Below the pieces are notes generated by a model. It saw only the letters and a program-made list of their open reading frames with translations, searched no databases and had not been told where the DNA came from. The position numbers and the translations under genes were made by a program. From Balneolaceae bacterium (lineage in GTDB: Bacteria; Bacteroidota; Rhodothermia; Balneolales; Balneolaceae), in contig SKYV01000180.1 of NCBI GenBank assembly GCA_007127745.1, positions 1 through 43,605 on the forward strand: 43,605 nt of DNA, read 5' to 3'. Positions 1 to 43,605 of this stretch are shown in pieces (positions within the stretch are counted from its first letter, which is position 1; every line of letters begins with the position of its first letter).

Positions 1-479
1 AGTTCGGTGATGCCGTCGAGAGCATACTTCATCCGAACTTTTCCTTCGCAATGGAACGGTGTGGTGACAATTCCCACCGTTAAAATTCCTTTTCGCTTGG
101 CAATTCCGGCTACCACGGGTGCACCGCCGGTTCCGGTTCCGCCTCCCATACCTGCTGTGATAAAAATCATGTCGGCCGAGTCGACTGCTTCGTCCAGTTC
201 ATGGCGATTTTCCTCTACGGCTTCGCGGCCAATTTCAGGACGGGCGCCTGCTCCAAGTCCGGATGTAAGATTGGAGCCCACCTGAATGGCGATATCCGCC
301 GAGTTGCTTTTTAATGCCTGAGCGTCTGTATTCAGTGCGATGTATTCGACACTGTCCAGACCTTTTCGGATCATGTTATTGATGGCATTGCCTCCGCCAC
401 CGCCAACTCCGATCACTTTTATTTTCGCATTATCCTGACCTTTTTCGTCAAAACTAAAGCGTGATGTTACATATTCCAT
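1..479 (-). CDS. ftsZ: Cell division protein FtsZ, N-terminal part (cut by window edge)
   Basis: This is the tubulin-like GTPase that forms the division ring. About 159 N-terminal residues are visible; the rest lies beyond position 1. The nucleotide-binding start [13 protein letters not shown] is at residues 24-36 and the tubulin signature GGGTGTG at residues 112-118, followed by [13 protein letters not shown]. The ATG at 477-479 is preceded by GGAG about eight bases upstream, a good ribosome binding site. It is the last gene of the dcw cluster, separated from ftsA by an unusually long 281-base leader with a stable hairpin. Identification is certain; truncation is only due to the window edge. 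Confidence 0.97.
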
Positions 480-760
480 AGTTAACTCCGTTTATGATTG
501 CTGTTTTCTTGCTATTTGTTAGATTGCTGTTGGTATGTTTTTGGTTGATTGTGTCTTGATAAAATTTTGTGGCTCGACTCAAAGTCGGAGACCTGCCAGG
601 AGCCGATAAAGCACGGCACTCTGTCAGGTTGGATTGAATCAAGCCAAGCGTCAATGTCGTTAACAATCGAACGCTTCAAGAAGCTTACGCACGCTTGAAG
701 GTTCTTTACTTCATTAAACACATACATGAGTCGTGCCACGAGTTTCGAATTCGATTAATA
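480..760 (-). other. ftsA-ftsZ intergenic leader with hairpin
   Basis: This 281-base gap is the largest inside an otherwise tightly packed cluster. It holds the hairpin annotated at 591-629, a second weaker inverted repeat (CTTCAAG/CTTGAAG around 676-703), and an open frame of 75 codons with a GTG start (512-739, minus). That frame resembles nothing I recognise and overlaps the hairpin, so I do not call it a gene. The region probably carries the ftsZ leader and perhaps an ftsZ promoter, but no convincing promoter motif was seen. Confidence 0.5.
591..629 (-). repeat. Imperfect palindrome/hairpin in ftsZ leader
   Basis: ACCTG (591-595) pairs with CAGGT (625-629), CAG (597-599) with CTG (621-623) and GCCG (602-605) with CGGC (614-617), leaving an eight-base loop. 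There is no run of T after either arm, so it is not an ordinary terminator. It could be a dispersed palindromic repeat or a structured leader element for ftsZ. Confidence 0.6.
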
Positions 761-2023
761 TTAAAGTTCCTTAAACCAGCTCTTCATCCGTGCAGTGATG
801 GAATCGAGCACTTTCTCAACTCCCGTACCTTTGGATGATGAGGGTACCATTGCCTGGCTTTCCACTCCTTCGGCTTTTAGTGCATGCAGCACAAGTCCTA
901 CGCTGGTAGCGTAAATGGGGCTGTCCACTTCGTCAATCAAACCGCCCGCCAGGCCAAGCGGCCGGCCGATTTTCGCATCCATTCCCAATACTTCGTTGGC
1001 CAAAGGACAGATATTCTTGATGAGTGAACCACCTCCCGTAACCACAATACCGGCACTGAGGCTGCTTGCATATCCGCTGCGTTTCACTTCAATGGCAATG
1101 ATCTCCAGGATTTCTTCCATTCGTGCCTGGATAATTTTGCCGAGAATACTCTTTGTGATCTCTTTGGGTGGCCGTCCCGCAATTCCGGGAATGGTGATCG
1201 ACTCATCGTCATCAATCAAATCCACAAAACATTCACCGTGTTCATGTTTCAGTTTTTGAGCCTGGTCGTCCAGCACACTCAGCCCGAGTTTGATATCATC
1301 GGTCACTTTTTTGCCGGCAATGGCAATTACTGCCGTGTGACGAATGGTATTATCTTGAAATACAGCCAGATCGCTGGTGCCGCCGCCAATATCCACCAGA
1401 ACCACACCCGCTTCTTTCTCTTCATCATCCAGCACGGCGTAGGATGCGGCAAGAGGCTCGAGGATAATATCCGCCACCTGGTATCCGGCGCGCTCCACAC
1501 ACCGGTAGAGGTTTTTTGCGGCAGAAACCAGGCCGGTAATGATGTGAACTTCTGCTTCCATCCGCATGCCGCTCATGCCTACCGGATCGCTGATGCCGTC
1601 CTGTCCGTCCACCACAAATTCCTGCGGTATCACATGGATAATCTGCTGATCCGGCGGCAGCATAATTTGCTGACAATCTTTTAATATCCGCTCCACATCC
1701 TGCACGGTAATTTCCTTGTCGCGGTTGTTGATGGTAATCACCCCCTTGCTCCGGATGCTGCGGATGTGATCACCGGCTATTCCCACATTTACCGAATTTA
1801 CTACAATGCCGGAGGCAAGTTCAGCCTGGTTAATGGCAGTTTTTATTGCATTTACCGTTTTGTCGATGTTGACCACAACTCCACGGTTCAGCCCTTCGCT
1901 GGGGGCTTTGCCCACTCCCAGAATGTGGATTCTGTCCTGCTCATTAATCGAAGCCACAACCGCACACACTTTGGTGGTTCCAATGTCGAGGCCTACTACA
2001 ATTCGTTCATTTTCTTGTTCCAT
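761..2023 (-). CDS. ftsA: Cell division protein FtsA
   Basis: Actin-like ATPase that tethers FtsZ to the inner membrane and recruits later divisome proteins. The 420-residue length is normal. The phosphate-1 motif DIGTTK lies near residues 13-18, a second DIGGGTSD motif near 211-218, and the adenosine loop VTGGGS in the last third. The C-terminus ITARMKSWFKEL fits the conserved amphipathic membrane-targeting helix. The ATG start has AGGTG just upstream. It follows ftsQ by 41 bases and precedes ftsZ. Confidence 0.97.
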   Translation of the reverse strand: MEQENERIVVGLDIGTTKVCAVVASINEQDRIHILGVGKAPSEGLNRGVVVNIDKTVNAIKTAINQAELASGIVVNSVNVGIAGDHIRSIRSKGVITINNRDKEITVQDVERILKDCQQIMLPPDQQIIHVIPQEFVVDGQDGISDPVGMSGMRMEAEVHIITGLVSAAKNLYRCVERAGYQVADIILEPLAASYAVLDDEEKEAGVVLVDIGGGTSDLAVFQDNTIRHTAVIAIAGKKVTDDIKLGLSVLDDQAQKLKHEHGECFVDLIDDDESITIPGIAGRPPKEITKSILGKIIQARMEEILEIIAIEVKRSGYASSLSAGIVVTGGGSLIKNICPLANEVLGMDAKIGRPLGLAGGLIDEVDSPIYATSVGLVLHALKAEGVESQAMVPSSSKGTGVEKVLDSITARMKSWFKEL

Positions 2024-2064
2024 ATATGCACCTGGCTGTTTTGATTGCTAAATATTTATTTTTG

Positions 2065-2805
2065 TTAATTTCTTGTGACAATTTGGTCTCTGAATCTCAG
2101 ATCAACAGAATTGAAAGACTGTATCCCTTTCTGCGATACCACATTGGTGTAGAACGCCTGCCAGTTTTTCAGTTTTTGTTCAAAATCATGTTCGCCGAAC
2201 AACAGCTTCACTCCGTTGTCGTGAGTGAGAGCTACAACTCCTTCCCGGTTGTTCCAGGCAACTTCGCTGATGGTAATCCATCCCAGATCGTTTTGTCTGG
2301 CAGTAGTCAAAAAATCTTCAACCTGCCGGTAGGCATTGCTGTTCAGAGTATCAGCAACGGGTTGTGCCGAAAAACCGTAAACAAGCGGAACATTGCGGAT
2401 TTTTTCCGGGTACACCGGCAGTTTGATTCCGCCCTCAGCCACATAACTTCGGTTTGATCCGTCCACAAGCATGGCGATCGGTTCGTGTTCGGCAATTCGG
2501 AACGTGAGTGTGCCGCGGAAATTCATGGTTACGTCCACGTCCTGCACATAGGGGAGGCTTTTGAGGTCCTCAAAAATAGGATCGAACCGGACACTGTCAG
2601 CCGGCAGCCCGATGGGAGAATCCATTACTTCAATCAATGCATCATCTTCGGTAAAAAATTGGCCTGTAAACTGCAGGGCCTGTATCTCGGTATTTCTTTC
2701 CATATAGAAACCCGCAAATACAGCCAGGCCGGCCAGTGCCAGGGCAAAAGCAATGCCTGTGATGGATGAAATTATTTTTTTTCTATGTTTTTTAGTTCGT
2801 CCCAA
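2065..2805 (-). CDS. ftsQ: Cell division protein FtsQ (DivIB), TTG start
   Basis: Bitopic divisome protein that links FtsL/FtsB to other division factors in the periplasm. It has a short basic cytoplasmic tail (GRTKKHRKK), one transmembrane helix at about residues 12-34, a POTRA-like segment at about 40-110 and a beta domain after it, 246 residues in all. The first in-frame start is TTG, five bases after the murC stop. The next methionine (residue 35) would remove the membrane helix, so TTG is preferred. Sequence similarity in this family is weak; position in the cluster and topology carry the call. Confidence 0.9.
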   Translation of the reverse strand: MGRTKKHRKKIISSITGIAFALALAGLAVFAGFYMERNTEIQALQFTGQFFTEDDALIEVMDSPIGLPADSVRFDPIFEDLKSLPYVQDVDVTMNFRGTLTFRIAEHEPIAMLVDGSNRSYVAEGGIKLPVYPEKIRNVPLVYGFSAQPVADTLNSNAYRQVEDFLTTARQNDLGWITISEVAWNNREGVVALTHDNGVKLLFGEHDFEQKLKNWQAFYTNVVSQKGIQSFNSVDLRFRDQIVTRN

Positions 2806-2810
2806 TCGTA

Positions 2811-4226
2811 TCAGTTCTGTTTCTTATTAATTGTTTCCACAAATTTGTCGCCGTATTTATAAATATCACCGGCTCCCATTGTGATAATCATGTCGCCTTT
2901 TTGAACAATTTCAGTCAGTTTATCAGGTAATTCGGAGGCATTTTCGAGGTAATGCACATCTTTGTGCCCGTAATTTTTGGCTGTTTCAGAAATCAGAGCC
3001 CCGCTAACACCATCAATCGGTTTTTCCCGGGCAGGATAAATGCCGGTTACCAGAAGCACTTCGGCATCAAAAAACGAGAGGCCAAACTCTTTGTACATTT
3101 GTTGTGTGCGGGAGTAAAGATGCGGCTGAAATACGGCAATGATCCGCCGGTCGGGCCATCCCTGTTTGGCGGCCTGAATGGTAGCCTGCACTTCGGTTGG
3201 ATGATGGGCATAATCATCGATGACCATGAGATCATCAGTTTTCAGTTTTAGCTGAAAGCGTCGGAAAACACCACTGAAACGTTCAAGCCCCAATTTAATT
3301 TTTTCGAACGAAATACCGAGTTCGAGTCCTGTAGCAACAGCTGCCAGGGCATTTTTGATGTTATGATCACCCGGTGCGTGAAGGTTGATAACCCCGAGTT
3401 CTTTGTCATCAGCCAGTACGGTAAAAGAGCTGGTGAAGGTTTCGTGAGAGACATCAACGGCCCGGATGAGCGCCTGCGGATTGTAGCCGTAGCTGATAAT
3501 TCTTTTTTTAATGCTGGGTAAAATGCTTCTCACTTCAGGATCATCCAGGCAGACAATCACAGCACCGTAAAAAGGTACCTTGTTGGCAAACTGGATAAAG
3601 GCTTCTTTTACGTCATCAAGGCCACTGTAAATATCAAGGTGTTCGGCTTCTATATTGGTGATGACAACGAGGGAAGGAGACAGTTTTAAAAAGGTTCTGT
3701 CATATTCATCGGCTTCAACAATAATAATATCACCTTTTCCGACTACGGCATTGGTTTTATCAAAACTGTGAACACGGCCGCCCACAATGATGGTGGGATC
3801 GAAACTGCCGTCCTGGACAACATGGCCGGTCATGGTTGTGGTGGTGGTTTTGCCGTGTGTGCCCGCAATACCGATTCCGTACTTCATCCTCATCAGTTCG
3901 GCCAGCATTTCCGACCGTTTGATGACGGGAATCTGCCGGGCCAATGCTTCCCGGGTCTCTTCATTTTCGGAGGCTTCAACAGCGCTGGTGTACACCACCA
4001 CATCAGCCCCTTCAATGTTGGACGCTTCATGTTTGGTGAAGATTTCAGCACCCATTTTTTTGAGCCGGTTAGTCGTTTCCGAGACAGATTGATCTGATCC
4101 GGTTACTTTATAACCTCTGAGCAGCAGAATCTCGGCCATACCGCTCATACCGATTCCGCCAATCCCAACCATATGGATGTGGCGGGTTTTTCCAAATACG
4201 GGTTGTGTTTGAATTTTGCTACTCAT
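2811..4226 (-). CDS. murC: UDP-N-acetylmuramate--L-alanine ligase MurC
   Basis: Cytoplasmic ATP-dependent ligase that adds L-alanine to UDP-MurNAc, the first step of the peptidoglycan stem peptide. The UDP-binding loop GIGGIGMSG is at residues 21-29 and the ATP P-loop GTHGKTTT at 122-129. DDYAHHPTE and the FQPHLYSRT motif of the C-terminal domain are present. The 471-residue length is usual. Its ATG overlaps the end of murG by eight bases. No murB or ddl gene follows, so those are encoded elsewhere. Confidence 0.97.
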   Translation of the reverse strand: MSSKIQTQPVFGKTRHIHMVGIGGIGMSGMAEILLLRGYKVTGSDQSVSETTNRLKKMGAEIFTKHEASNIEGADVVVYTSAVEASENEETREALARQIPVIKRSEMLAELMRMKYGIGIAGTHGKTTTTTMTGHVVQDGSFDPTIIVGGRVHSFDKTNAVVGKGDIIIVEADEYDRTFLKLSPSLVVITNIEAEHLDIYSGLDDVKEAFIQFANKVPFYGAVIVCLDDPEVRSILPSIKKRIISYGYNPQALIRAVDVSHETFTSSFTVLADDKELGVINLHAPGDHNIKNALAAVATGLELGISFEKIKLGLERFSGVFRRFQLKLKTDDLMVIDDYAHHPTEVQATIQAAKQGWPDRRIIAVFQPHLYSRTQQMYKEFGLSFFDAEVLLVTGIYPAREKPIDGVSGALISETAKNYGHKDVHYLENASELPDKLTEIVQKGDMIITMGAGDIYKYGDKFVETINKKQN

Positions 4227-5385
4227 TTTCTTTTTGTTCTATCAATGAAAAAATTTCATTTGCAATCTTGTCAGCGGCGTCGGGCCGAGCCAGTTTATTC
4301 ATTGCCTGGCTCATTGCTCTGAGTTCTTTTTTGTTGCGGATCAAAGATTCGATCATATCAGAAAGCCTGCCTTTTAACTGAGTTTCATCCAGCATTTTTG
4401 CCGCTTCAGCATCCAAAAGAGCTTTTGCATTTTTTTTCTGATGATCGCCGGCCACATTGGGTGATGGGACCAGAATTGCGGGCTGGCCCAAATTCATCAG
4501 TTCACTGCAGGTTCCGGCACCCGCACGGGTTACAACCAGGTCTGCGGCACTGTATGCTGCGTCGATGTTATCGATGAATGCCAATAATCGAACATTGGGA
4601 TATTTCGGTAAATCAATCTTTGCTTCAATCTTGCTGCGATATTTTTGACCGCACTGCCAGATAATTTGCAGTTTCAGATCGTTGTGAAGTTTGTCGAGAT
4701 GTTCTGAAATGGCCTCATTCACTACTCGCGCACCACCGCTTCCGCCAAGTATCAGCAGTACAGGCTGGTCATCAGAAAAATTGAAAGCTTTAAGCGCATC
4801 TTCCCGGCTGACTTCTTCAAGCCGGCTTCTGACCGGATTTCCGGCAAGTACGGTTTTTTGTGTCGGCAAGTAATTATCAGCCTCTTCAAAAGCAGTAAAT
4901 ATCTGATCAGCATGTTTGGCCAGCATGCGGTTGGTTACTCCCGGAAAACTGTTTTGCTCCTGAAGAACCAGCGGTATGCCCAGTTTTTTGCCCATCCAAC
5001 CGACAGGCCCCGCAGCGAAACCGCCACAGGCAATAACCATATCGGGTTTGAAGGATTTCAGGATAAAAAAGCTCTGGATGAGGCTAACAATCAGCTTTAC
5101 AGGAAACAGTATGTTTTGGATTGTTAACCGCCTGTGGAGGCCGCTTATCCAGATACTTTTGATTTTATAGCCATATTTTGGCACAGTTTTCCATTCCATG
5201 CGGTTACGGGTTCCTACAAACAAAAAATCAGTATCAGGCTGAAGTTTTTTCAGTGCATCGGCAATGGCAATGGCCGGATATACATGACCACCCGTACCAC
5301 CGGCTGCCATGAGTACCTTTTTGGGGCTCACGGCAGCGGTGAGGGTGTCTGTAGATGATATGTCCTTTGAAACGGTTGCTATCAT
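4219..5385 (-). CDS. murG: MurG, lipid II-forming GlcNAc transferase
   Basis: Membrane-associated GT28 glycosyltransferase that adds GlcNAc to lipid I. The 388-residue protein has the N-terminal glycine-rich loop AAGGTGGHVYPA near residues 27-38, ACGGFAAGPVG near 120-130, LGGSGGA near the domain boundary and the UDP-GlcNAc binding GAGTCSELMNLG in the C-terminal half. There is an extra N-terminal tail of about 20 residues before the usual start of the fold. The ATG overlaps the ftsW stop as ATGA, indicating translational coupling. Confidence 0.96.
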   Translation of the reverse strand: MIATVSKDISSTDTLTAAVSPKKVLMAAGGTGGHVYPAIAIADALKKLQPDTDFLFVGTRNRMEWKTVPKYGYKIKSIWISGLHRRLTIQNILFPVKLIVSLIQSFFILKSFKPDMVIACGGFAAGPVGWMGKKLGIPLVLQEQNSFPGVTNRMLAKHADQIFTAFEEADNYLPTQKTVLAGNPVRSRLEEVSREDALKAFNFSDDQPVLLILGGSGGARVVNEAISEHLDKLHNDLKLQIIWQCGQKYRSKIEAKIDLPKYPNVRLLAFIDNIDAAYSAADLVVTRAGAGTCSELMNLGQPAILVPSPNVAGDHQKKNAKALLDAEAAKMLDETQLKGRLSDMIESLIRNKKELRAMSQAMNKLARPDAADKIANEIFSLIEQKENE

Positions 5386-6575
5386 CCGTTATAAAATCTG
5401 GTTTCATGGTTATTGTTGTATTTCGAAATGTTGAGCAAAATGCCCATCATCAATCCTGCAAAAAGCATACTCGTACCGCCATAGCTGATAAAAGGCATCG
5501 GCAGACCGGTTACCGGAAACAGGCCAGTGGCCACTGCAGCATTTACAAAACCGTAAAGTGTAATCATAAGGGTGGCGCCCAAAGCCATCAGTGTGGCCAA
5601 TACATCGGGAGCTTTTCGGGCAATAACCACAATTCCGCGAAGCAGAATCATGGTAAACAGAAAAATGACCATGAAGGAACCAGCCATGCCGTACTCCTCG
5701 GCGATGATGGCAAAAATGAAATCGTTGTAAGGAGCAGGCAGAAAATCTCTTTGGGTGCTTTTCCCGATTCCAACTCCAAGTATTTGCCCCTGGGCAATGG
5801 CTATGTGTGCCTGTTGAGCTTGATATCCGTTTCCGGACTCAAAGTGCTGATTGTTAATTTCTGTGATTTGTGCCGCATACTGTGTAATCCGGCTCTGCCG
5901 TTCGGCCGATGAATAGACAAAGGCGGTTCCGCCAATCATCCCGATCATGATTAAACCCAAAAGCTGTGGAGCACTGATGCGGCCAACAAACATCATCAAT
6001 ACAGTAATGGCCATTAAAAGTGCCGCACTGCTAAAGTCTTCGATGGCTATCAGGCCGCAGGTGATCGTAATCCAGAACATTATGGGCAAAAAAGCCCGCT
6101 TAAAACTTTTTATATAACTCTGTTTTTCGTGAAGAAGAACGGATACATGCATGATTAAAGCGACAGCTGCAAATGATGTTGGCTGAAACGAAAAACTGCC
6201 CACGGAGAGTGAACGCCGTGCGCCGAAGACAAAATCACCATAAATGAGTACGGCCACGAGTAATATCCAGCTCAGAAGCATTAACAGGCGGCTGAACCTT
6301 GCCAGTACGGTGTAGTTGATTTTGGAGACAAATACCATCACCAAAAAGGCAATTCCCATTTTTATAATATGGGCAGAAACCAGGCGTGTGGCTGTGGTGC
6401 CGTGAGTCTGCGCAAAAAAAGCAATGGATGAAAAGACTGCCAGTGTTCCGAATATCATCAATAAAATCACGGACAAGAGCAGAATCTGGTCGCTGCCTTT
6501 TTTGGGCACTTCAAGTTCCTCTTCGGTAGTGCCGAAGATGGAGCCGATTTTGCTATTTGGAGTGGTGTATTGCAA
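5382..6575 (-). CDS. ftsW: FtsW, SEDS peptidoglycan glycosyltransferase, TTG start
   Basis: Polytopic SEDS protein that polymerises lipid II at the septum together with FtsI. The 397 residues contain about ten hydrophobic segments, a cytoplasmic N-terminal tail of about 30 residues, and the conserved loops GVGIGKSTQRDFLPAPYNDF (lipid II-binding/catalytic region) and PFISYGG near the end. The only start before the first membrane helix is TTG at 6573-6575, because an in-frame stop lies one codon upstream. A heptamer repeat lies immediately upstream of the start. murG overlaps its end. Confidence 0.94.
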   Translation of the reverse strand: MQYTTPNSKIGSIFGTTEEELEVPKKGSDQILLLSVILLMIFGTLAVFSSIAFFAQTHGTTATRLVSAHIIKMGIAFLVMVFVSKINYTVLARFSRLLMLLSWILLVAVLIYGDFVFGARRSLSVGSFSFQPTSFAAVALIMHVSVLLHEKQSYIKSFKRAFLPIMFWITITCGLIAIEDFSSAALLMAITVLMMFVGRISAPQLLGLIMIGMIGGTAFVYSSAERQSRITQYAAQITEINNQHFESGNGYQAQQAHIAIAQGQILGVGIGKSTQRDFLPAPYNDFIFAIIAEEYGMAGSFMVIFLFTMILLRGIVVIARKAPDVLATLMALGATLMITLYGFVNAAVATGLFPVTGLPMPFISYGGTSMLFAGLMMGILLNISKYNNNHETRFYNG

Positions 6576-6577
6576 TT

Positions 6578-6598
6578 TTCAGGGTTCAGGGTTCAGGG
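6578..6598. repeat. Heptamer tandem repeat TTCAGGG x3
   Basis: Three perfect copies of TTCAGGG followed by TTCA lie in the ftsW-murD gap, ending three bases before the ftsW start codon on the minus strand. Similar 7-base tandem tracts occur elsewhere in this window (25011-25038). Confidence 0.85.
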
Positions 6599-6613
6599 TT
6601 CAACTTATTGGCT

Positions 6614-6635
6614 GGCGCAAGCGTCTCGCTGTGCC
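6614..6635. repeat. REP-like palindrome, copy 1
   Basis: A 22-base imperfect palindrome (GGCGCAAGCG-TCT-CGCTGTGCC) sits between murD and ftsW. A similar 22-base element in the opposite orientation lies at 30463-30484. Such short GC-rich palindromes between genes resemble REP elements mobilised by RAYT-type transposases, but no RAYT gene is in this window. Confidence 0.5.
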
Positions 6636-6669
6636 TTTGGTGTAACGATTGATTTGTGGTTGTTTTTCA

Positions 6670-8031
6670 TCATAATTCCAATACAGCTTGTTTAAACGCA
6701 TTTCCGCGGTCTTCAAAATTTTTGAACATATCAAATGAAGAACAGGCCGGGCTCAACAGAACCACTTCACCTCGTTTGGCCTGTTTATTTGCCAGTTTCA
6801 CGGTTTCTTTCATGCTGCCGGCTTCCAGGAGATGTGGTACTACACTTCCCAGCTGATTTTTAATTTTTTCACGTGCCTCGCCGATGGCCACAATGGTGTG
6901 CACCTTGTCACGGATTTGCGGAATCAGAATTGAGTAGTCGTTTCCTTTATCACGGCCGCCAAGAATCAGCACTACGGGAACGGTAAAACTGTCTAAAGCA
7001 AACCAGACAGCATTTACGTTGGTTGCCTTGCTGTCGTTCACAAACTGTACACCTTTGAAATTTCTCACCAGTTCAAGCCGGTGTGCAACACCCTCAAATG
7101 TTTTGAGGCTTTCGCGGATAAATTCGTTTTTGATTTCCGAAGCCCTTGCAGCCAGTGCCGTAGCCATTCCGTTTTGAAGGTTGTGCTGCCCGGACATTCC
7201 TATTTCGTTGATGTGCATAAGCTGTTCTTCTTTATTGTTGAGTTTTAAAATCAGTTTGCCGTTGCGGACAAAAGCTCCGTTGGCAACTTCCCCGGTACTT
7301 GAATAGGCAAGTGCTTTTGGGGTATTATCCTCTCCGGCCAGTTTTTGTGCATGGCTGGAGAGGATTGGGTCGTCAACATTGTAGATGAACCAGTAGTCCT
7401 GATCCTGGTTTTTTGTAATTTTCAGTTTTGAAGATGCATAACGGTCAAAATCGTTGTCGTAGCGATCCAGATGATCGGGGGTGATGTTCAGAATGATGCT
7501 GATATCCGGACGAAATTGTTGGATATGATCGAGCTGAAAACTGCTGATTTCGAGCAATACAGTTTTATCGGATGAAGTCTGCTCAACATGCTCCGAAAAA
7601 GCCGTGCCGATATTTCCGGCGAGAATGAAGTCTCGGTCAGCCAGCTTCCAGGTATGAGCCAGCCAGTTGGCCACTGAGGTTTTGCCATTACTGCCGGTTA
7701 CAGCGATGATGGGAGAATTGCAGAACCAGCTTGCAACTTCAACTTCAGAAAATACTTGCTTATGCTGCTTCAGGTACGATTTTGCGATAGTTGAGGTACT
7801 GGGGACACCGGGGCTGAGTACCAAGAAGTCACCTTCCAGGGCCCGATCACTATGTCCGTTATCTTCAAACGAAATACCTTCATTTTTCAGTTTTTCGGCA
7901 TATTCCGGCTCAATAGGTCCCGAATCGGAAACAAACGGAATGCCACCCTGTCGCTTTAAAAGCGATGCAACCGCAATTCCGCTGCGTGCGGCACCTGCAA
8001 CAACGATATGACTGTTTTTTATATCTATCAT
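6670..8031 (-). CDS. murD: UDP-N-acetylmuramoyl-L-alanine--D-glutamate ligase MurD
   Basis: Cytoplasmic ligase that adds D-glutamate to UDP-MurNAc-L-Ala. Starting at the ATG at 8029-8031 gives 453 residues beginning MIDIKNSHIVVAGAARSG, the expected N-terminal nucleotide-binding strand. An upstream start at 8115 exists but would add 28 residues overlapping mraY, so it is rejected. The P-loop GSNGKTS is at residues 113-119 and NDSKATN, LGGRDKG and LSPACSSFDMF mark the later domains. The start overlaps the mraY stop as ATGA. Confidence 0.96.
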   Translation of the reverse strand: MIDIKNSHIVVAGAARSGIAVASLLKRQGGIPFVSDSGPIEPEYAEKLKNEGISFEDNGHSDRALEGDFLVLSPGVPSTSTIAKSYLKQHKQVFSEVEVASWFCNSPIIAVTGSNGKTSVANWLAHTWKLADRDFILAGNIGTAFSEHVEQTSSDKTVLLEISSFQLDHIQQFRPDISIILNITPDHLDRYDNDFDRYASSKLKITKNQDQDYWFIYNVDDPILSSHAQKLAGEDNTPKALAYSSTGEVANGAFVRNGKLILKLNNKEEQLMHINEIGMSGQHNLQNGMATALAARASEIKNEFIRESLKTFEGVAHRLELVRNFKGVQFVNDSKATNVNAVWFALDSFTVPVVLILGGRDKGNDYSILIPQIRDKVHTIVAIGEAREKIKNQLGSVVPHLLEAGSMKETVKLANKQAKRGEVVLLSPACSSFDMFKNFEDRGNAFKQAVLEL

Positions 8032-9164
8032 CGCAGTTTCAGGGTTAACAGGCTGATAATTCCCAGGAGAATGGCAATAATCCAGAATCGAACTACTATT
8101 TTGGATTCCGGCCATCCCTGTTTTTCAAAATGGTGATGGATGGGGGTCATCAAAAATACACGGCGGCCTTCCCCGTATTTCCGTTTGGTATATTTAAACC
8201 AGGAAGTTTGAATAATGACAGAGAGAGCTTCCACCAGAAAAATTCCGCAAATAATGGGCAACAGAAGTTCTTTGTGAATCATTACAGCCAGCGCGCCAAT
8301 GGCTCCGCCAAGTGCCAGTGAGCCGGTATCTCCCATAAAAACCTGGGCAGGGTAGGAGTTATACCACAGAAAACCGAGACATCCTCCAACCAGCGAAGCC
8401 ACAAAAATGGTCAGCTCACCGGTGCCTGGCAGGTACATAATGTTCAGGAAAGAGGAGAAATCGACGCGGCCAGAGACATAGGCAAAAATTCCGAGGATGA
8501 TACCGGCAATGGCTGATGTGCCCGAAAGCAGTCCGTCAAGCCCATCGGTTAAATTGGCTGAATTACTGACAGCCGTAATGATGAAAATAACCACGGGAAT
8601 GTAGATCAGCCAGCCGTATGCATCGCCCAAAAAGGCGTAGTCGATATGTACTTCTTTTAAAAATGGAACGGTTGTCAGGGTATTATACTCCTGAAAAGCT
8701 GGCCAGAAATAGAGCACCGCTCCAATAACGATTCCAACCAGTACCTGCCCGATAATTTTAAACCAACCATGCAGTCCAGACTTGTTTTTTTTCACCACTT
8801 TTATGTAATCATCAACAAAACCGACGATTCCAAGAACCAGAACCACAAAAATGATCATCCAGGTGTAGATATTATCGAGCCGCATCCAGAGGAATGCAGG
8901 TATCACAATTGCGAGAATGATGATAACACCTCCCATCGTTGGCGTACCTTCTTTACTGAGGTGAGTTTTCAGGCCAATATCATCCCGTATGACTTCTTTT
9001 AATTGCATGCGCCGAAGCCAGGTAATAATTTTTTTACCGATTATAAGACTGATGAGAAGTGCTGTGGCAGCAGCAAATGCAGTACGTGTAGTGATATAAT
9101 CGAACGCTCCCAGCCCGGGGATGTTTGTCACTTCATTCAGCCATTTAATCAGTTCGTAAAGCAT
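8028..9164 (-). CDS. mraY: MraY, phospho-MurNAc-pentapeptide transferase
   Basis: Integral membrane enzyme that transfers phospho-MurNAc-pentapeptide to undecaprenyl phosphate, giving lipid I. The 378-residue protein has about ten membrane helices, the aspartate-rich GFVDDYIKV loop, SANLTDGLDGL, GDTGSLALGG and the HHHFE motif near the end, all hallmarks of the family. THLSKEGTPTMGG near residue 70 is also typical. The ATG overlaps the last base of the murE stop. Confidence 0.97.
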   Translation of the reverse strand: MLYELIKWLNEVTNIPGLGAFDYITTRTAFAAATALLISLIIGKKIITWLRRMQLKEVIRDDIGLKTHLSKEGTPTMGGVIIILAIVIPAFLWMRLDNIYTWMIIFVVLVLGIVGFVDDYIKVVKKNKSGLHGWFKIIGQVLVGIVIGAVLYFWPAFQEYNTLTTVPFLKEVHIDYAFLGDAYGWLIYIPVVIFIITAVSNSANLTDGLDGLLSGTSAIAGIILGIFAYVSGRVDFSSFLNIMYLPGTGELTIFVASLVGGCLGFLWYNSYPAQVFMGDTGSLALGGAIGALAVMIHKELLLPIICGIFLVEALSVIIQTSWFKYTKRKYGEGRRVFLMTPIHHHFEKQGWPESKIVVRFWIIAILLGIISLLTLKLR

Positions 9165-10651
9165 CAGGCCACCTCCGAATTTTTGGGATGTCCGTTACGT
9201 GTTTCCAAAGCGTTGCGTGCAATTTCACGATCGTCAAAATGAAATCGTTCTCCGTCTATTTCCTGATATGTTTCGTGGCCTTTACCAGCAATCAGAATGA
9301 TCGAATTTGGCTCAGATTGATCTATAACTGTTTCAATGGCTTCTTTTCGAGAGGGAATGGCCGTAACCAGTTCGGGCCGCGCGAAACCGGTGAAAATATC
9401 TCTGATAATTTCTTCGGGATCTTCTGTTCTCGGGTTATCTGAAGTTACCACAACACGGTCAGCAAATGTCTCGGCTATGCGGGCCATTTCAGGGCGTTTG
9501 GTTTTGTCTCTGTCACCGCCGCATCCAAAAATAATAACCAGCTTTTCTCTCTGTTTTTTCAGTTTCTTCAGAGTTTGAGAAACATTTTCCAGAGCGTTTG
9601 GTGTGTGTGCATAATCCACAAAAACAGCAGGTTCTTTGTTTACCTGATTTGCACGATTCACCCGTTCCATCCGCCCGGGGGCACCCGTGCACTCTTTCAG
9701 GCTTTTTGCAACTTTAGACCCATCAAGGCCAAGCGCTGTGCATATCAGCAAGGCCTGTACCACATTATAGGCGTTGAAACGGCCTACAAGCGGTGTTTCA
9801 AACTCTGTACCGTCCACTTCCAATTTTAATCCGGTTGCATCTGATTTCAACACTGAAGCGTTGATGAGCCCTTTTCCTTCAAAACTGAATGAAAGTACCT
9901 TTGCCGGGGTGGAGTTGACCATCCATTTCCCTTTTTTATCATCTGCGTTGGTGATGGCCCAACTGCGACTGTCCAGACTGTTAAAGAGTTTTTTCTTGGC
10001 ATCGGCATACTCATTCATCGAGTTGTGGTAGTCGAGATGATCATGGCTGAGGTTGGTGAAGGCAGCAATATTAACTCCGAATCCTCTTACCCGATCCTGA
10101 TCGAGGGCATGTGATGATATTTCCATAACAAGATACTGGCTGCCGGCCTCAACAATCTCTTTCATATTTTCAGCCAGTTCAATGGGGTCGGCTGTGGTAA
10201 GCCGGCTTGGCAATATTTTGGTGTTCATCCGATTTTCTACAGTGCCAAACAGAGAGGCATTTTTGTCCTGGCGTGTTAAAATTTGCCAGACGAGTGTGGC
10301 TACGGTGGTTTTTCCGTTGGTTCCGGTAATACCAATGATTTTGAGTTTATCCGCAGGGTTTCCGGCCATTTTTTGGGCCAGAGATCCCAGAAGTAATCGT
10401 GTATTTTGAACTACAAGAGTCAGCGGCGGATCAACCAGGTCAGCGGGTTGTTCACATATAATGACGTCCGCCTGTTTTTGAACAGCTTGTTCAATAAAAT
10501 GATGTCCGTCAGATTTGATTCCCCGAATAGCAATGAACACATCACCGGGCTCAATCAGCCTGGAATCCTGACGCAGCTTCCCCATTTTTTCGGGATGTTT
10601 ACCGAAAACCGAAACAGGCTGGCAAAATTCTATGAGTTCATTTATCGTCAT
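9164..10651 (-). CDS. murE: MurE, UDP-MurNAc-tripeptide synthetase (meso-DAP type)
   Basis: Cytoplasmic ligase that adds the third residue of the stem peptide. The P-loop GTNGKTT is at residues 110-116; the carbamylated-lysine region and GCGGDRDKTKRP follow. The motif DNPR in the C-terminal domain is the known specificity signature for meso-diaminopimelate, so a DAP-type peptidoglycan is inferred. The 495-residue length is normal. The ATG overlaps ftsI by one base (TAATG). Confidence 0.96.
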   Translation of the reverse strand: MTINELIEFCQPVSVFGKHPEKMGKLRQDSRLIEPGDVFIAIRGIKSDGHHFIEQAVQKQADVIICEQPADLVDPPLTLVVQNTRLLLGSLAQKMAGNPADKLKIIGITGTNGKTTVATLVWQILTRQDKNASLFGTVENRMNTKILPSRLTTADPIELAENMKEIVEAGSQYLVMEISSHALDQDRVRGFGVNIAAFTNLSHDHLDYHNSMNEYADAKKKLFNSLDSRSWAITNADDKKGKWMVNSTPAKVLSFSFEGKGLINASVLKSDATGLKLEVDGTEFETPLVGRFNAYNVVQALLICTALGLDGSKVAKSLKECTGAPGRMERVNRANQVNKEPAVFVDYAHTPNALENVSQTLKKLKKQREKLVIIFGCGGDRDKTKRPEMARIAETFADRVVVTSDNPRTEDPEEIIRDIFTGFARPELVTAIPSRKEAIETVIDQSEPNSIILIAGKGHETYQEIDGERFHFDDREIARNALETRNGHPKNSEVA

Positions 10652-12792
10652 TAATTGGATGCTATTGAACCGGATTGATTAAGTGATTGTGCACGGCCGC
10701 GAACGGTAACTGTTCTGCCTTTTTGCATCAGGTCTCCCGCCTCAGGAAATTGTGCATAAACGGTTCCGGAGCCGACGGTTTCAATGTTTAAACCACGTCT
10801 GAGAAGCAGGTAAGTAGCCTGTCTCATGTTTAAGTGCCGCAGATCCGGAATTTCGGAATATCCTTCGGGAGCAGAGTCAGAATTCATGGAACCAAACTCT
10901 AATTGCAGCGGAGTGTTTCCGTTAAAATGATCGCCTGCTACAGGGTTTTGTTGAGTAACAAATTTGCCATCTCCCGATGTGGAAAATGGGATATTTTTCA
11001 TTCTGAGCAGGGTTTTGGCTTCATCAGGGGATAGTCCTCGTAAATTGGGAGTCACCTGCTGAATTTCCGCCAGGTCTTCCTGTGGCAGGGACCGCTGTAT
11101 GGTATTGCCGAGCCCAGAAACCCGTGTGGCAATTTGTTTGAAAACCGAACCTGCTGTAAATCCTCCAAAAATACTTGTCCGGGGTTCATCAAGCAGCACA
11201 AGAATGGCATATTCCGGATTTTCAACCGGGAAAAAGCCGACAAATGTGGCACGGTATCGGGTCTGATATCGGCCGTCGATATATTTTTGAGCAGTTCCGG
11301 TTTTTCCGGCAATACGGAGCCCGTCTACGGCAGCCCAGCCCGCAGTTCCAGAATCGGAGACCACTTTTTCAAAAACCGGCATTAGTTTTTCAATGGTTTC
11401 TTCTTTTGCTACTCTGCGAACAGTTTTTGGTTTTCTTTGCTGGCGAATATTTCCAAACTCATCGGTAACTGACTCTACAACATAGGGTTTCATCATCATG
11501 CCGTTATTAGCCATAGCGGCATAAGCCTGAAGCAGTTGTAGAGGGGTGGCTTGCACTTCATACCCGATTGACATCCAGGGCAGGGTTACGCGGCTCCATT
11601 CGTATGGCCTTTGCAATCGACCGCCGCGCTCACCTGGGAGATCGATCTGTGTGGGGGTTCCAAAACCGAGATTTCTGGCATACTGGTAGAAAGTCTCAGG
11701 TTTCAGCCTCATCGCAATTTCTGATGTGGCAATATTGGAAGATCGGGCAAAAACATCGGTAAAATCGAGCGTTCCTAACGGGTTGTGATCGCGCATAATC
11801 TGCCCGTGGATGGTAGTGCGGCCATTTTCGGGGGTTTCAAAAAGTTCATCAAACTGAACTACGTTCTGTTCTACAGCGGCAAGGGCAGTTGTAATTTTAA
11901 ACGTTGACCCCGGCTCAATGATGTCGGCAACGGCAAAATTCCGGCGGTTTTCATTTTCGATTGTAGCCGGAGAGTTTGGATTAAAGGTTGGGAGATTTGC
12001 CATCGCCTTGATAGCCCCGGTTCGGGGATCCATCACAATGGCCGTGCCTTTTTGTGCCCGGTGGCGATCAATACCGGCTTCAAGCTCTTCTTCAACAATG
12101 GCCTGAATTTGTGCATCAATGGTGGTGTGCAGCGAATAACCCTGTTGAGGGAGTTTTCGCGGGGCTCCTACATAAGCAAATATCTGGTTGAACCGGTCTT
12201 TTCGTACCTGTTGTTCACCATCGGTACCTCTTAATATGTCGTTATATCTGGATTCAAGTCCGGCCATTCCGTCCATGTTATGATTCATAAAACCAAGCAC
12301 ATGTGCGGCAAGACTTCCAAAATTATAATTTCTTCGATACTCCTCTTCAAGAATCAGTCCGCGAATATTCAGCTCGCTTAAATCTTCAAATGCCTGAACG
12401 GGAATCCGGTTTTCCAGCACCACATATTTTGACTGTGGCGGGGCGCTCCGAATTCTGTTTCTGTAAAAATGGGCATTTCTTGTGGTGTGGCGACTCAGCG
12501 TTTCACTGATTTGTGTGATGTCGTTTTCCCTGTTATTCAGCGAGTGGGGATCAAGCGCTACTTTATAAATAACCGTATTTGTGGCCAAAACGGATCCATT
12601 TGCATCATATATATGGCCGCGCTGGGCAGGTATAGACACATAATCAATAGCCTGCGAATTCCATAGTTCACGGAATCCGTCTCCCTCTACGATGTTTATT
12701 CGAAGCATCTGCAGAAGAATGCCGGCCGGGAGTAATAAAATTAATCCCAGGAGCAGAAACATTCGGCCCATGATAGAACTACGTTCATTCAT
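10651..12792 (-). CDS. ftsI: FtsI/PBP3-type transpeptidase with two PASTA domains
   Basis: Class B penicillin-binding protein that crosslinks septal peptidoglycan with FtsW. A transmembrane helix lies at about residues 10-30, the pedestal domain with RGHIYDANG at about 58-66, and the transpeptidase domain follows with STFK (nucleophile Ser296), SSN at 351-353 and KTGT at 497-500. Two PASTA-like repeats follow at about 575-635 and 645-700, giving 713 residues. E. coli FtsI lacks PASTA domains; they are known in SpoVD-like and Bacteroidota homologues. The ATG overlaps the ftsL stop as ATGA. Confidence 0.95.
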   Translation of the reverse strand: MNERSSIMGRMFLLLGLILLLPAGILLQMLRINIVEGDGFRELWNSQAIDYVSIPAQRGHIYDANGSVLATNTVIYKVALDPHSLNNRENDITQISETLSRHTTRNAHFYRNRIRSAPPQSKYVVLENRIPVQAFEDLSELNIRGLILEEEYRRNYNFGSLAAHVLGFMNHNMDGMAGLESRYNDILRGTDGEQQVRKDRFNQIFAYVGAPRKLPQQGYSLHTTIDAQIQAIVEEELEAGIDRHRAQKGTAIVMDPRTGAIKAMANLPTFNPNSPATIENENRRNFAVADIIEPGSTFKITTALAAVEQNVVQFDELFETPENGRTTIHGQIMRDHNPLGTLDFTDVFARSSNIATSEIAMRLKPETFYQYARNLGFGTPTQIDLPGERGGRLQRPYEWSRVTLPWMSIGYEVQATPLQLLQAYAAMANNGMMMKPYVVESVTDEFGNIRQQRKPKTVRRVAKEETIEKLMPVFEKVVSDSGTAGWAAVDGLRIAGKTGTAQKYIDGRYQTRYRATFVGFFPVENPEYAILVLLDEPRTSIFGGFTAGSVFKQIATRVSGLGNTIQRSLPQEDLAEIQQVTPNLRGLSPDEAKTLLRMKNIPFSTSGDGKFVTQQNPVAGDHFNGNTPLQLEFGSMNSDSAPEGYSEIPDLRHLNMRQATYLLLRRGLNIETVGSGTVYAQFPEAGDLMQKGRTVTVRGRAQSLNQSGSIASN

Positions 12793-13229
12793 TTTGCTTC
12801 CGGTTGGATATATAGAATTTGATCGGCAGGGCCGGCATTAATAAAACCTTGCTGCCGGGCTTTCTGGTAAATTTCTTTCGGGCCGGTTAAGCGTTCGTAC
12901 GTCAGCCGTTTTTCGTTATAGATGCGTTTGGCCTTGTTGTACTCAACTTCAAGATGATTCACTTCCTGAAATAATTGCTGTGTATTGAACGTGTGGCCGA
13001 TATAGATAATCCCGCAAATCCCGATCAGGAAACTTGCGAGTGCAACCTTCCAGGGAGTAAAAACGGGAAGTTTGCTTCTTTTTTTTGCTTTGGGGATGCG
13101 TCTGCCATGAGATGGGGCAGAACCGCCTGTTTGAATGCTGTTAAAAGAAAATTCACGACTTTTATTACGCGCCGGTTTACCGCCCGAGATTCCTTTACCG
13201 GATGATTTGGATGGAGCTTTCACAAACAT
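12789..13229 (-). CDS. ftsL: FtsL-like cell division protein
   Basis: Small bitopic divisome protein, 146 residues. A long basic, serine/glycine-rich cytoplasmic tail (residues 1-58) precedes one transmembrane helix at about 62-82 and a periplasmic coiled coil rich in E, K and L to about 120. This topology and the position between rsmH and ftsI support FtsL; sequence conservation in this family is poor. The ATG directly follows the rsmH stop, and GGAGG inside the rsmH end serves as ribosome binding site. Confidence 0.85.
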   Translation of the reverse strand: MFVKAPSKSSGKGISGGKPARNKSREFSFNSIQTGGSAPSHGRRIPKAKKRSKLPVFTPWKVALASFLIGICGIIYIGHTFNTQQLFQEVNHLEVEYNKAKRIYNEKRLTYERLTGPKEIYQKARQQGFINAGPADQILYIQPEAK

Positions 13230-14171
13230 TTAATCCTCCATCAGTTTTTCAGCAACTCGTAATTTTGCACTTCGGGCTGCCGGATTTTTGGTTATCTCTT
13301 CATCAGATGGAGTGATGATCTGTTTGGTGATGACCCGGATCGGTTTGAGCGGATTTCCAAAGAAATCTTTTTCAACCACCCCGTCAAAATTCCCACTTTT
13401 AAAAAAATTCTTCACGATGCGGTCTTCGAGGGAGTGATAGGAAATAGCAACAATCCGTCCGCCGGATTTAAGCAGTTCATGAGCATTGGTCAGGCCCTGC
13501 TTTAAAACATCCAGTTCCTGGTTTACTTCAATCCTGATGGCCTGAAAAACCCTTGCTACCGATTTGATGATATTTCTGCCGTACAGAACATTTTCGATAG
13601 CTTGCCGAAGTTCAAGCGTGGTTTCGATCGGCCTCTGGTTGATAATTTCTTTGGCAATTTGCCGGCTCAGGCGCTCCTCGCCATAGTGATAAATAATGTC
13701 ACGGAGTTTTTTATACTCGTAATTATTCACCACATCCCAGGCCGATGTTCCGCTTGTATCGCTCATTCGCATGTCAAGCGGTCCGTCGTGCTGAAAGCTG
13801 AACCCTCGTCCGGGTTCTCTAATTTGATGTGTGGAAACCCCAAGATCGAAAAACACCCCTGATATTTTTCCGTGATAATCTGGCGGAATAAGTGTAGTTA
13901 GATATCCGAAATTTCCGGTGACCGGTTTGAAACGGTCATCATTCCCGATTTTTTCAGCCGAAGCAGACTGCGCTTCCGGGTCTTGATCCACGCCAAACAG
14001 GATGGCATCATCGTTTAAAGCCCGGAGAAATGCGCGGGAGTGTCCCCCACCGCCCAGGGTAGCATCTACATAAATTCCCGAGGGATCTGTAATAAGAAAC
14101 TCTACAGATGTTTCCAGCAATACGGGGGTATGCGGATAAAACGATTCGATATTATTATTCGCGTTGCTCAA
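13230..14171 (-). CDS. rsmH: RsmH, 16S rRNA (cytosine-1402 N4) methyltransferase
   Basis: SAM-dependent methyltransferase (MraW) that modifies C1402 of 16S rRNA. The 313-residue protein begins with HTPVLLETSVEFL, has the SAM-binding DATLGGGGHSRAFL loop near residues 37-50, GVFFDLGVSTHQI in the middle, and AISYHSLEDRIVKNFF near the end. It overlaps the mraZ 3' end by 17 bases, as is common in dcw clusters. Confidence 0.97.
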   Translation of the reverse strand: MSNANNNIESFYPHTPVLLETSVEFLITDPSGIYVDATLGGGGHSRAFLRALNDDAILFGVDQDPEAQSASAEKIGNDDRFKPVTGNFGYLTTLIPPDYHGKISGVFFDLGVSTHQIREPGRGFSFQHDGPLDMRMSDTSGTSAWDVVNNYEYKKLRDIIYHYGEERLSRQIAKEIINQRPIETTLELRQAIENVLYGRNIIKSVARVFQAIRIEVNQELDVLKQGLTNAHELLKSGGRIVAISYHSLEDRIVKNFFKSGNFDGVVEKDFFGNPLKPIRVITKQIITPSDEEITKNPAARSAKLRVAEKLMED

Positions 14172-14619
14172 TTTCTCCTCCCATCACTTGTTCAAAAAGT
14201 TCCTGGTACGATTCAAAACTGAGGTCGGCATCCACATCATCCAGCTTTTGTGGAGACCATATTTCGATGCTTTCACCGCTTCCGATAAATATGGCAGTCG
14301 ATTCAATTCCGGACCAATCCATTAAGTGGGATGGAAGAGAAAGGCGGTTTTGTTTGTCTAAAACCAAATCTTCGGCATATCGTAAAAAATTACGGATTAC
14401 GGTTCGTCCGCGGCGTGTAAAACTGTTGATTTTGGAAAGGCGATCCTCAACCAGCTTCCATTCATCCTGGGGGTAGAGATAGAGGCATGGTTCAAGGCCT
14501 CGAAGAATCGTGAAGCGGTCTTCGGCATCTGGGTTAACAAGCTTGCGCAACTTGGCCGGGAAAGCTACTCGGCCTTTATTATCTACACTGTGTTCATATT
14601 GCCCTTTGAAGCTTGGCAC
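14155..14619 (-). CDS. mraZ: MraZ, dcw cluster transcriptional regulator, GTG start
   Basis: DNA-binding AbrB-like regulator of the dcw operon. Two tandem MraZ repeats are visible: YEHSVDNKGRVAFPAKLR near residues 8-25 and LVLDKQNRLSLPSHL near 90-104, each with the D-x-(K/Q)-x-R core. The GTG at 14617-14619 gives the family-typical N-terminus with FKGQYEHS. Three MraZ boxes sit just upstream, so autoregulation of the operon is likely. Length is 154 residues. Confidence 0.95.
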   Translation of the reverse strand: MPSFKGQYEHSVDNKGRVAFPAKLRKLVNPDAEDRFTILRGLEPCLYLYPQDEWKLVEDRLSKINSFTRRGRTVIRNFLRYAEDLVLDKQNRLSLPSHLMDWSGIESTAIFIGSGESIEIWSPQKLDDVDADLSFESYQELFEQVMGGEIEQRE

Positions 14620-14698
14620 GTGAATTCTCTATTTTATGTGTGTGTATGATTGCTAAAAACTGATTTGACAGCGGATAACGGAAAGTTGCTAAATTTTT

Positions 14699-14723
14699 CC
14701 CCACTATCTCCCACTTCCTCCCA
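14699..14723 (-). promoter_or_regulatory. MraZ operator: three TGGG(A/G) boxes
   Basis: On the minus strand, TGGGA, TGGGA and TGGGG occur at 14719-14723, 14709-14713 and 14699-14703, each repeat starting exactly 10 bp after the last. This matches the published TGGGN-N5 direct-repeat operator bound by MraZ in E. coli and Mycoplasma. The boxes lie immediately downstream of the putative -10 element, where bound MraZ would block transcription. Confidence 0.9.
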
Positions 14724-14724
14724 C

Positions 14725-14754
14725 AATGTACCCCAAACTCTCCTATTATGTCAA
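14725..14754 (-). promoter_or_regulatory. Putative dcw operon promoter
   Basis: On the minus strand a perfect TTGACA (14749-14754) is followed after 18 bases by TACATT (14725-14730), extended to TACATTGTG, close to the Bacteroidota -7 TAnnTTTG. Transcription would begin near 14718, inside the MraZ boxes and about 100 bases ahead of mraZ. Confidence 0.75.
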
Positions 14755-15192
14755 GTAAAAAGTGAGATATATATAAAATCGTTTTTACTGAATCTGTTAA
14801 GTAAGTAGATGTTCATCAATAAATTGGGCAGATTGCTAAACCGAAAGGGGTGAGCTGCACAGAGTGGAATAAAGTGGGAGGAATTTTCAGGTGCTGATTT
14901 TAGAAAAGCTCGATACAGTAAGTTGATAGTCTGTGGTGGATTCAAATCTGCTATGCAAATTGAAAGAGACCTTTGAAAACTCTGGATTATTCAAACAGAA
15001 TTGTTTTTTTTAAAAGGCAGAGGTTCTGAAATCTTTCTTGGCTCTTTTAAGGTCATCCGCAATTAAAATTTAATGATCCAATTGCTCCGGAAATTTCGTT
15101 TGTAAGGGTGAAAACAGATTTAAAATTATCTCTGATAAAAAATTTTTCATTCAATAATAACTAATCAATAAATAAAATATAATCATACTGTT
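14755..15192. other. Intergenic region between mraZ and the beta-barrel gene
   Basis: About 440 bases without a convincing gene. The 64-codon minus-strand frame at 14751-14945 runs into the mraZ promoter and looks like a chance frame. TGGAA and TGGGA occur on the plus strand 10 bp apart at 14865-14879, resembling a degenerate MraZ box pair. The last 80 bases are AT-rich and presumably hold the promoter of the beta-barrel gene, but I cannot name its elements. Confidence 0.5.
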
Positions 15193-15822
15193 ATGAAAAA
15201 AATACTCTCTGTACTTTGCGTTGCCGGAATGCTCGCTTTTGGCTTCAATGAAACCCAGGCACAGGATACCCGCTTTGGATTGAAAGGTGGTTTAACGATG
15301 TATTCCATGGAAACCAGTGTAATGGAATTTAGTGAAACGTCAGATAATAAGATGGGATTTACTGGTGGTTTGTATGTTAACAAGCCCTTATCAGACATGT
15401 TTTCACTCCAGTTTGAGGCATTATTTGTCCAAAAAGGTGGTGAGGATAGTGACATGGATTTTGGAGACGATAAATTAACCCTGTCATATGTTGATATACC
15501 GGTATTATTGAAAGTAAATATTCCACTCGATGGCGATATTACCCCATATGTTTATGGTGGTGGATTTGCCGGATACCTGATTGATGCATCATCCGACGAA
15601 AATGGAGAAACTTTTGATGTAGGAGATGCTTTCGACGATCTTAACTATGGGGTGGCATTTGGAGCCGGTGTTTCATTCGGAATGTTTAACGTAGATGTAC
15701 GCTATGATATGGGCCTTGCCAATATTATGGATATGGATGATGAATTTGGCGACATGTTTGGAGCTGGTGGAATTGAAGTGAGTACCAAAGGATTTATGGT
15801 TACAGCCGGTATTTCTTTCTGA
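15193..15822 (+). CDS. Outer-membrane beta-barrel protein (PorT/OmpW-like size)
   Basis: A 209-residue secreted protein. A signal peptide of about 23 residues ends in TQA before QD. The rest alternates polar and hydrophobic residues, with glycine-rich turns (GLKGG, YGGGFAG, GAGVSFG) and a C-terminal strand ending GISF with terminal phenylalanine, as expected for an eight-stranded barrel inserted by BamA. This is typical of the Bacteroidota beta-barrel family PF13568. The function is unknown. It is monocistronic, with a strong terminator 28 bases after the stop. Confidence 0.85.
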   Translation: MKKILSVLCVAGMLAFGFNETQAQDTRFGLKGGLTMYSMETSVMEFSETSDNKMGFTGGLYVNKPLSDMFSLQFEALFVQKGGEDSDMDFGDDKLTLSYVDIPVLLKVNIPLDGDITPYVYGGGFAGYLIDASSDENGETFDVGDAFDDLNYGVAFGAGVSFGMFNVDVRYDMGLANIMDMDDEFGDMFGAGGIEVSTKGFMVTAGISF

Positions 15823-15849
15823 TCGTTAATATAAAGATTAGTCTTGAAT

Positions 15850-15880
15850 AAAGCCCCTTGCAGCAACAAGGGGCTTTTTT
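15850..15880 (+). terminator. Rho-independent terminator of the beta-barrel gene
   Basis: AAAGCCCCTTG (15850-15860) pairs perfectly with CAAGGGGCTTT (15867-15877) across a six-base loop, and T's continue to 15880. Confidence 0.93.
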
Positions 15881-16216
15881 GATTTTTACCACAACTTGCC
15901 TGATTAATTTTTGACAAAGATTAAAACTGGGCTTTGTAAATAAAATATAATCAGGAATATCTTCATTTCTTCACAGTCAAAACAATAAATTATATTTTTT
16001 GTTGACACTGTTTTTGAGATATCGTCATGTATGAAATCGAACATTCATTTGTTCAATAATTGAATTATTATTTGTCAATTAATTGAATGAGATGTGTCTA
16101 AGTGATTAATATTGTTGGATAATAAAGTGTCCTGTAAAATGAAGTTGTGTTGTTTTTTGTTTTTATAAAATGTAATATTAGATAAAGAGGTGTAAAATTA
16201 TTAATTCAAAAATGGT
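15881..16216. other. AT-rich intergenic region ahead of the lipoprotein gene
   Basis: About 335 AT-rich bases with no credible open frame. Two TTGACA hexamers occur on the plus strand (15911-15916 and one near 16002), but neither has a good -10 at normal spacing, so no promoter is called. The region presumably holds the lipoprotein gene's promoter. Confidence 0.4.
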
Positions 16217-16663
16217 ATGGTGAGTATGGTAAAAAGAAACAGACTATCAATAATTTTAGTAACACTTTTCATTCTTCCATTTTTAGTAATAAATGGATGT
16301 AGTGACGACAGTACTGGTGCAGATGATATAGATGATGGGCCGCCGCCACCGAATTTCAACATTAGTTCTATTACTACAACCTTAGTGGACGGAGACCCCG
16401 GAATACTGTTCAGAGCTTCGTCAAGCACAAGGGTACGGTTGGTACAAATTGTAGTGACAAATCCTAACAATAATAATATTTCTTATAGTCCGCAGGGGCT
16501 TATTGTACAGGCCAATGAAGCTTTTGATTTACAGGAACAGGGCACTGCTTTTTACAGATGGAGTGGAAACTGGACATTTCAATTTGTGGGGAATCATGAG
16601 CCGGGTGGCGAGGAATTTGATGTTACCCAAACTCTTAGCGTAAGCGCTAAAGTGCATCCTTAA
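16217..16663 (+). CDS. Hypothetical lipoprotein
   Basis: A 148-residue protein I do not recognise. A basic start and hydrophobic stretch (residues 8-27) end in INGC, a lipobox-like site with the lipid cysteine near residue 28. An acidic, proline-rich linker (DDIDDGPPPP) follows, then a beta-rich domain of about 110 residues containing WSGNWTFQF. A second ATG at 16226 would give a signal peptide three residues shorter. It probably sits in the periplasm or outer membrane. It stands alone between two terminators, so the context says nothing about its role. Confidence 0.7.
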   Translation: MVSMVKRNRLSIILVTLFILPFLVINGCSDDSTGADDIDDGPPPPNFNISSITTTLVDGDPGILFRASSSTRVRLVQIVVTNPNNNNISYSPQGLIVQANEAFDLQEQGTAFYRWSGNWTFQFVGNHEPGGEEFDVTQTLSVSAKVHP

Positions 16664-16705
16664 CGTTAACCCAAAAATAACAGGTAGTTCTTTGAAAAAT
16701 CAGGT

Positions 16706-16739
16706 CTGAATTCTTCAGAATTTCCATTCAAGAATTCAG
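16706..16739. repeat. Perfect 10-bp inverted repeat
   Basis: CTGAATTCTT (16706-16715) and AAGAATTCAG (16730-16739) are exact reverse complements separated by 14 bases, just ahead of the bidirectional terminator. There is no T run, so it may be an mRNA 3'-end stabilising hairpin or chance AT-rich symmetry. Confidence 0.5.
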
Positions 16740-16752
16740 AAGAAATGTATCT

Positions 16753-16786
16753 AAAAGCCCCGGAAACCCCGGGGCTTTTATTATTT
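16753..16786. terminator. Bidirectional terminator between lipoprotein and homoserine dehydrogenase genes
   Basis: AAAAGCCCCGG (16753-16763) pairs with CCGGGGCTTTT (16769-16779) over a five-base loop. T-rich tails follow in both directions, so it can end the plus-strand lipoprotein transcript and the minus-strand methionine operon. Confidence 0.9.
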
Positions 16787-16806
16787 GGATATTTGCAGAT
16801 TGTGAA

Positions 16807-17883
16807 TTACCGGATACTCAAAATGTCGGTCATCACACCGGCAGCTGTCACTTCTTTTCCGGCCCCCGGCCCCTGAATGATTAATGGCTGATCGTTGTAC
16901 CGCTTTGTACGAATTTGTATAAGGTTATTGGTGCCGCGAAGCTGTCCCAGACTGGATGATTTGGGCACAGATTGAATTCCCACTTTTATTTTGTTATCTG
17001 TCAGGCTGCCGGTGTATCGCAGAGTATGGCCATTGGTAGTAACAGTTGAAAATCGTTCGGCCCATTTATCATCTGCTCTATGCAGGTTTTTTAAAAATGT
17101 GGATGAATCCACTTCCGCCAGTGATTCCGGAATCAGCGATTCTACCTCCAGCTCATCACGCTCAACACGAATTCCACAAATTCTGGCAAGAATCATGAAT
17201 TTTCTGGCCACGTCCTCACCCGACAGGTCATCCCTCGGGTCGGGTTCGGCATATCCGAGCTGACGGGCCTTTTTAACAGTTTCACTGAACTTCTTTCCTT
17301 TTTCCAGCTCCGAAAACAGATAGGTCATAGTGCCGGAAACCACGCCGTTAAGTTCCAAAACTTTATCTCCGGTTTGAATCAGGCTTTTGATGGACTGGAT
17401 GATTGGTAAACCAGCCCCCACATTGGTTTCGTAGAGAAATTTAACCTGATGATCTAACGCCAGCCGGTGCAATGAATCAAACTGATCTTGCTGCTGGGTA
17501 TTTGCAAGTTTGCTTGGGGTAACAACATGAATATGATTTTTCAAAAGTTGTGGATAGAGATCGGCCACCGCCTGGCTACCGGTTGCATCAACAAAAACAA
17601 CCGTGTCTTTTTCATATCCTGAAAGTTTTTCAATGATAGTCTGCCAATCCAGTTCAGGGGCACGGTTCAGTTCCTGATGGGAATAATGGCTTTGTGTGCG
17701 ATCGTACCAAAGCATGTGTTTGCTGTTGCACAGCCCGATGACCCGCAAAGATTTTTCCGTGCCAAACCGGGATACCTGTTTCAGTAAAGTGCTGCCAATG
17801 GCACCCACTCCTGCAATAAATAATTTCTTCACTTTTGGTGCTCTGTTAAGTTCAGGTTTTTTGTATGCTTTTAATTGTGTCAT
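16807..17883 (-). CDS. hom: Homoserine dehydrogenase (monofunctional)
   Basis: Reduces aspartate semialdehyde to homoserine with NAD(P)H. The 358 residues resemble the dehydrogenase half of ThrA/MetL: a Rossmann start AGVGAIGSTLLKQ near residues 24-36, DATGSQAVADLY near 99-110, TPSKLANT, ETNVGAGLPII, and the catalytic region ELNGVVSGTMTYLFSELE with PDPRDDLSGEDVARK. There is no aspartate kinase or ACT domain. The ATG overlaps the metX stop as ATGA, and it is the last gene of the SAM-riboswitch operon, supplying homoserine to MetX. Confidence 0.92.
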   Translation of the reverse strand: MTQLKAYKKPELNRAPKVKKLFIAGVGAIGSTLLKQVSRFGTEKSLRVIGLCNSKHMLWYDRTQSHYSHQELNRAPELDWQTIIEKLSGYEKDTVVFVDATGSQAVADLYPQLLKNHIHVVTPSKLANTQQQDQFDSLHRLALDHQVKFLYETNVGAGLPIIQSIKSLIQTGDKVLELNGVVSGTMTYLFSELEKGKKFSETVKKARQLGYAEPDPRDDLSGEDVARKFMILARICGIRVERDELEVESLIPESLAEVDSSTFLKNLHRADDKWAERFSTVTTNGHTLRYTGSLTDNKIKVGIQSVPKSSSLGQLRGTNNLIQIRTKRYNDQPLIIQGPGAGKEVTAAGVMTDILSIR

Positions 17884-18935
17884 AATGATGGTGTTGTGTA
17901 ACTAAGTTCTTGTTTACGAAATGTTTGAATAATATTGTTGATCTGGTCAAATTCAATCAAAAAAGCGTCGTGTCCGTAGGGTGATTGAATTTCATGATAG
18001 CCGGCATTGCCCAAAAATTTGGCTAACTCTTTCTGTTCATGAACCGGATAGAGATGATCGGTGTTGATGCCAACCACACGCACGGGAATTTTCACACGCC
18101 CCAGAACTTGTTCAAAGGATCCGCGATTTCTGGAAACATCGTGCGTATCCATTGCTTTGGTCAGAATGATGTAGGAATGTGCATCAAACCGGCTCACCAG
18201 TTTTTCTCCCTGATAATTCAAATAAGATTCAACCTGGAAAAGATCGCTTCCGTCCTGTAATTCCCGGCCAAATTTTTGCTGATAATCCTGCGGGGCACGG
18301 TAGGTGATCATGGCCATCATCCGGGCAGTGGCAAGGCCATCGGCAGGTCCGGTACCATATTCATAAATTCCGTCATTCCATTTCGGATCATTGATGATAG
18401 CCGAACGCTGAGCATGGCTGATGCCAATGGCCCAGGGGCTGTGCGATTTGCCCATTGCTATTAAAACGGCCGACTTTATACGCCGGTCCATGATTGTAAA
18501 TTCCAGTGCCTGCATGCCGCCGAGCGATCCTCCCAATACCAGTTCAATACAATTGATATCGATCTGATCCATTAGTTGCTGCTGAAAACGAACCAGGTCA
18601 CGTACGGTGAGATCAGGGAAATCGTTCAGATAAGGTTTACCGGTTTCAGGATTTACCGACCAGGGGCTGACAGATCCGTAGGGACTTCCCGGTACATTTA
18701 TACAAATGATAAAATTCTTTTCCGGATCGCAGACTTTTCCATTTCCGATCAATCCCGGAAACCATTCATCGGCTGCTGCATGGCCGGTCAGTGCGTGGCA
18801 GATTACAATGGCATTATTTCGCTCCTTGTTCAATTTTCCCCAGGTTTTGTAAGCCACCTCTGGCTGTTCGAATCGAAATCCCGATTCGGTGATGAATGGT
18901 CTTTCCAGCTTGGTTTTTGTGATTCCCTTGTTCAT
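17880..18935 (-). CDS. metX: Homoserine O-acetyltransferase MetX
   Basis: Alpha/beta-hydrolase-fold acyltransferase that activates homoserine, most likely with acetyl-CoA. The 351-residue protein has ICHALTGHAAADEWFPGLIG near residues 45-64, the GGSLGGMQALE nucleophile elbow in the middle, and the acid and base residues in NTDHLYP and YGHDAFLIE near the end. Acetyl rather than succinyl specificity is inferred from the family and from the partner MetY. It lies 55 bases downstream of the OsmC-like gene and is translationally coupled to hom. Confidence 0.93.
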   Translation of the reverse strand: MNKGITKTKLERPFITESGFRFEQPEVAYKTWGKLNKERNNAIVICHALTGHAAADEWFPGLIGNGKVCDPEKNFIICINVPGSPYGSVSPWSVNPETGKPYLNDFPDLTVRDLVRFQQQLMDQIDINCIELVLGGSLGGMQALEFTIMDRRIKSAVLIAMGKSHSPWAIGISHAQRSAIINDPKWNDGIYEYGTGPADGLATARMMAMITYRAPQDYQQKFGRELQDGSDLFQVESYLNYQGEKLVSRFDAHSYIILTKAMDTHDVSRNRGSFEQVLGRVKIPVRVVGINTDHLYPVHEQKELAKFLGNAGYHEIQSPYGHDAFLIEFDQINNIIQTFRKQELSYTTPSL

Positions 18936-18990
18936 ATATTTTCGGCTAAAAATAATTACGCCGGACTCTGATTTAGAGCCCGACAGTTTT

Positions 18991-19530
18991 TTAATATTTC
19001 TTAAATTCTACATTTCCGTTGATTTCAACGGGATTTTTGATGATATCCAGTACCGGACACCGGTCAACCGAAAGCTGCTCTAACAGTTTCAGTTTTTCAG
19101 GGTCTTCGTCGTTGGTTTCGATGGTTGTTTTGTAATTCACAGATTTGAATCCGGCCCGCTCTTCAGTCAAATTCAGAAAACCGTGCAGATCCAGGTTGCC
19201 TTCCACTTTTACCTCAACCGATTTCAGGTCGATATCCAGCACTGTGGCATACGCTTTAATGACAATTTCCTGGCAGGCGGCAAAAGCTCCCAGCACATAC
19301 TCTACAGGATTTGGTCCTTTATCGGTGCCGCCCAGATCTTCGGGTTCATCCGAAACAAATTTGAAATCCCGAATTTTCACATCCGACAGAAATCCGTTTT
19401 CCAGCCTGGATTTAGCCCGGAAGACAGCATTGGCATTGTCCGGTTCATTCTGAATTCCCTGAATCAGATTCAGGATATTTTCTTTAAGCTGTTCATTATT
19501 GGTGATAGTGGTTGTTTTAACAGTGCTCAT
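18991..19530 (-). CDS. OsmC/Ohr-family protein
   Basis: A 179-residue OsmC-fold protein. The conserved first cysteine lies in LGAFAACQEIVIKAYA (near residue 88) and the second in SVDRCPVLDIIKNP (near residue 158), the usual peroxidatic and resolving pair of thiol peroxidases that reduce organic hydroperoxides. A 35-residue leader with little similarity precedes the fold. Its place between an FMN reductase/oxygenase pair and metX suggests protection against peroxides or reactive sulfur species formed by the oxygenase. That role is inferred. Confidence 0.82.
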   Translation of the reverse strand: MSTVKTTTITNNEQLKENILNLIQGIQNEPDNANAVFRAKSRLENGFLSDVKIRDFKFVSDEPEDLGGTDKGPNPVEYVLGAFAACQEIVIKAYATVLDIDLKSVEVKVEGNLDLHGFLNLTEERAGFKSVNYKTTIETNDEDPEKLKLLEQLSVDRCPVLDIIKNPVEINGNVEFKKY

Positions 19531-19563
19531 AATGTTTTATTGAAGGAGTTTTAATTTTTTAAA

Positions 19564-20154
19564 TCAGGTTGATTGAAGGGTTTCCCGTTTAATTTCGGGT
19601 TGGTCCGGTCCGTTGAAAGGACGTTTTAACAGTGCAGACAGCCGGACAGTTTGATTCGATAATTTTTTCAGCCGTTCCAGAATTTCCGTATCCGTCAATT
19701 CGCCGTTGTTGTAGTGAGAATTATTCACATAAACACCGGCAGGAACGGTGTAGGCATTGAAAAAACCGAAGATCGGCTTGAACTGATGCTCAATTGCCAG
19801 GAAGTGGTGGTTGGAACCGCCCGTGGCAATTATCCCGACTGCTTTTCCTTTCAGGGCATCATTCGGAATCAGATCGAACAGGTTTTTCAGGGCTCCGGTA
19901 AAGGTGCCTCTGTAGATCGGAGACCCAATGATATAGACATCCGCATCCGTAACCTTGTCAATCAGCCGCCGGGTGTCACCGATATAGAGATCCGGATTAC
20001 GGCCGTCGCAAAAAACCAGATCGTAATCGGAAAGCGATACCAGTTCGGTTTCCAGGCTTTCATCAAATTCTTTGGCAAATTCAAGAGCCTTGTTGACCGC
20101 TATTCCGGTTTTTGAATGTTTGCTGAGGCTGCCTGAGATTCCAAGTAGTTTCAT
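19564..20154 (-). CDS. NAD(P)H-dependent FMN reductase (MsuE/SsuE-like)
   Basis: Flavodoxin-like reductase of 196 residues that would supply reduced FMN to the neighbouring monooxygenase. The start ISGSLSKHSKTG (residues 5-16) is the FMN phosphate loop, and GSPIYRGTFTGALKNLFDLI near residues 77-96 is the hallmark of the MsuE/SsuE group. ATGGSNHH follows. Its ATG overlaps the sfnG stop as ATGA, so the two are made together, as expected for a two-component flavin system. Confidence 0.88.
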   Translation of the reverse strand: MKLLGISGSLSKHSKTGIAVNKALEFAKEFDESLETELVSLSDYDLVFCDGRNPDLYIGDTRRLIDKVTDADVYIIGSPIYRGTFTGALKNLFDLIPNDALKGKAVGIIATGGSNHHFLAIEHQFKPIFGFFNAYTVPAGVYVNNSHYNNGELTDTEILERLKKLSNQTVRLSALLKRPFNGPDQPEIKRETLQST

Positions 20155-21239
20155 GCTGCTACTCCTTTTCTTTTCAGTTCTTCTTCTTTTTCACGAACCA
20201 GGGGGATCACTTTTTTCCCGAAAGCTTCCAGTTCTTCATCGTAATTCAGAAAGCCGGTAAGTATGAGGACCACTCCCAGTTGTTTCAGTTCAATGATGCG
20301 GTTGGCCACTTGTTCAGCCGTACCGATCAGACCGGTTTTAAACCCGTCGTTATACTGAACCAGGTCGTCAAACGAAGAGTCGGCCCACATACCTTCACCT
20401 TCCTTGGAAGAGGCTCCCGCCTGCTGAACCGCGTCCCTGAAATCATTCACGGCATCTTCATTGGCTTCGGAAACGATCTCTTCAAGCTGGTCGATGGCTT
20501 CCTGTTCGGTATCGCGGACAATCACAAAACCGTTCAGCGCAAATTTTACTTCACGTCTTTCTTTTTCAGCCAGCTTTTTTACGTCTTCAATTTGCTCCTG
20601 GATTCCGGAGTTGGTGTTTCCGTTCATGAAATACCAGTCGGAAACTTTTGCAGCCATTTTTCGGGCAGCTTTCGAATTTCCTCCCTGAAATACAGGAATA
20701 GAGTTATTATTGGCCGGTTTGGGCTTCGAAGGTGCATCGCTGATTTGGTAAAAATCACCCCGGTATGTAGTTTGTTCTTTTGTCCAGAGTGATTTCAGAA
20801 CTTCGATAAACTCTTCGGATCGCCTGTACCGTTCGTCGTGTTCGAGCCAATGCTCTCCGAATGCGGTAAACTCTCCTTTAAACCAGCCGCTCACAACATT
20901 TACAGCTGCACGACCGTCGCTGATGTTGTCAATGGTGGAGAGAATTTTTGCATAAACAGCCGGATGCCACAACCCGGGATGCACGGCAGAAATCAGATTT
21001 ATTTTTTCTGTTACCGCTGCCAGTGCCGAGCCCAGAGAGGCTGCTTCGAGTTGATTTTCAGCCCCATAACTTGCGATAAATCGTGTTTGCAGCAGGGCAT
21101 ACTCAAAACCAACCTGTTCTGCAATTTGTGCATAACGCTTGTTGGCTTTGAAATCCCAGCCTGTTTTCTGCGGAAGTTTTGATACTACAAGACCCCCGCT
21201 GACATTTGGTACCCAGTATGCGAATTTTAAGTAACTCAT
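20151..21239 (-). CDS. sfnG: SfnG-like FMNH2-dependent dimethylsulfone monooxygenase
   Basis: Luciferase-like flavin monooxygenase, 362 residues from the ATG at 21237-21239. The N-terminus KFAYWVPNVSGGLVVSK is the family-typical SfnG start; a longer frame to 21308 adds 23 unrelated residues and is rejected. The segments VNVVSGWFKGEF and GEHWLEHDERYRRSEEF are strongly characteristic. SfnG oxidises dimethylsulfone to methanesulfinate and formaldehyde in Pseudomonas putida. No MsuC/MsuD enzyme for the next steps is encoded here, so the substrate in this organism is not proven. An FMN reductase gene is coupled downstream and metY lies upstream. Confidence 0.87.
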   Translation of the reverse strand: MSYLKFAYWVPNVSGGLVVSKLPQKTGWDFKANKRYAQIAEQVGFEYALLQTRFIASYGAENQLEAASLGSALAAVTEKINLISAVHPGLWHPAVYAKILSTIDNISDGRAAVNVVSGWFKGEFTAFGEHWLEHDERYRRSEEFIEVLKSLWTKEQTTYRGDFYQISDAPSKPKPANNNSIPVFQGGNSKAARKMAAKVSDWYFMNGNTNSGIQEQIEDVKKLAEKERREVKFALNGFVIVRDTEQEAIDQLEEIVSEANEDAVNDFRDAVQQAGASSKEGEGMWADSSFDDLVQYNDGFKTGLIGTAEQVANRIIELKQLGVVLILTGFLNYDEELEAFGKKVIPLVREKEEELKRKGVAA

Positions 21240-21280
21240 TTGTATATTTGATTTAGTGGTGATGCCGGCAAGGGCTCTGC

Positions 21281-21309
21281 GAAAAGTACCTTCCGGCGTT
21301 ATTGACAAA
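21281..21309 (-). promoter_or_regulatory. Possible internal promoter before sfnG
   Basis: On the minus strand TTTG (21306-21309) and TACTTTTC (21281-21288), one mismatch from the Bacteroidota -7 TAnnTTTG, are separated by 17 bases. Transcription could start about 35 bases before sfnG, independent of the riboswitch. This is motif matching only. Confidence 0.3.
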
Positions 21310-21340
21310 CCCGGTTCCGATTTTCGGAGCCGGGTTTTTT
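21307..21340. terminator. Strong hairpin between metY and sfnG
   Basis: Fourteen base pairs (21307-21320 with 21324-21337, one T-G pair) close a three-base loop. The plus strand has a T6 tail (21335-21340), but no plus-strand gene ends here. In the direction of the operon the tail is only GTTTGTC, so it would act as a weak attenuator or a stabilising hairpin. A second small stem (CCCCT/AGGGG) lies next to it. Confidence 0.6.
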
Positions 21341-21368
21341 ATTTGGCCCCTCACAGGAGGGGAAGTTG

Positions 21369-22712
<1,344 letters not shown>

Positions 22713-22765
22713 TTAGTTGAAGGTTAATTTTTCTGATGTTGAAGATGCATTGTTCAGGCCGGTCA

Positions 22766-23209
22766 TCAGTTATTGTTACGATCACGTATCAAAAACTGGT
22801 GATCGACCTTGATACAGCGGTTTTGAATCATTTTGACTCCCGCTCGTTTCGTTTTTTCTGTTTCATCTGGATGGCTGCCGGTTCCAAGTTGCAACCATAC
22901 GGCTTTGGGCTGAATTTCAAGAGCCTGATCCACAACCTGTGGTACATATTCAGGCTTGATGAAAACATCCACTATATCAACCTTTTCCGGGATGGACTTC
23001 AAATCGGAATAGGCTTTTTCACCCAAAATTTCATCCGCTCCGGGGTTTACCGGAATGATGTGATACCCGGCATTTTGGAGATACCGGCCAACATAATGGC
23101 TGTCTTTATGGTGATTTCTGGAAATTCCCACAATTGCAATGGTTTTCACGTCATCCAGCAAAACTTCGACTTCATCTGTCTCGGCCGAACGTTCCGGTGT
23201 GGATCTCAT
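22766..23209 (-). CDS. CoA-binding (YccU-like) protein, first gene of SAM-riboswitch operon
   Basis: A Rossmann-type CoA-binding domain (CoA_binding_2). VKTIAIVGISRNHHKDSHYV and the GYHIIPVNPGADEILG loop are the nucleotide-binding signature; KAVWLQLGTG and VKMIQNRCIKVDH complete the 147-residue protein. I use the ATG at 23207-23209. A GTG at 23279-23281 would add 24 residues but begins only 11 bases after the T run of the riboswitch terminator, leaving no room for a ribosome site. These small proteins are structurally known but of unclear function; a regulatory or acyl-CoA-sensing role next to MetX/MetY is inference. Confidence 0.85.
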   Translation of the reverse strand: MRSTPERSAETDEVEVLLDDVKTIAIVGISRNHHKDSHYVGRYLQNAGYHIIPVNPGADEILGEKAYSDLKSIPEKVDIVDVFIKPEYVPQVVDQALEIQPKAVWLQLGTGSHPDETEKTKRAGVKMIQNRCIKVDHQFLIRDRNNN

Positions 23210-23292
23210 TTTGCTGTCGTACCAGTTGTTAAATGTGTTTTTCAATGGAAATTTTGTGTTAATATTTTTTTCTGTTTTCACTCATGGAAATA

Positions 23293-23354
23293 AAAAAAGC
23301 CTCTTCCGAAAATCCCGTCCCGCCGGTATGGGAAAGATTTTCAGAAGAGGCTTT
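23293..23354 (-). terminator. Rho-independent terminator of the SAM riboswitch
   Basis: On the minus strand AAAAGCCTCTTC (from 23354) and GAAGAGGCTTTTTTT (ending 23293) form a long stem, extended by the GATTTTC/GAAAATC arms, followed by the T run at 23299-23293. It begins 25 bases after the aptamer, the usual expression platform of a transcriptional OFF switch. Confidence 0.92.
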
Positions 23355-23379
23355 TGGTTGTTACACATTTGCCATTCAT

Positions 23380-23510
23380 CTCATCTTTCCCAACTGCGGC
23401 AATTGCCGCATCGGGCAGGATTTAGCACCTGTCACCCCGACAATGATTTATTGCCGGAACCGGTTGCTAAGGTTTCACAGGGCCTGTCCCTCCACCTTTC
23501 TGGATAAGAG
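23380..23510 (-). promoter_or_regulatory. SAM-I (S-box) riboswitch
   Basis: Read on the minus strand, the aptamer shows the conserved S-box core: CTTATCCAGA, AAGGTGGAGGGA, GGCCCTGTGAAACC, TAGCAACC, then GGTGCTAAATCCTGCC, a GCGGCAATTGCCGC stem and GGGAAAGATGAG. The P1 helix pairs CTTATC with GATGAG (one T-G pair). With SAM bound, the downstream terminator forms and the CoA-binding/metY genes are switched off. Recognition rests on conserved bases and order of helices, without a covariance search. Confidence 0.95.
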
Positions 23511-23551
23511 TTCAATTTTTAAAAGAACGTATCTGCCAAAAAATGGATAAT

Positions 23552-23581
23552 AAAAAAGCCCTGCTGGAAACCAGAGGGCTT
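23552..23581 (-). terminator. Terminator upstream of the riboswitch
   Basis: AAGCCCT (23556-23562) pairs with AGGGCTT (23575-23581), with an inner CTGG/CCAG stem and an AAA loop. The minus strand ends in a T6 run (23557-23552). It ends a minus-strand transcript from the right, either era read-through or something starting in the AT-rich gap, and insulates the riboswitch promoter, which must lie in the 40 bases after it. Confidence 0.85.
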
Positions 23582-23968
23582 ATATCAATTTTTTTTGAAA
23601 AAATCAGTACACCCTCTGCATCATGTGAAACAACACATACACATCATACAGATGGAGCAAATAATATTTTGGGCTGATTTTTTCATTGCAATAATAATAA
23701 CACACTTTTCGGATACGATGCAATTAAATTTGAAAAATTTTTTTGAAACGGATTCAATTACAAAATCTTCTTTTTACAATATTGATAATATTTGATTTGT
23801 GACATTATTTAAAAATGTCAACTTCCTTCATCGTACGAAAAGTGAAATTTCGAAAAACTGAATTTTCACTCATAATCCTGTGAGAGCCTGTGAAGTATTT
23901 GAAAAGTTAGATCTGATTATTCTGTGCCGGTTTACCCCGTACATTCACCGGAACATTTTTAATATCGC
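23582..23968. other. AT-rich gene-less region downstream of era
   Basis: Nearly 390 very AT-rich bases. The plus-strand 66-codon frame at 23595-23795 has low-complexity composition and no similarity I can name. A near-perfect inverted repeat (GTGAAATTTC/GAATTTTCAC) lies at 23842-23869. The terminator at the left end points in the direction of era transcription. Confidence 0.5.
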
Positions 23969-24850
23969 TTAATACCCCAGGTTTCGAACCCAGTTCTCTT
24001 TTTCTCGCCATTTTTCTCGCACTTTTACATGCAGTTCCAGGAAAACTTTTTTTCCGATAAATTCCTCTATCGATTCTCTTGACCGAATTCCCAGTTCTTT
24101 GATCGCTTTACCGCCTTTGCCGATTAACATCCCCTTTTGTGAATTTCGGTTCACAATAATATCCGCGCTGATCCTGTCTATTTCATCATCGGCTTTGTAC
24201 TCAATCACTTCAACCGCGCAGGAGTAGGGAATTTCTTCGTGAAATCGTAGAAAAAGCTGTTCCCGAATCAATTCGGATACAAAAAAACGGACCGGATGCT
24301 CGCTTAAATCTTCTTTTGGATAAAATGGAGGGCCTGAAGGCAGCAAGCTGCGGACGGTATTCAGCAATTCATCAACCCCGTCTCCCTGCAAAGCCGAAAC
24401 ATAAAGCACTGAGTGAAGTCGAAGCTGATCTTTCAGCAGTAAAACTTTCTTTTCTGCTTCAGCTTTGTCAGTTGCATCTATTTTATTAACAACAAGTAAA
24501 ATTGGCTTATTGATGCTTTGGAGTAGTTCAATCACTTCATCGGTCGGATGCCGGTCGGTTGGATCGTAAATAAAGAGAATCAGGTCGGCGTCTTTTCGGG
24601 CCCGCTCCACGGTTTTCATCATCGCTTTTTGGAGCTCATATTTGGGCGAGATGACGCCGGGTGTGTCCAGAAATACAATCTGTGTATCATGATCCGAATA
24701 AATACCCACAACCTGGTGGCGGGTAGTCTGGGCCTTGTGTGTGGTAATAGAAATTTTACTCCCCAGAATGCGGTTCATCAGCGTGGATTTTCCCGCATTG
24801 GGCTTGCCAATAATGGCAGCATAACCGGATTTGTGTTGTGATTGATTCAA
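23969..24850 (-). CDS. era: GTPase Era, TTG start
   Basis: Ras-like GTPase that binds 16S rRNA and assists 30S assembly. The 293-residue protein has G1 GKPNAGKS (residues 15-22), G2 TTRHQVVG, G3 DTPG, G4 NKID and G5 VSALQG, followed by a C-terminal KH domain with GKGGKAIKELGIRSR. The only start ahead of the P-loop is TTG at 24848-24850. It lies 188 bases downstream of pdxJ on the same strand. Confidence 0.96.
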   Translation of the reverse strand: MNQSQHKSGYAAIIGKPNAGKSTLMNRILGSKISITTHKAQTTRHQVVGIYSDHDTQIVFLDTPGVISPKYELQKAMMKTVERARKDADLILFIYDPTDRHPTDEVIELLQSINKPILLVVNKIDATDKAEAEKKVLLLKDQLRLHSVLYVSALQGDGVDELLNTVRSLLPSGPPFYPKEDLSEHPVRFFVSELIREQLFLRFHEEIPYSCAVEVIEYKADDEIDRISADIIVNRNSQKGMLIGKGGKAIKELGIRSRESIEEFIGKKVFLELHVKVREKWREKENWVRNLGY

Positions 24851-24966
24851 TTTATATGAAATTATGTGTCAGTTTCTGTTGGAGTTTGCCGGTCACGATA
24901 TAATTATCTCTTACAAGAAATACTGAGAAATTACATATACAAAATTATGGCTTTCTTTGTTTAACC

Positions 24967-25038
24967 GCGGAGAATGCTGAGAAGCGCTGAGAATTTTTTG
25001 TGTCCTATCTTTTTCACTTTTCACTTTTGCCTTTTCCC
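24967..25038. repeat. Short tandem repeats in the era-pdxJ gap
   Basis: Two repeat tracts lie here. GCGGAGAAT, GCTGAGAAGC and GCTGAGAAT follow one another at 24967-24994. Four heptamers on the plus strand, TTTTCAC, TTTTCAC, TTTTGCC and TTTTCCC, fill 25011-25038 exactly up to the pdxJ stop codon. Confidence 0.75.
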
Positions 25039-25761
25039 TCATCGAGCATTCATAATTTTCAAATACTCTTTAACGGTTCGCTCCAATCCCCAAAATAGGG
25101 CTTTCGAAACCAGGGCATGGCCAATACTAATGTCCTCGAGATAGGGAACCTCCCGGGCCAAAACAGGCAGATTATCGAGGTTCAGACCATGTCCTGCATT
25201 AACTTTCATTCCAGCCTGGTAAATCAGTTCAGCCCCTTTTTGCAACCGTTCCAGTTCTTTTTTTCGTGATTCTGCATCAGGTGCATTGGCAAAAGTTCCG
25301 GTATGAAGTTCGATGGTATCGGTCCCCAGTTTATGGGCGAGCTCAATATCGTGTGGATTGGGATCAAGAAAAAGGCTCATTTCAATTCCGGTACCTTCGA
25401 AAGCTGGGAAGACCCGGTTTGCAAAATCATCATATACGTGCTTCATATTCAACCCGCCTTCGGTGGTCAGTTCTTCGCGCCCTTCGGGAACAAGTGTGCA
25501 AAGTTCTGGTTCTATTTCTCTGCAGATGCGGATCATCTCATCGGTTGCGGCCATTTCAAAATCGAGAATTCCTTTTACGCTTTTTTTTAGCCGGTAAACA
25601 TCCTCATCTCTGATATGGCGCCTGTCGCTTCGCAGATGAAATACAATTCCGGCTGCACCGGCATCTTCACAAACGGTTGAGGCTTCGACAGGATCTGGAT
25701 ATCCTTCTCCTCGGGCATTGCGAAGTGTGGCTACATGATCGATATTTACAAGTAACTGCAT
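25039..25761 (-). CDS. pdxJ: Pyridoxine 5'-phosphate synthase PdxJ
   Basis: Condenses 1-deoxyxylulose 5-phosphate with the PdxA product (aminoacetone phosphate) to pyridoxine phosphate, the last ring-forming step of DXP-dependent vitamin B6 synthesis. The 240-residue TIM barrel begins LLVNIDHVATLRNARG, with HLRSDRRHI, LVPEGREELTTEGGL, SLFLDP, ELHTG, VNAGHGLN and EDISIGHALV, all classical. It diverges from the NlpC/P60 gene with only 38 bases between. Confidence 0.96.
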   Translation of the reverse strand: MQLLVNIDHVATLRNARGEGYPDPVEASTVCEDAGAAGIVFHLRSDRRHIRDEDVYRLKKSVKGILDFEMAATDEMIRICREIEPELCTLVPEGREELTTEGGLNMKHVYDDFANRVFPAFEGTGIEMSLFLDPNPHDIELAHKLGTDTIELHTGTFANAPDAESRKKELERLQKGAELIYQAGMKVNAGHGLNLDNLPVLAREVPYLEDISIGHALVSKALFWGLERTVKEYLKIMNAR

Positions 25762-25799
25762 AGTTCTTTCGTTAGTTTAACCGAAGATACAATATTCAA

Positions 25800-26336
25800 T
25801 TGCAAAAGTTTAGCATCTTGACGAACGAGATTATCATAAAAATTCTGATTTTTCAATTTTTGATGATTCTGTTCTCAGCCTGTGGCATTTCAAGGCAAGC
25901 AGGCGCAGATGAACAAACTACAGGTGAGCGCCCGGCCATGATTACGACCAACTCAGTGGATGAACGGCGAACAGTTCAACAACAGTTGAATAGTGCACAT
26001 GAACAGTGGGAGGGAGTTCCCTACGTTTTGGGTGGCAGCAGCCCGAACGGTGTGGATTGCTCCTCTTTTACTCAAATTGTTTACAAAGATTTTTTTGGAA
26101 TTGATATCCCACGACATACCAGCCTGCAGTTGCAGGAAGGCAGCGGAGTCAGGCGAAATCAAATCCGGCCCGGTGATTTGATTTTTTTTCGTACGGCACG
26201 AGGCGTACTGCACGTAGGCATTGCCATGCAAGATGGTGATTTTTTACACGCTTCGGTTTCGTCAGGTGTGATGATTTCGAACATCAGAGAGAATTATTGG
26301 GCCGGTATTTATATCGGTTCAAGGAGGATTTTCTAA
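25800..26336 (+). CDS. NlpC/P60 lipoprotein peptidase
   Basis: A predicted peptidoglycan endopeptidase of 178 residues cleaving gamma-D-Glu-DAP bonds. The hydrophobic signal ends in LFSAC, a lipobox with Cys28. The catalytic cysteine is in NGVDCSSFTQ, the histidine in VLHVGIAM, and the third polar residue in FLHAS. YVLGGSSPNG and PGDLIFF are also typical. The start is uncertain: TTG at 25800 gives a full signal, an in-frame TTG lies at 25818, and the first ATG would leave almost no signal peptide. Confidence 0.88.
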   Translation: MQKFSILTNEIIIKILIFQFLMILFSACGISRQAGADEQTTGERPAMITTNSVDERRTVQQQLNSAHEQWEGVPYVLGGSSPNGVDCSSFTQIVYKDFFGIDIPRHTSLQLQEGSGVRRNQIRPGDLIFFRTARGVLHVGIAMQDGDFLHASVSSGVMISNIRENYWAGIYIGSRRIF

Positions 26337-26391
26337 TCCTGTTTTAGGAATGGTAACAATCACTTCAGACAGTGTTGATTTTGATTTCATC

Positions 26392-26429
26392 AAAAAAAAG
26401 CCTCCAATCATTTCTGAAAAGAGGCTTTT
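26392..26429 (-). terminator. Terminator downstream of icd
   Basis: AAAAGCCTC (26396-26404) pairs with GAGGCTTTT (26421-26429); on the minus strand the stem ends in a run of eight T's (26399-26392). It closes the icd transcript and separates it from the convergent NlpC/P60 gene. Confidence 0.9.
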
Positions 26430-26450
26430 CTGGGCTGTCAACCGAAAAGA

Positions 26451-27698
26451 TTACATATTTTTGATGATTTCATCGCCGAACTCGGAGCATTTTAAAAGAT
26501 CGGCTCCTTCCATCAGGCGTTCAAAATCGTAGGTTACACGCTTGTTGCTGATGGCCGTTTCAAGGCCTTTCTCAATCAGGTCAGCGGCATTGCCCCAGCC
26601 GAGATATCGCAGCATCATTACAGCGGAAAGGATCAGTGAACCGGGATTCACTTTGTCCTGGCCAGTGTACTTCGGCGCGGTTCCATGGGTGGCTTCAAAC
26701 ACCGCAATTCCGGTGTCGTAGTTGATGTTGGCACCGGGAGCAATACCGATTCCGCCTACACACGCGGCAAGCGCATCCGAAATATAGTCGCCGTTCAGGT
26801 TCATCGTGGCGATGACATCGTATTCGGCCGGGCGTGTAAGAATTTGCTGCAGGAATGCATCGGCAATCACATCTTTTACAACAATTCCGTTTGGCAGTTT
26901 ACACCAGGGGCCTTCCCCGATTACTTCGGCATCAAACTCTTCCATGGCCACTTCGTAACCCCAGTTTTTGAAACTTCCTTCCGTAAATTTCATGATGTTG
27001 CCTTTGTGCACCAGTGTTACACTGTCACGTCCTAATTCAATGGCATAGTTGATGGCTGCCCTGACAAGACGCTTGGTGCCTTCAATAGAAATCGGCTTGA
27101 TGCCCAGCGAAGAGGTCTCCGGGAAGCGGATGTTGGTGGTTCCCAGATCATTCATCAGAAAATCTTTCAATTTCTTATTTTCTTCTGTTCCGGTCTGGTA
27201 CTCAATACCGGCATAGATATCTTCGGTGTTTTCGCGGAAAATGACCATATCGGTCAGCTCTGGCTGTTTTACAGGGCTCGGTGTACCGTTGTAATATTTT
27301 ACCGGACGCACACAGGCAAACAGATCGAGCCGCTGGCGAATGGCCACATTCAGAGATCGGATTCCGCCGCCGACAGGGGTAGTTAAAGGGCCTTTAATAC
27401 CCACCAGGTATTCTTTGAAAGCTTCGAGTGTATCCTGCGGAAGCCATTCATCATCACCGTAAACATCGAGGGCTTTTTCACCGGCATACACTTCAAACCA
27501 GTTAATCTTTTTCTCACCGTTAAACGCTTTTTCAACAGCACTGTCCACAACTTTTTTCATCACCGGTGAGATATCAATACCAATCCCGTCGCCTTCGATG
27601 TAGGGGATGATGGGATCATTTCCGACTTTCAGAGAACCGTCTGATTTTTTCTTTACAATGGTTCCTTCGGAAGGTTTTTTCAGTTTTTGAAAACTCAT
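26451..27698 (-). CDS. icd: Isocitrate dehydrogenase (NADP-type, E. coli-like)
   Basis: TCA-cycle enzyme converting isocitrate to 2-oxoglutarate. The protein closely follows the E. coli Icd pattern: [28 protein letters not shown] with the regulatory serine of the phosphorylation site, [14 protein letters not shown], the lysine in [38 protein letters not shown] and [16 protein letters not shown]. From the ATG at 27698 it has 415 residues, aligning with the E. coli start; an ATG at 27722 would add eight. It is monocistronic with a terminator. No aceK kinase gene is nearby. Confidence 0.95.
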
Positions 27699-27722
27699 TT
27701 TCGTCAAATTTTTAGTTAGCAT

Positions 27723-28059
27723 TTGTTACCCAACAATAATAATGAAATTCCAGAGTAGATGTTATGTAAAAGTATTTTGTACGTACGCCCGACAGCCTGC
27801 ACGGTCCGGAAAGCAGCTGGAATAGGCTCAGAGCTGGTGTAGGGAAGAGGAAAGGTTATAGTAAAATCGGCTATTTATTCCGGAAGGTCGGTGAGTAACG
27901 GGCAAGGTTTGGTTTGTGTAACCCTCCGGGAAGGGATTAGACCAGATTCAGCATTCAAAATATCACGGAGGAAAATTTTCTGCGATTCTTTTGCCATTCT
28001 ATTAAATTGCCTTCCAGAAAACTTTATCTGCTTCTTTGTTAAAAAAAAGCTGGCAACAA
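27723..28059. other. Divergent intergenic region icd / serine hydrolase
   Basis: About 340 bases that must hold both divergent promoters. I see no clear consensus promoter, riboswitch or small gene. The minus-strand frame at 27875-28204 overlaps the start of the serine hydrolase and is a shadow. Confidence 0.4.
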
Positions 28060-29607
28060 ATGAAAAAAAATCATCAACTACTATTTTTACTGCTTCTCTT
28101 TCTGTTTCAAACTGCAGATGTTCAGGCACAAGATATACTTCCTGAAAATTTTGAACAATGGATTCTTGACGGAATGGAGCAGTGGGACATTCCGGGGATG
28201 GCAATCGCTGTTGTAAAAGACAACGAGATAATTCTGGCTGAAGGGTACGGAATTCGGAATCTGGATGACCCGCAGCCCGTTAATGCCGACACGCAATTCG
28301 GGGTTGCATCTATCAGCAAGCATATGACAGCCTCGGCGCTTGCCATTTTGGTTGATAAGGAACTGATTGATTGGCATGATCCTGTAACCAAGTATATCCC
28401 CTGGTTCAAACTGAGCGACCCCTGGGCAACGGCCAATGTTACTATTCACGACCTGTTAACCCATCAGGTGGGTGTTGGGCGGCTGCTTGGTAACCGGCTT
28501 CAGTTTATGAACAACAGTTCCCGGGAAGAGATGCTCTATCAAATGAGGTATCATGAATTTGAGGAACCGTTCCGATCGGCTTATGTCTACAGCAATGTGA
28601 TGTACACCCTGGCAGGCGAGATAGTGCCAGCAGTTACCGGCCAAAGCTGGGACGAATTTATGGCAGAGCAATTTTTTGGCCCGATGGAGATGAGCCGCAC
28701 CAACACCAGTGTTGATGATCTGCATGAAGATGGCAATATGGCCTGGCCACACCAATATATCGAAGGAGAGATTGTCACCATTCCACTCCGGAACTGGGAT
28801 GTGTCGTCCCCGGCAGGAGGTGTAAATTCTACCGCAACTGACATGGCCAAATGGATGATTAAACAACTGAATAATGGCCGTTACAATAATCTTCAGCTTA
28901 TTTCAGAGCAGTCTCTCACTGAAATTCAAACCCCAAAAATTGCCCGTGAGGCATCTTCGGTTGATGCCCCTCAGAACAGTTACGGATACGGTTATAATAT
29001 CACAGATTACAGGGGCTTTCGGCTTCTTTCTCACGGTGGGGCAACCGACGGGATGAATACCACCTATATGCTTGTACCAGAAATAGGGCTCGGGATAATT
29101 GTGATGACCAATGTGTTTACCACATTTCGCGAGGCTATAGCCAGAACTCTAATCGATCACAACCTGAACAGCGTTGACCGGGACTGGAATGACATCTACT
29201 TCAACGCTTATACCAACCGATATAATATCGCCCGGCAACAGCGCGAGGAATTTGAATCTACTCGTATTCCGGATACAACACCCACACATTCAATGGAAGA
29301 GTACACAGGACTTTATCACAACAAACTCTACCAAAATGCAGATATCCGACTTGAAAATGACAAACTAATTTTGACTATTTTTGATGATGAAAAGCTGACT
29401 GGTGAGCTTGAGCACTGGCACCACAACACATTTCGCATTCACTGGAACAATCCGGGTATGCGCGAAGAATTTTTATCGTTCGATATGAACCTGAACGGTG
29501 AAATAGATCAACTGAATATTCGCTTTACATTGCGCCCGATGTTGATTCAGGCAGGTGCATATCCAACTGATTATTACAGGGATGTAATCTATCAGAGAAC
29601 TCAATAA
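28060..29607 (+). CDS. Secreted serine hydrolase, class C beta-lactamase family
   Basis: A 515-residue exported protein. The ATG at 28060 gives a signal peptide (KKNHQ, leucine-rich core, VQAQ); a TTG at 28036 adds eight residues and is less likely. The catalytic SISK of SxxK lies in FGVASISKHMT, YSN in YVYSNVMYTLAGE, and HGG in LLSHGGATDG. The last 100 residues form a beta-rich domain resembling DUF3471. This group includes peptidases and esterases, so resistance to beta-lactams should not be assumed. It precedes the uracil-DNA glycosylase gene by 32 bases. Confidence 0.9.
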   Translation: MKKNHQLLFLLLLFLFQTADVQAQDILPENFEQWILDGMEQWDIPGMAIAVVKDNEIILAEGYGIRNLDDPQPVNADTQFGVASISKHMTASALAILVDKELIDWHDPVTKYIPWFKLSDPWATANVTIHDLLTHQVGVGRLLGNRLQFMNNSSREEMLYQMRYHEFEEPFRSAYVYSNVMYTLAGEIVPAVTGQSWDEFMAEQFFGPMEMSRTNTSVDDLHEDGNMAWPHQYIEGEIVTIPLRNWDVSSPAGGVNSTATDMAKWMIKQLNNGRYNNLQLISEQSLTEIQTPKIAREASSVDAPQNSYGYGYNITDYRGFRLLSHGGATDGMNTTYMLVPEIGLGIIVMTNVFTTFREAIARTLIDHNLNSVDRDWNDIYFNAYTNRYNIARQQREEFESTRIPDTTPTHSMEEYTGLYHNKLYQNADIRLENDKLILTIFDDEKLTGELEHWHHNTFRIHWNNPGMREEFLSFDMNLNGEIDQLNIRFTLRPMLIQAGAYPTDYYRDVIYQRTQ

Positions 29608-29639
29608 ATCAAATGTTGAACTTGTAGGCCCGCAGATTC

Positions 29640-30443
29640 ATGAGTCAATCAAAAAACAATCTGATTTCCGACATCGCCGAATTTCTGGATATTGACGAAG
29701 AAGTTTATGGTCCACATACAGTATCCTCTATCGGGAGTGATACCACTCAAATTCAGAGCCCGGACAGAAAGGCCGAAAGTGATGAATATGACAGCCATCC
29801 CGAACCTGTTCAGGCAGAAGAACCTGCGCCGGCTCAAGACGCAAAAAAACCACAAATGCTTGGAGATAAGTTAGGCGCATGCAAAACACTCGAGGAGTTA
29901 AAAATACTTTGCGAAGAGGCTGACGAACTCCGAACCGACCTCGATGGTACCAATCTCGTATTCGGAGTTGGCAACCCAAAAGCCGATCTGATGCTGATCG
30001 GTGAAGCCCCCGGGCAGGAGGAAGACCGCCAGGGTGAACCGTTTGTGGGAGTGGCAGGACAGCTTCTGAATAAAATACTGGCAGCCATCAACTTTGAGCG
30101 GGACGATGTGTACATCGCCAATATTTTAAAACACCGCCCGCCCGGTAACCGAAATCCCAATCCGGATGAGCGCATCCGCAGCCTGCCCTATTTACTGAGA
30201 CAGATTGAACTTATTCAGCCCAAAATCATTCTGTGTCTCGGAAAAGTATCCGGAACCACACTTCTGAAAAAAGAAACCACTCTGAAAAGCCTCAGAGGGC
30301 AATTTTACCCTTTTCACGGGACAGAGCTTACGGTTACATACCATCCGGCTGCACTGCTTCGAAACCCCCACTGGAAGCGTCCCGCCTGGGAAGATGTCCA
30401 GAAAGTACGCCAACGTTACGATGAGCTCAGGTGTAAACCCTGA
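29640..30443 (+). CDS. Uracil-DNA glycosylase, family 4-like without Fe-S cysteines
   Basis: Removes uracil from DNA. Motif [10 protein letters not shown] is at residues 121-129, FVGVAGQLL follows, and motif B HPAALLR is at 235-241. The first 75 residues are acidic and probably disordered. Classical family 4 enzymes bind a 4Fe-4S cluster through four cysteines, one in KCRPP; here the same site is KHRPP (His165), the next ligand position lacks cysteine, and only Cys91 could match the N-terminal pair. Cluster-free relatives are known in alphaproteobacteria. A terminator follows. Confidence 0.9.
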
Positions 30444-30462
30444 AAAATATAAATCTCAAAAT

Positions 30463-30484
30463 GGCATTAGCGAACGTTTGCGCC
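30463..30484. repeat. REP-like palindrome, copy 2
   Basis: Reverse-complemented, this 22-base element (GGCGCAAACGTTCGCTAATGCC in two halves around CGTTCG) matches the element at 6614-6635 at both ends and in the core. It lies between the glycosylase stop and its terminator. Confidence 0.45.
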
Positions 30485-30568
30485 AAGTTATAAGATGATC
30501 ACTCTATCCCTGGTTTATCTTACTTGATACCACCTGGTGTGAATGGAAGTTGACTGAATATTTTTTTG

Positions 30569-30607
30569 AATGCGGAAAAAACAACATTTGGGTTTTCCGC
30601 ATTTTTT
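30569..30607 (+). terminator. Terminator after the uracil-DNA glycosylase gene
   Basis: AATGCGGAAAA (30569-30579) pairs perfectly with TTTTCCGCATT (30593-30603) and a T run continues to 30607. It separates this transcript from the patatin gene. Confidence 0.92.
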
Positions 30608-30669
30608 GATTAAATAAAACTATCACTTTCAACTATATAACAGCAAATCTAAAGAAAGAGGGGATAGCC

Positions 30670-32847
30670 ATGCCAGAGACAAAAATAGCATTGATAATGG
30701 GAGGTGGAGTCAGCCTGGGTACGTTTTCGGGAGGAGCACTGGCTCAGGTAATTCACTTACTCAAAGATGTAGAACGCGGACCTGCAAAAATTGATGTAGT
30801 ATCCGGGGCATCAGCCGGAAGTATGACACTGGGAGTAGTGGTTTATCATCTGCTGAAGGGTTCATCAAGCCAGGAAATTGAGGACGCCCTTCACAGAGCC
30901 TGGGTAAAACTGATTTCTATCGACAATCTTTATCCTGAAAATATCGACAGCCATCAGCAGCCAAGTTTATTTTCTAATCAGGTTATAGTTGATATAGCGA
31001 ATGAAATCATCAACACTGATACCTGGCCCGAAAATAATGAGCCACATCCGCTGTTTGCCGACGGGATGAAAGTTTCCTTCAGCCTGACCAATCTGAATGG
31101 AATTCCCGTGCGATCAGAAGGCCAGATTATCCGTCAATCAACGGCCGGCAACACGCCAACAGGAAAAAACAGTGTATTTGCTGATGCTGTGCAAACCACA
31201 TTTCATCAGGACAATATCCGGTTTATTTTACGGCACGATCAGAAATCAGACGACGGTTTTGATGCCAATTATCATCTGCTTACTCCCTGGGAATCGAAGC
31301 CGTCTCAAGAAAAATGGACTATGTTTCGAAAAGGGGCTATTGCATCAGGTGCCTTTCCGGGGGCGTTTCCACCCGAACGAATTTTGCGTGAACGCCATGA
31401 GTATGGCAGACACTGGCCGGATGATCTGGACTCGCAACAGCAGTTTTTGTTCGATTATCTCGATGGCGGAATTCTGCGAAATGAGCCGCTTAAGGAAGCA
31501 ATTCAAATGGCGGCTGAGCAGGATCAGGGAAAAGATGTGGAAAGGGTGTTTATCTTTATTGACCCGAATGTAAGCGGAACCAGCGAAATGTATCCTCTTT
31601 CATTCAATTTGCCACTGGGGTTACAAGAAGAGTACACAAGCGGCGGTCAGCTTAAATCTCTGAGCCTGAACTCTCCCGATTATTTTGAAAAACTGATGGG
31701 CGTATTTGGCCGCTTTGCCGGGGTTTTGGCCAGCCAGGCTACCTTTCGCGACTGGCTCAAAGCTGCACATTACAACAGTCTTGTTGAATGGCGCGATGAT
31801 TTGATGAAACTGTTTGATGAGGTTCAGCCCAAACCGAACTCAGACATTGAAGAGAAACTGGACGACCTGCTGTTTACCATTTACAGTGATAAAATAATGC
31901 GATCCAAGGGCAGCAGTGAAGCTGACATTGACCCTGTTGAAATTAATAAAAGGCTTGAGAAAGATCTTGGAAATAGATCTGATGATGATTCCGAAACCTT
32001 CAATGCCAAATTACGACTCGCTATTGATTTGGTTGCCAATCTGCGTGACAAACGAAAATTGAATATGGTGGCCATCACACCGGCATCCATCGAGGGGGAT
32101 GGACAATTTCCCATAGCGGGGAATTTTCTGCGAAGTTTCGGTGGGTTTTTCGAAGAAAAATACCGTCAGCACGATTTTGATGTTGGCAAGCATTTAGCCG
32201 CCAAAGTTCTGAATGCATCCATCGGAGATGCCAAACCGTTCCTCAGAAATGAAGCGGAAGTTCCGCCTGCACCCGAACCGTTCGACCCCGAACCGCACTA
32301 CCGTGAACTGGACAATCTGAAACGGGCACGCTTCGAAAAACTGATCAACGACCATCTCGACAAAAGTCTGCCTGTGCCGGGAATTATTCGTGGTTATGTT
32401 CGGAAAAAAATCGTGAAAAAAGTCAGCAGTTCTTTGATGAGCGATATTGACGGGCAAGTGAAATATCTCTACCTGCGGTTCGAAAATGCAGATGAACGGC
32501 GATATCTGAAAGGAAATTACGGCAAGGACAATCATGTAAACAGTAAGGGTGAAATAGAAACCGTAATTGGAATCCGAAAAAGAACAGAGGGAGGTGTAAA
32601 TTATCAGATATTCGGCCCTGAACTGCACACAGATGGTGGCGGCAATCAATTTTTTGAACTGTACCGGAACCGGCGAACTCCGTTCAGAAGCGGAGAAAAA
32701 CAGGGTCGCATTCTGTTTAAGGGTGATCCGGAAATCTGGTATAAACGCATTTACTGCTGCAGCGGGCCGAGTGTGATTCGAAATATGGCCGGAGATGAGG
32801 CATTTCATCCAATCACACCCAAGCTCGTTTCACCAGAACGCCCCTGA
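30670..32847 (+). CDS. Patatin-like phospholipase domain protein, large
   Basis: A 725-residue protein with an N-terminal patatin domain. The oxyanion loop GGGVSLG is at residues 11-17, the nucleophile in GASAG at 46-50 (Ser48) and the dyad aspartate in DGG at 265-267, so it should be an active lipid acyl hydrolase. The remaining 450 residues are charged and not similar to any domain I can name; a basic segment (RKKIVKKVSSS) lies near residues 577-587. No signal peptide is seen. AGAGGGG-like ribosome site precedes the ATG. Between two terminator/promoter regions it stands alone. Confidence 0.85.
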   Translation: MPETKIALIMGGGVSLGTFSGGALAQVIHLLKDVERGPAKIDVVSGASAGSMTLGVVVYHLLKGSSSQEIEDALHRAWVKLISIDNLYPENIDSHQQPSLFSNQVIVDIANEIINTDTWPENNEPHPLFADGMKVSFSLTNLNGIPVRSEGQIIRQSTAGNTPTGKNSVFADAVQTTFHQDNIRFILRHDQKSDDGFDANYHLLTPWESKPSQEKWTMFRKGAIASGAFPGAFPPERILRERHEYGRHWPDDLDSQQQFLFDYLDGGILRNEPLKEAIQMAAEQDQGKDVERVFIFIDPNVSGTSEMYPLSFNLPLGLQEEYTSGGQLKSLSLNSPDYFEKLMGVFGRFAGVLASQATFRDWLKAAHYNSLVEWRDDLMKLFDEVQPKPNSDIEEKLDDLLFTIYSDKIMRSKGSSEADIDPVEINKRLEKDLGNRSDDDSETFNAKLRLAIDLVANLRDKRKLNMVAITPASIEGDGQFPIAGNFLRSFGGFFEEKYRQHDFDVGKHLAAKVLNASIGDAKPFLRNEAEVPPAPEPFDPEPHYRELDNLKRARFEKLINDHLDKSLPVPGIIRGYVRKKIVKKVSSSLMSDIDGQVKYLYLRFENADERRYLKGNYGKDNHVNSKGEIETVIGIRKRTEGGVNYQIFGPELHTDGGGNQFFELYRNRRTPFRSGEKQGRILFKGDPEIWYKRIYCCSGPSVIRNMAGDEAFHPITPKLVSPERP

Positions 32848-32985
32848 TTCGTTTAATTAACAATCAGAACTGAAGACACACTCAGATTTTATCAGCCTTC
32901 ATTTAGCAGGTAAATGACGGACAAATTATACCTGTCGGGAGTTGCGAATTGTTCAATAAAAAATTGTTGAAATCCGTACTTTAAA

Positions 32986-33017
32986 TTTGGTGAAAGAGCC
33001 ATCAACTATTAAGTTTG
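32986..33017 (+). promoter_or_regulatory. Putative Bacteroidota-type promoter of dnaB
   Basis: TTTG (32986-32989) and TAAGTTTG (33010-33017), a perfect TAnnTTTG, are 20 bases apart, about 80 bases before dnaB. The -33 TTTG is itself the end of another perfect TAnnTTTG (TAAATTTG, 32982-32989), so a second overlapping promoter is possible. Confidence 0.55.
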
Positions 33018-33095
33018 TTGGCAGGGATTCAATCAAAATATTTTCTGAATCTTATCTTCTTGTTTCAATATTCACTCTTGTAAATTCTATCCCGA

Positions 33096-34619
33096 ATGCC
33101 CAATCAGAACGGCTCTGACGCACAAAGAAACAGTTCAAAATCTTTTCAGGGAGAAGGTGGTCGCGTTCCTCCCCAGGCTGTGGAAGTGGAAGAAGCTGTG
33201 CTCGGTGCCATGCTGATTGAAAAAGAAGCCGCAACGATTGCACTGCAACTTCTGCGCCCTGAAGATTTTTACAAACCGGCCAACAAGCACATTTTTGAAA
33301 CCCTTTTTGATCTCTACGAACGTGGTAATCCGCTCGATCTGCTAACAGTAGAAAGTGAGCTCAGAGACAAAAATCTTCTCGATTCTATTGGCGGAAGCGG
33401 CTATCTGGCCGATCTCACACGTTCGGTCAGCTCTTCGGCCAATATCGACTACCATGCTCAAATTATTGCCGAAAAGTCTATTAAACGAAATCTGATTCTC
33501 CACTGCAACGATATCATCAAAGCTGCTTACGATACCACCACTGATGCCAACGATGTGCTTGACGGAGCTGAACAGAAAATTTTTGATATCGCCAATACCA
33601 AATCCAGGACGAACGCCATTGCAATCGGTGATATTTTGAAAGATACTCTCGGGTATCTGGAAGAGCTTCGCGGCAAACCGGAGGGGGTTACCGGCGTACC
33701 GTCAGGGCTGGATGTAGACCGTTACACCTCGGGCTGGCAAAACGGAGATTTGGTCATTATAGCGGCCCGTCCGTCGATGGGTAAAACAGCCTTTACGCTC
33801 ACTGCGGCTCGAAATGCAGCCCTGCATCCCGACGAAAACCTGCAGTCTAACGTGGCCATATTCAGCCTGGAGATGTCTGCACAGCAGCTCGTACAGCGTT
33901 TTTTAACGATGGAAGCCCGGATTGATGCTCAGGCTGCGCGAACCGGGCGGGTGAAAGATGAAGATTTTAAACGGATGATTGATGCGGCGAGCCGTCTTTT
34001 CACTGCAAAGATTTTTATTGACGATACACCCAGTTTAAGTGTGATGGAGTTGCGGACCAAATGCAGACGTCTGAAAAGTGAACACGATATTGGCCTGATT
34101 GTGGTAGATTATCTTCAGTTAATGACCGCTACATCGCGGGACATTGGCAATCGGGAACAAGAAATTGCCACTATCTCACGTGGGTTAAAAGCGCTGGCCA
34201 AGGAACTGAATGTACCTGTTATTGCACTCTCTCAGCTCAGCCGGCAGGTTGAGCAGCGTGGTGGTGATAAGCGGCCGCAACTTAGTGACTTGAGAGAATC
34301 GGGATCCATTGAACAAGATGCTGATGTGGTCTGTTTCCTCTATCGGCCGGAGTATTACGGTATTACCACCACTCCAGAGGGTGAATCCACAAATGGCCTT
34401 GCCGAGCTGATTATCGGAAAACAAAGAAACGGACCTGTGGGTACCACAAGAATGTTCTTTGTAAAAGAATATGCACGCTTCGAGCGTCTCTCTCGTATTG
34501 ATACCAGTGAACAGGGCCCTGGCGGCAACGATTACCTTGAAGGCCAAGACGCTTCATCTGGTCCTTCCTTGCCACCGCCTACTCACAACCCCGGTGATGA
34601 TGAAACCGCACCTTTTTAA
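33096..34619 (+). CDS. dnaB: Replicative DNA helicase DnaB
   Basis: Hexameric helicase at the replication fork. The 507-residue protein has the N-terminal primase-interacting domain (EAVLGAMLIEKEA, YKPANKHIFE), a linker, and a RecA-like motor with Walker A ARPSMGKT at residues 224-231, Walker B LIVVDYLQL and the QLSRQVE/PQLSDLRESGSIEQDAD signature. No intein interrupts it. The C-terminal 40 residues are glycine- and proline-rich. It is close in length to E. coli DnaB (about 470). Confidence 0.96.
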   Translation: MPNQNGSDAQRNSSKSFQGEGGRVPPQAVEVEEAVLGAMLIEKEAATIALQLLRPEDFYKPANKHIFETLFDLYERGNPLDLLTVESELRDKNLLDSIGGSGYLADLTRSVSSSANIDYHAQIIAEKSIKRNLILHCNDIIKAAYDTTTDANDVLDGAEQKIFDIANTKSRTNAIAIGDILKDTLGYLEELRGKPEGVTGVPSGLDVDRYTSGWQNGDLVIIAARPSMGKTAFTLTAARNAALHPDENLQSNVAIFSLEMSAQQLVQRFLTMEARIDAQAARTGRVKDEDFKRMIDAASRLFTAKIFIDDTPSLSVMELRTKCRRLKSEHDIGLIVVDYLQLMTATSRDIGNREQEIATISRGLKALAKELNVPVIALSQLSRQVEQRGGDKRPQLSDLRESGSIEQDADVVCFLYRPEYYGITTTPEGESTNGLAELIIGKQRNGPVGTTRMFFVKEYARFERLSRIDTSEQGPGGNDYLEGQDASSGPSLPPPTHNPGDDETAPF

Positions 34620-34646
34620 AAGACCTACAACGGGCAGATTGCCCGT

Positions 34647-34722
34647 TACTCACCAATCTTGCAGAAGAAATAACCCAGAATCCGTTCAATAGCTTGCCCA
34701 GCCGGACAGGCTGTCCTGCCTG
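34647..34722. repeat. Candidate dispersed intergenic repeat, copy 1
   Basis: The dnaB/DUF3524 gap contains TACTCACCAATCTTGC followed by AGAAATAACC and later a CCGGACAGGCTGTCC palindrome. Its first 26 bases match 38195-38220 at roughly 21 positions, suggesting a degenerate repeat. A further hairpin, ACGGGCA/TGCCCGT, lies just before it at 34629-34646. Confidence 0.35.
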
Positions 34723-34723
34723 T

Positions 34724-35854
34724 TTAGAATGAAGCCAGGCTTTTTGTCTCTTTGAGTTCACTGAAGAGTGAGTCGTACCGGTCAATCATGCGGCTCCAGT
34801 CCAGTTGCTTGTTGATGTTTTGAAGTGATGCCTTTGGCAGGGGTTTGGTCATTCCGGTCAACAGATCTTTCAGGTTATGGAAAAGATCATCTTCGGTATC
34901 ATAAAGCACGGGTGCATGAAGCAAAGGCTTATGCAGATTTTCCGGTATCAGTTCCGGATAATGCAAGCGGTTGGGCACAAGAGGGTGGCAGCCGCAGTAG
35001 ATTGCTTCCATAATGGCTACACAGAAAAACTCATGCGTTGCCGTCGAAACCACAATATCCCCGGAATGTAGCAGCCGGCTGTAATTTTCCACATTCTCCA
35101 CATAACCGAAATGGGTAATCTGATCACCAAATCGCTTCCAGGCTCGTTCAAACTCTTCCGGTTTTCTATGCTGTGTATCACCAGCCAAAATCAGATCAAA
35201 TTCCAGATCAATGTCATTCAACCGGTTCAATACTTTAAAAAACATGGAAGGATTGCGGTCAAACTGCCATCGCTGATTCCAGACGATCACCGGTCGCTGG
35301 TTTTGCTGCCTTGTATCGGGATGCTGATCAAATACCGACAAATTCAGCCCCGGGTACATCACCATACTTTTTTCCCGGATTTGATCAACCGTGGAATAAT
35401 TTTCATCATCCGTAAAATGATCCAGAAAATCCGGCAGTGCCTCCAGCAAATCGTTCAGATGAAATTTTGTGGTGAACAGGAGTTTATCAGCCGCAAGCAT
35501 ACTCACATAATTGATGTAGCAATACGTTAAATCACGTTTTTCTCCTTCCGGCATGGGTTGTGTTAGCTGATTTTCGTGCATCATCATCACCTTTGGGGTG
35601 TGGGCAAACCGGGGGTTGGTCAGAGCCAAAAAAGCGGGCAGATTGGTCATACTGCTCACCAGCAACAGGTCGATATTCTCCTGAACGTGGCTCGACATCT
35701 TTGCCAGCTTCACAGAATCGCCGTGCATGCGCCATTTCCAGCGTTTGTAATCCAGTTTTATCGGTAAAATGTTGTGTGATGAGTTCTCCTGAAGGCCTTT
35801 TAAAAACGCCTTGTGGGATCCGCTGTAAAAAGGTTCTACGGCAAGTATATTCAC
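34724..35854 (-). CDS. tRNA-queuosine alpha-mannosyltransferase-like protein (DUF3524)
   Basis: A GT4-type glycosyltransferase of 376 residues. The N-terminus ILAVEPFYSGSHKAFLKGLQ with RWKWRMHGDS is the DUF3524 signature shared with human GTDC1, now known as QTMAN, which mannosylates queuosine in tRNA-Asp. MMMHENQLTQP, WNQRWQFDRNP, HFGYVENVENYSRLL and STATHEFFCVAIMEAIYCGC (donor site) match the vertebrate protein along its length. Bacterial members exist; activity on tRNA is inferred. It converges on dnaB and lies 90 bases downstream of mutL. Confidence 0.85.
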   Translation of the reverse strand: MNILAVEPFYSGSHKAFLKGLQENSSHNILPIKLDYKRWKWRMHGDSVKLAKMSSHVQENIDLLLVSSMTNLPAFLALTNPRFAHTPKVMMMHENQLTQPMPEGEKRDLTYCYINYVSMLAADKLLFTTKFHLNDLLEALPDFLDHFTDDENYSTVDQIREKSMVMYPGLNLSVFDQHPDTRQQNQRPVIVWNQRWQFDRNPSMFFKVLNRLNDIDLEFDLILAGDTQHRKPEEFERAWKRFGDQITHFGYVENVENYSRLLHSGDIVVSTATHEFFCVAIMEAIYCGCHPLVPNRLHYPELIPENLHKPLLHAPVLYDTEDDLFHNLKDLLTGMTKPLPKASLQNINKQLDWSRMIDRYDSLFSELKETKSLASF

Positions 35855-35944
35855 GATCTGCTGAAGGTTTTTGGATAAAAATTATAAACAGTTCCTTATG
35901 GGAATATACAATCTTTCACACTGCAAGAAATGGTGAAAAGATGA

Positions 35945-37768
35945 TCACCGGAACCGATTTCCCAATTCCTCCATCGACATATAAACTAAAGTCGGTTTTT
36001 CGAGCGGATCGTGGTAAGGCTCTTCGCAGGCAAACAACTGATCGATCAACATCTCCATTTCGTTTTCGGTGAGCCGTTTACCACGAGGTATTGCGGTGCG
36101 GGAAGCAAACGCAATGGCCACTTTTTTTCGTGCATCGAGCGTGGGTTTTTTGCCCAATTCCCGATACTGCTGAAGCATTTCACGCAGTACCTGTTTTTCA
36201 TCTCCGATCTCAATATCGGCCGGAACCCCGTTGATAATTGCCGTATTGCCGCTAAGTAGCTGAATACTGAATCCCATTCGCTGTATGATAGGCAGAAGCT
36301 CTTTCAACAAAGAAAATTCGGAAGCCGAAAGTTCTGCTGTTTGGGCAAAAAGAAGCTGCTGCGTACCTGGAATGCTCTCTTCAGTTGCGCTGAGCGCTTT
36401 TTCAAAAATTATTCGCTTGTGTGCCGTATGCTGATCAACCACGCACATTCCGGTTCGGGTTTGCGTGATGATATACCGGTTATGCAGCTGCCAGAATCCT
36501 TTATCACTTCCGGGTTCCTGTTTGACTGATTCTTGACCGGGCTCGTTCTCCAGAGATTTTTTGGCAGTACCGTAGAGATTTTCGGCCGTTTCATGTCCAT
36601 CAAAACTACGATGTTTAAAATTGATTCGTGAAGGCAGTTGAACCGGGTTATCTCCGGAACCGGGCTGGCGCGAAGGGGTTTTACTTCCTGAAAGATTCTC
36701 GAAACTGAGATTAAAATCTGATTTCATTCGATCTGATGATTCAACATCCGGCACCACAAAATATTCGTTGATCGCTTTTTTTACCACTGACCGGGCCAAT
36801 TGAATGATGCTTCTCTCATCATCAAACTTTACTTCCATCTTGGCGGGATGGACATTTACATCTACCTGAGAGGGATCTATTTCAAAAAAAATGGCATAAA
36901 AAGGATATTCGTTCTGCCGGGTCCAGGCATCAAACAGGCTTAAAATTACATAACTGAGATAGCGGTGTTGAAATGGACGTCCGTTTACAAATAAAAACTG
37001 CTCACCCCGACTTTTTTTTGCCAGTTTGGGATCTGCCAATAAACCGTGAATTTTCACATAACTGGTTTCCTCGTCGAAGGGGATCAGGCTTGCCCGATAC
37101 TGCCGGCCGAACAATTCAGCCACACGCTGCTCAAGAGACTGTTTTGGCAAATGATAGAGCCGGTCGCCGTCGGCATGCATTTCAAATTCGATACCGGTAT
37201 TGGCAAGCGCACTGTTCTGAAATGTTCTGATGATATGTTTTAATTCAGTGGCATCGGTTTTCAAGAATTGCCGTCGTGCCGGTACATTATAAAACAGATT
37301 CCGGATTGCAATGGAGGTGCCGTCATCAAGGGCAGCCGGTTCAAACCGTTTTTCTTCACCTCCCCATATTTCGAGCAGGGTTCCGGCACTGTCTTCAACC
37401 CGTTTGGTTTTCAATTCCACCTGCGAAATGGAAGCAATTGATGCCATCGCTTCTCCGCGAAAACCCATGGTTCGTACGTTAAACAGATCTTCAATCGACT
37501 GAATTTTAGAAGTGGCGTGGCGTTCAAAGCAGAGATGTGCATCTTCGGAAGACATCCCGCAGCCGTTATCAACCACCTGGATGAGCGTTCTGCCAGCCTG
37601 TTGTACAATCAGTTTGATGTGATCGGCTCCGGCATCGATTGAATTATCCAGCAGTTCTTTTGCCACAGAAGCCGGACGTTGAATAACTTCACCCGCAGCA
37701 ATTTTATTCGACAGCTCGGGGGGCATGGTACGGATGATGGATTCCCCGATATCTTCAGTTTTACTCAA
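35945..37768 (-). CDS. mutL: DNA mismatch repair protein MutL, TTG start
   Basis: GHKL ATPase that links MutS to strand incision. The ATPase motifs are E38 in AKELLDNSIDAG, DNGCG (67-71) and GFRGEA (102-107); a linker spans about 340-425 and the dimerisation domain follows. The endonuclease motif, usually DQHA-x2-E-x4-E, reads DQHTAHKRIIFE at 446-457, with lysine replacing the first glutamate. The TTG at 37768 is chosen because the conserved region begins before the first in-frame ATG (residue 15). The length, 607 residues, is normal. Confidence 0.95.
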   Translation of the reverse strand: MSKTEDIGESIIRTMPPELSNKIAAGEVIQRPASVAKELLDNSIDAGADHIKLIVQQAGRTLIQVVDNGCGMSSEDAHLCFERHATSKIQSIEDLFNVRTMGFRGEAMASIASISQVELKTKRVEDSAGTLLEIWGGEEKRFEPAALDDGTSIAIRNLFYNVPARRQFLKTDATELKHIIRTFQNSALANTGIEFEMHADGDRLYHLPKQSLEQRVAELFGRQYRASLIPFDEETSYVKIHGLLADPKLAKKSRGEQFLFVNGRPFQHRYLSYVILSLFDAWTRQNEYPFYAIFFEIDPSQVDVNVHPAKMEVKFDDERSIIQLARSVVKKAINEYFVVPDVESSDRMKSDFNLSFENLSGSKTPSRQPGSGDNPVQLPSRINFKHRSFDGHETAENLYGTAKKSLENEPGQESVKQEPGSDKGFWQLHNRYIITQTRTGMCVVDQHTAHKRIIFEKALSATEESIPGTQQLLFAQTAELSASEFSLLKELLPIIQRMGFSIQLLSGNTAIINGVPADIEIGDEKQVLREMLQQYRELGKKPTLDARKKVAIAFASRTAIPRGKRLTENEMEMLIDQLFACEEPYHDPLEKPTLVYMSMEELGNRFR

Positions 37769-37807
37769 AAGGCGTTCAGATCGTAATTAGTGATGAAAAA
37801 TTTGATA

Positions 37808-38017
37808 CTAAAGCAATGTAATAATCCAGATAATCAGTGCAAGACCAGAAGCATAGATTATTATTCTGATATTCTGGCTGCGATGGCGCTGACGGTACCT
37901 TTGGGTCTTGATGCGTATTCGCCTCTTTCGTTTTTCATCCTCTACCGGGTCGTAATGCCGGAGAGGCATATCGAATTTTTTAGGTTTGGCCCGAAAGCCG
38001 AACATGGGTTTAATCAT
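37808..38017 (-). CDS. Small basic membrane protein upstream of mutL
   Basis: A 69-residue protein. The motif KPKKFDMPLRHYDPVEDEKRK (N-terminal half) is followed by a very basic stretch and a single hydrophobic helix at about residues 51-68, so the protein would have a cytoplasmic basic head and a C-terminal anchor. Similar small proteins with a KP(K/R)(K/R)F...YDP motif are, from memory, common in Bacteroidota-related genomes. The ATG is at 38015-38017; another ATG at 38005 is possible. It ends 39 bases before mutL and is likely co-transcribed. The function is unknown. Confidence 0.7.
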   Translation of the reverse strand: MIKPMFGFRAKPKKFDMPLRHYDPVEDEKRKRRIRIKTQRYRQRHRSQNIRIIIYASGLALIIWIITLL

Positions 38018-38540
38018 AACAAGAAAGTGTTTTCCTCATTAAACGTTACTCCAGTCATATTGTTCTGAAAGATACTATATGAGAATGGAAATTTGCAGTT
38101 TTTTTTATGCCTGCAAGCTTTGACAGATTCCTTACTCTATGCACATCGGGCAGTTTATTCAACGAAGTTTAACAAAAAAGTAAAGCCTGCCTTTTACTCT
38201 CCGATCTTGCCTGAGAAATAGACTTTTTTATCAAACGGGTCTCCTCGCTGAAATCAGCCCTGAGTACGTTCAGAAATCTTGCTGACAGGACGACTTCTAC
38301 GGTGTACAAAGGCTGTCTTTCTGTTTAAAAACTACTTGCTCAAAAAGTTACATAATAGTTTTGCTGTGGGTCGGATAGTCACAGTTTTGCAAACCATTTT
38401 AACCTGCAGTTTGATATTTTGCAGAGGATTTCATGGCAACGACAGGCTCAATGTGACGTAAAAAAATTGTTTTGTCAGCCAAATATGTGCAATTAAAATG
38501 GCTCTGATTAGATCATTCCCATTTTTTTATATTCACTATT
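38018..38540. other. Gene-less divergent region between small membrane protein and DinB gene
   Basis: About 520 bases. It contains the second, degenerate copy of the candidate repeat (38195-38298), TTGCAG/CTGCAA and CTGCA/TGCAG inverted repeats near 38093 and 38405, and AT-rich stretches. No open frame has a convincing composition or ribosome site. It must hold the promoters of two divergent units, though no consensus was found. Confidence 0.5.
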
Positions 38541-39065
38541 ATGAACATCCAAAACGACGAATACGGAGAATTTTACGCAGGATACATTGTCCGCTGCTAC
38601 GAAAGGCCTTTGATGGAACTGCTGGTAACCGGCAGGGAAAATGTCATTTCATTAATAGAGCCTGTTTCGGAGGAAGAATCTTTCTATCGGTACGATACCG
38701 GCAAGTGGTCTGTCAAAGAGGTTTTAGGTCACATGATAGATACAGAGCGCATTTTTAGTTTTCGGGCACTTGCACTGGCAAGGGGTGAAAAACCCGAACT
38801 TCCCGGATATGATCATAACCAATACGTGATTGAGGCTGACTTTAACCGGCATTCGCTGAAAAATCTGGTTCAGCAATACCGGTTAGTCAGAGAGGCAACG
38901 ATGGCACTTTTTTCAAACTTTTCGGAGGAAGAACTGCTGAGAAAAGGCCGAGTCAATCAATCCGGTTTTAGCGTGAGGGGATTGGGTTATGTGATCGCCG
39001 GGCATGAATTGCACCACATCTCCATTTTGAAAGAATATTATTTGCCGGGAATTAATCAATCCTAA
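38541..39065 (+). CDS. DinB/YfiT-like putative metal-dependent protein
   Basis: A 174-residue four-helix bundle of the DinB_2 type. Three metal-binding histidines are visible: one in VLGHMIDTERIFSF (near residue 64) and two in GHELHHISILKEYY near the C-terminus. KWSVKEVLGH is the typical first motif. Members include thiol transferases and hydrolases using bacillithiol or mycothiol, but the substrate here cannot be named. Its end overlaps the end of the convergent glycosyltransferase gene by four bases. Confidence 0.88.
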   Translation: MNIQNDEYGEFYAGYIVRCYERPLMELLVTGRENVISLIEPVSEEESFYRYDTGKWSVKEVLGHMIDTERIFSFRALALARGEKPELPGYDHNQYVIEADFNRHSLKNLVQQYRLVREATMALFSNFSEEELLRKGRVNQSGFSVRGLGYVIAGHELHHISILKEYYLPGINQS

Positions 39066-40093
39066 ACCACCACTCCGGATTTTTTTCCTACAGCAGTTTT
39101 TTTTAGACGACGAGCATATCGCACTATTTTTTGAGTTAACATTCCGGCATCGGCTGCATCATTCAAAGAAATAACCGGAGCGGAACTTAACCAATTGGTG
39201 ATAGCTTCAATGCTGGAATCATCAAGCTGCTTAATTACCTGAATTCCCATTTTTTCTAAAGCCGCCGCATTGCAAAGTTGTTCATATTGATTGCGAATCG
39301 GGATAGTGAGAAGTTTTTTTCCCAAAAACATTGCTTCGGCACAAGTTTCAAAACCGGAACTTGTAACCACTCCTAACCCGGTTTTCAGGCTTTCCAGGAA
39401 CGGAAGGTTACCTACAGGATTAATTACAACATTGTCCTCTTCAAACTTTTCATCGCAGTGGGGAGAAAAAAGATGCCATTGGGTCTGCGGTATTTGGCGG
39501 AAAATACGCATCAACGATTCGTGATGATATGCCGGCAGATAGACGGTAATATGATTGTTTCGGTCTGGTTCAGAATGCCTGACTTCCCTCCGAATAATGG
39601 GCGGCTCGATAAACGTGTCGTATCGCTGAAAGTGAAAACCAATGGAACGGTTACAGGGGGCAAAATTTTTCAATATCTGCTCGGCAAAATGAGATTTTTG
39701 TTTAGGCCGCGGGCTTTTTTTTGATAAAAATGCAGCCTGATGACTCAATGCAAGTGATGGAATTTGTTTATTTAAAGCTGCCCAGGCAGTAACCGGTTCA
39801 TAATCGGAGATAACCAGATTATACTTGTTGAGGTCCAGTGTGTGCACATCCCGCAAAAAAGTAACCGGTTTTAAATTCAGCGCAGTTTTCAAATATGAAA
39901 CACTTCCATTGGCATCGTAAGCCAGGCTTAATCCCCGTTTTTTAGATATTGGTATCCCATCAATGTTCATATTGCAATTATACCCACTGAGAAGAACATC
40001 CACATCGGCCAGTTCTGTTAATATCGGCAAAATTTCCCTTGCCCGGCTGATATGTCCGTGACCGGTTCCCTGTATTCCGTAAAGTATTTTCAT
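39062..40093 (-). CDS. Glycosyltransferase of the MJ1255/VC2487 family
   Basis: A GT28/GT1-like glycosyltransferase of 343 residues. The glycine-rich N-terminus YGIQGTGHGHISRAREIL (residues 5-22) is the family mark and resembles MurG and galactolipid synthases; the donor-binding region is VTSSGFETCAEAMFLGKKLL followed by QYEQLCNAAALEKMG. No membrane helix is obvious, so it is probably a peripheral membrane enzyme. It lies 57 bases downstream of a PlcP-like phosphoesterase on the same strand. Acceptor unknown; diacylglycerol is an attractive guess. Confidence 0.85.
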   Translation of the reverse strand: MKILYGIQGTGHGHISRAREILPILTELADVDVLLSGYNCNMNIDGIPISKKRGLSLAYDANGSVSYLKTALNLKPVTFLRDVHTLDLNKYNLVISDYEPVTAWAALNKQIPSLALSHQAAFLSKKSPRPKQKSHFAEQILKNFAPCNRSIGFHFQRYDTFIEPPIIRREVRHSEPDRNNHITVYLPAYHHESLMRIFRQIPQTQWHLFSPHCDEKFEEDNVVINPVGNLPFLESLKTGLGVVTSSGFETCAEAMFLGKKLLTIPIRNQYEQLCNAAALEKMGIQVIKQLDDSSIEAITNWLSSAPVISLNDAADAGMLTQKIVRYARRLKKTAVGKKSGVVV

Positions 40094-40150
40094 AGTTTCA
40101 TGTATTACAGTTCGTTATTGCCAGCCTTACAGTCTTTGGTTTATATGATG

Positions 40151-40951
40151 CTAAACAACTCTATTTCTCTTTTTGCTTCTTACATCAATTCGAGGCAGTC
40201 CGATAAAATCTTCTTCTCTGTATTTGAATATTCTCCATTGGTTGCCATTGTATTCCAAAGCAGTCAGATTTTCAACCCAGTCGCCTGAATTCATGTAAAT
40301 CACGGCACCCTTTTCATTTTCATATCCCCGAATTTTGGGTTGATGAATATGCCCGCAAATCACATATTCGTACCCCTGATCAATGGCGAGATCCATGGCT
40401 GTGGTTTCAAAATCTTCGATAAACCGCACAGCTTTTTTAACACTTTCTTTAATCCGTTTTGATAGTGAAATTTTACCCCGACCCATTTTCACCAACAGCC
40501 GGTTGATGGCCCTGTTTAACAAAATGAGGAGTTCGTATCCGTGGCCGCCAAGTTTTGCAATCCATTTACTGTGCTTCATGGTGATATCAAAAATATCGCC
40601 GTGAAAAATCCAAACTTTTTCTCCGTCCAGCTCCAGCACCAGTTTATCACGGATAAAAAGCGGGCCAAGCTGCAAACTGGATACCTTTCGAAGCACTTCA
40701 TCATGATTGCCGGTTAGGTAGTAGATATCGGTGCCGTTGGTCATCATATTCAGAAGGGTTTTGAGTACCATCATGTGCGATTCCGGCCAGTAATATTTCT
40801 TAAAATTCCAGACGTCCACAAAATCTCCATTCAAAATGATTATTTTTGGGTCGATGGAATTCAGATATTGCATCAGCTCGATGGCATGGCATCCAACCGT
40901 TCCGAGATGCACATCAGAAATGACAACAATGTCAAGGGGGCGTTTTTTCAT
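40151..40951 (-). CDS. Calcineurin-like metallophosphoesterase, PlcP/LpxH-like
   Basis: From the ATG at 40949-40951 it has 266 residues; a longer frame to 41032 is rejected because the fold begins MKKRPLDIVVISDVHLG. The metal ligands are D13 and H15, D43 in NGDFVD, N82-H83 in GNHDEVLR, H117 in HGDIFD, and H201/H203 in CGHIH. The segments HLGTVGCHA, WPESHMMVLK, FHGDIFDITMKHSKW and NSGDWVENLTALE recall, from memory, the PlcP phospholipase C of rhizobia more than true LpxH. Databases often label such proteins UDP-2,3-diacylglucosamine diphosphatase. It is likely co-transcribed with the glycosyltransferase. Confidence 0.85.
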   Translation of the reverse strand: MKKRPLDIVVISDVHLGTVGCHAIELMQYLNSIDPKIIILNGDFVDVWNFKKYYWPESHMMVLKTLLNMMTNGTDIYYLTGNHDEVLRKVSSLQLGPLFIRDKLVLELDGEKVWIFHGDIFDITMKHSKWIAKLGGHGYELLILLNRAINRLLVKMGRGKISLSKRIKESVKKAVRFIEDFETTAMDLAIDQGYEYVICGHIHQPKIRGYENEKGAVIYMNSGDWVENLTALEYNGNQWRIFKYREEDFIGLPRIDVRSKKRNRVV

Positions 40952-41103
40952 GTGGGCAGATGATAAATTTTTTATACTTATCAGCAAAAAAACAAAAATC
41001 TTGTTACCGTACAGTGACCGAATTATTATCATTTGATGATCGAATTGTTATGAAATTATTACTTGCAAACGGCTGATAACTAACCTTTTAAAGAAAATAT
41101 GAA

Positions 41104-42180
41104 ATGAAAAAATGTGTGATCTACGGCAGTTACGGCTATAGTGGAAATTTAATTGCCGAAATTGCATCAACATCAGGAAAGCCGGTTTTACTGTCCGGCA
41201 GAAATGAAGAGAAGTTAGCGAAACAGGCCGAAAGGCTGGGATTGAATTATCAAAAAGCATCGCTCGAATCTGAAGAGGAGATGGACGCGCTGTTGAGGGA
41301 AGCGGCAGTTGTGATACATTGCGCCGGACCGTTCACACACACCTGGAAACCAATGGCCAAAGCCTGCCTTCGAAACCGGTGCCACTATCTGGATATCACC
41401 GGAGAAATTGATGTGTTTGAGTCGTTAAAAAGACTTGGTTCAGCATTTAAAGAAAAGCATCTGATGGCTATTCCCGGTGTGGGATTTGATGTGGTTCCCA
41501 CCGATTGTGTTGCCGTCCGCCTTTGTGAAAAGCTGCCGGATGCCGTAAACCTCGAACTTGCATTCTGGAGCCTTAGAAGCGGAGTATCTCAGGGCACGGC
41601 CAAAACCATGATTGAAAATCTCGGGAAAGGCGGATTAATCAGAGAAAACGGGAAACTGAAGCGGGTTCCGGCCGCTTACAAATCCAAAACCATCCATTTT
41701 GGTAAACGTTCATCAACAGCAGTTTCCATTCCCTGGGGTGATGTTTCAACGGCGTACACATCCACCGGTATTGAAAATATTGTGGTTTACATGGCAGCCC
41801 CGAATAGAATGATTCGGCTGATGAAACTTTCAAACTACATCAAACCGATACTCGGATCCAATTGGCTGAAAACATATCTCAAGAAAAAAATTGAACGAAA
41901 ACCGGCCGGCCCGGGCAAGGAGGAGCTTGAAAAAGGAAGATCATTGATTTGGGGACGTGCAGAGAACGAAAAGGGAGAGTCTGAGGAAGTGATTATTCAA
42001 ACGTCAGAAGGGTACAAATTAACGGCGGAAACGGCCTGGCTGATTGCCGGAAAAATTTTGAATGGAGATGTTAAACCGGGCTATCAAACGCCGGCTGGAT
42101 GCTACGGGCCTGAACTGATATTTGAGATTGAAGAAACAAAACAGATTTTTACTAAAGAACAGGGTAAAAATTATAACTAA
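41104..42180 (+). CDS. Saccharopine dehydrogenase-like NADP-binding reductase
   Basis: A 358-residue protein with a Rossmann start, VIYGSYGYSGNLIAEIA (residues 5-21), LLSGRNEEKL, the conserved VVIHCAGPFTHTWKPMAKAC and HYLDITGEIDVFESL, and GVGFDVVPTD. These belong to the group named saccharopine dehydrogenase or trans-acting enoyl reductase. The true substrate is not known; lysine synthesis is unlikely for this subgroup. An earlier ATG at 41099 hits a stop after two codons. It diverges from the PlcP-like gene by 152 bases. Confidence 0.88.
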   Translation: MKKCVIYGSYGYSGNLIAEIASTSGKPVLLSGRNEEKLAKQAERLGLNYQKASLESEEEMDALLREAAVVIHCAGPFTHTWKPMAKACLRNRCHYLDITGEIDVFESLKRLGSAFKEKHLMAIPGVGFDVVPTDCVAVRLCEKLPDAVNLELAFWSLRSGVSQGTAKTMIENLGKGGLIRENGKLKRVPAAYKSKTIHFGKRSSTAVSIPWGDVSTAYTSTGIENIVVYMAAPNRMIRLMKLSNYIKPILGSNWLKTYLKKKIERKPAGPGKEELEKGRSLIWGRAENEKGESEEVIIQTSEGYKLTAETAWLIAGKILNGDVKPGYQTPAGCYGPELIFEIEETKQIFTKEQGKNYN

Positions 42181-42193
42181 CGTTAAAATATTC

Positions 42194-42217
42194 ATTTACA
42201 TTTACATTTATATTTCT
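42194..42217. repeat. Hexamer tandem tract ATTTAC-like x4
   Basis: ATTTAC, ATTTAC, ATTTAT and ATTTCT follow one another just after the reductase stop and before the sensory gene. It is AT-rich and may be slippage-prone. Confidence 0.6.
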
Positions 42218-42293
42218 ATTCTATTATAATTGTTTATTGCTCGTGTAAATCCACCGGAACTGCAAAGTTCAGAAACATCCCAAAACCAGATAT

Positions 42294-43605
42294 ATGGCCT
42301 CAGAAAAAAAGGTTCAGAAAAGTGCAGAATCGATACAAAAAAAGCTGGACGAGCGAATCAAGGAAATGAACTGTCTTTACAATTTGTCAGGCCTGGATGA
42401 GATCGAGCTAACGGTCGAAGAGATTTTTGAAAAGTCGGCCGAGTTTTTACAGAAAGCCCTGCAGTATCCCGAACTTGCCGAGATCAGATTTCAGTTTGAT
42501 GGCCGGGAGTATCAAACAGAGAAATATCACGAAAAATTTGAGAAAATCAGTGCTGTATCGAAACGCGGGCAGAATCAAGTGCTCGAAGTAGATGCTTGTT
42601 ACTATAATGAAAAGGGAGAGCAACCGAAAATAAACTTTTTAAAAGAAGAGCGGGCCATGCTGCAAGCCATTGCCGATCTTCTGGGGCTGAAACTGTTTCA
42701 GAAAAAAATAAATACAGACCTGAAAGAGAGTCTGCAGCGGTATGAATTGGTAACCCGGGCCACCTCGGATGCAATCTGGGATTATGATGCAAAAACCAAA
42801 AAGTTGAGCTGGGGAGACGGCTTTATGAGATTGTTCGGTTACAAAAGCGGCGACGGAAAAGATATTTCGCACTGGTTTGATAAAATTCACCCGAGTGATA
42901 AAAACCGTATTGAGGTGAAGGTGGAATCATTTATGCAAGGGGATATCAAATGGTGGGATGAGGAATATCAATTTAAAAAAGCGAATGAAAGCTATGCATT
43001 TGTTCGCGACAAAGCGATCACAGAATTTAATGAAGATGGCGAACTCGTTCGGGTCACAGGGGCCATGGAGGATATTACCGACCGGAAAGTTGTTGAATTG
43101 AGGGATAAATTATCATCCGATATCAGCAAGGTATTTAATTCGTCGGAGAGTACAACCGAAGCGCTCAATGGTACGCTGCACTGTTTTTATTCGATAAAAA
43201 ACTTTGCAATTGCTGAATTTTGGCTGGTGGATAATAAAAAAGAATCACTTGTGCTGACAGCCCACCTCCAAAATACCGACAACAAAATGTTGTTTTACAA
43301 GAAATCGCAGCAGATCAAATCGTTTAAAAAAGGGGAGGGCATGCCGGGCAAAACCTGGCACAACAAGCAGGAGCTTTTTTGGAGGAATCTTGACAGCCGA
43401 AAAACGTTTGTTCGAAATAATGCAGCCAGAATTACGGATATCAAAACCGCATTCAGTTTTCCTCTGATGCATGATGATGAAGTATTAGGGGTGCTTCTTT
43501 TAGCTGTGCATGAAGACATAAAAAACGAGAGCCACTATTTACCATTGTTCAGAAAGCTGTCTGATCAGATTGGCCATGAAATCAGCCGTAAAAAGCTGGA
43601 AGAAG
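42294..43605 (+). CDS. PAS/GAF sensory protein, probably histidine kinase (3' end beyond window)
   Basis: An open frame of 437 codons runs off the right edge. It begins with a coiled-coil-like segment and an N-terminal domain to about residue 140, then a PAS domain (about 150-265) recognised by TSDAIWDYDAKTKKLSWGDG and VTGAMEDITDRK at its C-cap, then a GAF domain (about 280-425) with GEGMPGKTWHNKQ and FPLMHDDEVLGVLLL. The following helix HEISRKKLEE suggests another PAS or a kinase module. There is no membrane segment, so sensing is cytoplasmic. The kinase part is inferred, not seen. Confidence 0.88.
   Translation, partial: MASEKKVQKSAESIQKKLDERIKEMNCLYNLSGLDEIELTVEEIFEKSAEFLQKALQYPELAEIRFQFDGREYQTEKYHEKFEKISAVSKRGQNQVLEVDACYYNEKGEQPKINFLKEERAMLQAIADLLGLKLFQKKINTDLKESLQRYELVTRATSDAIWDYDAKTKKLSWGDGFMRLFGYKSGDGKDISHWFDKIHPSDKNRIEVKVESFMQGDIKWWDEEYQFKKANESYAFVRDKAITEFNEDGELVRVTGAMEDITDRKVVELRDKLSSDISKVFNSSESTTEALNGTLHCFYSIKNFAIAEFWLVDNKKESLVLTAHLQNTDNKMLFYKKSQQIKSFKKGEGMPGKTWHNKQELFWRNLDSRKTFVRNNAARITDIKTAFSFPLMHDDEVLGVLLLAVHEDIKNESHYLPLFRKLSDQIGHEISRKKLEE

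Follow-up and report, generated by a model that had tools for sequence, protein, structure and literature searches.

Layout and conservation of the plcP locus

The window analysed here, the whole 43,605-nucleotide stretch of contig SKYV01000180.1 from a Balneolaceae genome (3.07 Mb, 94% complete), carries on its minus strand a phosphoesterase gene and a glycosyltransferase gene, both of them open reading frames present where the first-pass annotation had placed the pair. The first gene of the operon encodes a PlcP-type calcineurin-like phosphoesterase of 266 amino acids (40151-40951, ATG at 40951), and the second, transcribed after it, a 343-amino-acid GT-B glycosyltransferase of the PF13528 or MJ1255 type (39062-40093), with an intergenic gap of 57 bp (40094-40150). 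Upstream of plcP, on the same strand, lies a Pho-box-like array (41000-41061) of six T[AC]A[CT] (TMAY) units repeated with an exact 11-bp period. An alternative, longer phosphoesterase start in the open reading frame listing, at 41032, falls within this array; the phosphoesterases of relatives align from the shorter start. The two genes are likely to share a single transcript, since their counterparts in relatives mostly share 4 bp or come close to touching. Judged by the phosphoesterase, the closest named relatives are the Balneolaceae metagenome-assembled genome CSSed162cmB_72 (84%) and Gracilimonas amylolytica (74%).

The pairing of plcP with the glycosyltransferase gene is not due to chance. 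Of 29 relatives from the same family, 28 keep the genes side by side, and in the 29th a contig end cuts the locus. The genes also adjoin in both loci from the same order and in 14 of 16 distant loci from the class; in these distant loci, identity to the window proteins is about 33-41% for PlcP and about 26-34% for the glycosyltransferase. Of 80 Bacteroidota plcP loci, 46 have the glycosyltransferase gene alongside, and the median distance between the two genes is 7 bp. Within the host family, 50 genomes have both genes, 9 have neither and 1 retains a stop-ridden plcP remnant without the glycosyltransferase. Because the two abut, a single deletion can account for the loss of both, so that joint loss demonstrates dispensability more than coupling.

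In the phosphoesterase tree, the plcP genes of Rhodothermales group with those of proteobacteria and the plcP genes of Balneolales with those of Bacteroidia, and both adjoin a PF13528 glycosyltransferase; this separation suggests that assembly or exchange of the pair took place repeatedly. Elsewhere in the window, the product of a minus-strand gene at 34724-35854 has at its N-terminus a tRNA-queuosine alpha-mannosyltransferase domain (PF12038, 163.8 bits); this activity is known chiefly from animals.

The glycosyltransferase and its possible acceptors

The glycosyltransferase matches PF13528 over its full length (144.5 bits, gathering cut-off 25) and also PF04101, its C-terminal region being of the GT28 type. 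The match to TIGR00661, the MJ1255/VC2487 family, is likewise full-length, yet at 156.9 bits it stays below the curated cut-off of 195.9, which by sequence puts the protein close to that family but outside its curated bound. Literature searches returned no characterised PF13528 glycosyltransferase or biochemistry, and nothing on MJ1255. The GT4 domains PF13439, PF13692 and PF00534 do not match the window protein, whereas Agt1, the PlcP partner in proteobacteria, matches GT4 models; the earlier assignment of the neighbour to a family other than Agt is thereby confirmed.

No solved structure matched in a profile search at a threshold of 0.01, and the protein was therefore compared by fold. The structure model (pLDDT 92.5) shows a GT-B fold and comes closest to YojK (Z 24.4), MurG (Z 22.0) and UGT51 (Z 21.1), all of them UDP-sugar enzymes, the last a lipid-acceptor sterol glucosyltransferase, in line with the MurG-like, lipid-type enzyme proposed in the first-pass annotation. 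Inversion to a beta-glycoside is the usual chemistry of families of this type. The model thus supports a UDP-sugar as the probable donor and a beta-glycoside, formed by inversion, as the probable product. The fold is compatible with many acceptors and does not itself give one; the acceptor and sugar proposed below are our inference.

The best-described counterpart of the operon is the PlcP-Agt system of Pseudomonas aeruginosa (PA3219-PA3218), SAR11 and other Alphaproteobacteria, in which a homologous PlcP likewise comes first, a glycosyltransferase lies directly downstream and a Pho box lies upstream, and which makes glycolipid from phospholipid (PMC8528852, PMC4796936). The window differs in having a PF13528 (GT1/GT28-like GT-B) enzyme instead of the GT4 Agt, in a repeat that is TAACA/TCAC-like rather than CTGTCAT, and in belonging to a class without LpxC.

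A second counterpart is found in Flavobacterium johnsoniae, in which the PlcP Fjoh_4577 and the PF04101 glycosyltransferase Fjoh_0541 of the PhoBR locus, with log2 changes of 8.6 and 5.4 on phosphate depletion, have been described as ‘lipid remodelling’ genes induced by phosphate starvation (PMC8115612). Flavobacterium loci were matched to the Fjoh tags by gene order and domains. The PlcP falls in the same clade as that of the window, as judged through related Flavobacterium sequences, and the PhoBR-linked glycosyltransferase of the corresponding Flavobacterium loci is a remote homologue of the window enzyme. Unlike the window, where one operon follows one array, F. johnsoniae keeps its PlcP and glycosyltransferase genes apart, and the glycosyltransferase is from a very divergent branch.

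Among 30 Bacteroidota genomes that carry PlcP, almost all of them picked for having no glycosyltransferase adjoining plcP, 9 encode the window-type glycosyltransferase, which is missing from many PlcP-bearing Flavobacteria. A second PF04101 glycosyltransferase is present instead in 9 of 10 tested genomes of this kind, including relatives of F. johnsoniae; Arenibacter, the tenth, has the window-type enzyme, and the second one was not found there. Where its surroundings were read, this second enzyme is PhoBR-linked, and it is a remote homologue of the window glycosyltransferase (hhalign probability 97.9). Sequence comparison thus distinguishes three very divergent branches of one glycosyltransferase family tied to PlcP or PhoBR. 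The first-pass suggestion of an independent version of lipid remodelling holds for the glycosyltransferase, which has been exchanged; it fails for plcP, which is homologous to proteobacterial PlcP, and remodelling genes of both kinds have a precedent in F. johnsoniae (PMC8115612). PlcP alone does not imply glycolipid: a PlcP-bearing Dokdonia makes aminolipids instead (PMC4796936), and many Flavobacteria lack the window-type glycosyltransferase.

In many Bacteroidia, a GH1 beta-glycosidase gene (PF00232) adjoins the window-type glycosyltransferase gene, even where the latter is far from plcP (loci L083, L084, L085, L087, L089, L091, L093, L094, L105, L122, L126, L132 and L153, and also L169, L170, L172 and L173); the window has none. 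GH1 is possibly a third, glycolipid-processing gene. A literature search on GH1 as a lipid enzyme like plant SFR2 found no bacterial precedent. In one Flavobacterium genome, the glycosyltransferase gene has a TIR-STING (CBASS-type) effector gene in its neighbourhood, a few genes away (L169:668-1633).

Among the alternatives to diacylglycerol glycosylation, the one that survives best keeps the PlcP step and has the glycosyltransferase act on another lipid (a sphingolipid, sulfonolipid or isoprenoid) or add a later sugar, with the two genes co-regulated as separate envelope responses. The permissive fold and the want of a characterised PF13528 homologue leave room for it, as does Gemmobacter, whose plcP adjoins a GT21 of the ceramide glucosyltransferase type, indicating that plcP partners vary. 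Against it, a tight adjacency kept over deep divergence with only one glycosyltransferase fits the coupling of product to substrate, and proteobacterial plcP has a diacylglycerol glycosyltransferase in the same position. We regard this alternative as unlikely, and the transfer of sugar to diacylglycerol as the better reading.

The repeat array and probable phosphate control

The six units of the array begin at 41061, 41050, 41039, 41028, 41017 and 41006. Three matches to a four-unit pattern were found in the window, all inside the array, against an expectation of 0.01, and plcP is the only one of 34 window genes preceded by at least three units at the 11-bp period. The first-pass annotation had seen no Pho box here, a statement that these six tandem units overturn. 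Outside the array, the whole genome has the four-unit pattern at one other place, C42:26641-26677, between dnaA and the neighbouring gene. This repeat is likely to have arisen by chance, as no phosphate gene is found there and a reversed control pattern also gave one occurrence; otherwise it would be the site of another regulator.

The period also emerges without reference to a motif. Within the family, autocorrelation of the regions upstream of plcP reaches z=11.1 at lag 22; at lag 11 it reaches z=6.6 in distant members of the class and z=7.4 in Bacteroidota, with |z|<3 at other lags. Of 58 Bacteroidota plcP genes, 20 have at least three units ahead of them; for control genes the figure is 15 of 628 (p=1.6e-14, an optimistic value given that the sequences are related).

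Direct repeats of about 11 bp are in wide use across OmpR/PhoB-family regulators. The Pho box consists of 11-nt direct repeats (PMC4415409), in cyanobacteria CTTAACCT with 3-bp linkers in three or more tandem copies (PMC1906773), and the array resembles this cyanobacterial form. The same array precedes a TonB receptor gene divergent from phoB in five Flavobacterium genomes; the F. johnsoniae counterpart of this receptor, Fjoh_0545, has a log2 change of 8.0 on phosphate depletion (PMC8115612). The porin Fjoh_0542 was not induced in that study, though its relatives carry the array. The PhoBR-locus glycosyltransferases are preceded by one or two units only, none by three or more. From these sequences, a Pho-type regulatory site is predicted upstream of plcP.

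It could still be that the operon carries out real lipid turnover while the array serves another member of the OmpR/PhoB family whose trigger is not phosphate. The spacing is general to that regulator class, and the array is absent upstream of the pst operons of two relatives that have pst. The likeness to the cyanobacterial Pho box and the position of the array before phoB-linked, phosphate-responsive receptor genes in Flavobacterium speak against such a trigger, and we give this possibility little weight. Induction of the operon by phosphate starvation is the most likely reading, by analogy with the published induction of the F. johnsoniae counterparts and from the array in cis. Nine of 12 Balneolaceae genomes, the host's among them, lack PstS (PF12849), and high-affinity phosphate uptake in these must work otherwise.

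The phosphoesterase, the lipid A pathway and probable lipid remodelling

The phosphoesterase belongs to the Pfam families PF00149/PF12850. Automatic annotation would have it as the LpxH of the host (UDP-2,3-diacylglucosamine hydrolase), next to a lipid A/LPS glycosyltransferase: its best curated (NCBIfam) matches are LpxH models, the solved structures nearest to it in sequence and fold are LpxH, and it is the only LpxH-like gene found in the host genome. With LpxH it shares a calcineurin-like fold with a helical insertion, and its model is closest to LpxH-lipid X structures, a fold that would suit a diacyl-lipid phosphoesterase. Yet the LpxH matches are weak, with scores far below the cut-offs (47.3 bits against 190.35 for TIGR01854, 60.5 bits against 134 for PRK05340), and identity to LpxH-like paralogues is about 25% or less. 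Identity to the P. aeruginosa PlcP is 42.5%; that protein adjoins agt1 and cyaB, an adenylate cyclase gene, which is the arrangement of PA3219, whose mutants prove diacylglycerol supply for glycolipids (PMC8528852).

The two-metal calcineurin motifs DxH, GNHD and GHIH are present, as is the PlcP signature, here GDWVENLTAL, and the phosphoesterase and the PlcPs have GNHD, CGHIH and GDW[VI]E[NS]xTAL in common; Escherichia coli LpxH has GNRD in place of GNHD. In a maximum-likelihood tree, the PlcPs of the window, Bacteroidia, Rhodothermales and proteobacteria fall together, with LpxH-like proteins outside (support 90/81, the LpxH branches being long). A homologue on pSymB of Sinorhizobium was not equated with the published chromosomal PlcP of that genus. 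Parabacteroides has a plcP-glycosyltransferase pair plus a separate LpxH-like gene. Sequence thus assigns the phosphoesterase to the PlcP type rather than LpxH, as the first-pass annotation had read it, and homology suggests that it hydrolyses phospholipid to diacylglycerol.

LpxC is absent from the host genome, as from every one of the 146 genomes sampled in the class (host included), whereas four control genomes were positive. An LpxH function therefore has no pathway to serve, and, going by these genomes, lipid A synthesis seems to be missing from a whole Gram-negative class; a literature search for a report of missing LpxC in the class, or of LPS-free Rhodothermia, gave nothing usable. Nor was a true LpxH elsewhere, or an LpxI, found in the host genome, a possibility raised in the first-pass annotation, and at least nine genomes of the same family have lost the phosphoesterase gene itself. 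Identity with LpxH is accordingly rejected as very improbable, nearly excluded by the missing LpxC and further opposed by the cut-offs and the tree.

We consider it probable that the operon carries out phosphate-controlled remodelling of phospholipid into glycolipid with a non-Agt glycosyltransferase; remodelling, the role first proposed for the pair, is thus also the likely one here. When phosphate is scarce, a response regulator, presumably of the PhoB type, would bind the array and turn on plcP and the glycosyltransferase gene. PlcP, by homology a two-metal calcineurin-like enzyme at the inner membrane, would cut phospholipid between the diacylglycerol and the phosphate headgroup, and the glycosyltransferase, an inverting GT-B enzyme using a UDP-sugar, would convert the diacylglycerol into mono-glycosyl diacylglycerol, the sugar probably being beta-glucosyl or beta-galactosyl. 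Phosphate would thereby be spared.

The general idea is already in print for Bacteroidetes, through the induced genes of F. johnsoniae (PMC8115612); here a non-Agt glycosyltransferase stands in one operon with plcP. With the balance only slightly in favour, we further propose that PF13528 (MJ1255-type) enzymes may be a second, unrecognised family of diacylglycerol glycosyltransferases, dedicated to phosphate-starvation remodelling throughout Bacteroidota and Rhodothermia. They would take the place of Agt next to PlcP and be controlled by a Pho box of TTAACA-type 11-bp repeats, in a lineage without lipid A that may use glycolipid as a major membrane lipid. PlcP remodelling is known mainly with the GT4 Agt in Proteobacteria, and here another glycosyltransferase family fills that position over a phylum-level group. 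If correct, the proposal would put a name to the glycolipid enzyme so far missing in many Bacteroidota, supply a Pho-box consensus for these bacteria and set right a widespread labelling of PlcP as LpxH where the organism has no lipid A pathway.
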